Of a stretch of DNA of 64,000 nt, positions 1 through 64,000 are shown piece by piece. Below the pieces are notes generated by a model that saw only the letters and a list, made by a program, of their open reading frames with translations, ran no database searches and was not told where the DNA came from. A program made the position numbers and the translations under genes. How positions within the stretch are numbered: the stretch's first letter is position 1; each line of letters starts with the position of its first letter. Origin of the DNA: Achromobacter spanius (GTDB lineage Bacteria > Pseudomonadota > Gammaproteobacteria > Burkholderiales > Burkholderiaceae_B); NCBI RefSeq assembly GCF_002812705.1, contig NZ_CP025030.1:2108001-2172000 (forward strand). Direction: 5' to 3'.

Positions 1-310
1 GCGTGGCCGGCAACATGCGTTCGCTGACCGGCAGCACGGGCGAACCGCCGGTGGTGATATTGACGACCACATCGCTTTGCGCCTTGATGCGCGGCAGAAA
101 CTGCGCGTACAGCGCCGGGTCCTGCGTGGGCCTGCCCGTCTGGGGATCGCGCGCGTGCAAATGCACGATGGCCGCGCCTGCCTCAGCGGCATCCAATGCC
201 GATTGCGCGATCTCGTCTGGGGTTATAGGCAGGTAGGGCGACATCGACGGCGTATGCACCGAACCGGTAATGGCGCACGTGATGATCACATTGCTCTTGG
301 GTTTTTTCAT
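1..310 (-). CDS. Beta-keto acid cleavage enzyme (BKACE, DUF849), 5' part
   Basis: The first 103 codons are visible and the gene runs off the left edge. The protein begins MKKPKSNVIITCAITGS and carries AIVHLHARDPQTGRP near residues 43-57, where the HLHAR histidines match the zinc-binding pair of the BKACE family, followed by VVVNITTGG. Family members condense a beta-keto acid with acetyl-CoA to give acetoacetate and a CoA ester; the substrate cannot be told from this part. No clear ribosome-binding site is seen, but the ATG matches the family N-terminus. The upstream region carries an 11-bp direct repeat. Confidence 0.85.
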   Translation of the reverse strand, partial: MKKPKSNVIITCAITGSVHTPSMSPYLPITPDEIAQSALDAAEAGAAIVHLHARDPQTGRPTQDPALYAQFLPRIKAQSDVVVNITTGGSPVLPVSERMLPAT

Positions 311-320
311 GGGCCTTGGA

Positions 321-357
321 CGTATGACGTTGAGGTCTGACGTTTACGTATGACGTT
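321..357. repeat. 11-bp direct repeat upstream of the BKACE gene
   Basis: CGTATGACGTT occurs at 321-331 and 347-357, starts 26 bp apart, just upstream of the minus-strand start at 310. A third shorter TGACGTT lies between them. It could be a regulator site or a chance duplication. Confidence 0.35.
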
Positions 358-531
358 TTATCGTGGCCCCGGCTGTCTCCTCCGGGTGCGGCCCATTCTG
401 TCGCAGGGCATTGCCCTTGTCACCTGAACAGAAATTATCAACTGATACGGTTTCCGGTGCTGCGGCGCAGCGTGATCCTGGCGCCTGCCGCCGGTTGGGA
501 TGAGGCTAAGCGCCGGCCCGCGCCCAGACGC

Positions 532-572
532 AAAAAAGCCGCCGCCGGGTTTCCCCTGGCGGCGGCCTTTTT
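532..572 (-). terminator. Rho-independent terminator of ppiC
   Basis: GCCGCCGCCGGG and its near-perfect complement CCTGGCGGCGGC flank a short loop, with six A before and five T after on the plus strand. The structure can therefore work in both directions. It lies 18 bp beyond the ppiC stop. Confidence 0.85.
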
Positions 573-589
573 GCGTGCAGCGGCGGGAC

Positions 590-871
590 TTAGTCCTGGC
601 GGCTGGTCACTTCAACCAGGTGATAACCGAACTGGGTCTTCACCGGGCCTTGAACTTCACCAACCGGCGCGCTGAACACGACGGTATCGAATTCCTTGAC
701 CATCTGGCCCGGGCCAAAGGTACCCAGGTTGCCACCGTCACGGCTCGACGGGCAGCTGGAGTTTTCCTTGGCGACTTGGGCAAAGTCAGCGCCGTTTTCA
801 ATGGCGGTCTTGAGTTCGTTGCACTTGGCTTCGGTGGAAACGAGGATGTGACGGGCGGAGGCTTGTGCCAT
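590..871 (-). CDS. ppiC: Parvulin-type peptidyl-prolyl isomerase PpiC
   Basis: A 93-residue protein made of a single rotamase (parvulin) domain, the same length as E. coli PpiC (family knowledge). It has the characteristic start ASARHILVSTEAKCNELK, the central GGNLGTFGPGQMVKEFD, and the ending GPVKTQFGYHLVEVTSRQD. It should speed cis-trans isomerisation of proline peptide bonds. There is no signal peptide, so it probably acts in the cytoplasm. AAGGAG lies correctly upstream of the ATG. It is a single-gene unit closed by a strong terminator. Confidence 0.95.
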   Translation of the reverse strand: MAQASARHILVSTEAKCNELKTAIENGADFAQVAKENSSCPSSRDGGNLGTFGPGQMVKEFDTVVFSAPVGEVQGPVKTQFGYHLVEVTSRQD

Positions 872-1044
872 GAGGGCTCCTTGCGGAATAGATTGGGGAG
901 GGGAGAGTAACGCATTTGGGCGTGCTCACTACGGTGCCATCATAAACTGGCTTTCAAGACGGCCATATTGCGGTCATTAACGTTCAGTTACGTTGACCGG
1001 CGTCATCCCTGTGGCACCCCTGCGCCATGTCTTTGCCCATCTCT

Positions 1045-3180
1045 TCATTCCGCCAACCACTCCCGAAACGGCTCCAGATCCACCCCGCTAGGCACATACC
1101 AAACCTTGCGCGTCTTGTCCCATTGCGCGCCTAGCGCCTTCACCACAGCCCGGTTCGCATACGCGACCTTCAAGTCGCGGTGCCCCACCGCCTTGACGGG
1201 CGCGGCCAGGTTTCGGCGTAGCGCCGTATCCGCGCGCTTCTGCGTCGCCGCCAATTGCATCCGCGCGATGAACGCACTGCGTCGCGCGGGGTCTTCCGAA
1301 GACACCAAGGTCAGGCGCGACTTGGTGCGTGTTGCCGCCACATAGAACAAGTTCTCTTCTTCCCCCGCTTTGCGCAGCGGATCGGGAAACGCGTCGGCGT
1401 CCATGAACGGCAGGATGACGTGTTCGAATTCCTTGCCTTTGACATTGACGATGCAGTCCATCTGCACCGTGTTCTTACCGGGCCGTGCGCCAACAAACGC
1501 TTCTGCCGCGCCGATCCATTCCGAGAATTCGCGCAGGGTCTTGCCCGACATCTTGGCCGAGGCGATGAAGCCGTTGACCGAGCGGGTGACGACGGACGCT
1601 TCATAGGGATGCACGTACAGGCGCTTGGCGACCTTGTCCATGTCCATCAGGTCGCGCACCGTTTCCAGGGCTTGGTAAGCGGGGCTGTCGGTGGATAGCG
1701 CGCGCAGATGCTCCACGGCTTCCGAGATGCGGGCGCGGGCGGCGGGGCTGCCGACGCGCTGGATCTGGCCGGTAAAAAAGTGCTTAAGCGCGGACGGTTC
1801 TTTTGCCAGCGTCGTCTGCGCCTCTTGCAGTTCCTTGGGCGTCAGCGGCACTTCGGCGAAGGTGGTCAGGGCGTCGACGATGGCCTCGCGCGTGGCGGGT
1901 GCGGCCACGTGATGGAAGTCGTCCAGCGCAATGGCCAGCATGCCGCGCAGGAACAGGATTTCTTCGCGCAGCAGGTAGCTCTTCATCGTCAGCGTGCGGT
2001 AGGGCACGCCGGCGTTCATCAGGGCGTTTTCGATTTCGATGGATTGATGCGCGTCGCGCAGCAAGACGCAGCACTGGTCCAGCGGTTTGCGGCCCTGCTT
2101 CCATTGCAAGATGGCCTTGACGACTTGTGCACCGCAGTCGCCCGGGGTGTCGGCGTAGGTGGCTTCGTGAATCTCGGTGCGCAGCGGCAGGTTGGAATCC
2201 ACCGGCTTTTGCTTGAAGGCTTCCATCGCGTAGGCCAGATGCGGGCCGTGGCGGTAGGTCATCGTCAGCGGGAAGTTCGCGCAATCGGGGAAGCTGGTGC
2301 GGATGCGGGTTTGCAGGAAAGATTCGTCGGCGCCCAGGTGGGAGTAGATCACCTGGTCTTTGTCGCCCACGCCCACGAAGTAGGTGACGTCCACGTTCAA
2401 CAGCGCTTCGATAATGCAGAACGATGCTTCGTTGATGTCGTGCAATTCGTCGACGAGAACCAGCTTGTAGGGGGCCAGCACGTCGCGCGGGTCAGACGCG
2501 GATCGCAGCAGGCGCGCCAAGTCATACGTGGCGTCGAAAAAGCCCCGGGCGTCCACGTAGCCGAAGACGTCAACGCGCTGCTTTTCGTATTCAACGGCCC
2601 AAAGATAGTCGGTAATGGTCACGCCCGCGCTTTCCGCAATGAACAGCGCATCGGCCCCGTCATCCGGCGCGATCCGCATCGTGGCTTTGAGCTTCAGCAG
2701 GTTGTCCAGGAACTGGCTGACGGCGGTGTTGTGCGTGCGGATGTCCAGCAGGTCGGCGTATTGCGGGTTATTCGCCGCTACGTTTTCCAGCGCAAACAGC
2801 GCGTAGCTTTGTTGTTCGCGCGTGGACGGCAGGGGCTCGGGCTTGCCGTCTTCGACCTTGGCCAATACCCGCTGCGCATACTCTTCAACCGTCAGCACGT
2901 TGACGCGCCGCGCCGTGTTGTAGGCGATGCCCACGTCCACCAAGCGCGTTTGCAGCACCTGGCGGGCTTCGTCGGTGAAGGTCAGCGCCAGGATGTCTTC
3001 GGGCGGCAGGCCGCGCGTCAGCGCTTCGCCGATGCGCAGGGCCAGCGTGGTGGTCTTGGCGGCGCCCGCGTTGGCGATGACTAGGCTGGTCCGGCTCCGC
3101 GAGGTCTGGATCCGGCTCTGTTCTTCAGTGGGCACGAAGCCGGCGGGGAAGAACTGGGGGGCAGGGGAGTTTGTCGTCAT
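1045..3180 (-). CDS. UvrD/Rep-like superfamily I helicase with DUF5710-like C-terminus
   Basis: A 711-residue ATP-dependent DNA helicase-like protein. Motif I is ANAGAAKTTTLA (about residues 36-47), in which the usual GSGKT is GAAKT. Motif Ia gives ILALTFTDEARQVL. Motif II is LVDELHD rather than DEFQD. Motif III is GVGDKDQVIYSHLGA. Late motifs are NVKGKEFEHVILPF and ENLFYVAATRTKSRLTL. The last 50 residues, with LGAQWDKTRKVWYVPSGVD, resemble the DUF5710 module often fused to plasmid or phage replication and DNA-handling proteins (family knowledge). It stands alone between convergent and divergent neighbours. A repair or anti-mobile-element role is possible but unproven. Confidence 0.8.
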   Translation of the reverse strand: MTTNSPAPQFFPAGFVPTEEQSRIQTSRSRTSLVIANAGAAKTTTLALRIGEALTRGLPPEDILALTFTDEARQVLQTRLVDVGIAYNTARRVNVLTVEEYAQRVLAKVEDGKPEPLPSTREQQSYALFALENVAANNPQYADLLDIRTHNTAVSQFLDNLLKLKATMRIAPDDGADALFIAESAGVTITDYLWAVEYEKQRVDVFGYVDARGFFDATYDLARLLRSASDPRDVLAPYKLVLVDELHDINEASFCIIEALLNVDVTYFVGVGDKDQVIYSHLGADESFLQTRIRTSFPDCANFPLTMTYRHGPHLAYAMEAFKQKPVDSNLPLRTEIHEATYADTPGDCGAQVVKAILQWKQGRKPLDQCCVLLRDAHQSIEIENALMNAGVPYRTLTMKSYLLREEILFLRGMLAIALDDFHHVAAPATREAIVDALTTFAEVPLTPKELQEAQTTLAKEPSALKHFFTGQIQRVGSPAARARISEAVEHLRALSTDSPAYQALETVRDLMDMDKVAKRLYVHPYEASVVTRSVNGFIASAKMSGKTLREFSEWIGAAEAFVGARPGKNTVQMDCIVNVKGKEFEHVILPFMDADAFPDPLRKAGEEENLFYVAATRTKSRLTLVSSEDPARRSAFIARMQLAATQKRADTALRRNLAAPVKAVGHRDLKVAYANRAVVKALGAQWDKTRKVWYVPSGVDLEPFREWLAE

Positions 3181-3262
3181 CTAGGCGGAAAAGGCGCGAG
3201 CAGGAATGTCGCAGGGGCAGACGCCAGTGTACCGATTCCATCAGCCGGCTCCGTCCAATGAA

Positions 3263-3299
3263 AACGGCCGGCCGGCGCATGAAGCGCCCGCCGGCCGTT
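3263..3299 (-). terminator. Possible terminator hairpin in the 3181-3464 gap
   Basis: AACGGCCGGCCGGCGC and GCGCCCGCCGGCCGTT form a 16-bp stem with one mismatch and a 5-base loop, downstream of the ABC binding-protein gene. Only four A precede it on the plus strand, so the U-tract is weak. The rest of the gap holds short irregular AGCCC/GAGCC-type repeats (about 3370-3440) and no gene that I can support. Confidence 0.45.
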
Positions 3300-3464
3300 C
3301 AGGCCGAAAAAGGGGAGCAAGCCCGGAGCCAAGCGTGGGGTCGAACCCGGAAACCGGCCCAAGTCCGGCCTGGATCAGGCCCAGGTTGAGCCCAGACTAC
3401 AGCCCAGATTGAGCCTCGATCAAGCCCATATCAAGCCGAGGCTCCACCCCCGCCTGAAACCCGA

Positions 3465-4481
3465 TCAGCGCACCGGCCACCCGTACATCAAGCCGCCATC
3501 GCGGTACGACGCATTCAGGCCGCGCGACAGCTTCAGCGGGCTGCTGGGTCCCAGGTTCTTTTCAAAGCTCTCGCCGTAGTTGCCGATGTGCTTGATGATG
3601 TTGTAGGCCCACTTGTCGTCCACGCCCAGGTTCTTGCCCATGCCGGGCGTCACGCCCAGCAGGCGCTGCACGTTGGGGTTGGTGCTTTTCAGCATCTCGT
3701 CCACGTTCTTGGACGTGACGCCGTATTCCTCGGCTTCCAGCATGGCGAACATGGTCCAGCGCACCACGTTGAACCATTGCTCGTCGCCCTGGCGCACCAT
3801 GGGGCCCAGCGGCTCTTTCGAGAAGTTCTCGGGCAGGATGTCGTACTGGCCCGGGTTGTCCAGATTGCTGCGCGCGGCCGCCAGTTGCGACTTGTCGCCG
3901 GTGAAGGCGTCGCAGCGTCCAACCGCGAAGGCGCGGATGATCTCGTCCAGGCGTTCCACCACCACCGGCTTGAAGACGATGTTTTGCGACCGGAACCAGT
4001 CGGCCAGATTCAACTCCGTGGTGGTGCCGGGCTGCACGCACACGGTGGCGCCGTCCAGTTCCTTGGCGCTTTTCACGTTCAGGGACTTGTTCACCATGAT
4101 GCCCTGGCTGTCGTAGAAGTTGACGCCCACGCCGATCAAGCCCAGCGTGGTGTCGCGGGTGAGCGATAGCGTGGTGTTGCGCGGCAGCACGTCGACTTCA
4201 CCCGACTGCAAGGCGGTGAAGCGCTGCACGGCGCTGACGGCCATGATCTTGGATTTGGCGGGGTCGCCGAACATGGTGATGGCCAGCGCGCGGCACAGGT
4301 CCACGTCCAGGCCGACCCAGCCGCCCTTGCTGTCATTGACCGAGAAGCCGGCCACGCCGGTCGAGACGCCGCACTGGACAAAGCCTTTGCTCTTGACGCT
4401 GTCGAAAGTCACGCCGGCCGTGGCGGCCCAGGACGAAAGAAGTAAGGCGGTGCCTGCCGCAACGTGTTTGAGTGCTTTCAT
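3465..4481 (-). CDS. Amino-acid ABC transporter periplasmic binding protein (AapJ-like)
   Basis: A 338-residue exported protein. The signal peptide is MKALKHVAAGTALLLSSWAATA, followed by GVTFDSVKSKGFVQCGVSTG, the typical start of general L-amino-acid binding proteins of the AapJ type. Inside are GLDVDLCRALA, VDVLPRNTTLSLTRD and a GRCDAFTGDKSQLAA segment. The frame stays open upstream to 5210, but that stretch overlaps the divergent gene. The ATG at 4481 has GGAG at a good distance and opens the signal peptide. No permease or ATPase gene is adjacent, so it is either an orphan receptor or works with a transporter encoded elsewhere. Confidence 0.9.
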   Translation of the reverse strand: MKALKHVAAGTALLLSSWAATAGVTFDSVKSKGFVQCGVSTGVAGFSVNDSKGGWVGLDVDLCRALAITMFGDPAKSKIMAVSAVQRFTALQSGEVDVLPRNTTLSLTRDTTLGLIGVGVNFYDSQGIMVNKSLNVKSAKELDGATVCVQPGTTTELNLADWFRSQNIVFKPVVVERLDEIIRAFAVGRCDAFTGDKSQLAAARSNLDNPGQYDILPENFSKEPLGPMVRQGDEQWFNVVRWTMFAMLEAEEYGVTSKNVDEMLKSTNPNVQRLLGVTPGMGKNLGVDDKWAYNIIKHIGNYGESFEKNLGPSSPLKLSRGLNASYRDGGLMYGWPVR

Positions 4482-4646
4482 GGTGTCTCCGCGCGATGGG
4501 CGCATAGGTATTCTGTCGGCCGGTAAGCCGAGGTGCGCGGAATGGTAGCCATGGCGCCTGGGCGGGAATATCAGGGAATTCCCGTTAAATCCACTGGGCG
4601 GAATTTTGGAGGGATAATCGCTGCCAGGCCGACAGAGGGGCGATGG

Positions 4647-5777
4647 ATGAACGAGAAAGACCAAGAAAAAAAGGCAGACGGCGATGACCGACGCCGACCC
4701 GGCCGCGCCTTCGTCAAGCAGCAGGTGCAGGGCACATGGCGTGAACTGATCCGCGTCAATACCAGCGACCGGCGTTGGGAGATGCCGCTGGCGGCGGCCC
4801 TGTCTTCCGGCCTGCCCTTGATGGTGGGCGCGTATTTTGGCCGCATGGATTATGGCCTGATGTCCAGCCTGGGCGGCATGGTGTTTCTTAGCCTGCCCAA
4901 TGCGTCCTTGCAGCAACGGATGATGATGCTGCTGGCCGCGTCCTTCGGCATGGTGGCCTGCTTTGCGGTGGGCGCGCTGACGCAGCTCTGGCCCACGGCC
5001 ACGATCGCGGCGCTGACCCTGATTGCCATGCTGGTGAACATGGTGTGCCGCTGCTATCGGCTGGGGCCGCCGGGCAGCTTGTTCTTCATCATGGCAACCG
5101 CGATTGCGGCGTACACGCCCGGCAGCATCGAGGATGTGCCGATGCGGGTAGGCATGGTGGCGCTGGGTTGTTTGGTGGCTTGCCTGGTGGCCTTTGCCTA
5201 TTGCCTGCACATGACGCGGGTGGCGCCGCCACCGCCCGATACGCCCTTGCCCAAGCCCACGTTTGATTTTGTGGTGTACGACTCGGTCATCATCGGCCTG
5301 TTCGTGGGTATCTCCTTATTAGTGGCCGAACTGCTGCAACTGCCGCGCCCGTACTGGGTGCCGGTCAGTTGCCTGGCGATTATCCAGGGGGCAAGCCTTT
5401 GGGCGGCGTGGAACCGTCAACTGCACCGGATACTGGGTACGGCGTTGGGCTTGTGCGTGGCGTGGGCTTTATTGAGTTTGCCGCTGAACGTGTGGACGTT
5501 GGCCGCCGTGATGATGGCGCTGTCGTTCGGGATTGAAACCCTGGTGGTCCGGCACTATGCCAGCGCCGTGGCGCTGATTACCCCGTTGACGATATTTCTG
5601 GCGGAAGCGCCGCATCTGGGGCAGGGCTATCCCGCCGAGGTGATCGAGGCGCGCTTTGTGGATACGGTGATTGGCGCGTTCATCGGTGTGCTGGGTGCGG
5701 TGCTATTGCATAACCAGCGCATTCGGCCGCGATTAAGCCGGTGGATGCGTGCGGTGCTGCCCAATCGTGTGAACTAA
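4647..5777 (+). CDS. FUSC-family inner-membrane protein
   Basis: A 376-residue polytopic membrane protein with about ten hydrophobic segments in two blocks, the FUSC (YccS/AaeB-like) layout. Landmarks are LAAALSSGLPLMVGAYFG, LGGMVFLSLPNAS and the second-half RPYWVPVSCLAIIQGAS followed by HRILGTALG. Relatives are linked to efflux of aromatic carboxylic acids (family knowledge), but the substrate here is unknown. An ATG lies further upstream in frame (4533); the start at 4647 has AGAGGGG at a suitable distance and avoids the promoter region shared with the divergent binding-protein gene. Confidence 0.8.
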   Translation: MNEKDQEKKADGDDRRRPGRAFVKQQVQGTWRELIRVNTSDRRWEMPLAAALSSGLPLMVGAYFGRMDYGLMSSLGGMVFLSLPNASLQQRMMMLLAASFGMVACFAVGALTQLWPTATIAALTLIAMLVNMVCRCYRLGPPGSLFFIMATAIAAYTPGSIEDVPMRVGMVALGCLVACLVAFAYCLHMTRVAPPPPDTPLPKPTFDFVVYDSVIIGLFVGISLLVAELLQLPRPYWVPVSCLAIIQGASLWAAWNRQLHRILGTALGLCVAWALLSLPLNVWTLAAVMMALSFGIETLVVRHYASAVALITPLTIFLAEAPHLGQGYPAEVIEARFVDTVIGAFIGVLGAVLLHNQRIRPRLSRWMRAVLPNRVN

Positions 5778-5799
5778 AGGGATGAACCAAGACCGTGAA

Positions 5800-6774
5800 C
5801 TAGTCGGGTGATCCGCCCGCCACGCAATAAGGGCAATCCAAAGCGGGCTTGGCCGCTTGCGCCGGCATGCCTTCCAGCGCCGCCGCATGCAAACACTCAT
5901 GCGACAGCCATTGGCTCAGGCGGTCATAGCTTTCCATATTGCTGCGCCAGTTCGGCGCGCAGAGGTAGTAGCCCAGCGGGCTTTCGAACGTGCGGTCGAA
6001 CACATCCACCAACTGCCCCGTGGCCAATTCCTTTTCGATCAGGCAATGCGGCATCAACGCTACGCCAAAGCCCGATGAGGCCGCCTGGATAATCATCGAA
6101 AACAGATTGAACCCGGGGCCGAAACGCGCGCGGTCATAATCACCGAGATACGTGGAAAACCAATATTCCCAAGACAGCGGAATCTCGATGTGCTGCAACA
6201 GCGTGCACTGCTTGATGTCTTCCAGGCTGCCGATGGGGTGCTGTTCCAGATACTCGCGTGAGCACACCAGGCGGGTCTCGCGGCCGGTCAGATACTTGGC
6301 GTCGCCATCGTGCCAATCCCCGTAGCCATATTGAATGGACGCATCGAAATCCAGTTCGGTGCTTTTGTAATCGGCCACGCTGTAGCGCACGAAATTGATC
6401 GAGATATCGGGATTGAATTCGCGAAACGTCTTCAAGCGGGGAAACAGCCACTGCGCGGCGAACGTAGGCGCGGCCGATACGTTCAGCGATTTGGCCGACT
6501 GCTGCGTGGCCATGACTTGCGAGGTGGCGCTTTCCAGCGTGTGCAGCGCGGGCCGGATCAAGCTGAGGTAGGTGGCGCCCATGCGGGTCAGTTGCAGCCC
6601 GTTGGTGGCGCGGATGAACAGCGCGTGGCCCAGATAGCTTTCCAGCGTGGCGATATGCCGGCTGATGGCGCTTTGCGTCACGAACAGTTCCTTGCCCGCC
6701 TTCGAAAACGACAAGTGGCGCGCCGCCGCGGTGAACGCATTCAATTCAGAGAGAGTGGGGCAGCGGCGTCTCAT
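5800..6774 (-). CDS. LysR-family transcriptional regulator (GcvA-like)
   Basis: A 324-residue regulator. The N-terminal winged helix is LSELNAFTAAARHLSFSKAG followed by LFVTQSAISRHIATLESYLG. The effector domain begins near residue 95 with LNVSAAPTFAAQWLFPRLK, the arrangement of the GcvA/AmpR branch. It is divergent from the amidohydrolase-MFS-GAF operon with a 174-bp shared promoter region, so it very probably controls that operon. The C-terminus is somewhat long and ends in a Cys-containing tail (DCPYCVAGGSPD). The effector is unknown. Confidence 0.9.
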   Translation of the reverse strand: MRRRCPTLSELNAFTAAARHLSFSKAGKELFVTQSAISRHIATLESYLGHALFIRATNGLQLTRMGATYLSLIRPALHTLESATSQVMATQQSAKSLNVSAAPTFAAQWLFPRLKTFREFNPDISINFVRYSVADYKSTELDFDASIQYGYGDWHDGDAKYLTGRETRLVCSREYLEQHPIGSLEDIKQCTLLQHIEIPLSWEYWFSTYLGDYDRARFGPGFNLFSMIIQAASSGFGVALMPHCLIEKELATGQLVDVFDRTFESPLGYYLCAPNWRSNMESYDRLSQWLSHECLHAAALEGMPAQAAKPALDCPYCVAGGSPD

Positions 6775-6904
6775 GACGATGGGGCTGAGTCGACTGACAA
6801 GAAAAGGGGGGTATGAGTAAAGCTCATAAGGCTGTTCAAATTTGTGTCGAACGCCTAAGGGGAGACCCGGTATCGGACGTTTGGATTGTACCGGTAGAGT
6901 TCGC

Positions 6905-6924
6905 CATGCTGAATTTCCTGCATG
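6905..6924. promoter_or_regulatory. Candidate LysR operator in the divergent promoter region
   Basis: CATGC-N10-GCATG, an interrupted palindrome containing a T-N11-A core (6910 to 6922), lies between the LysR gene and the amidohydrolase start. Position and shape fit a LysR site; this is inference from pattern only. Confidence 0.4.
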
Positions 6925-6948
6925 TTGAACGAATAGCGTGATTTATAT

Positions 6949-8178
6949 ATGAAGCCGGTTGTTGTTAAGAATTGCAAGATCTTGAATACCCGATCGTTGG
7001 CCCTGGAAGCCGCGGCGAATGTGTTGATCGAAGACGGAATGATCACTCGCATCAGCGCCGACGAGCTGACCGTGCCGGACGCCGAGGTGGTGGACGCCAA
7101 GGGCATGACGCTGATGCCGGGCATGATCGACTGCCACGTGCACGTGGTGGCGTCGTCGTTCAACCTGGGCCGCGTGGCGGCCTTGCCCAATGCCCTGGCG
7201 CTGTTGCGCGCACTGCCCATCATGCAGGGCATGCTGGACCGGGGCTTTACCAGCGTGCGTGATGCCGGCGGGGCCGATTGGGCCTTGGCGCAAGCCGTGC
7301 TGGACGGCGTGATCGACGGCCCGCGCCTCTTCTGCGCGGGCAAGGCCCTGTCGCAGACGGGCGGCCATGGCGACTTCCGCCAGCGCAACGATGAACTGGA
7401 CCCCTGCCCTTGCTCGGTCAAGATCGGCAATATCGGCCGCGTGGTGGATGGCGTGGACAACTGCCGTTTGGCGGTGCGCGAAGAAATCCTGAAGGGCGCG
7501 ACGCAGATCAAGGTCATGGCGTCCGGCGGCGTGGCCTCGCCGAATGATCCGATTCAGAACCTGGGGTTTTCCGAAGCCGAACTGCTGGCCATTGTGGAAG
7601 AGGCCAGCAACGCCAACACGTATGTGATGGCGCATGCCTACACGCCGCGCGCCATCATGCGCGCGGTGCGTTGTGGTGTTCGCACCATCGAACACGGCAA
7701 CCTGGTCGACCGCGAGGCCGCCGAGGTCATGAAAGAGCACGGCGCGTACATGGTGCCCACGCTGATCACCTACGAAGGGCTGGCCAACGACGGCGAACGC
7801 TATGGCCTGCCGCTGGACTCGGTGAAAAAGATTGCCACCGTGCGCACGCAAGGCCTGACGGCGCTTGAGATCCTGGACGACGTCGGCGTGAAGATGGGTT
7901 ACGGCAGCGACCTGCTGGGCGAAACCCACTACATGCAAGCCGACGAACTGACCCTGCGCGCCCGCGTGCTGGGCAACGCCAAGGTGATTCAGCAGGCGAC
8001 CTTGATCGGCGCCGAAATCCTGAACCAGCAAGGCTTGCTGGGCGAAGTGTGCGTAGGCGCGCATGCCGACCTGCTGCTGGTCGACGGCAACCCGCTGGAT
8101 GACATTTCCCTGCTGACCCAGCCCGACTCCATCAAGCTGATCATGAACCGCGGCTTGTTGCACAAGAACGCCTGCTGA
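6949..8178 (+). CDS. Metal-dependent amidohydrolase
   Basis: A 409-residue amidohydrolase-superfamily enzyme of the imidazolonepropionase/Xaa-Pro dipeptidase-like branch. It shows GMIDCHVHV (metal histidines), IKVMASGGVASP (lysine expected to be carboxylated), YVMAHAYTPRA, TIEHGNLVD and GYGSDLLGE (metal aspartate). Such enzymes cleave amide or peptide bonds of small N-acyl or cyclic substrates. The ATG has no visible ribosome-binding site and is preceded by an AT-rich run (ATTTATAT), so translation may be leaderless or weak. It is the first gene of an operon with an MFS carrier and a GAF protein, which suggests uptake and hydrolysis of one compound. The substrate is unknown. Confidence 0.85.
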   Translation: MKPVVVKNCKILNTRSLALEAAANVLIEDGMITRISADELTVPDAEVVDAKGMTLMPGMIDCHVHVVASSFNLGRVAALPNALALLRALPIMQGMLDRGFTSVRDAGGADWALAQAVLDGVIDGPRLFCAGKALSQTGGHGDFRQRNDELDPCPCSVKIGNIGRVVDGVDNCRLAVREEILKGATQIKVMASGGVASPNDPIQNLGFSEAELLAIVEEASNANTYVMAHAYTPRAIMRAVRCGVRTIEHGNLVDREAAEVMKEHGAYMVPTLITYEGLANDGERYGLPLDSVKKIATVRTQGLTALEILDDVGVKMGYGSDLLGETHYMQADELTLRARVLGNAKVIQQATLIGAEILNQQGLLGEVCVGAHADLLLVDGNPLDDISLLTQPDSIKLIMNRGLLHKNAC

Positions 8179-8212
8179 CGTTCTTTCACTCTTACTTCCG
8201 GAAATCTTCATC

Positions 8213-9565
8213 ATGTATTCCGTATCGGACCGCCTGGAGCGGCTACCGTTTTCCAGCTTCCATTTCCGCTTGCTGATGATCGGCGGCCTGGGCCTGGCGT
8301 TTGAAGCGCTGGACGCCGGCATCATCGCGTTCATCATCCCGTCGTTGCGCACGCAATGGGGCCTGTCCACCGGCGAGATCGGCTGGATCGCCAGCAGCAC
8401 CTACGTGGGCTTCCTGGTGGGCGCGCTGTTCTCGGGCATTCTGGGCGACCGCTACGGCCGCAAGAAGATCATGATGTGGGCCTTGCTGCTGTTCTGCGTG
8501 GCCACGTTCTTCAACGCCTTCGCTCGCAACTATCACGAGTTCTACATCCTGCGCATGATCGCGGGCATCGGCATGGGCGCGGAAGGCGCCATCATTGCGC
8601 CGTATCTGGCGGAATTCGTCAGCAGCAAATACCGTGGCCGCTTTACGGGCGCGCTGGCGGGCTTCTTCTCGTTCGGCTTTGTGATGTCGGCGTTGCTGGG
8701 GTACTTCATTGTGCCCATGAGCGACGACGGCTGGCGCTGGATCATGATCATCGCCTCGGTGCCGGTGGTGTTCCTGCTGTGGTGGCGCAAGTCGCTGTTC
8801 GAATCGCCGCGTTGGCTGGAGCACACTGGTCAAACCGCCGAAGCCGACCGCATCTGCTCGGCCATTGAAGCCGAAGTGGAGCAGAAGCTGGGCCGTCCCT
8901 TGCCCAAGCCCGTTGCCACGCGCCGTGCCGCCACCGCCGCGGAAAACCCGCAAAGCGCGATGGAAAAGCTGACGTCCCTGTTCTCGAAAACCTATCTGGG
9001 CACCACGGTGCTGGTGTGGGTGTTCTGGATCACCGTGCTGTTCTGCTACTACGCCTTCCTGGTGTGGATTCCCAGCCTGCTGGTCGAGCGCGGCTTCACC
9101 ATTACCAAGAGCTTTTCGTACACCATCCTGATCTACCTGTCGCAGATTCCCGGCTATTTCTCCGCCGCGTATTTCAACGACAAGATCGGCCGCAAGTACA
9201 CGATTCTGGCGTACATGCTGTTGTCGTGCCTGTCGGCGCTGGGCCTGGCGCTGGCCAGCGGCGAGCAGCAGATCATCATGCTGAGCATGCTGCTGTCGTT
9301 CGGCATGAACGGCGTGATTGCCGGCCAGTACACCTACACCGCCGAGATCTACCCGACCTCGATCCGGGCAACCGGCATGGGCGCGGCATCGGCCTTTGCG
9401 CGAATTGGGTCGATTGCATCGCCCACCATTGTGGGCGTGGCGTATCCGGTGCTGGGCTTTGCCGGCGTGTTCGCCATGATGACGGCCATCTTGATGGTGG
9501 GCGGGCTGGGAATTCTGTTCTTCGGCAAGAACACGCGCGGCGTGGTACTTGAGGCGATTCACTGA
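8213..9565 (+). CDS. MFS transporter
   Basis: A 450-residue carrier with twelve predicted membrane segments. GDRYGRKKIMMW after helix 2 is the major-facilitator signature, and NDKIGRKYT is its second-half counterpart. EIYPTSIRATGMG is typical of the metabolite:H+ symporter branch that includes niacin and aromatic-acid carriers. It sits 34 bp after the amidohydrolase gene and overlaps the GAF gene, so it probably imports the substrate or product of that pathway. Confidence 0.9.
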   Translation: MYSVSDRLERLPFSSFHFRLLMIGGLGLAFEALDAGIIAFIIPSLRTQWGLSTGEIGWIASSTYVGFLVGALFSGILGDRYGRKKIMMWALLLFCVATFFNAFARNYHEFYILRMIAGIGMGAEGAIIAPYLAEFVSSKYRGRFTGALAGFFSFGFVMSALLGYFIVPMSDDGWRWIMIIASVPVVFLLWWRKSLFESPRWLEHTGQTAEADRICSAIEAEVEQKLGRPLPKPVATRRAATAAENPQSAMEKLTSLFSKTYLGTTVLVWVFWITVLFCYYAFLVWIPSLLVERGFTITKSFSYTILIYLSQIPGYFSAAYFNDKIGRKYTILAYMLLSCLSALGLALASGEQQIIMLSMLLSFGMNGVIAGQYTYTAEIYPTSIRATGMGAASAFARIGSIASPTIVGVAYPVLGFAGVFAMMTAILMVGGLGILFFGKNTRGVVLEAIH

Positions 9566-10110
9566 TGACGCAAGCATCCACGTTGGCGCCCTGGGCGGCG
9601 CATGCGCGCGCCTTGGCGCAAGCCGGTGACCGCGCCGCGCAATGGCAGGTGGTATCGGCCTTGCTGGAAGAAGCCTTCGGGCACCAGCTATTCACCGCCT
9701 TGCTGTATCTGGAAGAACATCGGCTGATGAAACGGCTGTACACCTCCGATGAAAGCATCAGCCCGCTGGGCGGCTTCAAGGCCACGGGCAACGGGCCGTG
9801 GTCGCGCCATGTGCTGGAACAAGGTCAGTTGTACGTGGCCAGCAACGAGGACGATGTGCGCTCGGTGTTTTCCGAAGCGTCCATGCTGATCGAGCGCGGC
9901 CTGCATTCCGCGTTCAATATTCCGGTGCGCTATCAGGGCCGGGTGATCGGTTCGCTGAACCTGCTGGCCGGCCGCAAGGCGTATGACCATGCTGATCGGG
10001 ATCTGGCTGCGCTGATCTCTGGATTGTGCGCGCCGGTCTTCATCGAGGAAATGCAGGCCGCGCAAGCGGCGGCGGCAGCGGTGGACCGGGCGGGGCTGGA
10101 TAGCGTCTAG
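9565..10110 (+). CDS. GAF-domain protein
   Basis: A 181-residue protein that is essentially one GAF domain (about residues 20-165), with LERGLHSAFNIPV-like core text (IERGLHSAFNIPVRYQG) and the terminal strand GSLNLLAGRKAYDHAD. The start overlaps the MFS stop in an ATGA-type junction (one base shared), so translation is coupled. There is no DNA-binding or enzymatic partner domain. Similar stand-alone GAF proteins occur in catabolic operons without a settled role. It may be a small-molecule sensor or binding protein. Confidence 0.8.
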   Translation: MTQASTLAPWAAHARALAQAGDRAAQWQVVSALLEEAFGHQLFTALLYLEEHRLMKRLYTSDESISPLGGFKATGNGPWSRHVLEQGQLYVASNEDDVRSVFSEASMLIERGLHSAFNIPVRYQGRVIGSLNLLAGRKAYDHADRDLAALISGLCAPVFIEEMQAAQAAAAAVDRAGLDSV

Positions 10111-10112
10111 GC

Positions 10113-10187
10113 GTTCGGGCGGCCTGCGCTCAGGCGGCCTGCGCTCAGGCGGCCTGCGTCCAGGCGGCCTATGTTCCGGTGGCCTGC
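10113..10187. repeat. Five 15-bp tandem repeats between convergent genes
   Basis: Five consecutive 15-base units, the clearest being GCTCAGGCGGCCTGC (units 2 and 3 are identical). They fill the gap between the GAF stop and the end of the molybdopterin subunit gene. The units are GC-rich and could act as a barrier between converging transcripts or simply reflect slippage. Confidence 0.85.
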
Positions 10188-10195
10188 GTCCTTCG

Positions 10196-12550
10196 TCAGG
10201 TCGCGAGCACGGCGCGTACGGCTTCCGGCGTGAAGGGCGCTTCATAGAAGCGCTTGCCGGTGGCGTCGAACAGGGCGTTGGCGATGGCGGCGGGGCCGGG
10301 CACGGATGCGGATTCCCCCGCGCCCATGGGCGGCTCGTCTTGGCGCGGCATCAGCAAGACGTCAATGGCAGGCACATCCTTGAAGCCGATGATGGGGTAG
10401 CCACCCCATTCGCGGCTGGCGACACCCGCTTCATCAAAGACCACCTTTTCCAGCAGGCAGCGGCTGAGCGTCTGGATGACGTTGCCGTGAATCTGGTGGC
10501 GCACGCCGTCCGGGTTGACGATCATGCCGGTGTCCTGGCCAACCACTATCCGTTCCACGCGCACACGCCCCGTGGCCGGGTCCACGCACAGGTCGATGAC
10601 CCAGGCGGCCCAGGCGGCCCCAAAGCCAGGAAACTTGCTGTGCACATAGCGTGCGTAGGCGAGGCCGCGACCGTGCAAGCGGCCATCGGCATCCGGCTTG
10701 CCACGGCTGCCGCGCGTACCTGCGCGCCACTGCGCTCGCGCGGCCGTGGCTTCTATCAATGCGATGGCGCGTGCATCGTCCAGGTTGCGCACGCGATAGT
10801 CGACCGGGTCGGCGCCCGCGGCCTCGGCCAGTTCGTCGATCATGCAGTCATGCGCGAAGGAATTGGGCAAGGCCGACACACCGCGCAACCACGACGAGCG
10901 CACCAGCGGCGGCATGTCGTGGCAGACCACGCGGCGGCTTTTGTAGCGGTAGGGCGGCGCGGCGGTGCGATCGCCCATTTCCAGTGTGCGCGGCTCGCCG
11001 GAGACGGTGCCCGTCAATAACAGCGCCAAAAGCGGCGCATCGTTGGACGGGTAGCGCACGGCGAAGTCCACCGCCAGCAGCTCGCCTTGCGGGTCGATGG
11101 CGGCGGCCACGTCCATCAACTGCCCGGTGCCCTTGGGTTCCCATTGGTGTTCTTGTTCGCGCGTGAGCTGCACGCGCACGGGCGCGCCCACGGCCATGGA
11201 CAGCAGGGCGGCGTCGGCGCAGACGTCGTCCGCGCAATTGCGGCCATAGCAGCCGGCGGCTTCCAGACGGACCAGGTCGATCTGGCCTTCGCCCAGGTTC
11301 AGCAGCCGGTCCAGATCGGTGCGCAGCATGTGCGGGTTCTGCGTGCCGGTCCACACGGTGAGCCGGCCGTCAGAAAAGTCGGCCACGGCGCAAGAGGGGC
11401 CTATGGACGCATGCATCTGGTAGGGCCAGACGTAGCTGCGGCGCAAGTGCGTGGCGGCCTGCGCGCAGGCGGCGTCCACATCGCCTTCTTCGATCAGGGG
11501 CCGGGCTTGGGCGGGGTTGGCGCGGATGGCGGTGGCCAGATCGTCGAGTTGGGGGGCGGGCGGTACGGGCTTCCAGCGCACCTTCAGCGCACGCATGGCG
11601 GCAATGGCCTGTTCTTCACGGTCGGCCACCACGCCAACGAAGTCGCCTTGCACCACTACCTGCACGTTGCCGGGCAGATGCGCGACGGATTGGCGGTCCA
11701 CGTCGATCAGGCAATGGCCGATGAAGCTGCCGGCGTCGCGGCCCGGATGCGGCGGGCGCACCACGCGGCCGTGGCGCATGCCGGGCACGCGCACGTCATG
11801 CACAAAGCTGAGTTCGCCGGTGGCTTTGGCGGGGATGTCCACGCGCGCCACGCCTTGGCCGACGATGCGGTATGCGCTGGCGGGTTTCAACGGAACGGCT
11901 TGGTCTGGCGGCGCCAGGGTTAGCCGGATGTGCTGGCCGGCCAGCAACTGGCCGTAATGCAGTTGGCGTGCGTCATCGTCGGGGGTGGGCTGCGCAGCAA
12001 GCTGGGGCCCAGGCCGCATTTCAGGCTGCACCTCGGAACGCGTGATGGGCCGCACCACGCCATCGCGCACTTGCACCGCATCACGTGGCAGGTTCCATTG
12101 CCGCGCCGCCAGCATCAGCAAATGCTCACGTGCCTGCGCGGCGGCGCGGCGCAAGGGCACGGCGGAGATCTGGATGCTGGCGCTGGCGATGGTCGGGCCC
12201 TGATTGGGCGCGGCGCTGGTATGACCCAGCACCATGTCCAGGCGCGACAGCGGCACGTCCAGCTCTTCGGCAACGATCTGCGCCAGCGACGTGCGGATGC
12301 CCGTGCCCAGGTCCACGTGGCCGTTGAAGGCCAGCACGCGCCAGCCGGGCGATGGCGTGTCGCCCGCCACCAGGCCGGCGTCGCGCACGATGGCGATGAA
12401 GATCTCGGGCGTGGCCTGCACGTAATCCGACGCGCTGCCCGGCTGACCCGGCGCCGGCTTGGGCGGCGCCGAGGGCTCGCGCACCACGAGCAGGGCGTCG
12501 GGGTGAGCGAGCAGCGCGTCAGGCAGGTGGTGGGGCGGGGGCAGGGGCAT
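10196..12550 (-). CDS. Molybdopterin-binding dehydrogenase subunit, probable catalytic part of nicotinate dehydrogenase
   Basis: A 784-residue protein of the IorB/NicB (xanthine dehydrogenase) family. It contains NGHVDLGTGIRTSLAQIVAEELD near residue 72-95, the domain-2 start RIVGQGVARVDIPAKATGE, HASIGPSCAVADF, ADAALLSMAVGAPVRVQLTR, and the active-site glutamate loop MGAGESASVPGPAAIANAL near residue 742. The molybdenum subunit is therefore complete, but it has no cytochrome c domain. It is the last gene of the nicE-D-X-F operon, 41 bp after nicF. NicB encoded at 18135 lacks these catalytic elements, so this protein very likely supplies the Mo site for NicA/NicB. An unrelated dehydrogenase role is possible but less likely. 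Confidence 0.8.
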   Translation of the reverse strand: MPLPPPHHLPDALLAHPDALLVVREPSAPPKPAPGQPGSASDYVQATPEIFIAIVRDAGLVAGDTPSPGWRVLAFNGHVDLGTGIRTSLAQIVAEELDVPLSRLDMVLGHTSAAPNQGPTIASASIQISAVPLRRAAAQAREHLLMLAARQWNLPRDAVQVRDGVVRPITRSEVQPEMRPGPQLAAQPTPDDDARQLHYGQLLAGQHIRLTLAPPDQAVPLKPASAYRIVGQGVARVDIPAKATGELSFVHDVRVPGMRHGRVVRPPHPGRDAGSFIGHCLIDVDRQSVAHLPGNVQVVVQGDFVGVVADREEQAIAAMRALKVRWKPVPPAPQLDDLATAIRANPAQARPLIEEGDVDAACAQAATHLRRSYVWPYQMHASIGPSCAVADFSDGRLTVWTGTQNPHMLRTDLDRLLNLGEGQIDLVRLEAAGCYGRNCADDVCADAALLSMAVGAPVRVQLTREQEHQWEPKGTGQLMDVAAAIDPQGELLAVDFAVRYPSNDAPLLALLLTGTVSGEPRTLEMGDRTAAPPYRYKSRRVVCHDMPPLVRSSWLRGVSALPNSFAHDCMIDELAEAAGADPVDYRVRNLDDARAIALIEATAARAQWRAGTRGSRGKPDADGRLHGRGLAYARYVHSKFPGFGAAWAAWVIDLCVDPATGRVRVERIVVGQDTGMIVNPDGVRHQIHGNVIQTLSRCLLEKVVFDEAGVASREWGGYPIIGFKDVPAIDVLLMPRQDEPPMGAGESASVPGPAAIANALFDATGKRFYEAPFTPEAVRAVLAT

Positions 12551-12591
12551 GACAGGAGCAGGGTTCGGACCGGTGGGTGATTATGTCGCCG

Positions 12592-13278
12592 TTAGCGGGC
12601 GGCCGGCAGTGGGGCATCCACCAAGGCGCGGGTCTCGGCCAGCGCATGGTCCAAGGGCATGACGGCGGCGTACTTCTGCGCCATGTCGAACAGGTTGGCG
12701 TCGTGCGGACCCAGGGCGCGGTCGCCGCAGCAGTCGGCTACCACCAAGGGCCGAAAACCTGCCTGCATGGCGTCCACCACGCTGGCGCGCACGCAGCCGC
12801 TGGTGACGCAGCCCGCCACCAGCAAGGTCTGCACGCCGCGCTGTGCCAACCAGGGCGCCAGCATGGTGCCGAAGAAGGCGGACGGGGTGCTCTTGCGCAC
12901 CACGTATTCGCCGGGCGCGGGGGCCAGTTCGGGCACGATGGCGCTGTTGTGGCTGTGCTCTTTCAGGGCCAGCATGGCGGGCACCTTCAGGCAGAAGATA
13001 TTGCTGTCGGCATCGTCGTCCGAGAACACGATGCGGCTGTGCGCCACCGGCCATCCCTGGGCGCGCGCGTGGGCCAGCAAGTGGCGCGTTTGCGCGATGG
13101 CTTCCGGGATGTTGCCGCCGCCCAGCACGGCGGGGTCGGCAAAGCCGTTCACGAAGTCCACGATCAACAAGCCAAAGGGCGCTTTGAGCGGCAACGGCGT
13201 GCCGAAGCCCTGGCGCGAATACGCGGAGATATCGCCCGTGACGGCGTCGGTGGGTATGGTTTGGGTCGAGGCGTTCAT
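12592..13278 (-). CDS. nicF: Maleamate amidohydrolase NicF
   Basis: A 228-residue isochorismatase-like hydrolase that converts maleamate to maleate and ammonia in the nicotinate pathway. The triad is visible: Asp in LLIVDFVNGF, Lys in VVRKSTPSAF, and the nucleophile Cys in LLVAGCVTSGCVRAS. The ATG at 13278 overlaps the nicX stop by four bases (ATGA), showing coupled translation. A longer frame exists but its extra N-terminus is inside nicX. Confidence 0.93.
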   Translation of the reverse strand: MNASTQTIPTDAVTGDISAYSRQGFGTPLPLKAPFGLLIVDFVNGFADPAVLGGGNIPEAIAQTRHLLAHARAQGWPVAHSRIVFSDDDADSNIFCLKVPAMLALKEHSHNSAIVPELAPAPGEYVVRKSTPSAFFGTMLAPWLAQRGVQTLLVAGCVTSGCVRASVVDAMQAGFRPLVVADCCGDRALGPHDANLFDMAQKYAAVMPLDHALAETRALVDAPLPAAR

Positions 13279-14348
13279 TTGCTGTCCTTGCGGCGGGCGG
13301 CGTGCGCCAGGCCGGATTCGTCTTGCACCACGCCGCGCGTCACGACCGCCTGGCCGTCCAGCGCCACGCTGCAATGGCGCATGGGGATGTCGATGTGGCA
13401 GGCGGTGGTGCGGCTGCCGCCCGCTTCATTGTTGGGGCCCATGGACCACAGGAAATTGCCCTCGAAGGCGCGCGCGTCCATGCCGATGTGCGCTTCCTTG
13501 TTGTAGTGCGCCAGCATCGACCACTGCGCGCGCGGTTGCAGGCCCCAGCCGATGTGCGACACCGCATAGGCTTCGGGGTCTTCGTACGCCGCCATGTATT
13601 CCTTCAGGATGTCGGCCTGCAAGCCGCCGTTGATGCGGGTGACGTAGCCGTTTTCAATGACCAGTTCGATGGGGTCGGTCACGTAGTCTTTCATGGGCAG
13701 CAGGATGTCTCCCCGGTCCAGCACCACACGGCCATTGCTGTGGCCTTCGTTGGGCCAGGTCAGCACGAAGCCGCTGGGCCAGTGGTCCCAGCGGCCGGGT
13801 TCGTCCACGAAACCGTATTCGGATATGGCGGGGAATTCGCCCAGTTCGCAGCGCAGATCGGTGCCGGCCGCCGACGTGATGTGCATTTGCTTGGACGCTT
13901 CAATCCGACGCGCGGCGGCCTGCACGCGCGCACGGTCCGCCTCGGTGGGCACCAGGCGGCACAGCACTTCGGGCGGCTCGATGGCCAGCAGGATCTTGGT
14001 GCCGGTCTGCAAGATCTCGTGCTGCTCGGGCGAGAACAGCAGCGTCATCAGGTCCAGCACCAGGTCGCTGGCATTCAGCGCGGCGATGGCGGCGGGGTTG
14101 CCCGTCAGCGGGGTGGCGCCCAGGTAGGCCAGCGCGTCGCGGCTGATGGATTTTTCGGCGTTGACGGGCGGCAGGTCCAGCCGGTTGACGCGCGCGCCGA
14201 GGTCAGTGGCGGCGGCGATCGCGCAGCGCAGTGTTTGCGGATGCGTGTCGGCCCCGGTCAACACGGTGACGATCTGCCCGGCTTCAAGTCGGGACAGCGT
14301 CAGCACCTGCTTCCAGGCGTGGATCAAATCGATATCGCTGACGGACAT
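13275..14348 (-). CDS. nicX: 2,5-dihydroxypyridine 5,6-dioxygenase NicX
   Basis: A 357-residue extradiol-type dioxygenase that opens 2,5-dihydroxypyridine to N-formylmaleamate using Fe(II) and O2. The likely iron ligands are the histidine in VSHIGWG and the His and Asp of ACHIDIPMRH, matching the described NicX active site. GTDLRCELGEFPA lies before them. AAGGAG precedes the ATG. Its size agrees with the Pseudomonas putida enzyme (about 350 residues). It lies between nicD and nicF. Confidence 0.95.
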   Translation of the reverse strand: MSVSDIDLIHAWKQVLTLSRLEAGQIVTVLTGADTHPQTLRCAIAAATDLGARVNRLDLPPVNAEKSISRDALAYLGATPLTGNPAAIAALNASDLVLDLMTLLFSPEQHEILQTGTKILLAIEPPEVLCRLVPTEADRARVQAAARRIEASKQMHITSAAGTDLRCELGEFPAISEYGFVDEPGRWDHWPSGFVLTWPNEGHSNGRVVLDRGDILLPMKDYVTDPIELVIENGYVTRINGGLQADILKEYMAAYEDPEAYAVSHIGWGLQPRAQWSMLAHYNKEAHIGMDARAFEGNFLWSMGPNNEAGGSRTTACHIDIPMRHCSVALDGQAVVTRGVVQDESGLAHAARRKDSK

Positions 14349-14387
14349 GGCGGGCTCCTTGAATCAGCGGATTGAGGAAAAGGCGTG

Positions 14388-15224
14388 TCAGTCGACCTTG
14401 CTGCCAAGGAAGTCGCCAAAGGCCGCGTAGAAGCCGGCTTCGTTGTCCCACGGAATCATGTGGCCCGCGCCGGGCACGCGCACGTGCTGCGTCTGCGGCG
14501 CCAGGCCCTGCCATTCGGCCACATCGTCGTCGCCCACGACGCCGCCTTTTTCGGCGGTCATCAACAGCAACGGAATCTTGATGGCGGGCAGGTCGGCATG
14601 GATGTCGTCGCGGCCAAAGTCTTCAAAGCTCTGCACGATGGCGGGTTCAAAGCAGGTGTGCAGCCATTGTGCGCGCAATTGGCGCTGGGCTTCGGTCCAG
14701 GTGGGGCAGAAGGCCAGCATGGCTTCGGCGGTCATGCCGTGCGTGGCTTGTCGGATGGAATCCACGTACCACGCCAGGTTGGCCGGGTAGGCGCGGCGGC
14801 CCGGGCCGGAGACGGGCGGGTCCACGATGACCAGACGCGCCAGGCCTTCAGGTTGGCTGCGCGCGGCGCGCACGGCGATGCGCCCGCCCATGGAATGGCC
14901 CACCAGCGCGTATTTCGACAACCCTAGCGCCTGCGCAAACGCCGTGACGTCGGCGGCTTGCGCGTCCAGCCCGTAGTCCAGCTCGGGGCCGGAAGCCGAC
15001 AAGCCCCGGCCGCGCACGTCCAGCACATAGGTGTCGAACTGGCGGCCCAGATGTTCGGCCACAAAGCCCCAGGTAACCGCGGGGCTGGTGATGCCGGGAA
15101 TCAAGATGACGGCGGGGCGGCCGGCGCGTTCGCCCGCCGTGCCGCCGTAGCGCAGGTAGTGCTGGCGGATGCCGTTGGCGTGCACGTGGCCGCCATAGAG
15201 GTAGGTGCTGGCGGCTTGGGTCAT
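14388..15224 (-). CDS. nicD: N-formylmaleamate deformylase NicD
   Basis: A 278-residue alpha/beta hydrolase. It shows ILIPGITSPAVTWGF (oxyanion region), YVLDVRGRGLS, the nucleophile elbow LVGHSMGGRIAVR, and the catalytic histidine in VRVPGAGHMIPWDN. It releases formate from N-formylmaleamate to give maleamate. The start shares four bases with the nicE stop, so the two are translationally coupled. Confidence 0.93.
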   Translation of the reverse strand: MTQAASTYLYGGHVHANGIRQHYLRYGGTAGERAGRPAVILIPGITSPAVTWGFVAEHLGRQFDTYVLDVRGRGLSASGPELDYGLDAQAADVTAFAQALGLSKYALVGHSMGGRIAVRAARSQPEGLARLVIVDPPVSGPGRRAYPANLAWYVDSIRQATHGMTAEAMLAFCPTWTEAQRQLRAQWLHTCFEPAIVQSFEDFGRDDIHADLPAIKIPLLLMTAEKGGVVGDDDVAEWQGLAPQTQHVRVPGAGHMIPWDNEAGFYAAFGDFLGSKVD

Positions 15225-15997
15225 TGTGCGTTCCTGGAATAGGGGTAAGCGCCCGAGAGCAGGGCGCCGGCGCCGGGTACCACCGGGTCCATGCCCAGTT
15301 CCTTCAGGATGGCGTAGGTGGTGGCGATGGAGGCAGTGAGCACGGGCTTGCCGGTTTCGGCTTCCACTTGCGAGACGGCGGGCAGCGACGGCATTTGCAC
15401 GCAGGCGGACAGCACGATCACATCGGCGTCGGCCACGTTCATGCCGGCGACGATGCCGGGCAGCTTGGCGGGGTCGTGGCGGCCCACGTCCAGGTTGTCG
15501 GGAATTTCCAGCGCGCGCCAGTCCACGATTTCAAACCCTTCGGCGGCGATGTAATCCATGACGAGTTCGGTCAGCGGAATCATGTAGGGCGCCACCAGCG
15601 CAATCTTCTTGGCGCCCATGACGTGCAACGCGTCGACCAGCGCGCCGGCGCTGGTGATGACGGGCGCCGACGCGCCGTTTTCAGCGGTGCGCTCGGTCAG
15701 GCGCTTTTGCGACACGCGGTGGTAGCCGCGCCCCATGGCCATGATGGCCACCAGGCAGGCGTAGCCCAGCACGTCGACGCGCGCATCGCTGAGTTCCAGC
15801 GCGCAGCGATCGCTTTCGGCGTCCATGGCGGCCAGCTCTTCCTTTTGCACCTTCTTCATGCGCATGCGGCTGGAATGGAAAGTAAAGCGGTCACTGGGGC
15901 GTAGCGAGGAGTGCGCCGTCAGCATGGCGGGCACTTCGGTTTCCATCGTGGTGTTGGAACTGGGAACGATCTGGCCGATTCGGAATGTCTTCGTCAT
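15221..15997 (-). CDS. nicE: Maleate cis-trans isomerase NicE
   Basis: A 258-residue member of the Asp/Glu racemase superfamily that converts maleate to fumarate, the last step before the TCA cycle. The two catalytic cysteines are in VLGYACLVAIMAMG and VLSACVQMPSLP. The start IGQIVPSSNTTMETE is typical of maleate isomerases. It is the first gene of the minus-strand operon and lies 271 bp from divergent nicC. Confidence 0.95.
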   Translation of the reverse strand: MTKTFRIGQIVPSSNTTMETEVPAMLTAHSSLRPSDRFTFHSSRMRMKKVQKEELAAMDAESDRCALELSDARVDVLGYACLVAIMAMGRGYHRVSQKRLTERTAENGASAPVITSAGALVDALHVMGAKKIALVAPYMIPLTELVMDYIAAEGFEIVDWRALEIPDNLDVGRHDPAKLPGIVAGMNVADADVIVLSACVQMPSLPAVSQVEAETGKPVLTASIATTYAILKELGMDPVVPGAGALLSGAYPYSRNAQ

Positions 15998-16048
15998 GGA
16001 GAAGCCTTGAAAAGGGGCGGGCCTAGGGTTTTCGATAAATTCAAAAGA

Positions 16049-16060
16049 AGCGTATACGCT
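16049..16060. promoter_or_regulatory. Candidate NicR operator 1 (nicE/nicC intergenic)
   Basis: AGCGTATACGCT is a perfect 12-bp palindrome 52 bp upstream of nicE. A related AGCGTGTACG is at 16201-16210 and a half-site TACGCT at 16165-16170. A MarR-type repressor such as NicR would bind this kind of palindrome between the divergent operons. The NicR consensus for this organism is not known to me. Confidence 0.4.
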
Positions 16061-16196
16061 CTATTCTTGCAAAGAGCGACGCAGATGACCAGCCCGGTTT
16101 CCGTAGTGGTTTTCACCTAATGTTGTGAAATCTATGCACTGTTTTGGTGGCGCGTCTTGGGGTTTACGCTTGGATCGAAAATTTCTGTGTCCATAA

Positions 16197-17426
<1,230 letters not shown>

Positions 17427-17520
17427 CGATCTGTCCGCCGCGCGGGCGTGGGGGCTTGCCCCTGGTCCCGTGTCGCGGCAACCTTCGTACTTCTCAAAAC
17501 CCGGACACGCGCCACACGCC

Positions 17521-18138
17521 ATGGGATCCACCGTCAATTCAAGCAGCACCCCGCCTCCGATCCGTCTGAGCGTGAACGGACGCGAGTGCGACGTGCCCGC
17601 GGCCCCCGACACGGCGCTGCTGCACGTGCTGCGCAATGACCTGGCGTTGAACGGCCCGAAGTACGGCTGTGGGTTGGGCGAATGTGGTGCATGCACGGTG
17701 TTGATCGACGGCGTGGCCGCGCGGTCTTGCGTCATTCCGGTGCGAGCAGCGCAAGGGCGCGCCGTGGTCACGCTGGAAGGACTGGGCACGCGCGAGCAGC
17801 CGGGTACGACACAGCAGGCTTTCATCGATTGCCAGGCCGCGCAGTGCGGCTATTGCCTGAACGGCATGATCATGACGGTGGAAGCCTTGTTGCGACGTAA
17901 CCCCGATCCTAGTGAAGACGCGCTGCGCAGCGAACTGCACCACAATCTGTGCCGCTGCGGCACGCACGTGGAGATCATGCAGGCGGCGTTGCGAGCGGTG
18001 CGCTTGCGGGCGGAGGCGGCTGATGTGCGCGGCTCGCAAGCTGCGGGTGGGGGCGGTGCTGCGGGTGTTGCGGGTGTTGCAGGTGTTCCGGATGTTCCAG
18101 GCGTTGCGGGTGTTGCCGACGGTGGATCCACGCGATGA
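17521..18138 (+). CDS. nicA: Nicotinate dehydrogenase small iron-sulfur subunit NicA
   Basis: A 205-residue two-[2Fe-2S] subunit. The plant-type cluster is bound by the cysteines of KYGCGLGECGACTVLIDG and RSC, and the second cluster by QCGYCLNGM and NLCRCGTHVEI. It passes electrons from the molybdenum centre to the haems of NicB. The ATG at 17521 matches the usual N-terminus. The C-terminal 30 residues are an unusual Gly-Val-Ala/Pro run (GVAGVAGVPDVPGVAGVAD) encoded by 9-bp repeats and absent from typical NicA proteins as far as I know. The stop overlaps nicB by four bases. Confidence 0.93.
   Translation: MGSTVNSSSTPPPIRLSVNGRECDVPAAPDTALLHVLRNDLALNGPKYGCGLGECGACTVLIDGVAARSCVIPVRAAQGRAVVTLEGLGTREQPGTTQQAFIDCQAAQCGYCLNGMIMTVEALLRRNPDPSEDALRSELHHNLCRCGTHVEIMQAALRAVRLRAEAADVRGSQAAGGGGAAGVAGVAGVPDVPGVAGVADGGSTR
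18058..18117. repeat. 9-bp repeat tract inside the 3' end of nicA
   Basis: About six degenerate copies of GCGGGTGTT/GCAGGTGTT/CCGGATGTT encode the Gly-Val-Ala/Pro tail. Because each unit is three codons, copy-number change keeps the reading frame. Confidence 0.8.
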
Positions 18139-21100
18139 GTTCGGACACCTTGGCGTCGCCGCACCATCACGCGGGTTTGCCCGCCGCCTTGCCCGCCGAC
18201 TTGCTGCACGGCGTGGTGTTGCGCCCGCCCAGCGTGCTGTGGGATGGCGCGCGGTATCGCGGCAGTGTCTTGCAGCACGCGCAGTTGGAGCAGGCACGAT
18301 CGCTGGCCGGCGTGGTGATGGCGGTGCAGCGCACGCACTTTGCCGGTGTGGTGGCGGTGTCGCCGGTTCACGCGCGGGAAGCGGCCGTGGCCTTGGCGCC
18401 CGTGTGGCAAGCCTCGGATTCCGTTCAAACCCCGCGCGCGGATGCGGCCGACCCCGACCAGATTCGTTATGGCATGCGCCTGCCATCGTCCGAGGCGCGT
18501 GCCGGCGCACGGGCGACGGCATGGGTGTTGAACGGACACGCCAGCGTGTGGCTGCCGGCATGTACGCCCGCCACGCAAGCACAGGTGCGCCGCGAACTGG
18601 CGGCGCTGCTGCAACAAGCGGAAGACACGATCAGTATCTCGGCGGATGGCGCGGTCGACGGCGCGGCCTTCGAGGGCCGGGACGCGGTGCATCCGCTGGA
18701 CTTGATGGACGCCGCCGCCGACGCCGCGCTGCTGTCGCAAGCCGTGGGCCGGCCGGTATGCGTGGCTTGCCAGTCGGGTGTTGCCGATGAGTTGGTGTTG
18801 CGTGTGCCGGTGACTGATGGTGAGTCCGCGTCCGTTGCTTTTGACGCCGTTGCATCTAATGCCTTTGCTTCGAACGCCGCTGCCTCGAACGCTGCTCTCT
18901 CCAGCGCCTCTACCTTGACGCCGCAACCTGCATCGGTTGCCGATGGTCGCGTTGCGTCGTTGCTGTCCGACGCACCCTGGGCAGTGCGCCCCAGCCTGGC
19001 GCGGCTGTTGAGCCAACCCGGGCAGGCAAGTGCGTCGGCGCATGCGACGGTATGCGGCGCGTCGGTAACGTCGTCCCGACGCGCGCTACCGCCGTTGCGC
19101 GCAAGTGTCGATGAGTTGAACGCCGCGCAAGTCTTCGCGCAAGAAAGCCAGTGGCACGAAGCCGCGCTGGCCCAAGATAAAGATCCCATCGCGTGGCGCT
19201 TGGAACATTTGCCGGAAGGGAAAGGCCGAGACCTGGCGCGCCAAGTCATTGACCGTGCAACGTCACGCGCCGACGACGCCCCTGCGCCGCGCGTAGGCCT
19301 GCTGCATGGCACCGGCTTTGCCACCGCACAGGTGCAATGCGTGGATGACGACGGCGCCGCCCGCATGGTGTGGAGCGCCTGGGTGGCCGAGGTATCGGTG
19401 CAACCCCAGACCGGCCATGTCGACGTCACGCGCGTGGTCGCGGGGCACGACAGCCAGCATCTACAAGCGGCGCAGGCGGCGTCCATGCAGGCCGAGATCG
19501 AACAACAGACCCCGTGGCTGCTGGCCAACGCACGCCGTCTGCTGGCGGGGCCGCCGGCCTTTGACGATTGGACGAGTCCATCGCAACAGGCTGGCTCCGA
19601 CGCCGCAGTCGCATTGCGCCGCTATGAAAGCGGTGATGGCTTGGTACAGCACGACGCGACGGCTAACGCGCTGGACGGCGTAGTGAAGCAAGGGCAGTTG
19701 GCCGTGGACGGCGTGGTCACCTTGCCCGCTGCCGCCGCCATTGCCAACGCCATCCACAACGCAACCGGCGTGCGCCTGCGGCAAGCACCGTTCGACATAG
19801 AATCCTTGCGCCTGGCCTTGGCGGACCAGCGCCCGGCGCGTGCTCGCGGCCTGTTGGGGCGCGGATGGGTATGGTTGGCGGCCGGGATGGCAGGGCTTGC
19901 CGGCGTCGCCGCCGCGCTCTGGCCGCTGAAGCCCGCGATGCCGCTTACGGCAGGCCCAGACGTTTCCCTGTATTCCATGCGCGCCATCGAACGCGGCCGC
20001 CTTGTCGCCGCCGCGGGCGATTGCATCGCCTGCCACACCGCGCCAGGAGGCAAGGCCAACGCGGGCGGGCTGGCGCTGGACACCCCCTTCGGCACGATCT
20101 ATTCCACCAACATCACGCCCGACAACGACACCGGCATCGGCCGCTGGTCTTATCCCGCATTCGAACGCGCCATGCGTCAGGGCGTGCACCAGGACGGCCG
20201 CCAGCTCTATCCCGCGTTTCCCTACACGGCCTATGCCAAGCTGAGCGACGCGGACATGCAGGCGCTGTATGGCTACCTGATGTCGCAGCCCGCCGTGAAG
20301 TCCGAGCCGCCGAAAACGCAGTTGGCCTTCCCGTTCAATATGCGTCCCCTCTTGGCGGGCTGGAATGCGCTGTTTCACGACGCCACGCCCTTCACGCCGG
20401 ACCCGTCGCGCAGCGCGCAGTGGTTGCGCGGTGCCTATCTGGTGGAAGGCGTCGGCCACTGCGCCGCCTGCCACTCGCCACGCAACCGCCTGGGCGCGGA
20501 GAAGAAGGGCGTGCATTACCTGGCCGGCGGCGAAGCCGAGGGCTGGACCGCGCCCGCCCTGAATCAACTGGCTAGCGGCCCGCGTGCCTGGACGGGCGAT
20601 GAGCTCTTCCAGTATCTGCGCACCGGCTATTCACCGAGCCACGGCGTGGCGGCCGGGCCGATGGCGCCCGTGATCCATGGATTGGCTGAATTGCCCGACA
20701 GCGACGTGAAGGCCATCACGACATACTTGCTGGATTTGCCGAAGCCGAAGGGCGAGCCCGCTGCGGCGCCTGTGGCACCGGGATCCTCTTCTCCAGCAGC
20801 TTCGCCCTCGTCATCGCCTTCGCCTTCGCCGTCGCCGTCGCCCTCATCGCCGTCTTCGCTATCGCCTGCCGCCGCGACCACGACCGCGCCCGCGCCCGCA
20901 CCCGCCGCCGCGACGATCCAATCCCTTCAAGGCCGACGCGCCAACGGCGAACGCATCTATCAGAACGCCTGCGCGGTCTGTCACGAAGCGGGCAGCGGGC
21001 CCACGCTGTTTGGCGCCAAGCCATTGCTAAGCGCCAACACCAACCTGCATGCCGCCACGCCGGACAACCTGATCCAGGTGATCCTGCACGGCATCCAGGA

Positions 21101-21272
21101 GCCCGCCGATGACGCGCTGGGCTACATGCCGGGCTTCAAAGACAGCCTGGACGACAGGCAGGTCGCCGATCTGCTGGGTTATTTGCGGGAACGTTTTGCG
21201 CCGGACGAAGACGCCTGGCCCGATCCCACCACGACGATTAAACGGCTACGCAACCATGCGGAGCTGAATTAA
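18135..21272 (+). CDS. nicB: NicB-type cytochrome subunit with decayed molybdopterin domain
   Basis: A 1045-residue protein. Residues 20-560 resemble the C-terminal two thirds of the NicB/IorB molybdopterin domain (LHGVVLRPPSVLWDG, DAALLSQAVGRPVCVACQS, AAAIANAIHNATGVRLRQAPF) but with large losses. The N-terminal Mo-domain start is absent, and the catalytic GAGES loop has become GQLAVDGVV, without the glutamate. A membrane anchor (GWVWLAAGMAGLAGVAAALW, about 575-594) follows. Three c-type haem sites come next: CIACH (about 630), CAACH (775) and CAVCH (945), with a Ser/Pro-rich linker before the third. It most likely passes electrons to the respiratory chain, with catalysis on the protein encoded at 10196-12550. 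Confidence 0.85.
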   Translation: MSSDTLASPHHHAGLPAALPADLLHGVVLRPPSVLWDGARYRGSVLQHAQLEQARSLAGVVMAVQRTHFAGVVAVSPVHAREAAVALAPVWQASDSVQTPRADAADPDQIRYGMRLPSSEARAGARATAWVLNGHASVWLPACTPATQAQVRRELAALLQQAEDTISISADGAVDGAAFEGRDAVHPLDLMDAAADAALLSQAVGRPVCVACQSGVADELVLRVPVTDGESASVAFDAVASNAFASNAAASNAALSSASTLTPQPASVADGRVASLLSDAPWAVRPSLARLLSQPGQASASAHATVCGASVTSSRRALPPLRASVDELNAAQVFAQESQWHEAALAQDKDPIAWRLEHLPEGKGRDLARQVIDRATSRADDAPAPRVGLLHGTGFATAQVQCVDDDGAARMVWSAWVAEVSVQPQTGHVDVTRVVAGHDSQHLQAAQAASMQAEIEQQTPWLLANARRLLAGPPAFDDWTSPSQQAGSDAAVALRRYESGDGLVQHDATANALDGVVKQGQLAVDGVVTLPAAAAIANAIHNATGVRLRQAPFDIESLRLALADQRPARARGLLGRGWVWLAAGMAGLAGVAAALWPLKPAMPLTAGPDVSLYSMRAIERGRLVAAAGDCIACHTAPGGKANAGGLALDTPFGTIYSTNITPDNDTGIGRWSYPAFERAMRQGVHQDGRQLYPAFPYTAYAKLSDADMQALYGYLMSQPAVKSEPPKTQLAFPFNMRPLLAGWNALFHDATPFTPDPSRSAQWLRGAYLVEGVGHCAACHSPRNRLGAEKKGVHYLAGGEAEGWTAPALNQLASGPRAWTGDELFQYLRTGYSPSHGVAAGPMAPVIHGLAELPDSDVKAITTYLLDLPKPKGEPAAAPVAPGSSSPAASPSSSPSPSPSPSPSSPSSLSPAAATTTAPAPAPAAATIQSLQGRRANGERIYQNACAVCHEAGSGPTLFGAKPLLSANTNLHAATPDNLIQVILHGIQEPADDALGYMPGFKDSLDDRQVADLLGYLRERFAPDEDAWPDPTTTIKRLRNHAELN

Positions 21273-21331
21273 GGAAAACGCGGCCATAACGCGTGCGGCT
21301 TTAGTGATGATCACATCAAGGGGTTTCATCT

Positions 21332-22648
21332 ATGTCAGCTTCATTGGTTTCCGTGGACAAAGCCATTCAGGTGGCGGGCGTCGGCAAGTTTCAATATCGG
21401 CTATTCGTGATATTCGGCCTGGTCTGGATGGCCGACGCCATGCAGGTGCTGTCCATCGGCTTTTCCGCGCCGTCCATTGCAAAGACCTTCGGCATCACCG
21501 TGCCGCAAGCGCTGCAAACGGGCACGCTCTTCTTCATCGGCATGCTGATCGGCGCCTTCATGTTCGGCCGCATGGCCGACCGTATCGGGCGCCGCCCGGT
21601 GTTGATGATCGCGGTGGTCATCGACGCCTGCGCGGGCGTGGCCTCGGCCTTCGCGCCTGAGTTCACGTGGTTGCTGTTCCTGCGCTTCCTGACGGGCATC
21701 GGCGTGGGCGGCACGCTGCCGGTGGACTACACGATGATGGCCGAGTTCCTGCCCAGCGCCCGCCGTGGCCGCTGGCTGGTGCTGCTGGAATCGTTCTGGG
21801 CCGTGGGCACCATCTTTCTGGCGCTGCTGGCCTTGGCGGCCGTGTCCTGGGGCGACGACGCCTGGCGCGTGATCTTCTTCGTCACCGGCCTGCCCGCCTT
21901 GATTGGTGTGGTCTTGCGCTTCTACATCCCTGAATCGCCGATGTACTTGAACCGCAACGGCAAATCAGACCAGGCGCGCAAGGTGCTGGAACGGGTGGCG
22001 CGCGTGAACCGCCGCGACGTCGAAGTGCCCGCGCTGCAACCGGAAACGCCTGTCCATAAATCCATCTTCGCCTTGTTCTCGTCCAGCTACCGCCGCCGCA
22101 GCATCGGGCTGTTGCTGGCGTGGGCGCTGATCTCCATTGCGTACTACGGCGTGTTCGTCTATCTGCCCATCAAGCTCAGCACCGCCGGCTTCGCCTTCAT
22201 GCGCGGCCAGGAATTCCTGGTGCTGTTGGCGCTGGTGCAGTTGCCGGGCTTTGCGCTGTCGGCCTATGGCGTGGAACGCTGGGGCCGCAAGCCCACGCTG
22301 ATCGGCTTTTTGATCTTGAGCGCCGTCGGCTGCATGCTCTACAGCCTGGGCACCGCACCCGCCGTGGTGATCGGTTCCACCTTGCTGATGAGCTTCTCGC
22401 TGCTGGGCACGTGGGGCGCGCTGTATGCCTTCACGCCCGAGGTCTACCCGACAGACCTGCGCGCCAGCGGCATGGGCATGGCGGGGGCCGTGGCGCGTTT
22501 TGGTGGGCTGTTCGCACCGGCCATCATCGCGCCCATCATGACCAGCCACTTCACGCTGTCGCTGGTGGTGCTGTCCAGCATGCTGCTGGCGGGTGCGGTA
22601 GCGATTGCGTCAGTGGACGTGGAATCGCGTAACCGCGCGCTGGATTGA
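21332..22648 (+). CDS. nicT: MFS transporter NicT-like (pyridine carboxylate uptake)
   Basis: A 438-residue, twelve-helix carrier. GRMADRIGRRPVLM after helix 2 and EVYPTDLRASGMGMAG in the second half place it in the metabolite:H+ symporter branch with NiaP and NicT. It begins 59 bp after nicB on the same strand and ends facing nicR. The place in the operon supports import of nicotinate or 6-hydroxynicotinate; the exact substrate is inferred. Confidence 0.85.
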   Translation: MSASLVSVDKAIQVAGVGKFQYRLFVIFGLVWMADAMQVLSIGFSAPSIAKTFGITVPQALQTGTLFFIGMLIGAFMFGRMADRIGRRPVLMIAVVIDACAGVASAFAPEFTWLLFLRFLTGIGVGGTLPVDYTMMAEFLPSARRGRWLVLLESFWAVGTIFLALLALAAVSWGDDAWRVIFFVTGLPALIGVVLRFYIPESPMYLNRNGKSDQARKVLERVARVNRRDVEVPALQPETPVHKSIFALFSSSYRRRSIGLLLAWALISIAYYGVFVYLPIKLSTAGFAFMRGQEFLVLLALVQLPGFALSAYGVERWGRKPTLIGFLILSAVGCMLYSLGTAPAVVIGSTLLMSFSLLGTWGALYAFTPEVYPTDLRASGMGMAGAVARFGGLFAPAIIAPIMTSHFTLSLVVLSSMLLAGAVAIASVDVESRNRALD

Positions 22649-22719
22649 TGATGGGGTGAATCGTGGCGGCGCTGGCGTGTATGCCGGCGTCGCAGTTGCC
22701 AAGAACGGTGACGAACAGC

Positions 22720-23187
22720 TCAGACCTGTTCGTCGCCGTTCAGCATTTTGGTCAGCAGAAAATCCAGCGCCAGGCGCTCGGCCGGGTTCAGATTGCCGTA
22801 GGTGCTTTCGGTGATTTGCTTGGCAAACGGTTCCATTTCTTGCACCAGCCCCTGCCCCACGGGCGTCAGGCTCACCACCACCTTGCGCCGGTCGACGGGG
22901 TCGTGGTCCACCTGCACCAACTCACGCTGCTTCAAGCGATCCACCACGCCGCGCACGGTAGCCTGGTCTATGACAGTTGCCTTGACCAGATCAGCCAGCG
23001 AACTCGCGCCATGGTCCCGCACCGAACACAGCACGACAAACTGCGCTGCGGTGAGCTGGGAGTCGGGAATGTAATGCTGAAACAGCGCGGTGTGCCGCTG
23101 ATAGACACGCCGCAGCAGGTGACCTATCTGATCAGAAAACAAATAGCCTTCCGTGTTGGACGAGGACTTGCCTTTCATATTGCGCAT
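22720..23187 (-). CDS. nicR: MarR-family repressor NicR (BpsR-like)
   Basis: A 155-residue winged-helix protein with the MarR wing DHDPVDRRKVVVSLTPVGQ and recognition-helix region ATVIDQATVRGVVDRLKQR. NicR of Pseudomonas and BpsR of Bordetella repress nic genes and respond to 6-hydroxynicotinate (literature knowledge). The gene is convergent with nicT, 72 bp apart, and is probably the repressor of both nic operons. Confidence 0.88.
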   Translation of the reverse strand: MRNMKGKSSSNTEGYLFSDQIGHLLRRVYQRHTALFQHYIPDSQLTAAQFVVLCSVRDHGASSLADLVKATVIDQATVRGVVDRLKQRELVQVDHDPVDRRKVVVSLTPVGQGLVQEMEPFAKQITESTYGNLNPAERLALDFLLTKMLNGDEQV

Positions 23188-23246
23188 AAGCCTATCCGAA
23201 GCAATGCATGGGTCATGATGATTTTTATCAACGGGATGCCGGTTGA

Positions 23247-24527
23247 CTAGTTTGCCAGCAGCGTGACCGTTTGTGGGTTGTATGTGCGGGTTGCGCTGCC
23301 GCAGCTTGCATAAGGGACCGCCCGTTCGGGTATGCCTGTTGCGCGTATGCCTAGTTTGTCTTTGGGTAAATGCACCTGCACAAAGCGTTCGACCTCGACC
23401 GTGCCGTCAGGCAGGAAATACAACTGAAGCCGCATCAGCATGGATTCTCCGTCCACGGGCTCGGGGTTGCGAAACGCCGGAACGTGTAGGGTCGCGGTGT
23501 GCCAGGGGTGGGAGGTGTTGGCTGTGTCGGCCGCGTTAGGCGTGCCAACCGCGCCCACTGCGCTAGCCGTTTGCCAGCGCAGCACCACCGGCCGGCTCAG
23601 AATAATAAACGCGGCACCGATCGGCCGCGCAAAGTCATGGCAGGCGGCCGGCAGCGGCGCGACGGACGCCAGCGCGCGGTCGCCGATGTCCAGCGTCTGC
23701 CCATTGACTTCAAGCCGGGCAATGGCGCTGGATGTGTAGTTGACCGCACTGAGCAACACCAGCCCGTGCTGCCCCTGCCGATCCAGACGTTCCTCCGTCA
23801 TCCCCGCCAAGCGATTCAACGCGGGCGCGACTTCCACGTGATCGGGATAGTGAAAATACAGATGCCGCAACATCCACTTATCCGGCTTATTTAACGCCGA
23901 CGCAAAACGCGCCACGTCCGGGTAGGCGAGTCGCGTCAACGGCAACGAAGCGCCGGCAGCATCGCCCGCGTCGGTGCGATACGTGTACCGCGCGATATCG
24001 TCGCGCAAGCGCGTGCCGTCGTAGGGAAAAGGCTGCGTGGCAGTCGGGCTGGGATAGCGGTTGAAAACCATGAACCGCTGAGGTTCGTTGGCGGTAAGCG
24101 GCATGCTAGGTCCCGCGCCGGACGACGTGCTGGCGTAAGGCGTGGCGTCAATCCGAAGATCTTTGCCGCTAAGGTTGACGTGCGTTTCCGCAATGTAGGG
24201 ATGCGCATCGCTGAAACGGTCGCGCTTGGACTTTTCGAACGATTCGCTGGCCGGGTAGATCAGCATGGCGAGTAGCGTCGGCAAGAACAGCCACGCATGG
24301 ACCCGCCCCGGCACCTGGCCCCGATCGCGAGAAAGGTAGTAAAGCCAGACGATGACCAGCAGGATGGCGAGTGGTACACCTACCCAGATCGCGGCGGTGA
24401 GAATGGCGACGATGCCCCAGCCTAGATTGGGGGTTAGTGCGGCGGTTAAACCAAGGAACGCAAGCCAGCCGGCCAGGGCGATGGAGATGATGAGGCCGAA
24501 GAGGTAATGCCGGTAGGGGGTGGTCAT
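23247..24527 (-). CDS. Uncharacterised membrane protein
   Basis: A 426-residue protein I do not recognise. Three or four hydrophobic segments lie in the first 105 residues (YLFGLIISIALAGWLAFLG, GWGIVAILTAAIWVGVPLAI, WLFLPTLLAMLIYPA). A large soluble domain of about 320 residues follows, likely periplasmic, with a final AVPYASCGSATRTYNPQTV. It is a single gene between nicR and the accessory patch. No enzymatic motif is visible. Confidence 0.75.
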   Translation of the reverse strand: MTTPYRHYLFGLIISIALAGWLAFLGLTAALTPNLGWGIVAILTAAIWVGVPLAILLVIVWLYYLSRDRGQVPGRVHAWLFLPTLLAMLIYPASESFEKSKRDRFSDAHPYIAETHVNLSGKDLRIDATPYASTSSGAGPSMPLTANEPQRFMVFNRYPSPTATQPFPYDGTRLRDDIARYTYRTDAGDAAGASLPLTRLAYPDVARFASALNKPDKWMLRHLYFHYPDHVEVAPALNRLAGMTEERLDRQGQHGLVLLSAVNYTSSAIARLEVNGQTLDIGDRALASVAPLPAACHDFARPIGAAFIILSRPVVLRWQTASAVGAVGTPNAADTANTSHPWHTATLHVPAFRNPEPVDGESMLMRLQLYFLPDGTVEVERFVQVHLPKDKLGIRATGIPERAVPYASCGSATRTYNPQTVTLLAN

Positions 24528-24550
24528 TGCGTGGGGACGCGGGCAATCAA

Positions 24551-24837
24551 TTAAACAAGATGGAGTACATCACTTAGCGTACGAAGAGAATCGCTGCCGG
24601 TTGGCGTGGATGCCAGCCTATTCAAGTGATACCCGTGCATACCGAATTTGCGAGGCCCCACCATATCGGCTTCGATGGTGTCCCCGATCATCAAGACCTC
24701 TTCCGGCCGGCAGCCAATCCCATCACAAAGATATTGATAGATTTCTGGCTGCGGCTTAACCGCGCTGGCTTCGTACGACCAAGCGCAGAAGTCCGGCTGG
24801 ACGGTCAACAGTTTTAGTACGGGCGGTCCATACGGCG
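24551..24837 (-). pseudogene. HAD-superfamily hydrolase, 3' fragment cut by the IS
   Basis: The frame gives PYGPPVLKLL, then AWSYEASAVKPQPEIYQYL and VLMIGDTIEADMVGPRKFGM. These are the late motifs (III and IV) of a HAD-type phosphatase. The N-terminal half with the nucleophile aspartate is missing: coding sequence stops exactly at the left inverted repeat of the insertion sequence. The apparent start inside the IS is not real. Confidence 0.8.
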
Positions 24838-24897
24838 TGACCTGCTCCCCGTGATTAGTACGAAATCGATGTAGAGTCCGTTCCCAAAGGAATGGCA

Positions 24898-25158
24898 ATG
24901 AAGAAACGATTCACGGAAGAACAAATCATCGGCGTGCTCAAGGAGGCCGATGCGGGTGCCAAGCCCGCAGAACTGTGCCGCAAGCACGGTATCTCCGAGG
25001 CAACGTACTACAACTGGAAGGCGAAGTTCGGTGGCATGACGGTGTCGGACGCTCAGCGGCTCAAGGAGCTGGAGCAGGAGAACAACAGGCTCAAGAAGCT
25101 GTTGGCCGAGTCGATGCTGGACAAGGCGGCGCTTCAGGATCTGCTAAGCCGAAAGTAG
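24898..25158 (+). CDS. IS transposase OrfA
   Basis: An 86-residue protein with the helix-turn-helix start MKKRFTEEQIIGVLKEAD and ELCRKHGISEATYYNWKAKF, followed by a leucine-zipper-like helix (LKELEQENNRLKKLLAES). This is typical of IS407-group OrfA. AAAGGA precedes ATG 24898; an ATG two codons upstream is an alternative. Confidence 0.92.
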   Translation: MKKRFTEEQIIGVLKEADAGAKPAELCRKHGISEATYYNWKAKFGGMTVSDAQRLKELEQENNRLKKLLAESMLDKAALQDLLSRK

Positions 25159-26018
25159 TCAGCCCGCAGGCCAAGCGCGAGGCGGTCAGGACATTGATGG
25201 CCGAGCGCAGCATGGGTGTTACCCGGGCCTGCGGGCTGGTAGGAATTTCGCGGTCGTTGTTTGCCTACGGGAGCACGCGCATAGGCGATGCTGCTCTGAC
25301 CGAGCGCATGAAAGAGATGGCAGTGGCCAAACGACGCTATGGCTATCGGAGAATCCATGTGCTCTTACGTCGCGAAGGCTGGCAAGCAAATCACAAGCGA
25401 GTCTGGCGGCTGTACAGCCTGGCAGGGTTGAGCGTGCGCAAACGCAAGCGTAAGCGCATCGCGGCGACCGAGCGCGTGGTTCGCCCAGCGGCAACCGCGC
25501 CGAATCAAAGTTGGTCGATGGACTTTGTGGCCGACGGCCTAGCCTATGGCCGCCGGTTCCGTTGTTTGAATATCGTCGATGACTACACTCGCGAATGCCT
25601 GGCCATCGAGGTCGATACGTCGTTGCCGGGAGTGCGTGTTGCCACGGTGCTGCAACGGCTAGCTGAAATGCGTGGCCTGCCGCGATCTATTACTGTGGAC
25701 AACGGTCCGGAATTCGCCGGAAGAGCCTTGGATGCCTGGGCCTACCAAGCTGGCGTAAAGCTGTCGTTTATCCGGCCGGGTAAACCGGTGGAGAACGCTT
25801 ATATCGAAAGTTTCAACGGCAAGTTCCGCGACGAATGCCTTAACGAGCACTGGTTCTTGTCCCTGCGACAGGCCAAAGACTTGATCGAAAACTGGCGGGT
25901 CGAGTACAACACCGATCGGCCCCACAGTGCGCTCGGATATTTAACCCCGGCGCAATTCGTGCAGGCTCATCAGAAAGAAGGTCTTTTACCCCTGGACTCT
26001 ATGTCGGTGCCGTACTAA
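25149..26018 (+). CDS. IS transposase OrfB (DDE), made by -1 frameshift from OrfA
   Basis: An integrase-core transposase of about 290 codons in the -1 frame relative to orfA. The DDE residues are in NQSWSMDFVADGL (first D), ITVDNGPEFAG (second D) and ENAYIESFNGKFRDECLNEHW (E). HTH_21-like text RYGYRRIHVLLRREGW precedes them. The shift probably occurs in the CCGAAAG stretch at 25149-25155 just before the orfA stop. The stop TAA lies at the inner edge of the right inverted repeat. It appears intact. Confidence 0.9.
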   Translation, partial: PKVVSPQAKREAVRTLMAERSMGVTRACGLVGISRSLFAYGSTRIGDAALTERMKEMAVAKRRYGYRRIHVLLRREGWQANHKRVWRLYSLAGLSVRKRKRKRIAATERVVRPAATAPNQSWSMDFVADGLAYGRRFRCLNIVDDYTRECLAIEVDTSLPGVRVATVLQRLAEMRGLPRSITVDNGPEFAGRALDAWAYQAGVKLSFIRPGKPVENAYIESFNGKFRDECLNEHWFLSLRQAKDLIENWRVEYNTDRPHSALGYLTPAQFVQAHQKEGLLPLDSMSVPY

Positions 26019-26034
26019 ATCTGGGGGCAGGTCA

Positions 26035-26240
26035 GGCCTGCTGATGCTGGAATATTGGGCCGAACCGGGATCTTTCAATGAAACGTTGTAGAACCCCTTA
26101 ATAATTTGCTCGAAGTTCTCCGGGTATGGTCCATAGTCTGCGGTGCGAATCTGTTCAGTCGTTGGCAGGCTGGTGCAGCCGCCGAGAAAGAAAAGGAGCA
26201 CAACCGCGATGCGGGACTTCGACATCTTTATCTTACTCAT
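26035..26240 (-). pseudogene. Lipoprotein gene, 5' fragment cut by the IS
   Basis: The start MSKIKMSKSRIAVVLLFFLGG with lipobox LGGC and then DYGPYPENFEQIIKGFY and LKDPGSAQYSSISR is typical of small proteobacterial lipoproteins whose C-terminal half normally continues. The native frame ends at the IS right end after about 67 residues; the rest of the open frame is IS sequence. Confidence 0.8.
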
Positions 26241-26452
26241 GGGTTGAAGGTAACGAAATTATACTTTCAACGTAGCGTCCTCTGGCAGCAGACGCGCTCC
26301 GCCACTGCAGCCATTATTCCGGTGGCCGACCCCCGCAGGCCTTGCCCTCTCTTGATCGATCCACTCCGGCGCATTGCGATTGGCGCGGCCTTTACCAAGC
26401 TATGCTGCGCAAGTATGATGTGACAAATCAACACAAATTAAAGGAGAAAGTA

Positions 26453-26911
26453 ATGCGAAGTTCCCTATGCGTCGCTTTCAGGAAGAGGGCGCTTCGTGCG
26501 GGCTGTGCCGCGCTCGCACTGCTGGCCCCCTGGGCGGTGTCCGCTGCTTGCACGCTCGAAATGTCCACATCGAACATAATGCAGGAAATTATTAAGGAAA
26601 ATGGTGGTGTTCCGATTTCGGATGCGCAATGCGCCCGATTAAATAAGAACAGCCTTCGCTTACATATGAACGGGCAGGCGACGGTTCTGAATGGCGTTTC
26701 GGTGGCATGGGCGTACGTTACCGTTTCAGATGTGAATACTAGGGTGATATCGCCGGAGGCTGCGAGTCAGACCATCGTCAACACCAAAGCCAGCATGGTC
26801 ACCGCAAAGGAGTTGGCCTTCACAGCGCTCGAAAGTTCAATAGCACAGCTCGATATCAACAAGGCGGCCAATGCGTTGAGAAGTTACTCCCAGGCCGCAA
26901 AGAAGAAATAG
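26453..26911 (+). CDS. Small exported protein of unknown function
   Basis: A 152-residue protein I do not recognise. The signal peptide runs to about residue 33 (CAALALLAPWAVSAA), giving a mature protein that begins CTLEMSTSN. A second cysteine (SDAQCARLN) allows one disulfide. The C-terminus is alpha-helical and lysine-rich (AANALRSYSQAAKKK). AAAGGAG lies just before the ATG. Upstream, 26241-26452 shows no gene. Confidence 0.7.
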   Translation: MRSSLCVAFRKRALRAGCAALALLAPWAVSAACTLEMSTSNIMQEIIKENGGVPISDAQCARLNKNSLRLHMNGQATVLNGVSVAWAYVTVSDVNTRVISPEAASQTIVNTKASMVTAKELAFTALESSIAQLDINKAANALRSYSQAAKKK

Positions 26912-27077
26912 GGCTATTGATCCTGCCACTCTCTGAGCGCCATACCCGTCCTCGACGCTAGCTGGGCACTCCCTGGGATGGGGAGCTTATGGGGCGCGAG
27001 GCGCAGGACCGCTTAAGGAGCGGATCGCTGCGCACCGCTCCGGATTGCACCAAGCGGTAAGGGAAGGAGCTTCGCAG

Positions 27078-27737
27078 TTGAAGAAATACCAGGTCTTGAA
27101 AAACGAGAGTTGCTTGATCCGATTATTGAAGTTTAGTCACGTCGGCCTGCTCTGCATCGGATTGGCTGGTTGCCAGACTCCTGCGGTCCACGCGTTGAAC
27201 TATGTGATCAATGGCGGCTCTGTCGAGTTGGCTTCGAACATGCAGCAAGTCAATGTATCCGCCCAAGTCATCCGGGATGAAGCCTGGGCCGGCGATTATC
27301 CCTTCGCCGCCCGCAATCAGCTGTACACCGTCGGTGTCATCAAGGGAGAGCCGGAGTATCGCATGCGTGTCGCCTTTCTGCAGATGCGGCACCCCGAGTA
27401 CGGGGCTTGGGTGAGGGCCGGCGGGAAGGGGTGGGTAACCACCGGCATGGTGCCCGACCACTTACCGCCGTTGAAGCAGGGCGATTTTGTTGAATTGCGT
27501 CAAACCGGCACTGTGAACGTCGTGAAGGGTTTTGCCGCCTCGGGCGAAGGCAACGTTGTATTGCGAGTGTTGTGTCGCGCCCAGGACCCGCAATACCAAT
27601 CCTGCACTTCGAGCCTTCCCCGTATCGGCACGTTCAAAGGATTCGGTGAGACGAATACGTTCTATCCAGAGAGCGTCCAAGAATACGGATTCACCTTTAC
27701 CCCAAAGTATGACGCTGCTGGCACGGCGATCCAGTGA
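27078..27737 (+). CDS. Putative lipoprotein of unknown function
   Basis: A 219-residue protein with a long n-region and lipobox LCIGLAGC (Cys about residue 32). I chose the TTG at 27078 because AAGGAGC lies nine bases upstream; an ATG at 27045 in frame lacks a site. The mature part begins with a beta-rich NYVINGGSVELASNMQQVN and has two further cysteines (VLCRAQDPQYQSC). It overlaps the next gene at a GTGA junction. Confidence 0.65.
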   Translation: MKKYQVLKNESCLIRLLKFSHVGLLCIGLAGCQTPAVHALNYVINGGSVELASNMQQVNVSAQVIRDEAWAGDYPFAARNQLYTVGVIKGEPEYRMRVAFLQMRHPEYGAWVRAGGKGWVTTGMVPDHLPPLKQGDFVELRQTGTVNVVKGFAASGEGNVVLRVLCRAQDPQYQSCTSSLPRIGTFKGFGETNTFYPESVQEYGFTFTPKYDAAGTAIQ

Positions 27738-28264
27738 GGCTTAGCACCTTGATGTCGACTGATATGAAATCGATCATTTGCGCCGGCGCATTTTCGCTGC
27801 TGGTAGGCTGCGCCGCCACAGGTGATGACTACGTTACTGGCGTTCGGCCGGCAGTCGTGATCCACCCTGTACTCGGGAAACTGACCATAGAAGAGCAGGA
27901 CTTACTCGGTCCGGATGCTAATCAAAATGGCGTGCGCGATGAGTTAGACAAGGCGATCCTGAGCAACTTCGGAGACGATATAAGCCACGAGCGGGCGCAG
28001 CGTTATGCCTTGGAGGTGTCCAAGGCCATGATCGCCGGAGCGTCCCCTCGCGTACCTAGCAAACTCGAAACTCAGAGATATGCTGCGGCAAGAGATTGTC
28101 TTAACGAGAGACGTGCTGATGCGGCGGTGGAAGTTCTACGGCGGACGACTCGCACCAAAGCCCGCGCAGAAGCGATGGCACGATGGGTCGAAGCTTCGGG
28201 CGGTTTGCCATCGGTAAGTGGCTTCGAATGCGTCAACGTCGAAATTGAATTGGCGGCCGACTAG
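27734..28264 (+). CDS. Putative lipoprotein with a DxNxNG calcium-like loop
   Basis: A 176-residue (or 166-residue, from ATG 27764) protein with signal peptide MKSIICAGAFSLLVGC, a lipobox ending in Cys. A loop LLGPDANQNGVRDELDKAI resembles the DxDxDG calcium-binding loops of EF-hand and thrombospondin-3-type repeats. The remainder is helical with two cysteines. The GTG at 27734 overlaps the previous stop, suggesting coupling; internal ATGs at 27752 and 27764 are plausible starts. Function unknown. Confidence 0.65.
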   Translation: MRLSTLMSTDMKSIICAGAFSLLVGCAATGDDYVTGVRPAVVIHPVLGKLTIEEQDLLGPDANQNGVRDELDKAILSNFGDDISHERAQRYALEVSKAMIAGASPRVPSKLETQRYAAARDCLNERRADAAVEVLRRTTRTKARAEAMARWVEASGGLPSVSGFECVNVEIELAAD

Positions 28265-28431
28265 AAGTTGCGGTTCGGCTTTGGCAGCGGCGGCTCCGGC
28301 GGCCGGCGGACAAACATTCCTTGGTAGCGCGGCCACATGTCGTACTTGCCGATAGCGGCCGGCTTCTGGCGAACTCCGAATTTCTCGAGCAGTTGCTCGG
28401 CATCTTTGAGTGTCTGGTAGTGGCTGCACAT
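28261..28431 (-). pseudogene. SRAP (YedK/HMCES-like) peptidase, N-terminal remnant
   Basis: The frame starts MCSHYQTLKDAEQLLEKFGV and continues KYDMWPRYQGMFVRRP. This matches the N-terminus of SRAP proteins that begin MCSHYQ and use Cys2 to crosslink abasic sites in single-stranded DNA (family knowledge). It ends after 56 residues with PPEPPLPKPNRNF, whereas full proteins are about 200 or more residues. The catalytic cysteine is present but the rest of the domain is missing, so it is probably a remnant. Its last four bases overlap the end of the convergent lipoprotein gene. A run of nine C (minus strand) lies about 50 bp upstream. Confidence 0.6.
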
Positions 28432-28519
28432 TGCTGTTCCCTCGCAGCATTCCCATCGAATTAGCTTAAAACTGACAGCGGGGGGGGGCAAACTCGCTCT
28501 CAAAGATGAGGGGCATCGT

Positions 28520-29146
28520 TCAAAAGTACCAAATGTTGAACCGCGGCAGTTTGGCGCGCTCTGTGGCAAAGCGTTGTAACTCATCGGTCACGGAGATGTA
28601 GTCTTCTCGGCCTCGGATGCGGGCAAATTTTGACTTGAGCAATAAGCGCTCCTCTTCGGACACGTAGGGCGCGACCACATCGTACATGCGGTCAAAGTTG
28701 GTGGCGATGCCGCTTATGTACCATGCCCGGAACGAGATGAAAAACAAGTACGTCGCCATGTAGAGCATTACCAATACCGGCACCAAGCTACGCCGAATGG
28801 TGCGGCGGCTGTTGGGTTGGTCGGGATTTGTAGTTTCCGAAGACCTTCGGCTGCGGCGGTCCTTTACGACCTTGATCAGGTCAATCGTAAATATACCCAG
28901 GGCTGTTCCGGCCACTATGGACAGCAGGGTGATGGCTGGATACGCATGGTTCCGCTGTGCGGCAGCGGCATAGAGCTCATCTTTTAGAGAATCTAAGCCC
29001 AGTGTCACGATGCTCAATCCGACTCCGTATAACGAAGCGAATACCGGTTTGAGCGCAATCTCCCACAATCCAGACCCGAGGGCGCCCAAAACCAAAGTGG
29101 ACAGGATATAGATTGCAACTTTCTTCATAGTCGTTTTACGTTGCAT
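28520..29146 (-). CDS. Uncharacterised membrane protein
   Basis: A 208-residue protein with three hydrophobic segments (about residues 9-28, 70-90 and 120-140) and a charged loop rich in Arg/Ser (VVKDRRSRRSSETTNPD) between the second and third. The C-terminal 70 residues are soluble. An ATG six codons in (29128) is an alternative start; neither has a clear ribosome-binding site. I do not recognise the family. Confidence 0.6.
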   Translation of the reverse strand: MQRKTTMKKVAIYILSTLVLGALGSGLWEIALKPVFASLYGVGLSIVTLGLDSLKDELYAAAAQRNHAYPAITLLSIVAGTALGIFTIDLIKVVKDRRSRRSSETTNPDQPNSRRTIRRSLVPVLVMLYMATYLFFISFRAWYISGIATNFDRMYDVVAPYVSEEERLLLKSKFARIRGREDYISVTDELQRFATERAKLPRFNIWYF

Positions 29147-29199
29147 TTCTTAGTGCGTTGACCATTTGCGGAGCAATTCTACTATTGCGGAGTAAAGCA

Positions 29200-29227
29200 A
29201 AAGGCCCGCAATGGCTTGCGGGCCTTT
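29200..29227 (-). terminator. Terminator of the GNAT gene
   Basis: AAAGGCCCGCAA and TTGCGGGCCTTT form a perfect 12-bp stem with a 4-base loop that begins two bases after the GNAT stop on the minus strand, followed by a T-rich run. Confidence 0.9.
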
Positions 29228-29228
29228 C

Positions 29229-29822
29229 CTAGTTCCCCCTGCCTGAGGCTTCGGCATGGACGTCACGGAGCATCAATACCGTGGGATTGGGTGGGGGTTG
29301 GCGCCCATTTCGTTTTTGTCCGTGTTGCTGAGGCTTCTGAGCCTTCGGCCTGTCCGCATAGGAACTCTTAAAGAAGCCCACTTCTTCATAGAACTTGATG
29401 GTTCTGGCCCGATTGACTGCGTCGACGGTTAGTAGGCGCGCCGCTGAATAGCCACCAAATGCCAGGCCTTCTACGAGTTCAATGAGGCGAGCACCCACCC
29501 CGCAAGATTGGCGCTCCGAGTGTGTGGCAAGCTTCGTGATCCTGACTGCAGGGAAGGAACTGAAATTGGGTTGGAAAGGGAGACCCAACTCGCCAAGTTC
29601 GAAAGCCGACAGTTGAATAGCATGTGCTGCAAGGCTGACGAATGCTACCGGAGGCGCGAATCCATCGGCGAATGCGATGATCGTATTTGCGAGGCTGTGC
29701 TGCTCGTAAGGAAGAGCGTCCTCGTGCAGGAATCGATCGAGCTCGGCATCACCACATGTGAAGTCTCGGAGCAAAGCTTCAGGCACCTCCGCGATTCGGC
29801 GGAGAGACAAGTCCAAAGCCAT
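29229..29822 (-). CDS. GNAT acetyltransferase, TacT-toxin-like
   Basis: A 197-residue acetyltransferase. The start LLRDFTCGDAELDRFLHEDA followed by a stretch with SLANTIIAFADG is characteristic of TacT/AtaT-type toxin GNATs, which acetylate charged aminoacyl-tRNA (family knowledge). The acetyl-CoA site is VRITKLATHSERQSCGVGARL and the final motif is AVNRARTIKFYEEVGF. A basic, proline-rich tail of about 40 residues (KAQKPQQHGQKRNGRQPPP) follows. A 61-codon ORF lies six bases upstream and may be its antitoxin. A housekeeping acetyltransferase role cannot be excluded. Confidence 0.8.
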   Translation of the reverse strand: MALDLSLRRIAEVPEALLRDFTCGDAELDRFLHEDALPYEQHSLANTIIAFADGFAPPVAFVSLAAHAIQLSAFELGELGLPFQPNFSSFPAVRITKLATHSERQSCGVGARLIELVEGLAFGGYSAARLLTVDAVNRARTIKFYEEVGFFKSSYADRPKAQKPQQHGQKRNGRQPPPNPTVLMLRDVHAEASGRGN

Positions 29823-29827
29823 GCCTC

Positions 29828-30013
29828 TTATCGCGAGCGAGTCGTACCAGAGACGGGGCGTGAGAAAGCATCGCGAGCCGCAGCCGCGTGCTTGTTGAGG
29901 CGTTCCCGGCGTTCCGACGTCAACTGGACGCCAAACAAAGACTTGAGCAGGCGAACGCTCGCGCCAGCGGAGAGCTGGGACGACGAATGCAGGTCAAATT
30001 GCTTTGCAGCCAT
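29828..30013 (-). CDS. Small protein, candidate antitoxin of the GNAT gene
   Basis: A 61-residue basic protein (MAAKQFDLHSSSQLSAG start; LTSERRERLNKHAAAARDAF near the end) ending six bases before the GNAT start. It does not show the ribbon-helix-helix pattern of the usual DUF1778 antitoxins, and no ribosome-binding site is clear. Its position and size are the only support for an antitoxin role. Upstream, 30014-30277 holds no other gene, only repeated ATGCGGAA-type words at about 30193-30240. Confidence 0.4.
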   Translation of the reverse strand: MAAKQFDLHSSSQLSAGASVRLLKSLFGVQLTSERRERLNKHAAAARDAFSRPVSGTTRSR

Positions 30014-30277
30014 GGAGGGAGTTCTCGTTTTTGAGATTATTCTGGAATTGCGAACGTCATCAGTCGCACCTTCGACCCAGGTATAGCGAAGACGTTCGGC
30101 GATTTACCAAGCGCAATTCGTGTACAGCTATACGGGTTTACTTTCGTAAATTGTACGTCATTGCTCAAAAAAGATCACGTCGTAATCTCTTCGGATGCGG
30201 AACGTCATGCGGAATGGATGCGGAACGCACTCGATGCGGGAAGTGATTGCTTGCCGCTAAGTTATTGATTTTATTGA

Positions 30278-30362
30278 TGGTGCCCGGGGCCGGAATCGAA
30301 CCGGCACGCCTTGCGGCGGGGGATTTTGAGTCCCCTGCGTCTACCAATTTCACCACCCGGGC
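30278..30362 (-). tRNA. tRNA-Leu(CAA)
   Basis: An 85-base tRNA including encoded CCA. The acceptor stem is GCCCGGG/CCCGGGC, the anticodon loop CTCAAAA gives anticodon CAA, and the long variable arm and GGTTCGATTCC T-loop fit leucine tRNA. A strong promoter lies 50-80 bases upstream. Confidence 0.97.
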
Positions 30363-30414
30363 AAGGGGGTCGCGAACACGTCCAGATGACGGCTGCGGGA
30401 GAACGAAGACAGCG

Positions 30415-30443
30415 ATTATATGCGTACTTTCAAAAATTGTCAG
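30415..30443 (-). promoter_or_regulatory. Sigma-70 promoter of tRNA-Leu
   Basis: On the minus strand CTGACA (30443-30438), a 17-bp spacer and a perfect TATAAT (30420-30415) lie upstream of the tRNA. Transcription should start about 45 bases before the mature 5' end. Confidence 0.85.
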
Positions 30444-30524
30444 GCGGCCCCACATCCAGCCCCTGATCAGAGCCAGATCCGCCCGGCCATCCAGCCGAAA
30501 ACGGACCCAGCCCTCAAGCACTAC

Positions 30525-31913
30525 CTACTTCTTTTCCGGTAAGAACCAGTTCATCACCAAGGCGCAGATCCCGCCGGTGGCGACACCGGATTCCAGCACG
30601 CTCTTCACGGCGTGCGGCAGGTGCGACAGAATTTCCGGCACTTGCGACACGCCCAGCCCCAGGGCCAGCGACACCGCGATGATCAACAGCGCGCGGCGGT
30701 CCAACTGAATGCCGGCCAGGATGTTGATGCCGGACGCGGCAACCGCGCCGAACATCACCATGGCGGCACCGCCCAGGACGGGCTCGGGCACGGCTTGCAG
30801 CACGCCGGCCACGCCGGGGAACAGGCCCAGCAGGATCAGCATGCCGGCGATCCACACGCCGACGTGGCGGCTGGCGATGCCGGTCAGTTGGATCACGCCG
30901 TTGTTCTGCGCGAAGACCGAGCTGGGGAACGTGTTGAACACGCCGGCCAATAGCGAGTTCGCGCCGTTGACCAGCACGCCGCCCTTGATGCGCTGCATCC
31001 ACAGCGGGCCTTCGACGGGCTGCTTGGAGACCTTGCTGGTGGCGGTGACGTCGCCGATGGCTTCCAGCGACGTGACCAGGTAGATGATCAGCATCGGCAC
31101 GAACAACGCCCACGAGAAGCCCAGGCCGAAGTGCAGCGGCACGGGGATCTGGAACAGGGCGGCTTCGCGCGCGCCGGTGAAGTCCAGGCGACCCATGGCG
31201 GCGGCGGCGATGTAGCCCACGGCCAGCGCCAGGACCAGCGCGGTGCTGCGGATCCAGACGACGGGCACGCGGTTCAGCAGGATGATGGTGCCCAGCACCA
31301 GGCCGGACAGCGTCAGGTTCTCGGCGCTGGCGAAGGTGCCATTGGCCATGGCGCCGAAACCTCCGCCCATGCTGATCAGGCCGACCTTGATCAAGGTCAG
31401 GCCAATCAGCAGCACGACGATGCCGGTTACCAGCGGGGTGATCAGGCGTTTGACGAAGGGCAGGATGCGGCTGATGCCCATCTCCACGAACGATCCGGCG
31501 ATGACCACGCCGAAGATCGCGGCCATCACGGCTTCAACCGGCGTGCCTTGCTTAACCATGACCGAGCCGCCTGCGATCAGCGGGCCCACGAAGTTGAAGC
31601 TGGTGCCTTGCACGATGAGCAAGCCGGCGCCCAGGGGGCCGAAGCGCTTGCACTGCACATAGGTGGCGATGCCGGAGATGACCAGCGACATGGACACGAT
31701 CAGCGTGGTGTCGCGGCTGCTGACGCCTAGTGCCTGGCAGATCAAGAGGCCGGGAGTGACGATGGGGACCAGGATGGCCAGCAGGTGCTGCAACGCGGCG
31801 ACGAAGGCGACGGGCGGCGCGGGGCGGTCGTCGGGACCGTAGACCAGGTCGGCGCTGGGCGCGTCGTCGGGGGCGCTGTGGGGGGCGGGTTGGGACAGGG
31901 AGGCGGGTTGCAT
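30525..31913 (-). CDS. Xanthine/uric acid-type purine permease (NCS2 family)
   Basis: A 462-residue nucleobase:cation symporter with about fourteen membrane segments. The family signature appears as [19 protein letters not shown], and the conserved acidic residue of helix 8 as [13 protein letters not shown]. These features place it with the xanthine and uric acid carriers rather than uracil carriers. The ATG at 31913 opens [17 protein letters not shown]; the frame continues upstream but overlaps the htpG promoter region. It is divergent from htpG. Confidence 0.88.
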
Positions 31914-31986
31914 GGGCGGAGGGCCGGCCGGGGGTAGGAGAAAGTGCGGGATTTTAGCGGGGTTCGCGCCGCTGCCGCGACGGGGC

Positions 31987-32014
31987 CTTGAAAAGTTCCC
32001 GATAGCCCCCACCT
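31987..32014 (+). promoter_or_regulatory. Heat-shock (sigma-32) promoter of htpG
   Basis: CTTGAAA, 13 bases, then CCCCACCT: a full -35 and all but one defined position of the -10 consensus (CCCCATNT) of RpoH promoters. It ends 101 bases upstream of the htpG ATG, as expected for a heat-shock chaperone gene. Confidence 0.75.
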
Positions 32015-32115
32015 CAGTAGGGTTTCCCAGATTCCGCGTGGGCATACTGCCCCGGCATCCCGGTTTTTTGCATTCCCTTTTATTTGTCCCTAATTTTTTT
32101 ACTTCACGTAGAACC

Positions 32116-34014
32116 ATGAGCCAAACCGCCACGTCTTCCACGTCCGAAACCCTGGGGTTCCAGGCCGAGGTGAAGCAACTGCTGCACCTGATGATCCATT
32201 CGCTGTACAGCAACAAGGAAATTTTCCTGCGCGAGCTGGTGTCGAACGCATCGGACGCCTGCGACAAGCTGCGTTTTGAAGCCATCGACCAGCCCGACTT
32301 GCTGGAAGGCAACGGCGAGCTTGCCATCACGGTCAGCTACGACAAGGCCGCCCGCACCATCACCATCTCGGACAACGGGATTGGCCTGTCGCGCGAAGAA
32401 GCCGTGGCCAACCTGGGCACGATCGCGCGTTCCGGCACGCGGGAATTCTTTTCCCAACTGACGGGCGACAAGCAAAAAGACGCGCAACTGATCGGCCAAT
32501 TCGGCGTGGGCTTTTACTCGTCGTTCATCGTGGCGGACAAGGTCACGGTGGTCAGCCGCCGCGCCGGCAGCACGGACGCGATCCAGTGGGAATCCGACGG
32601 CCAGGGCGAGTTCACGATTGGCGCCGCTGACAAGGCCACGCGCGGCACCGACGTCACGCTGCACCTGCGTGCCGACGAAGACGACTTTCTGAACGGCTGG
32701 AAGCTGCGTGAAGTTCTGCGCCGCTATTCCGACCATATTTCCTTGCCGATCCGCATGGCCAAGGAAGAGTGGGATCAGGAAAAGGGCGAACAGGTCAAGA
32801 CCGATGAACTGGAAACGGTGAACCAAGCCAATGCGCTGTGGGCCCGCAGCAAGTCGGAAGTTACCGAAGAGCAGTACCGCGAGTTCTACAAGACGGTGTC
32901 GCACGACTACGACGACCCGTTGGCCTGGACGCATAACCGCGTGGAAGGCCGTAGCGAATACACGCAACTGCTGTACGTGCCCAAGCACGCGCCCATGGAC
33001 ATGTGGGACCGCGACGGCCGCCACGGCGTGAAGCTGTACGTGAAGCGCGTCTTCATCATGGACGACGCCGATCAGTTGCTGCCGTCGTACCTGCGCTTTG
33101 TGCGCGGCGTGATCGATTCCGCCGACCTGCCCTTGAACGTGTCGCGCGAAATCCTGCAAGAAAGCCGCGACGTGCGCGCCATTCGCGAAGGCTCGGCCAA
33201 GCGCATTCTGTCGCTCTTGGAAGACCTGGCCGAGAACAAGCCGGAAGACTACGCCACGTTCTGGTCGGAATTCGGCCAAGTGCTGAAGGAAGGCGCGGGC
33301 GAAGATTCCGCCAATCTGGAACGCATTGCCAAGCTGATGCGCTTTGCGTCCACGCAGTCGGGCGACCAGGCGCAGACGGTGTCGTTTGCCGACTACGTGT
33401 CGCGCATGAAGGAAGGCCAGGACAAGATTTACTACGTCACGGCCGACACGTTTGCCGCGGCCAGCAACAGCCCGCATCTGGAGATCTTCCGCAAGAAGGG
33501 CATCGAAGTGCTGCTGCTGTCTGACCGCGTTGACGAATGGATGCTGTCCTACCTGCGCGAATTCGACGGCAAGTCGCTGGTGTCGGTGGCCAAGGGCGGC
33601 CTGGACCTGGCCGAGTTGGCCGACGAGGAAGAAAAGAAGCATCAGGCCGAAGTGGCTGAAGACTTCAAGCCGCTGGTCGAGCGCCTGCAAAAGACACTGG
33701 AAGAGCAGGTCAAGGAAGTGCGCGTGACGCTGCGCCTGGTGGATTCGCCGGCGTGCGTGGTGGTGGGCCAGAACGAACTCAGCCCGCACCTGCTGCGCAT
33801 GCTGAAGGCCGCCGGCCAGGAAGCGCCGAACGTGAAGCCGGTGCTGGAAATCAACCCGGAACACCCGCTGCTGGCGCGCATTCGTGCTGCCGAAGACGGT
33901 GAGTTTGACCAGTGGGCGCGTCTGCTGCTGGATCAGGCCCTGCTGGCTGAAGGCGCGCAAATTGCCGACCCGGCCGCGTTTGTGAAGCGCTTGAATGCCT
34001 TGCTGCTGAAGTAA
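32116..34014 (+). CDS. htpG: Molecular chaperone HtpG (Hsp90)
   Basis: A 632-residue Hsp90, the usual bacterial length. The N-terminal ATPase shows [40 protein letters not shown] and [15 protein letters not shown]. The middle domain includes [14 protein letters not shown] and [14 protein letters not shown], where the arginine contacts ATP. The start follows the family N-terminus; upstream frame extension lies in the promoter region and is rejected. There is little ribosome-binding sequence. It is a single-gene unit with its own heat-shock promoter and terminator. Confidence 0.98.
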
Positions 34015-34034
34015 GCGGCGGGGTGGTGGGATGA

Positions 34035-34067
34035 GAGGGCGCCTGGGAAACCAGGCGCTCTTTTTTT
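34035..34067 (+). terminator. htpG terminator
   Basis: GCGCCTGG, a GAAA loop and CCAGGCGC, followed by TC and seven T, 25 bases after the htpG stop. Confidence 0.92.
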
Positions 34068-34091
34068 CGCCAGACACCTACCAAAATGCTA

Positions 34092-34207
34092 AATATTCCC
34101 GATCGGTAATATTTCGACCAAATCGCAGTGCTGCATAAGAAATATTACCGATCGGGAATATTCAATTGGATTCATCGCCGAAACACCATAAACTTACCGA
34201 ACGGTAA
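34092..34207. promoter_or_regulatory. Three regularly spaced HipB operators
   Basis: TTCCCGATCGGTAA (34096-34109), TTACCGATCGGGAA (34145-34158) and TTACCGAACGGTAA (34194-34207) are palindromic sites whose starts are exactly 49 bp apart. The first two also form a larger inverted repeat (34092-34115 and 34139-34162) through AATATT flanks. The last site ends 14 bases before the hipB ATG. This is the expected kind of autoregulatory control for a hipBA operon. Confidence 0.88.
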
Positions 34208-34221
34208 TTTTGGAGGCATCC

Positions 34222-34479
34222 ATGCCTATCGACCACGCCCAGCCCACGTTGCCAGCAACCATACGCACCGCAGCCGACCTGGGCGAACTGGTGAAAGCCG
34301 TGCGACGCGATCAAGGCTTGCTTCAAGCCGATCTTGCCGGCCTGTCTGGTTCGGGTAACCGCTTTGTGGGGGACCTTGAGCGCGGCAAGCCCACGCTGCA
34401 ATTGCAGAAGGTGTTGGACATGCTGGATCTGCTTGGCCTTGAAGTGCAAGTTGTGCCGAAACGCCCGAGGCTGCCATGA
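34222..34479 (+). CDS. hipB: HipB-like antitoxin and autorepressor
   Basis: An 85-residue helix-turn-helix (XRE) protein: LGELVKAVRRDQGLLQADLA, GSGNRFVGDLERGKPTLQLQK, then LGLEVQVVPKRPRLP, the normal C-terminal strand of HipB. GGAGG lies five bases before ATG 34222. Its four final bases overlap hipA. It should neutralise HipA and repress the operon at the three upstream palindromes. Confidence 0.92.
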   Translation: MPIDHAQPTLPATIRTAADLGELVKAVRRDQGLLQADLAGLSGSGNRFVGDLERGKPTLQLQKVLDMLDLLGLEVQVVPKRPRLP

Positions 34480-35732
34480 CAGCCTCGGACGCATTGGATC
34501 TTTATCAAGGGTTGCGCAAGGTAGGCCGCTTGTATGACGAGCGGCCGTTGCGCTTTGTGTACGACGAGTCGTGGCGGAAAGGTTCGGACGCGCAGGCCAT
34601 TTCCCCGACGATGCCGTTGGCGCAAGCCGATCACGCTGGCGACGCCGTTCATGCCTTCTTTGAAAACCTGCTGCCTGAAGGGCAGGTACGCAAGTTCTTG
34701 CAAGTGAGCCGCCACGCGACGACGGTATTCGGATTGCTGCGTAGCGTGGGCGGCGACACGGCCAGTGGGCTGACGATATTGCCGCAGGGCGAAAAGCCCG
34801 CGCCCGCGCACTATCGGCCCACAACGTGGCAAGCCATTGCCGAACGCTTGAAGCATGGCGCGGTGCCGGCGCTGGTAGCCGAAAGCGACGAGGGCGCGCG
34901 AATATCCCTGGCAGGCGCGCAAGACAAGCTATTGCTGTCGGTGTTGCCGGACGGCTCGCCCGCGCTGCCCGAAGGCTCGGCGCCGTCATCGCATATCTTG
35001 AAGCCCGACATCCGCGGCCTGAAAGGGGTGTGGGCGTCGGCATTGAACGAAACCCTGGTGATGCAATTGGCGGCGCAGCTTGGCTTGGGTGTGGCGGACG
35101 CGCACTATCAACGCGACACGCGCGCCTGCCTGATCAAGCGCTATGACCGCTTGGACGATGGTCAAGGCGGCTTGCTGCGCTTGCATCAGTTGGACCTGTG
35201 CCAATTGGCAGGCACGCCGTCGGACGTGAAGTACGAAGCGGACGGCGGCCCGACGCTGGCGGATTGTCGCCATTTGCTGGCGGGCATGGGCGTCGGCGCG
35301 GGCGACCATAAGCGATTCTTGCAATGGGTGATTTTCAATCTCTATGTGGGCAACAACGATAGCCACGCCAAGAACCTGTCCGTGCTCCAGTCGCCGAACG
35401 GGCAATACCGGCTGGCACCGTTCTATGACCTGATGTGTACCGCGATGTACCCGGGGCTTTCCCGCCGCTTTGCGTTTTCCGTGGGCGGCGTGATGACCCC
35501 GGGCAGCATCGGACGCGAACAGATCGAAGCCATGGCCACGGACCTGGGCTTTCACCCGCGCTACGGCGTGACGGTCGCGCGGGCGTTGATGACCGCGTTG
35601 CCCGCGGCACTGGAGGTTGTGCAGGCGAGCCTGCTTGCGCAGTCCGCCGCCGGGTCCGAACGCACGTTGATCGAACGCCTGGGCAATTGGATCAAGACGA
35701 ACGCACGCCGCCACGCCCAGCGCTGGGAATAA
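34476..35732 (+). CDS. hipA: HipA-family serine/threonine kinase toxin
   Basis: A 418-residue HipA. The N-terminal domain ends near residue 105. The kinase core shows SLAGAQDKLLL (145-154, the phosphate-binding loop), HILKPD (173-178), the catalytic GNNDSHAKNLSVL (292-304) and the metal-binding APFYDLM (314-320). All key residues are present, so it is probably active. In E. coli HipA phosphorylates GltX and causes persistence (family knowledge); the target here is not known. Its last 41 bases overlap the end of the convergent acyl-CoA ligase gene. Confidence 0.93.
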   Translation: MTASDALDLYQGLRKVGRLYDERPLRFVYDESWRKGSDAQAISPTMPLAQADHAGDAVHAFFENLLPEGQVRKFLQVSRHATTVFGLLRSVGGDTASGLTILPQGEKPAPAHYRPTTWQAIAERLKHGAVPALVAESDEGARISLAGAQDKLLLSVLPDGSPALPEGSAPSSHILKPDIRGLKGVWASALNETLVMQLAAQLGLGVADAHYQRDTRACLIKRYDRLDDGQGGLLRLHQLDLCQLAGTPSDVKYEADGGPTLADCRHLLAGMGVGAGDHKRFLQWVIFNLYVGNNDSHAKNLSVLQSPNGQYRLAPFYDLMCTAMYPGLSRRFAFSVGGVMTPGSIGREQIEAMATDLGFHPRYGVTVARALMTALPAALEVVQASLLAQSAAGSERTLIERLGNWIKTNARRHAQRWE

Positions 35733-37896
35733 GCACCGCATCCAAGGCCAGCACCCCCTGCCCATCCGGCAGCGCCAACAACGGGTTGATCTCCACGGAA
35801 CTGAAGTCTGCCCGGCGCGCATCCGCGAAGCGCGACAGCGCCACCAAGGCGTCTGCCAACGCATTGATGTCGCAAGGCGGTGCGCCGCGTGCGCCTTGCA
35901 GGAGCGCGTAGCCCTTGATTTCACGGATCATCGACAGGGCCTGGGCGTGGTCGAAGGGCGCCAGGCGGAAGCTGACGTCTTTCAGCACTTCGACGAAGAC
36001 GCCGCCCAGGCCGAACATGACGACGGGGCCGAAGACCGGGTCGCTGTGCATGCCCACGATGCACTCCACGCCTTTGGGCGCCATGGGCGCGACCAGCACG
36101 CCGTCGATGCGGGCAGTGGGGCAGTGCGTGCGTACGCTGTCCAGGATGGCGGCGTGGCCGTGGCGCACGGCGTCTTCGCCCGACAGGTTGAGCTTCACGC
36201 CGCCCACATCGCTTTTGTGCAGGATGTCGGGCGACACCACTTTCAAGACCACGGGGCCGGCCGCGCGGGCAGCGGCGGCCACGGCGGTGTCGGCGTCGGT
36301 GGCTAGCGTGCAGTCAGGCACGGGCAGGCCGGCTTGGCGCAGGACGTCCATCGCCTGCACTTCGTTGTAGGTGTCGCGCAGCGGCGCGGTGTTTGCCGCA
36401 GCTGGCGGCATGCAGGCGTGCGCGGGAGCATCCGAGGCGGCCTTGGAGGTGCCATCCGTGCTGCCATTCGATACGGCATCCGATACGGCATCCGATACGG
36501 TCCCTGACATCCCCGCCAACCCCGCCACCGCGCCTATCGTCCGTATCGCGGCACTAGGATCTTCGAACACCAGCGTGCCCAGGCGCTCAAGCTCGCGGCG
36601 GCGTTCTGGCGGGAACAGCGCGCATAAGGCCAGCGGCACGTCGGAATGGCGGGCGCGCATTTCGCGGGCAAAGGTCTCGAAGGTGGGCCACAAGGCTTCC
36701 GACGACCCGGCGGCGGCCAGGAAGACCGCCAGCGCATCGTAGCGGCCGTCGGCCAGCATGTCGTCGGCGGTGGCCAGCAGCAGGCCGGGTTCGGACACCA
36801 CCTGGCCGGTGACGTCGACCGGGTTGCGCGGGCCGGCGAAGGGCACGCGTTCCAGCAGTCTGGCCTGCGCGGCCGCGTCGGGTTCGGGCAGAGACAGACC
36901 GGCTTCTTCGGCCTCGTCCGCCATCAAGGCGCCGACCCCGCCGGATATTGTGAAGATGCCCAAGCGCTTGCCTTGGGGGCGTTGCTGCCAGGTGTCCAGC
37001 GCATAGCCCAGGTTGAAGAAGTCTTCGATGCTGCGCGCGCGCAGTGCGCCGTATTGGCGAAACAGCGCGTCGTAGACGGCGTCATCGCCCGCCAGCGCGG
37101 CGGTGTGTGACGCGGCGGCCTGCGCGCCGGCCTGGGTGCGGCCGATCTTGGTGACGACCACGGGCTTGCCGGCGTCGCGCGCGGCGGCCAGCGCGCGGCG
37201 CAGCTTGGCGCCGTCGCGGCAGCCTTCCATGTAGGCCATGATGACGCGCGTATCGGCGTCGTGCGCCAGGCAGTTGATGCAGTCGGCCACGTCGATGTCG
37301 GCTTCGTTGCCGGTGCTGATCCAGTGCGACAGGCCGAGTCCGCGTTCGCGCGCCATGCAATAGGCATAGGCGCCGAACGCGCCGCTTTGCGACACCATGC
37401 CGATGCCGCCCAACGCCACGGCGCCGTTGGCGGGCGCGGGCGAGAACGTGGCGTAGACCTTGTGGCGCACGTTCATGAAGCCCAGGCAGTTGGGCCCCAG
37501 CAGGCGGATGCCGCGCTCGCGCGCGATGGCGCATAGCGCCTCTTGCATGGCGACGCCTTCCGCGCCCGTTTCCGAGAAGCCCGACGTGAAGACAACCGCG
37601 CCGCCCACCTGGCCGGGGCGCGCGCTTTGCAGCGCTTGAGCCGCGTGCGCGGCGGGCACGGCCAGGATGACCAGGTCCACGTCGGTATCCAGCGCGGCCA
37701 GGTCGGGCGCGGCGGGCAAGCCCTGGATGCTGCCGGCGCGCGGGTTGATGGGCAGGATGCGGCCGTCGTAACCATGCTGGCGCAGCAGGCTGACCGGCAT
37801 GGCGCCGATCTTGCCGGGCGTGGCGGACGCGCCCACGATGGCGATGCTGCGCGGGGTGAACAGGCGGGACAGGGTGGGGTCGGAATGCGTAGTCAT
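35692..37896 (-). CDS. ADP-forming acyl-CoA synthetase family protein
   Basis: A 734-residue fusion of the alpha and beta parts of NDP-forming acyl-CoA synthetases. The CoA-binding part opens LFTPRSIAIVGASATPGKIG and is followed by LLGPNCLGFMNV. The ligase part has GMVSQSGAFGAYAY and ASHTAALAG, which holds the phosphorylated histidine. The ATP-grasp part starts near residue 510 (AMDVLRQAGLPVPD, VVLKVVSPDILHKSDVGGV, DFSSVEINPLL). It interconverts an acyl-CoA and its acid with ATP. A 12-bp tandem repeat codes SDAVSDAVSNG in the linker. It is the last gene of the acyl-CoA operon, 17 bp after the reductase gene. Confidence 0.85.
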   Translation of the reverse strand: MTTHSDPTLSRLFTPRSIAIVGASATPGKIGAMPVSLLRQHGYDGRILPINPRAGSIQGLPAAPDLAALDTDVDLVILAVPAAHAAQALQSARPGQVGGAVVFTSGFSETGAEGVAMQEALCAIARERGIRLLGPNCLGFMNVRHKVYATFSPAPANGAVALGGIGMVSQSGAFGAYAYCMARERGLGLSHWISTGNEADIDVADCINCLAHDADTRVIMAYMEGCRDGAKLRRALAAARDAGKPVVVTKIGRTQAGAQAAASHTAALAGDDAVYDALFRQYGALRARSIEDFFNLGYALDTWQQRPQGKRLGIFTISGGVGALMADEAEEAGLSLPEPDAAAQARLLERVPFAGPRNPVDVTGQVVSEPGLLLATADDMLADGRYDALAVFLAAAGSSEALWPTFETFAREMRARHSDVPLALCALFPPERRRELERLGTLVFEDPSAAIRTIGAVAGLAGMSGTVSDAVSDAVSNGSTDGTSKAASDAPAHACMPPAAANTAPLRDTYNEVQAMDVLRQAGLPVPDCTLATDADTAVAAAARAAGPVVLKVVSPDILHKSDVGGVKLNLSGEDAVRHGHAAILDSVRTHCPTARIDGVLVAPMAPKGVECIVGMHSDPVFGPVVMFGLGGVFVEVLKDVSFRLAPFDHAQALSMIREIKGYALLQGARGAPPCDINALADALVALSRFADARRADFSSVEINPLLALPDGQGVLALDAVLIPSAGRGGVRSS

Positions 37897-37913
37897 GATG
37901 GGGGCGGGGTGGT

Positions 37914-38909
37914 TCAGGAAAAGCGCACGACGCTGCGGCCGGTGCTGCCGCGTTCGAGCATGGCGGCCAGCGCTTGGGGCAAGTCCTGGGGGTTGATGAC
38001 GCGCGCGGTAAGGTCCAGGCGCTGCGGGCGGTAGTCGGTGGCCAGCCGTTGCCATAGCGCGCGGCGCAGCGGCATGGGGCTGTTGGCGTTGATGCCCAGC
38101 AGCTTCACGCCGCGCAAGATGAAGGGGATGACGGACGTGGGCAGGTCCGCGCCGCCCGCGTTGCCAAACGCGGCCACCACGCCGTCGGGGCGCACGCTGG
38201 CCAGCGCGTGGGCCAGCAAGGGGCCGCCCACGGAATCGATGACGCCGGCCCAGCGCGCGCTCATCAAGGGCTTGATGGGGGCGGACAGGTCGGGCGGGGC
38301 CATGACCTCGACGGTGCCGAGAGAGCGCAGGTAGTCGGCGGCATCCGGCTTGCCGGACATGGCGCAGACGCGATACCCGCGTTGGCTGAGGATGTCGATG
38401 GCGATACCCGCCACGCCGCCGGTGGCGCCCGTGACCAGCACCTCGCCCTGGTCGGGCGCCAGGCCGCAGTGTTCCATCCAGTGCAGGGACAGCGCGGCGG
38501 TGAACCCGGCGGCTCCCAGCACGGCGGCGTCGCGCAGCGTGATGCCGGCGGGCAAGGGCAGCACCCAGTCATGCGGCACGCGCGCGTATTCCGCATAGCC
38601 GCCGTCGCAGTCCACGCCGATGCCAAAGCCATGCACGACGACTTGCTGGCCGGGCGCAAGCGCGGGGTCGGTGGAGTGGACCACGGTGCCGCTCAGGTCG
38701 ATGCCGCCGATGCGGGGGTACTGGCGCACGACGTTGCCGCGTCCGGCCTGCGCCAGCGCGTCCTTGTAGTTCAGGCCGGCGTAGGCGACCTTGATCAGCG
38801 TATCGCCGGGGGAAAGTTCATCTTCCGACAAGGTGTCGAAGCGGCCTTGCGGGGGCGCGCCGTCGGCGCCGCCGTGCAGCCGGTAGGCCTGAAAGGTGGG
38901 GATGGGCAT
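37914..38909 (-). CDS. Acryloyl-CoA reductase-like NADPH oxidoreductase (AcuI/YhdH family)
   Basis: A 331-residue medium-chain reductase without zinc ligands. LIKVAYAGLNYKDALAQAGRG and RIGGIDLSGTVV are the YhdH/AcuI hallmarks; the nucleotide fold is VLVTGATGGVAGIAIDIL. AcuI reduces acrylyl-CoA to propionyl-CoA (family knowledge). AGGAG lies seven bases before ATG 38909; longer frame rejected. In this operon it may reduce an enoyl-CoA produced by the two dehydrogenases or protect against acrylyl-CoA. Confidence 0.85.
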   Translation of the reverse strand: MPIPTFQAYRLHGGADGAPPQGRFDTLSEDELSPGDTLIKVAYAGLNYKDALAQAGRGNVVRQYPRIGGIDLSGTVVHSTDPALAPGQQVVVHGFGIGVDCDGGYAEYARVPHDWVLPLPAGITLRDAAVLGAAGFTAALSLHWMEHCGLAPDQGEVLVTGATGGVAGIAIDILSQRGYRVCAMSGKPDAADYLRSLGTVEVMAPPDLSAPIKPLMSARWAGVIDSVGGPLLAHALASVRPDGVVAAFGNAGGADLPTSVIPFILRGVKLLGINANSPMPLRRALWQRLATDYRPQRLDLTARVINPQDLPQALAAMLERGSTGRSVVRFS

Positions 38910-38928
38910 GCGGGTCTCCTGGGATGGG

Positions 38929-40092
38929 TCAGCCGCGCGCCAAGAGGCGGCGCGCAAGGCTGGCGCGGTGCAGTTCGTTGGCGCCGTCGTAGATGCGGAA
39001 GGGGCGCATTTCTTGCCAGATCATTGCCACGGGGGTGTCGTCGGACAGGCCCGATGCGCCCATCATTTGCACGGCGCGGTCGGCCACGCGGTTGACGGCT
39101 TCGGATACGAATACCTTGGTCATGGCGCTGTGCTGCTTGACGGACAAGCCCGCGTCCATGCGGCCCGCGCAATCCAGCGTCATCAAGCGGCTGGCGTGCA
39201 GGTCGATGTGTGAATCGGCCACCATGGCCTGAATCTGTTGCAGATCGGCCAGGCGCGATCCAAAAGACTCGCGCGTGTTGACGTAGGCTTGCGCGGTTTC
39301 CAGGGCGCGGCGGGCGCGGCCGATGTAGCGCATGCAGTGCGACAGGCGCGCGGGCTCCAGCCGCAGTTGCGCGTATTCCAGGCCACGGCCGGGTTCGCCC
39401 AGCACGGCGTCGTCGCCGACCTCGCAGCCGTCCAATTCAATTTCCGCATGGCCGCCGATCTGGTAGCCGGTGACCATGCCGATGTCGCGCACCACGCGGT
39501 AGCCCGGCGTGTCGGCGGGCACGACGAAGAGCGTGGCGCCGGCATCGGCCTGCGCCAGCACCAGCGCAAAGTCCGCGCCGACGCCGCCGCTGATGAATTG
39601 CTTGTGCCCGCTCAACACCCAGCCTTGGCCGCGCCGGGTTGCGCGGGTGCGCAGCATGGACGGGTCGGACCCCGCGCCCGGCGCGGGTTCGGTCATGGCG
39701 AAGCAGGCGCGCTGTTCAGCGCGGATCAGGGGCAGCAGAAAGCGCTCGCGTTGGGCGGGGGTGCCCAGCCGCAGCAATGTCAGCATATTGGGCTGGTCGG
39801 GCGCGGCGCAGTTCAAGGCGGCCGGCCCGAGAAAGCCGCGACCGGCCGCTTCCAGCACTTGCGCCAGCGCGCGCCAGCCCAGGCCCAGCCCGCCAAGTTC
39901 CACGGGCAGCTGCGGCGCGTACAGGCCGGCGTCCCGGGCTTGCACGCGCAAGCGCGCTACACATGCGTCCAGGGCCGTCACGTCGCGGGCGATGGCGGGG
40001 GATTCCTCGGGGATGGCGATGTCATCGACAAAGCGGCGAACCCGTTCGCACAGGTCTTCGATGGCGGCGTCGCCGATGGGCTGGGCGGGCAT
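38929..40092 (-). CDS. Acyl-CoA dehydrogenase (aspartate-type)
   Basis: A 387-residue flavoenzyme. FAMTEPAPGAGSDPSML is the FAD-binding loop, and GHKQFISGG the following strand. At the position of the usual catalytic glutamate the sequence is FRIYDGANELHRASLARRL, so the base is an aspartate, as in the ACAD10/11-like group (family knowledge). Substrate unknown. It is 19 bp from the reductase gene. Confidence 0.88.
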   Translation of the reverse strand: MPAQPIGDAAIEDLCERVRRFVDDIAIPEESPAIARDVTALDACVARLRVQARDAGLYAPQLPVELGGLGLGWRALAQVLEAAGRGFLGPAALNCAAPDQPNMLTLLRLGTPAQRERFLLPLIRAEQRACFAMTEPAPGAGSDPSMLRTRATRRGQGWVLSGHKQFISGGVGADFALVLAQADAGATLFVVPADTPGYRVVRDIGMVTGYQIGGHAEIELDGCEVGDDAVLGEPGRGLEYAQLRLEPARLSHCMRYIGRARRALETAQAYVNTRESFGSRLADLQQIQAMVADSHIDLHASRLMTLDCAGRMDAGLSVKQHSAMTKVFVSEAVNRVADRAVQMMGASGLSDDTPVAMIWQEMRPFRIYDGANELHRASLARRLLARG

Positions 40093-40181
40093 GGCGGTCC
40101 CTTTGTAAAGGCTGGCTTGTGAAGGCTTGCGGTCAGGGCTTGCTTGAAGCGACTTGAATGCAGAGGCTTAAATGCGGACGC

Positions 40182-41165
40182 TTACTGGATGCGGGTGCCG
40201 GTGGACTTCACCAGCTTGCTCCACCACAAGGTCTCGTCCGCGATCTGCTTGGCGAATTCGGCGGGCGTGTTGACCAGCGGCTCGGCGCCCAATTCCTGGA
40301 AGCGGGCGCGCAACTCGGGGTCTTGCAATGCCTTGGCCACGGCGGCGTGCAAGCGGTCCACCACGGCGGGCGGCGTGTTGGCGGGTGACATCAGCCCTTT
40401 CCACGCCATGACCTCAAAACCCGGCATGCCCGCTTCGCTGAAGGTGGGGATGTCTGGCGAGGCGGTCGCGCGCGCATCGCTGGGCACCGCCAGCGCGCGC
40501 AGGGTGCCCGCTTTTACGTGCGGCAGCAGCGCGGGCATGTTGTCGATCATGAAATCGATATGGCCGGCGACCAGGTCGGTGATGGCGGGGCCGCTGCCTT
40601 TGTAGGGCACGTGTTCGGCTTGCAGGCCGGCCTTCTGCTTGAGCAGTTCGCCGGCCAGTTGCGCGGGCGAGCCATTGCCGGGCGAACCGAACGACAGCTT
40701 GCCGGGGTTATTGCGCGCGTACGTCAAAAATTCTTCCAGCGTTTTCACGGGCATGGACTTGGTCACCACCATCAGGTTGTGTTCGCGTTCCAGGCAGGTG
40801 ATGGCGGTCAGGTCTCGGGCGGGGTCGAACGGCATGTTGGCGTACAGGCTGGGGTTGATGACGGTGGGGCCGGCCGCCGCCAGCAGCAGCGTGTAGCCGT
40901 CCGGCGCGGCGCGCGCCACGAAGTCCCCGCCGATATTGCCGCCGGCGCCCGGTTTGTTTTCCACGATGACCGGCTGGCCCAGGATGGGGTGCAGCGCTTC
41001 GGCCAGCAGGCGGCCCAGGATGTCGGTGGATCCGCCGGGGGCGAACGGCACGATCAGCCGGATCGGCTTGTCGGGATACGCGGCGGCGGCCTGGGGCGGC
41101 AGCGCCGCGCAGGTGAATGCGGCGGCGATGGCGCCGATCCATTTCGGCAGGTGCTTGTGCAGCAT
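40182..41165 (-). CDS. Bug-family (TctC) periplasmic solute-binding protein
   Basis: A 327-residue exported receptor. The signal peptide ends about AALPPQAAAA, followed by YPDKPIRLIVPFAPGGSTD and VIVENKPGAGGNIGGDFVA, the signature of Bug proteins that are abundant in Bordetella and Achromobacter. PDGYTLLLAA and EHVPYKGSGPAI are further hallmarks. Bug proteins bind carboxylates. AAGGAGA precedes the ATG. It probably delivers the acid that the operon activates and oxidises. No TctAB genes are adjacent. Confidence 0.93.
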   Translation of the reverse strand: MLHKHLPKWIGAIAAAFTCAALPPQAAAAYPDKPIRLIVPFAPGGSTDILGRLLAEALHPILGQPVIVENKPGAGGNIGGDFVARAAPDGYTLLLAAAGPTVINPSLYANMPFDPARDLTAITCLEREHNLMVVTKSMPVKTLEEFLTYARNNPGKLSFGSPGNGSPAQLAGELLKQKAGLQAEHVPYKGSGPAITDLVAGHIDFMIDNMPALLPHVKAGTLRALAVPSDARATASPDIPTFSEAGMPGFEVMAWKGLMSPANTPPAVVDRLHAAVAKALQDPELRARFQELGAEPLVNTPAEFAKQIADETLWWSKLVKSTGTRIQ

Positions 41166-41231
41166 GAGAGTCTCCTTGGGTTGATGGGCCGCGGGCTTCT
41201 GTTGGCTGCGGTCCCGGGATAGCGCCCTGGC

Positions 41232-42398
41232 CTAGCGGCCGGGCGTGTAACCGGCCTGCGCCAGCGTGTGGCGGGCGATGGTCAGTTGATGAATCTGGCT
41301 GGTGCCTTCGTACAGGCGGAACAGGCGCACGTCGCGATAAAACCGTTCAATGCCCTGGTCGGCGATGTAGCCGTAGCCGCCGTGCATCTGCACGCAGCGG
41401 TCCGCCACGCGGCCGCACATTTCCGACGCGAAGTATTTGCAGATGGACGCGTTCATGGTCACGTCCTTGCCCTCGTCGCGTTCGCGCGCGGTTTGCAGCA
41501 CCAGCGCCAGCGCGGCCTGGATGTCGGTCTGGCAATCGGCCAGCATCGCCTGGATCAATTGGAAGTCCATCAGCGGCTTGCCAAACTGCTGGCGTTCGGC
41601 CACAAAGCGCAGCGTGTCGTCCAGCATGCGAATGGCGGGGCCGATGCACAGCGCGGCCAGATGAATGCGCTGCTTGTTCAGCACTTTCATGGCCGTCTTG
41701 AAGCCCATGCCTTCCTGGCCGCCGATCAGATTGGCGGCGGGCACGCGGCAATCTTCAAAGTAGACGGCGGACACGGGCGACCCGGCCTGGCCCATCTTGT
41801 CGTAGGGCTGGCCGGTGGACAAACCCGGCGTGCCGCGTTCCATGATGAAGGCCGATATGCCCTTGGCGCCGGGCGCGTCGGGGTCGGTGCGCGCCATGAC
41901 GGTGAACAGGCCGGCAAGCGGGGCGTTGGTGATGAAGCACTTTTCGCCATTCAGCACATAGCTGTCGCCGTCGCGCACGGCGGTCGTGCGCAAGGCGGTG
42001 GCGTCCGACCCGGCTTGCGGCTCGGTCAGCGCGAAGCAGCCGGTCAATTCGCCCGACGCCAGCCGGGGCAGGTAGTGGTCTTTCTGCTGCGCGGTGCCGT
42101 CGGCCACCAGGGCTTCGGAACCGATGCCGGTGTTGGTGCCCACGCGCGCCCGAAACGCCACGGAACATTGCGACAGCTCAATCGCCGCGCGGATCAGTTC
42201 TTCGGTGCTCATGCCCGCGCCGCCATAGGCTTCCGGGATGGAATAGCCGAACATGCCTTGGTCGGCCATGGCCCGCACCAGGTCGTCGGGCACTTCGTCC
42301 AGGCGCGCCACTTCGGCTTCACGCGGCACCAGTTGCTGGCGGACAAAGCGCCGCAGCGATTCGATGAAGGCGGGAAAGCCGTCAGGGTCCCTGATCAT
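41232..42398 (-). CDS. Acyl-CoA dehydrogenase (glutamate-type)
   Basis: A 388-residue flavoenzyme with FALTEPQAGSDATALRT, GEKCFITNAP, MHGGYGYIADQGIERFYRD and the catalytic glutamate in RLYEGTSQIHQLTIAR. It is probably a short-chain or branched-chain type. GGAG precedes ATG 42398; the frame extends upstream but into the divergent promoter region. It is the first gene of the operon. Confidence 0.92.
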   Translation of the reverse strand: MIRDPDGFPAFIESLRRFVRQQLVPREAEVARLDEVPDDLVRAMADQGMFGYSIPEAYGGAGMSTEELIRAAIELSQCSVAFRARVGTNTGIGSEALVADGTAQQKDHYLPRLASGELTGCFALTEPQAGSDATALRTTAVRDGDSYVLNGEKCFITNAPLAGLFTVMARTDPDAPGAKGISAFIMERGTPGLSTGQPYDKMGQAGSPVSAVYFEDCRVPAANLIGGQEGMGFKTAMKVLNKQRIHLAALCIGPAIRMLDDTLRFVAERQQFGKPLMDFQLIQAMLADCQTDIQAALALVLQTARERDEGKDVTMNASICKYFASEMCGRVADRCVQMHGGYGYIADQGIERFYRDVRLFRLYEGTSQIHQLTIARHTLAQAGYTPGR

Positions 42399-42666
42399 GG
42401 GGTGTCTCCGATTTTTTTGATTGTCTGGCCTGCGGGCGGAGGAATCCGCGCCGGGGCAACATGGAACCCAGGCTAGCAAAGCAAAGCGAAATGCGAGACA
42501 AGTGTTTTGATATCTTGAACGCCTATTGCTCGATATGGGCCGCGCTTGCTCTATCATCGGCATCAACATTCCCCACTTTTTCGCTTTTATTGCGCGTTTT
42601 TCATTTCTCGCCTTTCACGTTCCGCCTGTCACTATTCAGCGCGGAATCTCCACCCGGATTGCGACC

Positions 42667-43464
42667 ATGACCACGCCCCTGGGCGGCCGCCACCCCGACC
42701 CTGATTTCGCCACCACGCTGGCCCACGGCTTGGCGGTGTTGCAGACCTTTCGCCATGGCGAGCCCGCGCTTAGCAACCGCGAATTGGCCGACCGCACCGG
42801 CCTGTCCAAAGCCACGATTTCGCGGCTGACCTATACGCTGGTCCAGCGTGGCCTGTTGCGCTATGACGCCAGCCTGCGCCGCTACCGCCTGGGCACGGCG
42901 CTGTTGTCGCTGAGCTATCCCTTGCTGGCCAGCATCAAGCTGCGGCAGTTGGCGCGCCCGCTGATGACGCGGCTGGCCAACGCGGCGGGCGGGTCGGCGT
43001 CGCTGGGCATGCATCACGGCACGCACATGGTGTACGTGGAAACCTGCCGGGGCCATGACGCCGTGGCGTTCCGGCCCGACATCGGCGCCATGCTGCCGCT
43101 GCTGCCCTCGGCGATGGGCCGGGCGTGGCTGGCGCAGGCGGATGACGATGAGGCGCAAGGGCTGTTGCAGGCGCTGCGACGGCAAGATCCCGCCGCCTGG
43201 CAACGGCATGCGCCGGGTTGGGAGCAGGCGCGCCGGGACTATGCCGCGCACGGCTACTGCGTGGCCGAAGGCGAATGGCATGCCGACGTGCATGCCGTGG
43301 CGGTGCCGATGTGTCGTCGCGTTGACGGGCAGGTGTTCGTGTTCAATTGCGGCGTGCCGGCGCGGCGGCTGCGACCGGGCGATTTGCGCCGACGCATCGC
43401 GCCACGTCTGCTGACCTTGGTGACGCGGGTGGAAAAAATGCTGGAGCGCCAGGATGCCGCTTGA
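42667..43464 (+). CDS. IclR-family regulator, first of a tandem pair
   Basis: A 265-residue regulator. The winged helix is HGLAVLQTFRHGEPALSNRE followed by RTGLSKATISRLTYTLVQRG. The effector domain ends with VFVFNCGVPARRL. An upstream in-frame ATG at 42526 would add a hydrophobic, phenylalanine-rich stretch and is rejected in favour of MTTPLGG. Divergent from the acyl-CoA operon, which it probably controls. It overlaps the next gene by 11 bases. Confidence 0.9.
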   Translation: MTTPLGGRHPDPDFATTLAHGLAVLQTFRHGEPALSNRELADRTGLSKATISRLTYTLVQRGLLRYDASLRRYRLGTALLSLSYPLLASIKLRQLARPLMTRLANAAGGSASLGMHHGTHMVYVETCRGHDAVAFRPDIGAMLPLLPSAMGRAWLAQADDDEAQGLLQALRRQDPAAWQRHAPGWEQARRDYAAHGYCVAEGEWHADVHAVAVPMCRRVDGQVFVFNCGVPARRLRPGDLRRRIAPRLLTLVTRVEKMLERQDAA

Positions 43465-44269
43465 ACTTGAACAGGGTCCCGCCCGGGATCCCCAGCCCAA
43501 CCCCACCCCCGACCGCGACTTTGCCACCACCTTGGCGCACGGCATCGATATCCTGGCGTGCTTTCGGGCGGACCGTCCGGAGCTGGCCAACAAGGACTTC
43601 GCGCAGCAGACCGGCCTGTCCAAAAGCGCGGTGGCGCGCCTGACGCATACCTTGGTCGAACTGGGTTTCTTGCAGCGCCTGGGGTCGCCCGCCCGCTATC
43701 GGCTGGGCGCGTCGGTGCTGGCGCTGAGCTACCCCTTGCTGGCCAGCATGCAGATCCGCCAGTTGGCGCGGCCGCTGATGAAGCAGTTGGCCGACCATGC
43801 GCGCGGTGCGGTGTCGCTGGTGGTGCGCGACCGCTTGCAGATGGTGTACGTGGAAACCGCCAGGTCAAACGACGCCTTGCAGACCCGGCCTGATATCGGC
43901 GCGGCCTTGCCCTTGCTGTCCAGCGCGGCGGGCAAGGCCTGGCTGTGCCGCGTGTCGGACGCCGAGCGGGCGGTGGTGCTGAACCAGTTGCGCGTGGCCG
44001 ACGCGCGCCATTACGCCGAGCATTTCCCCAGCCTGGCGGCGGCATCGCGCGACCTGGAACGCAAGGGGTATTGCGGCAACAACGTGCAGTGGCGCCCCGA
44101 TGCCTATGGCTTTGCCGCGCCTTTGTGGCGGCCTTATCAGTCCCTGCTGTATGTCTTTAACTGCGGCGTTCCGTCGGGGGACGGACCCTACCGCGAGCGG
44201 GCGGCGGACATCGGCCCCCGGCTGGTCGCCCTGGCCCGCGAGACGGAGCGCTTGCTGGGGCTGACGTAG
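43454..44269 (+). CDS. IclR-family regulator, second of a tandem pair
   Basis: A 271-residue paralogue of the preceding protein. Both share DFATTLAHG at the start of the helix-turn-helix domain, LSYPLLAS at mid-protein, and FNCGVPS/FNCGVPA near the end. The winged helix is ANKDFAQQTGLSKSAVARLT. The gene overlaps its neighbour by 11 bases and is clearly a tandem duplication that has since diverged. Confidence 0.9.
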   Translation: MPLELEQGPARDPQPNPTPDRDFATTLAHGIDILACFRADRPELANKDFAQQTGLSKSAVARLTHTLVELGFLQRLGSPARYRLGASVLALSYPLLASMQIRQLARPLMKQLADHARGAVSLVVRDRLQMVYVETARSNDALQTRPDIGAALPLLSSAAGKAWLCRVSDAERAVVLNQLRVADARHYAEHFPSLAAASRDLERKGYCGNNVQWRPDAYGFAAPLWRPYQSLLYVFNCGVPSGDGPYRERAADIGPRLVALARETERLLGLT

Positions 44270-44395
44270 CCCACCGTGCCTGGGGGCGATTCGTGACTTG
44301 AAGTCAAAAGTGTTTGCCCGCCAGACGGCTTTTTCCGCAAGGATCGCGCCGTCATACTGCACGCCTGTCTTTCCGACGTGCTCCAAGGAATCCGC

Positions 44396-45595
44396 ATGAA
44401 CCCGCAAGATAATCCGCCGGTGAAGTCCGGCCTGCCGCTGCTGGCGCTCGCCGTCGGTGCGTTCGGCATTGGCGTGACCGAGTTTTCTCCCATGGGCCTG
44501 TTGCCCGTTATTGCCGAGGGCGTGAACGTCTCCATTCCCAGCGCCGGCATGCTGATCAGCGCCTACGCCATCGGCGTGATGCTGGGCGCGCCGCTGATGA
44601 CGCTGGCGTTTTCGCGCTGGTCGCGGCGCAAGGCGTTGATTCTGTTGATGCTGATCTTCACCATCGGCAACGTGCTGTCGGCGCTGTCTCCCAACTACAC
44701 CACGCTGTTGCTGGCGCGGTTGGTTACCAGCCTGAACCATGGCGCGTTCTTCGGTCTGGGCTCGCTGGTGGCGGCCAGCGTGGTGCCGCGCCACAAGCAG
44801 GCCAGCGCGGTGGCGACCATGTTCATGGGCTTGACCATCGCCAACGTGGGCGGCGTGCCCGCCGCTACTTGGCTGGGGCAGGTGATCGGCTGGCGCATGT
44901 CGTTTTTCGCCACCGCCGTGCTGGGCTTGATTGCGATGTTGTCGCTGTGGTTCGCCTTGCCCGCGGGCGAAGCCGGACGCCGCCCGGATGTACGTCATGA
45001 ACTGGCCGTGCTGAAAAGCCCCGTCGTGCTGCTGGCGCTGTTGACCACGGTGCTGGGCGCGGGCGCGATGTTCACGCTGTACACCTACATTGCACCCACG
45101 CTGGCCGATATCACCGGCGCATCGCCCGCCTTCATTACCGGCATGCTGGTGCTGATTGGCCTGGGCTTTACGTTGGGCAACGGCGTGGGTGGCCGCATGG
45201 CTGACCGCTCGCTGGATGGCACGCTGATTACGTTCCTGGTGATCGTCATCATCGACCTGCTGGCGTTCCCGTGGATCGCTTCCACCCAGATCGGCGCGGC
45301 CATTTCCCTGTTGATCTTCGGCGTCGCCACCTTCGCCGTGGTGCCGCCCTTGCAGATGGGCGTGATGCGCGCCGCCACGGCGGCCCCCGGGCTGGCATCG
45401 TCGGTGAATGTGGGCGCGTTCAACCTGGGCAACGCGGTCGGCGCGGCCGCTGGCGGCGCAGTGATCTCGGCCGGGCTGGGCTACTCGGCGGTACCCATCG
45501 CCGGCGCCGTCATCGCCGTGGCCGGGCTGGCGCTGGTGCTGGTGCAGCGGGCCGGCAACGTGCGCCGCCGCAAGCTGGCGATGCAGGGCTGCTGA
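44396..45595 (+). CDS. MFS transporter (DHA1, AraJ/YdhP-like)
   Basis: A 399-residue twelve-helix carrier. GVTEFSPMGLLPVIAEGVNV at helix 1 and SRWSRRKALILLM after helix 2 are typical of the AraJ/YdhP branch of drug:H+ antiporters. LNHGAFFGLGSLVAASVVP is in helix 4. AAGGA precedes ATG 44396. It stands alone; it may export drugs or arabinose-like sugars, but no substrate can be given. Confidence 0.88.
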   Translation: MNPQDNPPVKSGLPLLALAVGAFGIGVTEFSPMGLLPVIAEGVNVSIPSAGMLISAYAIGVMLGAPLMTLAFSRWSRRKALILLMLIFTIGNVLSALSPNYTTLLLARLVTSLNHGAFFGLGSLVAASVVPRHKQASAVATMFMGLTIANVGGVPAATWLGQVIGWRMSFFATAVLGLIAMLSLWFALPAGEAGRRPDVRHELAVLKSPVVLLALLTTVLGAGAMFTLYTYIAPTLADITGASPAFITGMLVLIGLGFTLGNGVGGRMADRSLDGTLITFLVIVIIDLLAFPWIASTQIGAAISLLIFGVATFAVVPPLQMGVMRAATAAPGLASSVNVGAFNLGNAVGAAAGGAVISAGLGYSAVPIAGAVIAVAGLALVLVQRAGNVRRRKLAMQGC

Positions 45596-45663
45596 GGGGC
45601 GCGTCGAGCATTAGCTATTCGCTGGGCGGGTTTGGGTGTTGTCGCCCAACCCGCCCATTCGCA

Positions 45664-45972
45664 TTATCTGGCGCCCGCGGGCGTCAGCGGCTGTACCGCC
45701 AGCCGCAGGCCCAAGGCTTTCAGGATTGCCGTCAGGCTGCTTAGCGCGGGGTTGCCCTTGGGTGACAGCGTGCGGTAGAGCTGGGTGGGATTCAGGTGCG
45801 CTTGCGCCGCGACGGTCTGCACGCCACCAAAAGCCTGCGTCAGTTGCCGCAGCGCGATCAAGAGCTCAGCCTGGGTTCCGTCTTCCAGCACGCTGTTGAT
45901 CAAGTCAACAGCCAATGCTGGGTCATCACGGTACAGCTCGGCCATCGCTTCATCATGGGGTCTGCTTTTCAT
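45664..45972 (-). CDS. Orphan HigA-like addiction-module antidote protein
   Basis: A 102-residue helix-turn-helix protein of the putative addiction module antidote family (COG3636-like): AVDLINSVLEDGTQAELLIAL, then VAAQAHLNPTQLYRTLSPKG and LSSLTAILKALGLRLAVQPL. Members normally follow a RelE/HigB-type toxin gene. Here the upstream 150 bases contain no toxin, and the next gene is an unrelated carrier. The frame extends 42 codons upstream but through the palindrome, so the ATG at 45972 is preferred. Confidence 0.8.
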   Translation of the reverse strand: MKSRPHDEAMAELYRDDPALAVDLINSVLEDGTQAELLIALRQLTQAFGGVQTVAAQAHLNPTQLYRTLSPKGNPALSSLTAILKALGLRLAVQPLTPAGAR

Positions 45973-46020
45973 GGTGTTCTCTGGTTCCAATGTTGCCAAG
46001 CGCGTACCGCGCGCTTCGTA

Positions 46021-46042
46021 ATATTCGTCTATAGACGAATAT
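46021..46042. promoter_or_regulatory. Perfect 22-bp palindrome, probable operator of the antidote gene
   Basis: The half-site ATATTCGTCTA is followed directly by its exact complement TAGACGAATAT. It lies 49 bases upstream of the antidote gene and overlaps a possible minus-strand promoter (TTGAGC, 17 bases, GAATAT). Autorepression is inferred. Confidence 0.8.
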
Positions 46043-46123
46043 AGCTCAAGTTGACTACTTGCACAGCGCACAAAAAAAGGGTGCCGTTCATCCGGCACCC
46101 TTCATCTCACCCACACACATCAA

Positions 46124-47434
46124 TCACGCTTCTATCCGTTCCACCTTGCCGACCAGCAGGATGTACGACAGCGCGCCCAGCAGTGCCAGCGATGACACGT
46201 ACACGATGGCGGGGGCGAAGTTGTCCTTCGATACCAGGAAGCCGATCACGATGGGGGTGCAGATGGACGACAGGTTGCCCACGAAATTGAACACGCCGCC
46301 CGTCAGGCCCAAGAGCCGCACCGGCGCCAAGGTGGACACCAGCGACCACGTAATCGACGCCAGGCCGTTGCCGAAGAAGGCCAGGGCCAAAAAGAAGATG
46401 ACCCAGGGGGTGGAGTCGGTGAAGTTGGCGCCGATCATCGATGTGGAAATCAGCAGGCCCAGGATGATGGGCAGCTTGCGCGCCAGGCCCACGGTGGCGC
46501 CGCGCCGAACCAGGAAGTCGGACAGCACGCCCGAGCACAGCACGCCGACGAACGCGGCCAGGAAGGGCACCGACGCCAGGAAGCCCGACTTGATGAAGTC
46601 CATGCCCCGGTACTTCACCAGATAGGTCGGGAACCACGTCAGGAAGAACCACAGCGTGGACGTCAGGCAGAACTGGCCCAGGTACACGCCCCACAGCTTG
46701 CGCTTGGACATGACCAGGCCCAGGTCATTCCAGTTGAACGGCGCCTTCTTGGCGCGCGCGTTGCGGTCCAGGTCGACCACGCCGCCGCCTTGCTGGATCA
46801 GTTCGATCTCGGCGGCGTTGGCGCCCTTGAACTGGCGTGGCTCGCGATAGATCAGGTACCACAGCACGCCCCAGACGATGCCCAGCAAGCCGGTGCTGAC
46901 AAACACCATGTGCCAGCCGTAGTGGTGTTGCAACCAGGCCAGCACGGGCGTCAGGAAGGCCAGGCCCACGAACTGGCCCGACGTGTAGAAGCCGATGGCC
47001 GTGGCGCGTTCTTTTTCAGGAAACCAGGTGGTGACGACACGGTTGTTGATGGGGTAGGCGGGCGCTTCCAACGCGCCCACCGCCAGCCGCAACACGAACA
47101 GGATGATGAAGCTGCTGGCAAAGCCCATGAAGAAGGTCGCGGCCGACCACAGGATCAGCGCGGCGGCGTACAGCACGCGGGGTGATACGCGGTCCACCAG
47201 CCAGCCGCCGGGGATCTGCATGGCGGCGTAGGTCCAGCCGAAGGCGGACAGGATCAGTCCTTCATGCCAGGTGTCCAGCCCGAACTCGTCCTTGAGCGCG
47301 GGCGCGGCGATGGACAGGTTGCTGCGGTCCAGGTAGTTGATGACGACGGTGATAAACAACATCACCATGATGATGTACCGGCTGCGCGTGGGGCGCTGGG
47401 TATGTTGCAAGCCGGCGTGGGTGGCGGTCGACAC
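46124..47434 (-). CDS. MFS sugar-acid transporter (ACS family, galactonate type)
   Basis: A 436-residue carrier of the anion:cation symporter family. NYLDRSNLSIAAPALKDEFG in helix 1 is the family signature, and GWTYAAMQIPGGWLVDRVSP and PIINNRVVTTWFPEKERATA-like text (YPINNRVVTTWFPEKERA) follow. The start is GTG with GAGGAGA upstream. Last gene of the dgo operon, so D-galactonate uptake is the likely role. Confidence 0.9.
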   Translation of the reverse strand: MSTATHAGLQHTQRPTRSRYIIMVMLFITVVINYLDRSNLSIAAPALKDEFGLDTWHEGLILSAFGWTYAAMQIPGGWLVDRVSPRVLYAAALILWSAATFFMGFASSFIILFVLRLAVGALEAPAYPINNRVVTTWFPEKERATAIGFYTSGQFVGLAFLTPVLAWLQHHYGWHMVFVSTGLLGIVWGVLWYLIYREPRQFKGANAAEIELIQQGGGVVDLDRNARAKKAPFNWNDLGLVMSKRKLWGVYLGQFCLTSTLWFFLTWFPTYLVKYRGMDFIKSGFLASVPFLAAFVGVLCSGVLSDFLVRRGATVGLARKLPIILGLLISTSMIGANFTDSTPWVIFFLALAFFGNGLASITWSLVSTLAPVRLLGLTGGVFNFVGNLSSICTPIVIGFLVSKDNFAPAIVYVSSLALLGALSYILLVGKVERIEA

Positions 47435-47578
47435 GGATTGTCTCCTCGTGCGCCCATCTCGGGGCGGGGGCCATCGGCTAGATTGCCGGTGGGCTATCGA
47501 TATAAAGAAGAAAAAGCGGCGCTCGTGACAGAAGCATGAGACGCCGCATGGCGGTCAGTCAGCGTGATCGGGCTGGCC

Positions 47579-48727
47579 TTACCACTCGGCGAAGCTGCCG
47601 TCGGCGTGGCGCCAGATCGGGTTGCGCCAGCGGTGGCCCACGGCGGCGCGTTCCTTCACGTATTCCTCATTCACTTCAATGCCCAGGCCCGGGCCTTGCG
47701 GAATGGCGACCATGCCGTCTTCGTACTTGAAGACTTCGCGGTTGCTGACGTAGTCCAGCAGGTCGTTGGCGGCGTTGTAGTGAATGCCCAGGCTTTGTTC
47801 CTGGATGAAGGCGTTGTAGCAACCGGCATCGATCTGCAAGCAGGTGGCCAGCGCGATGGGACCCAGCGGGCAATGCAGCGCCAGCGCCACGTCATACGCT
47901 TCGGCCATCGCGGCGATCTTGCGGGTTTCGGTGATGCCGCCCGCGTGGGACGGGTCGGGCTGGATGATGTCCACATAGCCTTCGGACAGCACGCGCTTGA
48001 AGTCCCAGCGCGAGAACAGGCGCTCGCCCAGGGCGATGGGGGTGGACGTCAGCGGCGCCAGTTCCTTCAGCGCTTCGTAGTGTTCGCTAAGCACCGGCTC
48101 TTCGATGAACATCAGCTTGAACGGGTCCAGCTCTTTCATCAGGACCTTGGCCATGGGCTTGTGCACGCGGCCGTGGAAGTCCACGCCGATGCCCACGTTG
48201 GGGCCGACGGCCTGGCGCACGGCGGCCACGTTCTCCAGGCACTTATCCACCTTGTCGAACGAATCGATGTATTGCAGTTCTTCCGTGCCGTTCATCTTCA
48301 CGGCGGTAAAACCACGGTCCACGGCGCTCTTGGCGGCGGCGGCGGTATCGGCCGGGCGGTCGCCGCCAATCCACGAATACACCCGGATGCGATCGCGCAC
48401 GTTGCCGCCCAACAATTGCGACACCGGCACGCCCAGGTGCTTGCCCTTGATGTCCCACAGCGCCTGGTCGATACCGGCCAGCGCGCTCATGTGGATGGCG
48501 CCGCCGCGATAGAAGCCGCCCCGGTACAGGACCGTCCAGTGGTCTTCGATGTTGCGCGGGTCTTTGCCGATCAGGTAGTCGGACAGTTCTTCAACGGCGG
48601 CGGCCACGGAATGCGCGCGGCCTTCCACGACGGGCTCGCCCCAGCCGACGATGCCTTCGTCCGTTTCGATTTTCAGGAAGCACCACCGGGGCGGCACGAT
48701 GTAGGTGGTGAGCTTGGTGATCTTCAT
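47579..48727 (-). CDS. dgoD: D-galactonate dehydratase
   Basis: A 382-residue enolase-superfamily enzyme, the same length as E. coli DgoD. The metal and acid/base residues lie in [50 protein letters not shown] and [12 protein letters not shown]. It dehydrates D-galactonate to 2-dehydro-3-deoxygalactonate. AGGAG precedes the ATG; a longer frame overlaps dgoA and is rejected. Starts inside the dgoA stop (ATGA). Confidence 0.95.
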
Positions 48728-49377
48728 GCTTGGGTCTCCTGGGCGGAATAGGCGCGTTGCCAGGCGGCGACAAATGCGCGCGCGTTCTGGCCGACATCGG
48801 TGGCCGTCAGGCCGGGTTTGTACAAGGCGGAGCCCAGGCCGAAGCCGCTGGCGCCCGCCTGGGCAAAAACGGAAAGGTTGTCGGGCGTGATGCCGCCTAC
48901 CGGCACCAGCGCGATCGGCGGGCGCATCACTGCGCGCCAGGCCTTCAGCACGGCCGGGCCTAGCTGTTCGGCGGGAAACATCTTCAGCACGTCGGCGCCG
49001 GCGGCCAGCGCGGCAAAGGCCTCGGTGGGCGTGGCAACGCCGGGGCAGGACGCCATGCCCAGTTTTTTCGCGGCGCGGATGACGGCGGCGTCGCTGTGCG
49101 GCATCACGATCAATTCGCCGCCCGCATCCTGCACGCGCGCGCAGTCGTCGGGATTGAGCACGGTGCCCGCGCCGATCAGGCAGTCGGTGGGCAGGGCGGC
49201 ACGCATGGCGCGGATGCTGGCCAGCGGGTCTGGCGAATTCAGCGGCACTTCGATCAGGCGAAAGCCCGCCGCGTAAAGGGCATTGCCGATGTCTTCCGCT
49301 TCGTGCGGCTGGATGCCGCGCAGGATGGCGATCAGCCCGCAATGGGCCATGGCGGTTTGCAGTCCGGTGTGGGTCAT
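48724..49377 (-). CDS. dgoA: 2-dehydro-3-deoxy-6-phosphogalactonate aldolase
   Basis: A 217-residue class I aldolase. [18 protein letters not shown] holds the catalytic glutamate region; [12 protein letters not shown] and [12 protein letters not shown], with the Schiff-base lysine, follow. It splits KDPGal to pyruvate and glyceraldehyde 3-phosphate. Lies nine bases after dgoK and overlaps dgoD. Confidence 0.95.
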
Positions 49378-49386
49378 GTGAGGTTC

Positions 49387-50661
49387 CTAGACGGGTGCCG
49401 AAGTGGGGGTGTCGGTGTCGACCGGTTCTGCCTTGACCGGTCCGGCTTTGATCTGCCCGGTCTTGACCAGCCCGGCGCAGACGGCCAGGTGCCATAAGCC
49501 GCGTTCGGTGGCGTTCTGAGCTTGCTCGGGCGTGCCCAGGCCGTAGTGCTGCATGGCCAGGATGTAGCGTTGGCACAGTGCGGGGTCGCCGCACAGCACG
49601 ATGCGGGGCAGTTCGCCTTGCTCGCGCAGCATCTGGGCCAGCGCGGCAATTTCGTGGCCGATCAGCAGGCCTGACAGATAGTCGGCTTGCGAGGTCGAAG
49701 GCAGCTCACCGGTCAGGCCCAGCGCGCGCGTGCTGAAGATGGTGGACAACACGCCGGCGCGTCCGGCCGGCACACCGGCCACTTTCACGCCGCGCATGAA
49801 GGCGCCGTTGTCGGCGGCGAGGTCGGCCTGCTTGTTTGCCTGCTTTTCGGCTTGCTGGTCGGGTTGCTTGTCGGCGGCGGGCGCATCGCTCATCGTGCGG
49901 CCCAGGATGGTGTGGCCGCGCAGCGCGGCGTAGACCTCGCCGGTCATGAAGGTGTCGAAGTGCGTGACGCGGCCCTGGCGGGAGCTGACCCACTTGGAAT
50001 GCGTGCCGGGCAGGCCGATCAGTACGGTGTCGGCGGGGGGGGCGATTGGATCTGGTTCTGACGTTGGGCCTGATGCGGGATCTGGCTTTGCATCCGGCTT
50101 TGCATCTAGCACTGCATTTCGCCTTGAATCTAGCCTTGCATCCGGCTTTGCCTCTGGCGCTGCGCCCGGCTGCGCGGCCACGTCGCCCACCTGGTCGAAC
50201 AGCACGCCGAACACCTGTGTCTCTTCGCCGCGCATCACGTTGGGCAGGCCATGGCGCTGGATCAAGCCGGGCACGATGTGTACCGGCGTGGCGTCGGGGC
50301 CGGCGCCTGTGCGTTGGACCACGGTCAGCAAGGTGCCGATGCGTTCCAGGTCGACGGGCACGTCCAGGTACGCCGCTTCCTGCCAGCCCTGGGCGCTGCC
50401 GACCATGCCGCAGGCGATGACGGGCAGCGTCGGCTCGGCGCGTAGCCAGTCGCCGCAAGCTTGTTCAAACGCCAGGTCGAAACCGGACAGGGCGGTGCTG
50501 GCCGCGCCGTCCTGCAAGGGCTGCGGCAGGCGCATGATGCCCCAGGGCAGATGCCGGGTGTCCAGCGTGCGGCCCGTGTCGTCCAGCCGGTACGCGCGTA
50601 GTGAAGAGGTGCCCCAATCCAGCGCGATAAGCGCCGCGCGGGCGGGTGTTGCGGGTGTCAT
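49387..50661 (-). CDS. dgoK: 2-dehydro-3-deoxygalactonokinase with low-complexity inserts
   Basis: A 424-residue sugar kinase; usual DgoK proteins are about 290-330 residues. The kinase core is normal: [48 protein letters not shown] and [20 protein letters not shown]. Two inserts break it: an Ala/Lys/Pro/Asp run before the VLIGLPG motif (with [18 protein letters not shown]) and a Gln/Lys-rich run after TILG ([17 protein letters not shown]). Both come from repeats in the DNA. It phosphorylates 2-dehydro-3-deoxygalactonate. First gene of the operon. Confidence 0.9.
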
Positions 50662-50826
50662 CTGATGTGTCTCATCGTTGGCCGCCTTGCCCGAAGTCGC
50701 TTGCCGGTGGCGCCGAGGTGGCGCGGGCAAGGCGTGCGATACGGGGCGCTGCGACCTTGTTGTCTTGATGCGCGCCGGGCCTTCATAACAGCCTGCGCGC
50801 GTTGGGAAAAAATTCTAGATCAGAGC

Positions 50827-50869
50827 TTGAAAAATCTCAAAATGTAGAATTAAATCCCATATATAGGGA
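50827..50869 (+). promoter_or_regulatory. Promoter and operator in the dgo divergent region
   Basis: TTGAAA (50827-50832), a 17-base spacer and TTAAAT (50850-50855) form a plausible promoter for the IclR gene. It is overlapped at its downstream end by TCCCATATATAGGGA (50855-50869), an interrupted palindrome in an AT-rich island. The remainder of the 401-bp gap between dgoK and the regulator holds no gene that I can support. Confidence 0.5.
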
Positions 50870-51062
50870 ATATGACCTGACGCGATCGGGCAGCCGCCGG
50901 GGTAGAAATCCTGCCGCAACTCGGCCGCAACCCCATCGCGACCCCGCCGCGATCCCGCCACTCCCACTACAACCCCTAACAGCCCCACCGCAACCCACCG
51001 CCTCCGCGCCCTGCGCCATCCCGGGTATGCTTGCCCCCGTTCTCGCTGTGTATTCACGTTTC

Positions 51063-51881
51063 ATGACCACCACCCCGACTGCAGATTCCACCCCCACGCT
51101 GGACCCCGACGCCGTCGCGCCTGCCGGTACGCAAACCTTGATGCGCGGCCTGGCCGTGGTGCAGGCGGTTGCGTCCGGTGCGCGAGACCTGAAAGACATC
51201 TGCGCCCGCATCGGCGTGGCGCGCAGCACAACGCACCGGCTGGCCAGTTGCCTGGTGCAGGAACGCTATCTGCGGGCCTTGCCCGGGGTGGGATATGTGC
51301 TGGGGCCCAAGCTGATCGAGCTGGGTTTCCAGGCACGCGAAGCGTTTCCCATGGCGACCCTGGCGCGCCCCTATCTGGCTGCGCTGGCCGCACAAACGGG
51401 CGACACCATCCATCTGGCCGTGCGTGACAACGACGACGTGCTGTACCTGGAAAAGATCTCGGGCAAGAAAGGGCTAGAGATGCGGTCGCGCGTGGGGCAT
51501 CGCATGCCGCTTGCCGCCACGGGCGTGGGCAAGGCGCTGCTGCTGGATACCGAAGAACCGCAATGGAAGGCGCTGCATCGCATCGGCGCGCCGGTGTCGT
51601 CGCGCGCGCCGGGCGGCCAGCAGACCTGGGAAGCGTTCCGCGACCGCATGCGCGAATACGCGGCGCAAGGCTACGCGTTTGACCTGGAAGACAACGAGCC
51701 GTCGATCCGCTGCGTGGCAGCGCCCGTGCGCGACGCTTCAAGCGGCATCGTGGCGGCGATCAGCGTGTCCAGCACGGTGCCGTACATGTCCCTGGAGCGC
51801 ATGCGCGACATGATCCCTGTGGTGCAGGACGCGGCGGCGGGCATCTCGGCGGAAATGGGCTGGAAGGTCGACCGCGGCTGA
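51063..51881 (+). CDS. IclR-family regulator of the dgo operon
   Basis: A 272-residue regulator. The winged helix is DLKDICARIGVARSTTHRLA, and the effector domain contains GDTIHLAVRDNDDVLYLEK, RSRVGHRMPLAATGVGKAL and DLEDNEPSIRCVAAPVRD. It is divergent from dgoK and its place and family fit a sugar-acid responsive regulator. An upstream frame to 50802 covers the promoter; ATG 51063 matches family length. Confidence 0.9.
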   Translation: MTTTPTADSTPTLDPDAVAPAGTQTLMRGLAVVQAVASGARDLKDICARIGVARSTTHRLASCLVQERYLRALPGVGYVLGPKLIELGFQAREAFPMATLARPYLAALAAQTGDTIHLAVRDNDDVLYLEKISGKKGLEMRSRVGHRMPLAATGVGKALLLDTEEPQWKALHRIGAPVSSRAPGGQQTWEAFRDRMREYAAQGYAFDLEDNEPSIRCVAAPVRDASSGIVAAISVSSTVPYMSLERMRDMIPVVQDAAAGISAEMGWKVDRG

Positions 51882-51893
51882 GCCAGCGCAGTG

Positions 51894-52161
51894 CGTAGGA
51901 TGGGTGTAGCGCGCAAGGTCGCGCGCAAGAACGCAAACGCGGATCGCGCGAAACCCATCAAACAATGGCTGATCCTAAGCGGAACCCGCCACAACGCCTG
52001 GTGCTAAGCGGAACCCGCCACAGCGCATGGTCCTAAGCGGAACCCGTCACAACGCCTGATCCCAAGCGGAACCCGCCACAGCGCCTCTGCCGCTTGATGG
52101 GTTTCGCGCGATCCGCAGCGGTGTTCTTCACACCGATCTTTCGCGCTACACCCATCCTACG
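51894..52161. repeat. Nested inverted-repeat element
   Basis: The outer arms are perfect 20-bp complements (51894-51913 CGTAGGATGGGTGTAGCGCG; 52142-52161). A second perfect 21-bp pair lies inside (51941-51961 and 52094-52114, with GCGCGAAACCCATCAA). Both arm types belong to the widespread GTAGGATGGGT / AACCCATC class of bacterial palindromic repeats. The centre holds four 29-bp repeats. The whole 335-bp gap between the IclR gene and the GST gene is otherwise empty. Confidence 0.95.
51972..52087. repeat. Four tandem 29-bp repeats
   Basis: Four units of exactly 29 bp (116 bp), each with the core AAGCGGAACCCGCCACA or a one-base variant of it (AAGCGGAACCCGTCACA in unit 3). They follow each other with no spacers and are located in the loop of the nested inverted repeat. 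Confidence 0.95.
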
Positions 52162-52216
52162 TTTCTCTATTCCTGCGCACGCCCCGTGGCGCGGAGCGCA
52201 CGATCATTCGGGCGCG

Positions 52217-52837
52217 CTATTCCAGCGGAAGCGTCAGCACGCCTTGCGGGGCGGGGCGCATCATCACGCGGCGGTACCAGGCGGATAGTGCCGGGGTGTC
52301 GGGGCGTTCAATGGGCAGGGCCAGCCAGCGGTGCGCCGCGCAGACGAGAGCGATGTCGCCCATGGTCAGATGGCGGCCGGCGATGAATTCGCGGCCTTGC
52401 AGGGCTTGGTCCAGGATCAGGGCGCGTGCGTTGGAACGCTTGACCGAGGTCTCGATGGCGGCGTGGTCGCGCTTGTCTTCGGGCGTGCGGATCAGGCCCA
52501 GGAAGGCCGGGCCCATCGCGCCTTGCCATTCGGTGGCCTGCCAGTCCATCCAGCGGTCGGCGTCGGCGCGCAGGCAGGCGTCTTCGGGCCAGAGCGTGCC
52601 CACGCCGTAGCGCGAGGCCAGGTAGCGCACGATGGCGTTCGATTCCCACAGCACGAAGCCGCCATCGTCGATGACCGGCACGGTGCGGTTGGGATTGAGC
52701 TTGGCGAATTCCGGCGTGTCGTTCACGCCGAACGGCCCGCCTGCCTGCACGAAGGTGTGCGGCAGCGCCAGTTCGCGCACGGCCAGCATCACTTTCTGCA
52801 CGTTGACGGACGTCAGGCGTCCCCAGATCTTCAACAT
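52217..52837 (-). CDS. Glutathione S-transferase family protein
   Basis: A 206-residue GST. The thioredoxin-like domain shows IWGRLTSVNVQKVMLAVREL and the cis-proline NPNRTVPVIDDGGFVLWES, with glutathione contacts in the Glu-Ser pair, and then AIVRYLASRYG. The helical domain has AGRHLTMGDIALVCAAHRW. Substrate unknown. ATG 52837 is the family start. Confidence 0.92.
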   Translation of the reverse strand: MLKIWGRLTSVNVQKVMLAVRELALPHTFVQAGGPFGVNDTPEFAKLNPNRTVPVIDDGGFVLWESNAIVRYLASRYGVGTLWPEDACLRADADRWMDWQATEWQGAMGPAFLGLIRTPEDKRDHAAIETSVKRSNARALILDQALQGREFIAGRHLTMGDIALVCAAHRWLALPIERPDTPALSAWYRRVMMRPAPQGVLTLPLE

Positions 52838-52856
52838 AACCAGTCCTTGAGTAGTG

Positions 52857-53447
52857 TCAGACGGGCGGCAACTGCCGCCGCGCAAAGCCGCTGTCGCGCG
52901 AAAAGCGCGTCCAGTTGAAAGCCGGCCCGGGGTCGGTCTTGCGTCCCGGGGCAATGTGTTCGTGGCCCCAGGCCGCGGCCAAGGGGTAGCGCGCGCGCAG
53001 CATCGGCGTCAGCTTGCGCAGCGCCAGGTATTGCTCGTCGGCGTAGGGCAGGGTGTCCGTGCCTTCCAGTTCGATGCCAATGGAAAAGTCGTTGCAGCGT
53101 TCGCGCGTGCCAAAGCGCGACACCCCGGCGTGCCAGGCGCGTTGGTCGGTGGACACGAACTGAATGATGCGCCCATCGCGGCGAATAAAGAAGTGGGCCG
53201 ATACGCGCAAGCCGCGCAGGCGTTCCAGCCATGGGTGCGAAGCGTAGTCAAGTGTGTTCAGGAACAGCCCGGCCACTTCGGGGCCGCCAAACTTTCCGGG
53301 GGGCAGGCTGATGTTGTGCAGCACCAGCAGCGAGACCTGCGCGCCGTTGGGACGCGCGTCGTGGTTGGGCGAGGGCAGCAGGGTTACACCCGGGGCCGGC
53401 GCCAGCCAGCCATGTCGATCCAGAAGCAGAGCCATAAGAGAGAGCAT
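52857..53447 (-). CDS. ampD: 1,6-anhydro-N-acetylmuramyl-L-alanine amidase AmpD
   Basis: A 196-residue zinc amidase that recycles peptidoglycan fragments in the cytoplasm and affects AmpC induction. Zinc ligands are the His of SLLVLHNISLPPG and the His and Asp of WGHEHIAPGRKTDPGPAFNW. Substrate-binding text includes SAHFFIRRDGRIIQFVSTD and NDFSIGIELEGTD. The start is uncertain: ATG 53447 or ATG 53435; no clear ribosome-binding site. Confidence 0.93.
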   Translation of the reverse strand: MLSLMALLLDRHGWLAPAPGVTLLPSPNHDARPNGAQVSLLVLHNISLPPGKFGGPEVAGLFLNTLDYASHPWLERLRGLRVSAHFFIRRDGRIIQFVSTDQRAWHAGVSRFGTRERCNDFSIGIELEGTDTLPYADEQYLALRKLTPMLRARYPLAAAWGHEHIAPGRKTDPGPAFNWTRFSRDSGFARRQLPPV

Positions 53448-53566
53448 GCGTGGTGAATCCAACGGGCATTATGCCGTGGTCGTCGCCGCCTCCCAAATCC
53501 GCGCCTTTGCATGGGGCCGCGCGTAAAACGCAGCCGGTGGCGACATCGCTGCCGCCTGCGCGCCGC

Positions 53567-53827
53567 TTATTTCCTGGCCGGGCCGAGCTTGGAATGCTCG
53601 GTGCTGCACCAGGTGTGGCCGTTCAGCAGCACGGCTTCGGACCGGGGCAGGTGGATGCCGCAGTGCGCGCATCGCACCATGGATTCCGGCGCGTGCTTGG
53701 CCGGGGCCGGCTGGCTGCGGCCCTTGGGCTGCTCGCCCGCCTGGCGCGCCGCCGCCATGCGGGCGGCGATGCGGGCCACGAACAGCACCGCGATGATCAA
53801 AACGATCCAGAACAACAACTTGCCCAC
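53567..53827 (-). CDS. PP0621-family small membrane protein
   Basis: An 86-residue protein with one membrane helix (LLFWIVLIIAVLFVARIAA) and a zinc-ribbon-like C-terminal part, VRCAHCGIHLPRSEAVLLNG ending HTWCSTEHSKLG. This is the PP0621 pattern, common next to ampD or ffh regions in Betaproteobacteria and Pseudomonas. One base separates it from the stop of the CcsA-like gene. Confidence 0.85.
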   Translation of the reverse strand: MGKLLFWIVLIIAVLFVARIAARMAAARQAGEQPKGRSQPAPAKHAPESMVRCAHCGIHLPRSEAVLLNGHTWCSTEHSKLGPARK

Positions 53828-53828
53828 G

Positions 53829-54671
53829 TCAGCCTCGATGCAGAATCATTTCCAGCACGAACCGGCTGCCGGTGTACGCCAGAATCAAAAAACCAAAACC
53901 CGTCAACGTCCAGCGCAGCGCAACGCGCCCGCGCCAGCCCCACACGTGGCGGCCAGCGAGCAGCACGCCGAACGTCAGCCAGGACAACAGGGTGAAGACG
54001 GTCTTGTGGTCAAACGGCAAGATTTTGCCCGTCAGCTTCATGGACGCGACCGACCCCGAGCCCACCGCCAGGGTCAGCACGATGAAACCGATCCAGATAA
54101 TACGGAACAGCAGTTGTTCCTGCACCAGCAATGGCGGCTGGGAGTCCAGCACACGGCCGATGATGCTGCGTTCGGCGGGGGCGTCCAGCGGGCGGTGCAG
54201 ATGGCGGTCAAGCAGGGCCATCATCATGGCGTGCAGGGCGGCGATGGTGATCAGGCCATAGGCGGCCAGGGCGATCAGCAGGTGCACGCGCAGCCAGGCG
54301 TTGTCGGCGTGGGGCACGAACTGCCCCTGGGGAAACACGGCGGCCAGGGCGCTGGCGATGGCGGCGGCGGGCAGCAGCAGCAATTGCAGGCCGTCGATAC
54401 GTACCAGCAGGCTTTCCAGCCAGAACACCACCATGCCCAGCCAGATGGCCGCGGACAGGGCCAGTGCCCACCCAATGAACAGATGCTGGGCGCCCAGCAT
54501 GGATTGTTGCAGCCCGATTCCATGCAGGACCAAGGCCCCCAGCAGGCACAGACGGCCGATTTTGCCCGTCCGTTCCACTTCCCCGGCGCCGGCCAGGCGG
54601 GCCCAGAGAGACCCCCCTAGCACTGCGTACGCCAAGGCAGCCGCTGTGTGAAATACAATGCCTAGTGACAT
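53829..54671 (-). CDS. CcsA/YpjD-like inner-membrane protein
   Basis: A 280-residue protein of about eight membrane helices. WLRVHLLIALAAYGLITIAA and HKTVFTLLSWLTFGVLLAGRH are the conserved haem-handling region of the CcsA/CcmC superfamily, with the paired histidines; the tryptophan-rich WWD motif of true CcsA is not evident. YpjD-type relatives are often next to ffh. Precise role unknown. ATG 54671 begins the first helix. Confidence 0.85.
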   Translation of the reverse strand: MSLGIVFHTAAALAYAVLGGSLWARLAGAGEVERTGKIGRLCLLGALVLHGIGLQQSMLGAQHLFIGWALALSAAIWLGMVVFWLESLLVRIDGLQLLLLPAAAIASALAAVFPQGQFVPHADNAWLRVHLLIALAAYGLITIAALHAMMMALLDRHLHRPLDAPAERSIIGRVLDSQPPLLVQEQLLFRIIWIGFIVLTLAVGSGSVASMKLTGKILPFDHKTVFTLLSWLTFGVLLAGRHVWGWRGRVALRWTLTGFGFLILAYTGSRFVLEMILHRG

Positions 54672-54777
54672 AAAAACCGTTGTCTGGATGGGGCCTTGGG
54701 GTGCGTGCCACCCGAAAGCGCAGAATCCGCGCCTGCGGCCACCGTTCAATCAACTAGTTTAAGCGGAAACGCCTCTC

Positions 54778-56184
54778 ATGCTCGATAACCTAACTCAACG
54801 CCTTTCGCGTGTCGTCAAGACGCTGCGCGGTGAAGCCCGCCTGACCGAGGCCAACACCCAGGAGATGCTGCGCGAAGTGCGCATGGCGCTGCTGGAAGCC
54901 GACGTGGCGCTGCCCGTCGTGCGTGAATTTGTCGCCCGCGTGAAGGAAAAAGCGCTGGGTGAAGAAGTGGCCGCCAGCCTCAGCCCGGGCCAAGCCCTGG
55001 TCGGCGTCGTCCACAAGGAACTCACCGCCCTGATGGGCGGCGACCTGGGCGCCGATTCCAACGAACTGTCGCTGGCCGTGCAGCCGCCCGCCGTCATCCT
55101 GATGGCCGGCCTGCAAGGCGCGGGTAAAACCACCACCACCGGCAAGCTGGCCCGCTGGCTGTCCGAAGGGCAGCACACGCAGCACGGCCGCAAGACCGGC
55201 AAGAAGAAAGTGCTGGTGGTGTCCGCCGACGTCTATCGTCCCGCCGCTATCGACCAGCTGAAAAGCGTGGCCGCGCAGGTCGGCGTGGACTTCCTGCCGT
55301 CTGACCCCAGCCAGAAACCCGAAGACATCGCGCGTGGCGCGGTGGACCATGCGCGCCGTCATCACTACGACGTGCTGATCCTGGACACGGCCGGCCGCCT
55401 GGGCATCGACGAAGCCATGATGCGCGAAATCCGCGCGCTGCATGACCTGGTCAAGCCGGTGGAAACGCTGTTCGTGGTGGACGCCATGCAGGGCCAGGAC
55501 GCGGTCAACACCGCGCGCGCCTTCGCGGACGCGCTGCCCCTGACGGGTGTGGTGCTGACCAAGCTGGACGGCGACGCCCGTGGCGGCGCGGCCCTGTCTG
55601 TGCGCCACGTTACCGGCAAGCCGCTGAAGTTTGTCGGCGTGTCCGAAAAGCTGGACGGGCTGGAACCGTTCTACCCCGACCGCATGGCGCAACGGGTGCT
55701 GGGCATGGGCGACATCGTGTCGCTGGTCGAGCAGGCGCAGAAGAACATCGACATCGCCGATGCGCAAAAGCTGGCGGCCAAGATCAAGTCGGGCAACAAG
55801 TTCGACCTGAACGATTTCCGCGAACAGCTAGGCCAGGTGAAAAAGCTGGGCGACATGGGTTCGCTGCTTGAAAAGCTGCCGGCCCAGTTCCAGCAGGCCG
55901 CAGGCCAGTTGCAAGGCGGCCAGGCCGAAAAGCAATTGCGCCGCACGGAAGGCATCCTGAATTCCATGACGGCCGCCGAACGCGCCAAGCCCGAGCTGAT
56001 CAAGGCGTCGCGCAAGCGCCGCATCGCGACAGGTTCCGGCGTGCCGGTCCAGGAGGTCAACCGCCTGCTGGCTCAGTTCGAGCAGATGCAGGGGATGATG
56101 AAGCAGATGAAGAAGGGCGGCATGGCAAAGATGATGCGCGCCATGGGCGGCATGAAGGGGCTAGGCCGTTTTGGAATGAAGTAG
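54778..56184 (+). CDS. ffh: Signal recognition particle protein Ffh
   Basis: A 468-residue SRP54 GTPase. The N domain is followed by the G domain: ILMAGLQGAGKTTTTGKLA (G1, about residue 102-120), VLVVSADVYRPAAIDQLK, DVLILDTAGRLGIDEAMM (G3) and VVLTKLDGDARGGAALS (G4). A methionine-rich M domain ends in QMQGMMKQMKKGGMAKMMRA. It binds signal peptides and 4.5S RNA at the ribosome. There is a run of ten residues, STQHGRKTGKKK-like, in the G domain (QHTQHGRKTGKKKVLVVSA), typical of Burkholderiales. Confidence 0.98.
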   Translation: MLDNLTQRLSRVVKTLRGEARLTEANTQEMLREVRMALLEADVALPVVREFVARVKEKALGEEVAASLSPGQALVGVVHKELTALMGGDLGADSNELSLAVQPPAVILMAGLQGAGKTTTTGKLARWLSEGQHTQHGRKTGKKKVLVVSADVYRPAAIDQLKSVAAQVGVDFLPSDPSQKPEDIARGAVDHARRHHYDVLILDTAGRLGIDEAMMREIRALHDLVKPVETLFVVDAMQGQDAVNTARAFADALPLTGVVLTKLDGDARGGAALSVRHVTGKPLKFVGVSEKLDGLEPFYPDRMAQRVLGMGDIVSLVEQAQKNIDIADAQKLAAKIKSGNKFDLNDFREQLGQVKKLGDMGSLLEKLPAQFQQAAGQLQGGQAEKQLRRTEGILNSMTAAERAKPELIKASRKRRIATGSGVPVQEVNRLLAQFEQMQGMMKQMKKGGMAKMMRAMGGMKGLGRFGMK

Positions 56185-56347
56185 GGCCCCCACGGTGCGC
56201 GCACTATGTGCGCTTCCTGCCCCCCAAGGGGGCTTTTTTCCCCTTGGGGCGGCCCGGCGGGAAAAAGGGCCCCCACGGCGCGCGCACTGCGTGCGCTTCC
56301 TGCCCCCCGAGGCGGCTTTTTTCCCTTGGGGCGGCCCGGCGGGAAAA
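56184..56347. repeat. Tandem duplication of an 80-bp terminator-like unit after ffh
   Basis: Two copies (56184-56266 and 56267-56347) of a unit beginning GGGCCCCCACGG and ending GGCGGCCCGGCGGGAAAAA, about 93 percent identical by eye. Each holds GCGCGCACT-x-GTGCGC and CCCCAAGGGGGCTTTTTT-type hairpins able to stop transcription. This is a common repeat of Bordetella and Achromobacter gene ends. Confidence 0.9.
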
Positions 56348-56354
56348 ATCCGCT

Positions 56355-56384
56355 AAAAAAATGGCCAGACATTGCGTCTGGCCA
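56355..56384 (-). terminator. Terminator of the LysM gene
   Basis: TGGCCAGAC, five bases and GTCTGGCCA form a perfect 9-bp stem; seven A precede it on the plus strand (a U run for the minus strand). The rest of the gap to 56472 shows no gene. Confidence 0.92.
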
Positions 56385-56472
56385 AGCAATCGCGGCAGGC
56401 AGGGGGCGCCGTGCCGCGACACAATCCGGAAAACGCATGGGTGTTCTCCGGCTTGTCGAGTTCAATGACCGC

Positions 56473-56919
56473 TTACGCCGCCGGCGGAATGCGCAGCACC
56501 TGGCCCGGGTAGATCTTGTCCGGGCTTGTCAGCATCGGCTTGTTGGCTTCGAAGATCAGCGTGTTCTTCGCGCCCTGGCCCTTGCCGTACTGCGCTTCGG
56601 CAATCTTCCACAGGTTGTCGCCCTTTTGCACCGTGTACATCTTGGCTTCGGGCGTCGCCTGCTTCACCTTCAATTGGTTGTCCACCGCCGCCACGCCCAC
56701 GGTGTTGCCTAGCGCCAGCGAAATCTTCTCGGCGTCTTCCGTGCTGAGCGCCTCGCCAGCCACCGTGACCTTGTCGCCATCCACCGAGATTTGCAGGCCA
56801 TCCGCGTTCAGGCCGTGCTTATCCAACTCTTTCTTCAACTCGTCCGCTGTAGCGGCCTTGGCCTCGCTGGCGCCGAAGAGCTTTTCGCCTACATCCTTGA
56901 TGAAATTGAGCAGACCCAT
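56473..56919 (-). CDS. BON and LysM domain protein, Kbp/YgaU-like
   Basis: A 148-residue cytoplasmic protein, one shorter than E. coli Kbp (YgaU). A short amphipathic N-terminus (MGLLNFIKDVGEKLFG) is followed by a BON-like domain (ISVDGDKVTVAGEALSTEDA, about 40-90) and a LysM domain (MYTVQKGDNLWKIAEAQYGK, about 92-145). Kbp binds potassium in E. coli (family knowledge). Monocistronic with a strong terminator. Confidence 0.92.
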   Translation of the reverse strand: MGLLNFIKDVGEKLFGASEAKAATADELKKELDKHGLNADGLQISVDGDKVTVAGEALSTEDAEKISLALGNTVGVAAVDNQLKVKQATPEAKMYTVQKGDNLWKIAEAQYGKGQGAKNTLIFEANKPMLTSPDKIYPGQVLRIPPAA

Positions 56920-56962
56920 AGTGTTTCCTTTATCTATGTTGCGGTGAGAAAACGAAGTGCGA

Positions 56963-57280
56963 TCAGGGCGCGCGGCCCACGAACATCTTGCGTACGATGC
57001 CGGCAATCAAGGTCAGCACGGCACCACCCACGCCGCCGCCCACCACACTACCCGCTATCGCTGAAAGGTCCATCCCCGTGTTGGCCGCCGTGGCGGCGCC
57101 CGCCCCGGCGCTGATCATGGGCGCCAGCCACGAGCCACCCGCCAAGCCGCCGATGGCGCCCGCGATGGTGTTGCCCAGCGGGCCCAAATTGAACTGCTGG
57201 AGCATTTTTCCCAGTCCATTCCCGCTCGCTGCGCCAGCAACGAGCTGGATGAGAAGATTGATGATGACCGCGGTGTTCAT
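56963..57280 (-). CDS. Small glycine-rich membrane-associated protein
   Basis: A 105-residue protein rich in Gly and Ala: MNTAVIINLLIQLVAGAASG, GPLGNTIAGAIGGLAGGSWL, then VVGGGVGGAVLTLIAGIV and a basic end RKMFVGRAP. It contains glycine-zipper-like helices and may insert into or line a membrane. AAGGAGG lies correctly before ATG 57280. I do not recognise a function. Confidence 0.8.
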   Translation of the reverse strand: MNTAVIINLLIQLVAGAASGNGLGKMLQQFNLGPLGNTIAGAIGGLAGGSWLAPMISAGAGAATAANTGMDLSAIAGSVVGGGVGGAVLTLIAGIVRKMFVGRAP

Positions 57281-57604
57281 GATGCCTCCTTGCCCCGATG
57301 GGGCGATGTGCAACGCTAGAACAACAACACGACAACCTACAACGCCAGCAGCAACGATTATTACTCGCGTATTCGCCGCGAGACGAGGGGGTATCGTGTA
57401 ACAGGTTGCTAGCTGCTTGGCAGACTACGCAACAATGCTCGTCACTTCGCAGGGCGTGTCGGACGGCAAACGCAAACCGCATCGGGCGCGGGATGTCATG
57501 CGTAGCGACGTGGTGCGCAATGCCATGAAAAAGGCCGCTGAACTGACAGCGGCCTTTGCGGTTGCGGCGCCGGTTCGCGCCGCGAGGGATGTGGATAACG
57601 GCGA
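57281..57604. other. Intergenic region, no gene seen
   Basis: Between the thiS stop and the glycine-rich protein gene. Only the thiS terminator (57530-57557) and short A/C-rich repeats (ACAACAACACGACAAC at about 57320) are visible. The open frames present have no family pattern. Confidence 0.7.
57530..57557 (-). terminator. thiS terminator
   Basis: AAAGGCCGCTG and CAGCGGCCTTT form an 11-bp stem with a six-base loop; two further A before it on the plus strand give a U-run for minus-strand transcription. Confidence 0.88.
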
Positions 57605-57805
57605 TCAGCCGCCGCCCACCGCCACCACGATTTCGATCTGGTCGCCGTCGGTGAGCGTGGTCTGTTCGTGCTGGCTCTTGGGCACGATCTCGCCATTGCG
57701 TTCCACCGCTACGCGCTTGCCGGCATAGCCCAGCGTTTGCAGCAGTTCAATCACGGTGGTGTCCAAGGGAAATTCGCGCGCGTCGCCATTCAGGGTGATG
57801 TGCAT
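57605..57805 (-). CDS. thiS: Sulfur-carrier protein ThiS
   Basis: A 66-residue ubiquitin-fold protein that carries sulfur for the thiazole of thiamine. The beta-grasp text ITLNGDAREFPLDTTVIELL and the C-terminal VAVGGG, with the thiocarboxylate-forming GG end, are diagnostic. Start ATG 57805. The usual partner thiG is not adjacent: downstream is a terminator, upstream is pip. Confidence 0.92.
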   Translation of the reverse strand: MHITLNGDAREFPLDTTVIELLQTLGYAGKRVAVERNGEIVPKSQHEQTTLTDGDQIEIVVAVGGG

Positions 57806-57816
57806 GTCAGGTGTCC

Positions 57817-59594
<1,778 letters not shown>

Positions 59595-59730
59595 AGCCCC
59601 GAATTGTAGTGGCAGGTGCGGCGGGGCGGAGTCGGCCGGACGGACTAAATTGGGGACGCATTTAATTCCGAAGGCCGATACCGTCGAAAACGCACGCAAA
59701 AATCACCCCTGGAATCTGAAAATCCCGCGC

Positions 59731-59736
59731 TATAAT
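59731..59736 (+). promoter_or_regulatory. -10 element of the tRNA-Gly promoter
   Basis: A perfect TATAAT 43 bases upstream of the tRNA. The -35 region is weak (CCTGGA at 17 bases), so only the -10 is called. Confidence 0.65.
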
Positions 59737-59778
59737 CATCGGCTGTGCCCCGGCCCCGCGCTGCGGCACGACACCCGA

Positions 59779-59852
59779 GCGGGTGTAGTTCAATGGTAGA
59801 ACGGCAGCTTCCCAAGCTTCATACGAGGGTTCGATTCCCTTCACCCGCTCCA
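59779..59852 (+). tRNA. tRNA-Gly(CCC)
   Basis: A 74-base tRNA with encoded CCA. The acceptor arms are GCGGGTG/CACCCGC, the D-loop text TTCAATGGTAGAA, anticodon loop TTCCCAA (CCC), and T-loop GTTCGATTC. The anticodon stem GCAGC/GCTTC has one C-U mismatch. Its 3' end is a typical integration target. Confidence 0.95.
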
Positions 59853-59997
59853 CTTCAGTTTCCCAGTACTTCCACAGTGGTCCAGAAACTACTGATTTAT
59901 AAGGTTTTTACTTAAAAATCAGTCCAGCAAGATCTACTGAGATCCTCTAAGAGCCAAGGCTTTTAAGGCCACTTTTAAGGCCATCTATTTCCGAATC

Positions 59998-60717
59998 TCA
60001 CACAACCGAAATCTTGTCGGTAAGGTTCTGCTGCATATAGGCGAGAAAACGACGCTGAAACAGCATCGTGTGCTCGTGCGCCGCATGCTCGGCTTCGTCG
60101 GCCTTGCGCGCGGCAATGGCGTTGATGATTTCGTCGTGGTCGCGCCCCAGTCGCGTGGAGGTGCTGGCGGTGCTGGCGGTGCTGATGATGTAGTCGAAAT
60201 GCAGGTGCAGCAGGCGTTGTCCCTCACCAAGCAGTTTTTCGTAGTAGCTGATGAAGTACGGGTTTCCCCCCGCTTCGGCGATCGTCATGTGGAACGCCTT
60301 GTTGGTCTCGGACATCGCCTGGAAGTCGCCGCTACTGACCGCTTCCAGATAGACCGCGTCGGCCTCGCGGATCCGCGCCAGGTCCTCATCGGTGCGCTGC
60401 AGCGCCGCCAACCGGGTGACAGCCCGTTGAATCAGGTCGAGGGCGGAAATGTAGTTGGGGAACTCCTCGATCGCGAAGGGTGTGACCAGGGTCGCGCGGT
60501 TCGGCAGGATGGTTACCAGCCCTTCGCTGATCAGACGGGCCAGCGCATCGCGTACGGGAGAACGGGAAAGACCGAACTGGGCGGCCAGCGACACCTCGTC
60601 CAGAGGCATGCCGGGCTTGAGTTTCAGCGTCAGGATCTGCTTGCGCAGTTCCTCGTAGATGTAGCGGCCGCCATGGCGTTTCGCAGCACCCGCCGTTTCA
60701 GTCGTTTCTTTGCTCAT
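59998..60717 (-). CDS. GntR-family regulator (FadR/FCD type)
   Basis: A 239-residue regulator. The winged helix is YIYEELRKQILTLKLKPGMP followed by LAAQFGLSRSPVRDALARL, and the FCD domain has HMTIAEAGGNPYF and HEHTMLFQRR metal-histidine motifs. A 9-bp repeat codes STASTASTST in the effector domain, close to a metal-binding histidine segment. It lies 72 bp from the racemase-family gene on the same strand; it probably controls this operon. Confidence 0.9.
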   Translation of the reverse strand: MSKETTETAGAAKRHGGRYIYEELRKQILTLKLKPGMPLDEVSLAAQFGLSRSPVRDALARLISEGLVTILPNRATLVTPFAIEEFPNYISALDLIQRAVTRLAALQRTDEDLARIREADAVYLEAVSSGDFQAMSETNKAFHMTIAEAGGNPYFISYYEKLLGEGQRLLHLHFDYIISTASTASTSTRLGRDHDEIINAIAARKADEAEHAAHEHTMLFQRRFLAYMQQNLTDKISVV

Positions 60718-60788
60718 AGGGACATTTTCTCTGCAGTACGCGCTGGCCAGATGGTCGGCGCGCAACTTTAACACCGGCCCCGGCCCAC

Positions 60789-61811
60789 TTAGAACCCGTC
60801 CCCCCAGGTATCGCTCAGCATGAACCCCGCGGCCAGCGGATCGTCAGGATCGACACCGATCTGATGCAGGCCATACACCCAGGCGCGCCCGGTGATGCGC
60901 GGCAGCACCGCCGCCTTGCCGCCGACATCCGTCAGCCCCAGCAACTCGACCTGAAACTCTCCGCCGATGGTAGAGCGCGACGTCAGGCGATCCCCCGGCG
61001 CAACCAGCCCGCGCGCGCTCAGGGTCGCCAGATTGGCCGAGCTGCCAGTGCCACAGGGCGAACGGTCGACCCGCCCGGGCGGCAAGGTGGTACAGGTCTG
61101 GTAAGTGCGAGCGTCGAGCCGGTTGCGGAACATCACATAGGCCACCTCGTCGAGTTCCTTGAACAACGGGTGACGCACCTTGATCTGCTGGTTGATCAGC
61201 GTCTTCAAGCGCACGCCCTGGGTCGCCAGCGCCCGGGCATGCTCCGGGGCAATGCTCAGCCCGACCTGGTCCACATCGACCAGGGCGTAATACACCCCGC
61301 CAAAAGCGATATCCGCCATCAGGGTTCCGAACTCCGGCGTCTGGATCGGCGAGTCCAGGTGCTCGACGAAGGACGGCACCATGTCCAGCGACACGCTCAG
61401 GCAGCGCCCGTCCTCGCACTGCGCCCGCGCGGTGACCAGCCCGGCCGGCGTGTCCAGCACCACGGTGGTCACAGGCGACTCAATCGGCAGCATCCCCAGT
61501 TCCAGCAAGGCGGTCACCACGCAGATGCAGTTGCTGCCGGACATGGGGTGCGCCTTGTCCGATTGCAACACGATGAAGCCGGCCTGGGCCTCCGGACGGG
61601 TCGGCGGTAGCAGCAGGTTCACCGACATCTGCAGGCAGCCGCGCGGCTCCAGCACCACCAGTCGTCTCAGGCTGTCGTCGACTTCATTGATGTAGTTCAT
61701 CTTGTCGAGCATGGTCTTGCCGGGGATATCGATGACCCCACCGGTGATGACCTTGCCGATCTCACCCTCGCAGTGCACGTCGGCCAGTTGCAGCGTCTTT
61801 TTCCAGCGCAT
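60789..61811 (-). CDS. Proline racemase superfamily protein (hydroxyproline epimerase or dehydratase type)
   Basis: A 340-residue member of the PrpF/proline racemase fold. The first active-site loop is HPMSGSNCICVVTALLELG, with Ser where proline racemase has Cys; the second is VDRSPCGTGSSANLATL with Cys. The Ser/Cys pair is typical of the trans-3-hydroxyproline dehydratase / 4-hydroxyproline epimerase group rather than proline racemase (family knowledge). AAGGAG precedes ATG 61811. The operon mates are an aldehyde dehydrogenase and a D-amino-acid oxidoreductase, consistent with hydroxyproline use. Confidence 0.85.
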   Translation of the reverse strand: MRWKKTLQLADVHCEGEIGKVITGGVIDIPGKTMLDKMNYINEVDDSLRRLVVLEPRGCLQMSVNLLLPPTRPEAQAGFIVLQSDKAHPMSGSNCICVVTALLELGMLPIESPVTTVVLDTPAGLVTARAQCEDGRCLSVSLDMVPSFVEHLDSPIQTPEFGTLMADIAFGGVYYALVDVDQVGLSIAPEHARALATQGVRLKTLINQQIKVRHPLFKELDEVAYVMFRNRLDARTYQTCTTLPPGRVDRSPCGTGSSANLATLSARGLVAPGDRLTSRSTIGGEFQVELLGLTDVGGKAAVLPRITGRAWVYGLHQIGVDPDDPLAAGFMLSDTWGDGF

Positions 61812-61822
61812 GGCGGGCTCCT

Positions 61823-63304
61823 TTACTTGATGTACCAGCCCCACGGCTGCTGGCTGTCATAGCGGGTGATCTGCTTGGTTTCCAGGTAGTTGTTCAACCC
61901 CCACTCCCCCAGTTCGCGACCGATACCGCTCTGCTTGTAGCCGCCCCAGGGGGCTTCGGTAAAGGTCGGTTGCGAGCAATTGATCCAGACGATGCCGGCG
62001 CGCAGGCGGCGAGCCACCCGCTCGGCACGCGGCAGGTCGCGCGACATCACTGCCGCCGCCAAGCCGAAGCGCGAGTCGTTGGCGCTGCGCAGGGCCTCGG
62101 CCTCGTCGTCGAAAGGCCGCACGCAGACCACCGGGCCGAAGATCTCCTCGCTCCAGATCCAGCTGTCCTGCGGCACATCGGCGAAGATCGCCGGGGTCAG
62201 GAAGTAACCCTTTTCACAGTTCGCCGGACGTGTCCCGCCCGTCAGCAGCGTCGCCCCCTCCTCCTGGCCTCGGGCGATGGCGTCGAGCACCTTGTCATAC
62301 TGGCCGCGACTCACCAGCGGACCGAGCAACACCCCTTCGTCCATACCGTTGCCGATGCTCAGGCTCCGGGTCTGCTCGACCAGGCGCTTGAGCAATGGCT
62401 CGTACAGCCCACGCTGCACCAGGACCCGCGAGGTGGCCGAACACACTTCGCCCTGGTTCCAGAAAATCCCGAACATGATCCATTCGACCGCCGCCTCGAT
62501 ATCACTGTCGTCGAAGATGATGAACGGCGACTTTCCCCCCAGCTCCAGGCTGATGTTTTTGATGTCCCGCGCCGCCGCTTGCATGATCCGGCTGCCAGTC
62601 GGCACGCTGCCTGTAAAGGCCAGCTTGTCGATCCCTGGATGCTCGCTCAGCGGTGCGCCGGCCTGTGCGCCGAGGCCGGTGACGATATTCAGAACTCCGG
62701 CAGGCAGGCCCGCCCGATGGGCGATATCCGCCAGTTCCAGGGCGGTCAGCGGCGTCAGCTCGGACGGCTTGAGCACCATGCAGCAACCAGCAGCCAGGGC
62801 CGGGGCGACCTTCCAGGCCGCCATCAGCATCGGGAAGTTCCAGGGAATGATGGCCCCGGCGACGCCCACCGGCTCCTTGCGCGCAATGGAAGTGAAGCGC
62901 TCGTCGGCAAGCGCCACGCTCTGCTCGCGATGGCCGTCCAGGTCGTCGGCCAGATCGGCGTAGAAATCGAAGCAGCCGGCCGTATCGCCAATGTCCCACA
63001 GCGCTTCGGACAAGGGCTTGCCGTTATCGCGCACCTCGAGCTCGGCGAGCTGCTGCTGGCGTAAACGAATGCCGCTGGCGATCGCCCGGAGGATGGTCGC
63101 CCGCTCCGCACCGCTCATGTGCGGCCATGGGCCTTCGTCGAAAGCGCGGCGCGCGGCCCTTACCGCCAGGTCGACATCTTCCGCCGTCGCCGCGGCGACC
63201 TGGGCGATCACCGACTCATGGCTGGGGTCGAGCGTATCGAAGGTGCCGCCGAGCCTCGGGCGAACCCACTGGCCGTCGATGTAGAGGTGATCATAGGATT
63301 TCAT
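61823..63304 (-). CDS. Aldehyde dehydrogenase (betaine-aldehyde type)
   Basis: A 493-residue NAD(P)-dependent dehydrogenase. EPVGVAGAIIPWNFPMLMAA and GSVPTGSRIMQAAA bind cofactor, LELGGKSPFIIFDD holds the general base glutamate, and NQGEVCSATSRVLVQRGLY has the catalytic cysteine. SWIWSEEIFGPVVCVRPFDD and WGGYKQSGIGRELGEWGL are later landmarks. In a hydroxyproline pathway it would oxidise alpha-ketoglutarate semialdehyde. Start ATG 63304 overlaps the oxidoreductase stop by four bases. Confidence 0.92.
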   Translation of the reverse strand: MKSYDHLYIDGQWVRPRLGGTFDTLDPSHESVIAQVAAATAEDVDLAVRAARRAFDEGPWPHMSGAERATILRAIASGIRLRQQQLAELEVRDNGKPLSEALWDIGDTAGCFDFYADLADDLDGHREQSVALADERFTSIARKEPVGVAGAIIPWNFPMLMAAWKVAPALAAGCCMVLKPSELTPLTALELADIAHRAGLPAGVLNIVTGLGAQAGAPLSEHPGIDKLAFTGSVPTGSRIMQAAARDIKNISLELGGKSPFIIFDDSDIEAAVEWIMFGIFWNQGEVCSATSRVLVQRGLYEPLLKRLVEQTRSLSIGNGMDEGVLLGPLVSRGQYDKVLDAIARGQEEGATLLTGGTRPANCEKGYFLTPAIFADVPQDSWIWSEEIFGPVVCVRPFDDEAEALRSANDSRFGLAAAVMSRDLPRAERVARRLRAGIVWINCSQPTFTEAPWGGYKQSGIGRELGEWGLNNYLETKQITRYDSQQPWGWYIK

Positions 63305-64000
63305 GCGTGGCCTCCCAAAAGGCTGAAGCGCTTGGCGCTGAAGGGGCTCAAGTCCTGGGCCGGCGCGCGGCCGGCCACCAGGTCGGCGATGAGCCGCCCG
63401 GTCGTGGCGCCCAGGGTCAGGCCGAGCTGGCCGTGGCCGAAGGCCATGCATACGTTGCCCAGGCGGCGGCTGCGATCGATCACCGGCTTGGTGTCAGGCA
63501 GGAACGGCCGATAGCCGACCCCGTACTCGATGTTTTCCAATTGCAGTTGCGGCAGGATCTTTCGTGCCTTCTCGAGAATGATCTCGGCACGCTTGAAGTT
63601 GGGTTCGGCGTTCGGGCTGGCGAACTCGATGGTGCCGCCGATCTGCAGGCCTCGGGTCATTGGGCTGAAACAGAAGCCGCCATCGGCGTAGATCACCGAG
63701 TGGCGGAGCTCCACCCCCGGCGCGGGCAACAACACCTGGTAACCGGCGATCCCGGCCAGCGGCACCTGCGCGCCGATTTGCTGGAAAAACTGACGCGAGC
63801 CCGTGCCCGCGGCGATCACCACATAGTCGGCTGCGTAGCGGTCACCGTTGCTCAAGGTCACGCCGGCGGCGCGGTCAGCCATTTCATCGATGCCCTTGAC
63901 CTGGCCTCGTACGCGCACGCCACCCTGATCGATCAGGCTTTCTGTCAGCGCGGCGATAAAGCCTTCGGTATCGCTGACCGCGTGCCAGTCCGGAAACAAC
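63301..64000 (-). CDS. FAD-dependent D-amino-acid oxidoreductase (DadA-like), 3' part
   Basis: The visible 232 residues are the C-terminal half of a DadA/DAO-type flavoprotein; the N-terminal FAD fold lies beyond the right edge. Landmarks are VVIAAGTGSRQFFQQIGAQV, GLQIGGTIEFASPNAEPNFK and the end VCMAFGHGQLGLTLGATTGR. It may oxidise D-hydroxyproline formed by the racemase-family enzyme. The stop overlaps the aldehyde dehydrogenase start. Confidence 0.88.
   Translation of the reverse strand, partial: LFPDWHAVSDTEGFIAALTESLIDQGGVRVRGQVKGIDEMADRAAGVTLSNGDRYAADYVVIAAGTGSRQFFQQIGAQVPLAGIAGYQVLLPAPGVELRHSVIYADGGFCFSPMTRGLQIGGTIEFASPNAEPNFKRAEIILEKARKILPQLQLENIEYGVGYRPFLPDTKPVIDRSRRLGNVCMAFGHGQLGLTLGATTGRLIADLVAGRAPAQDLSPFSAKRFSLLGGHA

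Follow-up and report, generated by a model that had tools for sequence, protein, structure and literature searches.

At this nicotinate locus of Achromobacter spanius, two chains carry molybdopterin (Mo) domain sequence, and the question is which of them holds the active site and why the other has kept its copy. The P. putida NicB holds both Mo and cytochrome parts in one chain of about 1190 residues. The initial annotation of the window, which is the whole stretch of 64,000 nucleotides analysed here, claimed that the active site had moved to a separate 784-residue protein; its coordinates, lengths and quoted motifs were all correct. The genes lie in two divergent rows, nicE-D-X-F-B1 on the minus strand and nicC-A-B2 with a transporter on the plus strand, followed by a MarR gene. 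Names were assigned from family matches and the Delftia gene order, as given in the accessible part of PMC4572682, with nicX also named through an annotated Azospirillum relative. The features are as follows.

10196..12550, minus strand: nicB1, 784 aa catalytic molybdopterin subunit, without CxxCH
10310..10324, minus strand: GAGES catalytic loop of NicB1, residues 743-747
12437..12448, minus strand: GQPG motif of NicB1, residues 35-38
12592..13278, minus strand: nicF, isochorismatase-fold hydrolase, named from synteny with Delftia (PMC4572682)
13275..14348, minus strand: nicX, 54% identity to an Azospirillum record annotated 2,5-dihydroxypyridine 5,6-dioxygenase
14388..15224, minus strand: nicD, alpha/beta hydrolase, named from synteny with Delftia (PMC4572682)
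15221..15997, minus strand: nicE, Amdase (arylmalonate decarboxylase) family, named from synteny with Delftia (PMC4572682)
15998..16268, no strand: intergenic gap of 271 bases separating the two rows
16269..17426, plus strand: nicC, FAD-dependent monooxygenase, named from synteny with Delftia (PMC4572682)
17521..18138, plus strand: nicA, Fer2 and Fer2_2 domains (Pfam), 3' end overlapping the nicB2 start
18135..21272, plus strand: nicB2, 1045 aa with pseudo-Mo domain, anchor and three-haem cytochrome
18135..19829, plus strand: pseudo-Mo domain of NicB2, residues 1-565
18807..18959, plus strand: linker within the pseudo-Mo domain, residues 225-275, fast-evolving and of low model confidence
19692..19718, plus strand: GQLAVDGVV of NicB2, at the position of the lost GxGES loop
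19863..19922, plus strand: hydrophobic anchor of NicB2, about residues 577-596, basic on its N side
19926..21272, plus strand: three-haem cytochrome c part of NicB2, closest solved relative 8gy3_A
21332..22648, plus strand: MFS transporter in the nicT position, by synteny with Delftia (PMC4572682)
22720..23187, minus strand: MarR-family regulator in the Delftia marR position, by synteny (PMC4572682)

The start of nicF is probably the ATG at 13278, and its longest open reading frame opens at a TTG at 13374. A Pfam search with NicX returned no match.

NicB1 was found to have a full Mo domain and no haem site, as the initial annotation had said: both MoCoBD_1 (2e-30) and MoCoBD_2 (1.2e-35) matched in Pfam, with zero CxxCH. 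Its Mo domain is of the xanthine oxidase type with the catalytic Glu, the segment MGAGESASVPGPAA spans residues 742-755, and the best solved match is 8gy3_C, the Mo chain of the Gluconobacter aldehyde dehydrogenase. The two [2Fe-2S] domains of NicA are present (Fer2 and Fer2_2). From homology and operon context, NicB1, with the only Mo active site, and the [2Fe-2S] domains of NicA would convert nicotinate to 6-hydroxynicotinate. The window's own genome (one contig of 6.43 Mb, with closest named homologues in Achromobacter) was searched for another full NicB, and none was found in the 6.43 Mb; leaving NicB2 aside, the most similar Mo-type sequence lies in a 749-aa frame at 5.52 Mb, with 29-31% identity to NicB1.

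NicB2, in turn, matched two cytochrome c families and nothing else in Pfam at E 0.001. MoCoBD_2 scored E 0.022, which is below the family cut-off, and reached E 0.1 or better in 18 of 22 NicB2 relatives. The first residues, LHGVVLRPP, correspond to about residue 256 of NicB1, so the protein does begin in the middle of the Mo domain, without the N-terminal part; the replacement of GAGES by GQLAVDGVV and the three haem sites (CIACH, CAACH and CAVCH) were likewise borne out. The description of what remains as fragments was correct in that the motifs are lost, but not in extent: the pseudo-Mo domain runs over the length of a whole domain, with linkers that vary, and its predicted structure retains the core of the Mo fold. 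The model is weak overall (pLDDT 56.6, pTM 0.41). Foldseek ranked the 8gy3 cytochrome first, with low TM-scores, and the VIA alignment of the model is a second look at the same matches. A segment within the relic that begins at residue 522 slightly exceeds residues 577-596 in hydrophobicity, and therefore the anchor assignment is partly positional. The cytochrome part matches 8gy3_A, is a three-haem cytochrome as in NicAB, and has two paralogues of 45% identity in its own genome, at 1.70 and 4.60 Mb. Searching with the N-terminal part found at least 317 proteins, the best 120 of which include Achromobacter, Bordetella, Delftia, Comamonas, Acidovorax and other names. The size of this family ruled out chance or a sequencing or assembly fault as the source of the decay. 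Some NicB2 records are annotated as nicotinate dehydrogenase subunit B despite the missing active-site motifs; therefore, NicB2 alone is no proof of nicotinate oxidation.

The split arrangement is not peculiar to this strain. A NicX-anchored survey covered the best 80 of 412 named candidates, with frame lengths taken from stop to stop and thus longer than the proteins. Among these 80 loci, 38 were split, four had only NicB1 (on short or cut contigs) and none were fused; the remaining 38 yielded neither gene at the thresholds used, being either NicX genes in a different setting or truncated loci, L071 among them. The split is also that of Cupriavidus necator, at locus L068. In the window's genus, NicB1 was found in 23 of 43 genomes, and 20 genus loci, some of which share species with the named NicX-anchored loci, gave an open NicB2 frame in 19 cases and one ending at a contig edge. 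Split loci also occur in at least three families that share the window's class but belong to a different order. In the first of these, f173, NicB1 of 58-63% identity was present in 33 of 201 genomes, 32 of them with a NicB2-type frame; the genome without a listed NicB2 (G407) has a frame of 775 aa with two CxxCH at its locus, L169. The other two are f190 and f223, where split loci were read. Of 369 genomes sampled across the class, nine had a NicX match, the window's own included, and nicB was present in 1 of 10 loci from the other eight. The family of genome G213 (36 genomes) yielded only 30-36% identical Mo proteins, in 10 genomes.

Two other layouts were read. Fused NicB was found in Azospirillum, Roseomonas, Rhizobium, Shinella and Methylobacterium plasmids, in three further genomes and in genus g352 of family f162, where frames of at least 1190 aa occur in 34 of the 36 genomes with a match (G1138 and G1180 are without a long frame). 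Twelve of these long g352 frames were read, and all have GxGES and at least three CxxCH. Among 25 genomes of genus g368, likewise in family f162, 10 carry a cleanly split NicB, and all 10 loci were read.

A joint alignment was made of 55 NicB1, 55 NicB2, 20 fused, 10 cleanly split and four outgroup proteins. Both chains came from 54 loci, while L169 supplied NicB1 only and L024 NicB2 only; the split rows exclude L120 and also L156, which was counted as cleanly split. GxGES was found in 55/55 NicB1, 20/20 fused and 10/10 cleanly split proteins, and in 0/55 NicB2 and 0/4 outgroups; all four outgroups have the catalytic Glu followed by a different residue. NicB1 residues Q404, G433 and R556 are invariant across the NicB1, fused and cleanly split proteins. 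In NicB2, G433 is retained in 6/55 and G436 in 28/55, and Q404 and R556 are outside the four commonest letters. The N-terminal cofactor block, LGTG, is a gap in 55/55 NicB2. NicB2 therefore has neither the GxGE loop nor the N-terminal cofactor block of a xanthine oxidase family catalytic chain, and, judged by these motifs, the cofactor and catalytic sites are on the separate chain NicB1 only. The catalytic part of the claim that the active site had moved was supported, but a more apt picture than "moved" is a probable takeover by a second, cytochrome-free Mo copy, with decay of the one behind nicA.

Over 474 shared columns, identity was 61% between NicB1 and fused NicB, 30% between NicB1 and NicB2, 33% between NicB1 and the outgroup, and 23% between NicB2 and the outgroup. 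The nicotinate group, set off from the outgroups with 99/99 support, contained both NicB1 and NicB2, which ruled out an origin from separate Mo families. In the Mo trees, NicB2 formed one clade (89/95, and 96/99 in a second tree), as did split NicB1 (96/98 without the cleanly split L156, and 93/98 in the second tree), and the branching order inside the two clades was broadly alike. Long NicB2 branches may draw together in the Mo tree and so aid the NicB2 grouping. AU tests left both placements of the relic, NicB1 with NicB2 (p 0.164) and fused with NicB2 (p 0.547). The cytochrome tree, from which L006 was absent with too few columns, did not give a NicB2 clade: f173-type and Burkholderiales NicB2 stand apart, and alphaproteobacterial fused NicB groups with Burkholderiales NicB2 (84/84). 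This tree thus does not show that NicB2 as a whole arose once; NicB2 was a single clade in 4% of the cytochrome bootstrap trees, and no starred branch forbids one origin. The nicB2 gene lies directly behind nicA, like fused nicB in the Roseomonas, Rhizobium and Shinella records, and the favoured and most likely origin of NicB2 is a fused NicB behind nicA. In the proposed sequence, a second Mo copy without a cytochrome (NicB1) would have appeared, and the decay of the NicB2 Mo part would have come after. We infer both the duplication and how many times decay took place.

The pseudo-domain evolves under constraint that is relaxed but real. In six within-genus comparisons, dN/dS was 0.21-0.28 for the pseudo-domain (residues 1-562, with synonymous distances above 1 in three of the six), 0.08-0.15 for NicB1 and 0.03-0.13 for the cytochrome part. 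Five pairs allowed an estimate for the linker at residues 225-275, which gave 0.3-1.5 with wide intervals. Across 52 loci (1326 pairs), distances were 3.4 times those of NicB1 for the pseudo-domain and 1.3 times for the cytochrome; these distances and their correlations were taken from a first alignment in which the NicB2 rows of L044 and L048 end at an early CxxCH. The mirror-tree signal was set aside as evidence of contact since the correlation of NicB1 with NicB2 (r 0.89) was no better than shared descent, as seen with the cytochrome (0.91). Caballeronia NicB2 frames, measured from stop to stop, were 815-972 aa in 6 of 7 loci and 1060 aa in the seventh. The 3.4-fold distance and the short Caballeronia NicB2 would also fit a slow loss of the pseudo-domain. 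With its open frames and a dN/dS of 0.21-0.28, the N-terminal part of NicB2 shows neither the broken frame nor the neutral evolution of a pseudogene.

A GQPG motif ahead of the LGTG block was found in 60/60 split NicB1, 0/20 fused and 0/10 cleanly split proteins. The 60 comprise 55 that come with their NicB2 locus or from the window, plus contig-edge loci; the NicB1-only loci L058, L061, L065 and L098 are inside this count and outside the 55 of the alignment. GQPG was also present in 119 of 120 database relatives of NicB1, collected as single proteins irrespective of layout, P0234 being the one without it. The agreement between GQPG and the split counts as one event because split NicB1 is one clade. 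If any contact arose with the split, this segment is its best candidate.

Taken together, these data suggest a three-chain nicotinate dehydrogenase in which the NicB2 relic is a retained pseudoenzyme domain, most likely a docking platform, a reading we regard as probable, though well short of secure. After oxidation at NicB1 and NicA, electrons would pass to the three-haem cytochrome of NicB2, as the domain order and 8gy3 suggest. The Mo part of NicB2 would have dropped its first ~255 residues and the catalytic and cofactor loops while staying folded, and the relic would serve to dock NicA-NicB1 next to the cytochrome on the membrane, perhaps replacing a second Mo protomer. The docking or scaffold role proposed in the initial annotation fits the purifying selection, the retained fold and the confinement of GQPG to split loci; the docking itself and the contact of NicB1 with the relic are putative.

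The membrane raises a puzzle for electron transfer in this mechanism. None of the 20 fused NicB or 60 split NicB1 proteins passed the Tat filter and the anchor is basic on its N side; therefore, the expected locations are the cytoplasm for the Mo part and the periplasm for the haems. Cleanly split Mo chains carry a Tat-type leader in 9/10 cases by eye and 4/10 with the strict Tat filter (the tenth frame begins inside the protein), and this form would sidestep the puzzle through an exported Mo chain. These relatives manage without a pseudo-domain, which counts against the docking explanation. A narrower version, which we hold only tentatively and think rather unlikely as a whole, is that the NicB2 relic, a duplicated Mo domain, is a membrane-tethered pseudoenzyme forming an unequal heterodimer with NicB1 through GQPG, in place of a Mo-Mo homodimer, and positioning cytoplasmic iron-sulphur clusters so that electrons can reach a cytochrome across the membrane.

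Another explanation, which is unlikely but deserves weight, is that the N-terminal domain of NicB2 matters only as folded mass ahead of the anchor and is being slowly lost. Its roughly threefold faster evolution, a linker close to neutrality in some comparisons, the shorter NicB2 in most Caballeronia loci and its absence from cleanly split relatives are all expected on this account. However, dN/dS was far below 1 in 6/6 comparisons, the domain was lost in 0/55 aligned split NicB2, and the predicted model keeps the fold. Less probable still is a role in assembly, with the relic aiding insertion of the molybdenum cofactor or clusters instead of keeping the mature complex together. Its fold, which resembles a Mo domain stripped of cofactor motifs, might imitate a partner, and the live chain is encoded in the opposite gene row, but the covalent joining of the relic to the cytochrome chain suits a permanent role. 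That NicB1 acts on another substrate and NicB2 remains the nicotinate-oxidising chain is very improbable: the position of nicB1 outside the nicA-nicB2 row is in its favour, but GxGES and the LGTG block are missing in 55/55 NicB2, NicB1 averages 61% identity to the Mo part of fused NicB, and the genome search gave no other NicB.

The docking reading concerns a variant of systems already in print. NicA/NicB1/NicB2 naming appeared in 2015 for Delftia acidovorans Cs1-4 (PMC4572682) and in 2023 (PMC10269826), and the Delftia order in the accessible text of the former, marR, nicT, nicB2, nicA, nicC, nicE, nicD, nicX, nicF, nicB1, is that of the window, which has separate Mo and cytochrome chains in such a nic cluster. 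From the available portions of the other sources, the hydroxylase of Burkholderia gladioli and Bordetella is termed tripartite and the P. putida enzyme consists of NicA and NicB (PMC10269826), and the nicA and nicB products perform the first step, with BpsR as repressor of nicC and nicE (PMC6837509). The accessible parts of these three papers make no mention of a dead Mo domain on NicB2, nor did any title or abstract among those returned by the literature searches. The membrane-bound aldehyde dehydrogenase of Gluconobacter oxydans, 8gy3, provides, in its Mo chain C and three-haem cytochrome chain A, the best solved matches of NicB1 and of both parts of NicB2; its named substrate differs, and its 444-residue cytochrome chain, which is without a Mo-like domain in contrast to NicB2, covers only the cytochrome part. 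Fused NicB of the P. putida type adjoins nic genes in annotated records and resembles the window's proteins both in its Mo part, with a mean identity of 61% to NicB1, and in its cytochrome, which is of the same group as that of NicB2. It differs in being a single chain with an intact Mo domain and no GQPG, and neither NicB1 nor NicB2 of the window combines an intact Mo domain with a cytochrome in one chain. The cleanly split NicB of g368 resembles the window in having Mo and cytochrome parts on different chains, but its Mo gene adjoins a short three-haem cytochrome gene, and pseudo-domain and GQPG are both absent. One enzyme therefore has three natural layouts, fused, cleanly split, and split with a retained dead domain, and these open the function of a pseudoenzyme domain within a redox complex to direct testing. 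The three-part arrangement is already known; the variant that deserves a test is the conserved dead domain, together with the sequence feature that accompanies it.

A third layout of NicB was found in ten of the 25 genomes of one genus (loci L156 and L229-L237). The Mo chain carries a Tat-type leader there, recognised by eye in nine of the ten, and a short three-haem cytochrome chain is encoded next to it. The relic, the pseudo-Mo domain of NicB2, is absent from this layout. Among the counted split loci, the shortest complete NicB2 frame still carrying the relic was that of Caballeronia arvi (L106), with only 815 aa counted from stop to stop, a measure that exceeds the length of the protein itself.

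P0234, a database relative of NicB1, has a Tat-type leader and lacks the GQPG motif in its N-terminal part, while the remainder is close to NicB1. From this mismatch, we read P0234 as a recombinant or an assembly chimera.

The following features of the window were also noted:

6949-10110, + strand: consecutive genes for an amidohydrolase, an MFS transporter and a GAF-domain protein, facing nicB1
18028-18138, + strand: repetitive, Gly/Ala/Val-rich C-terminal tail of NicA
24975-26018: open reading frame for a transposase, carrying rve and HTH_21 domains, about 1.8 kb past the MarR gene

The end of the NicA tail overlaps the start of nicB2. The transposase frame is IS3-like by our own reading.

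From leader and anchor analysis, NicB2 (18135-21272) and the loci with fused NicB are expected to have their Mo part in the cytoplasm and their haems in the periplasm. With this predicted arrangement, the electron path would run across the membrane.

The Mo tree and the cytochrome tree, the latter through the cytochrome parts of the fetched nic loci L153-L178, conflict over NicB2 as one clade. Possible explanations are that NicB2 arose twice or that cytochrome parts were exchanged.
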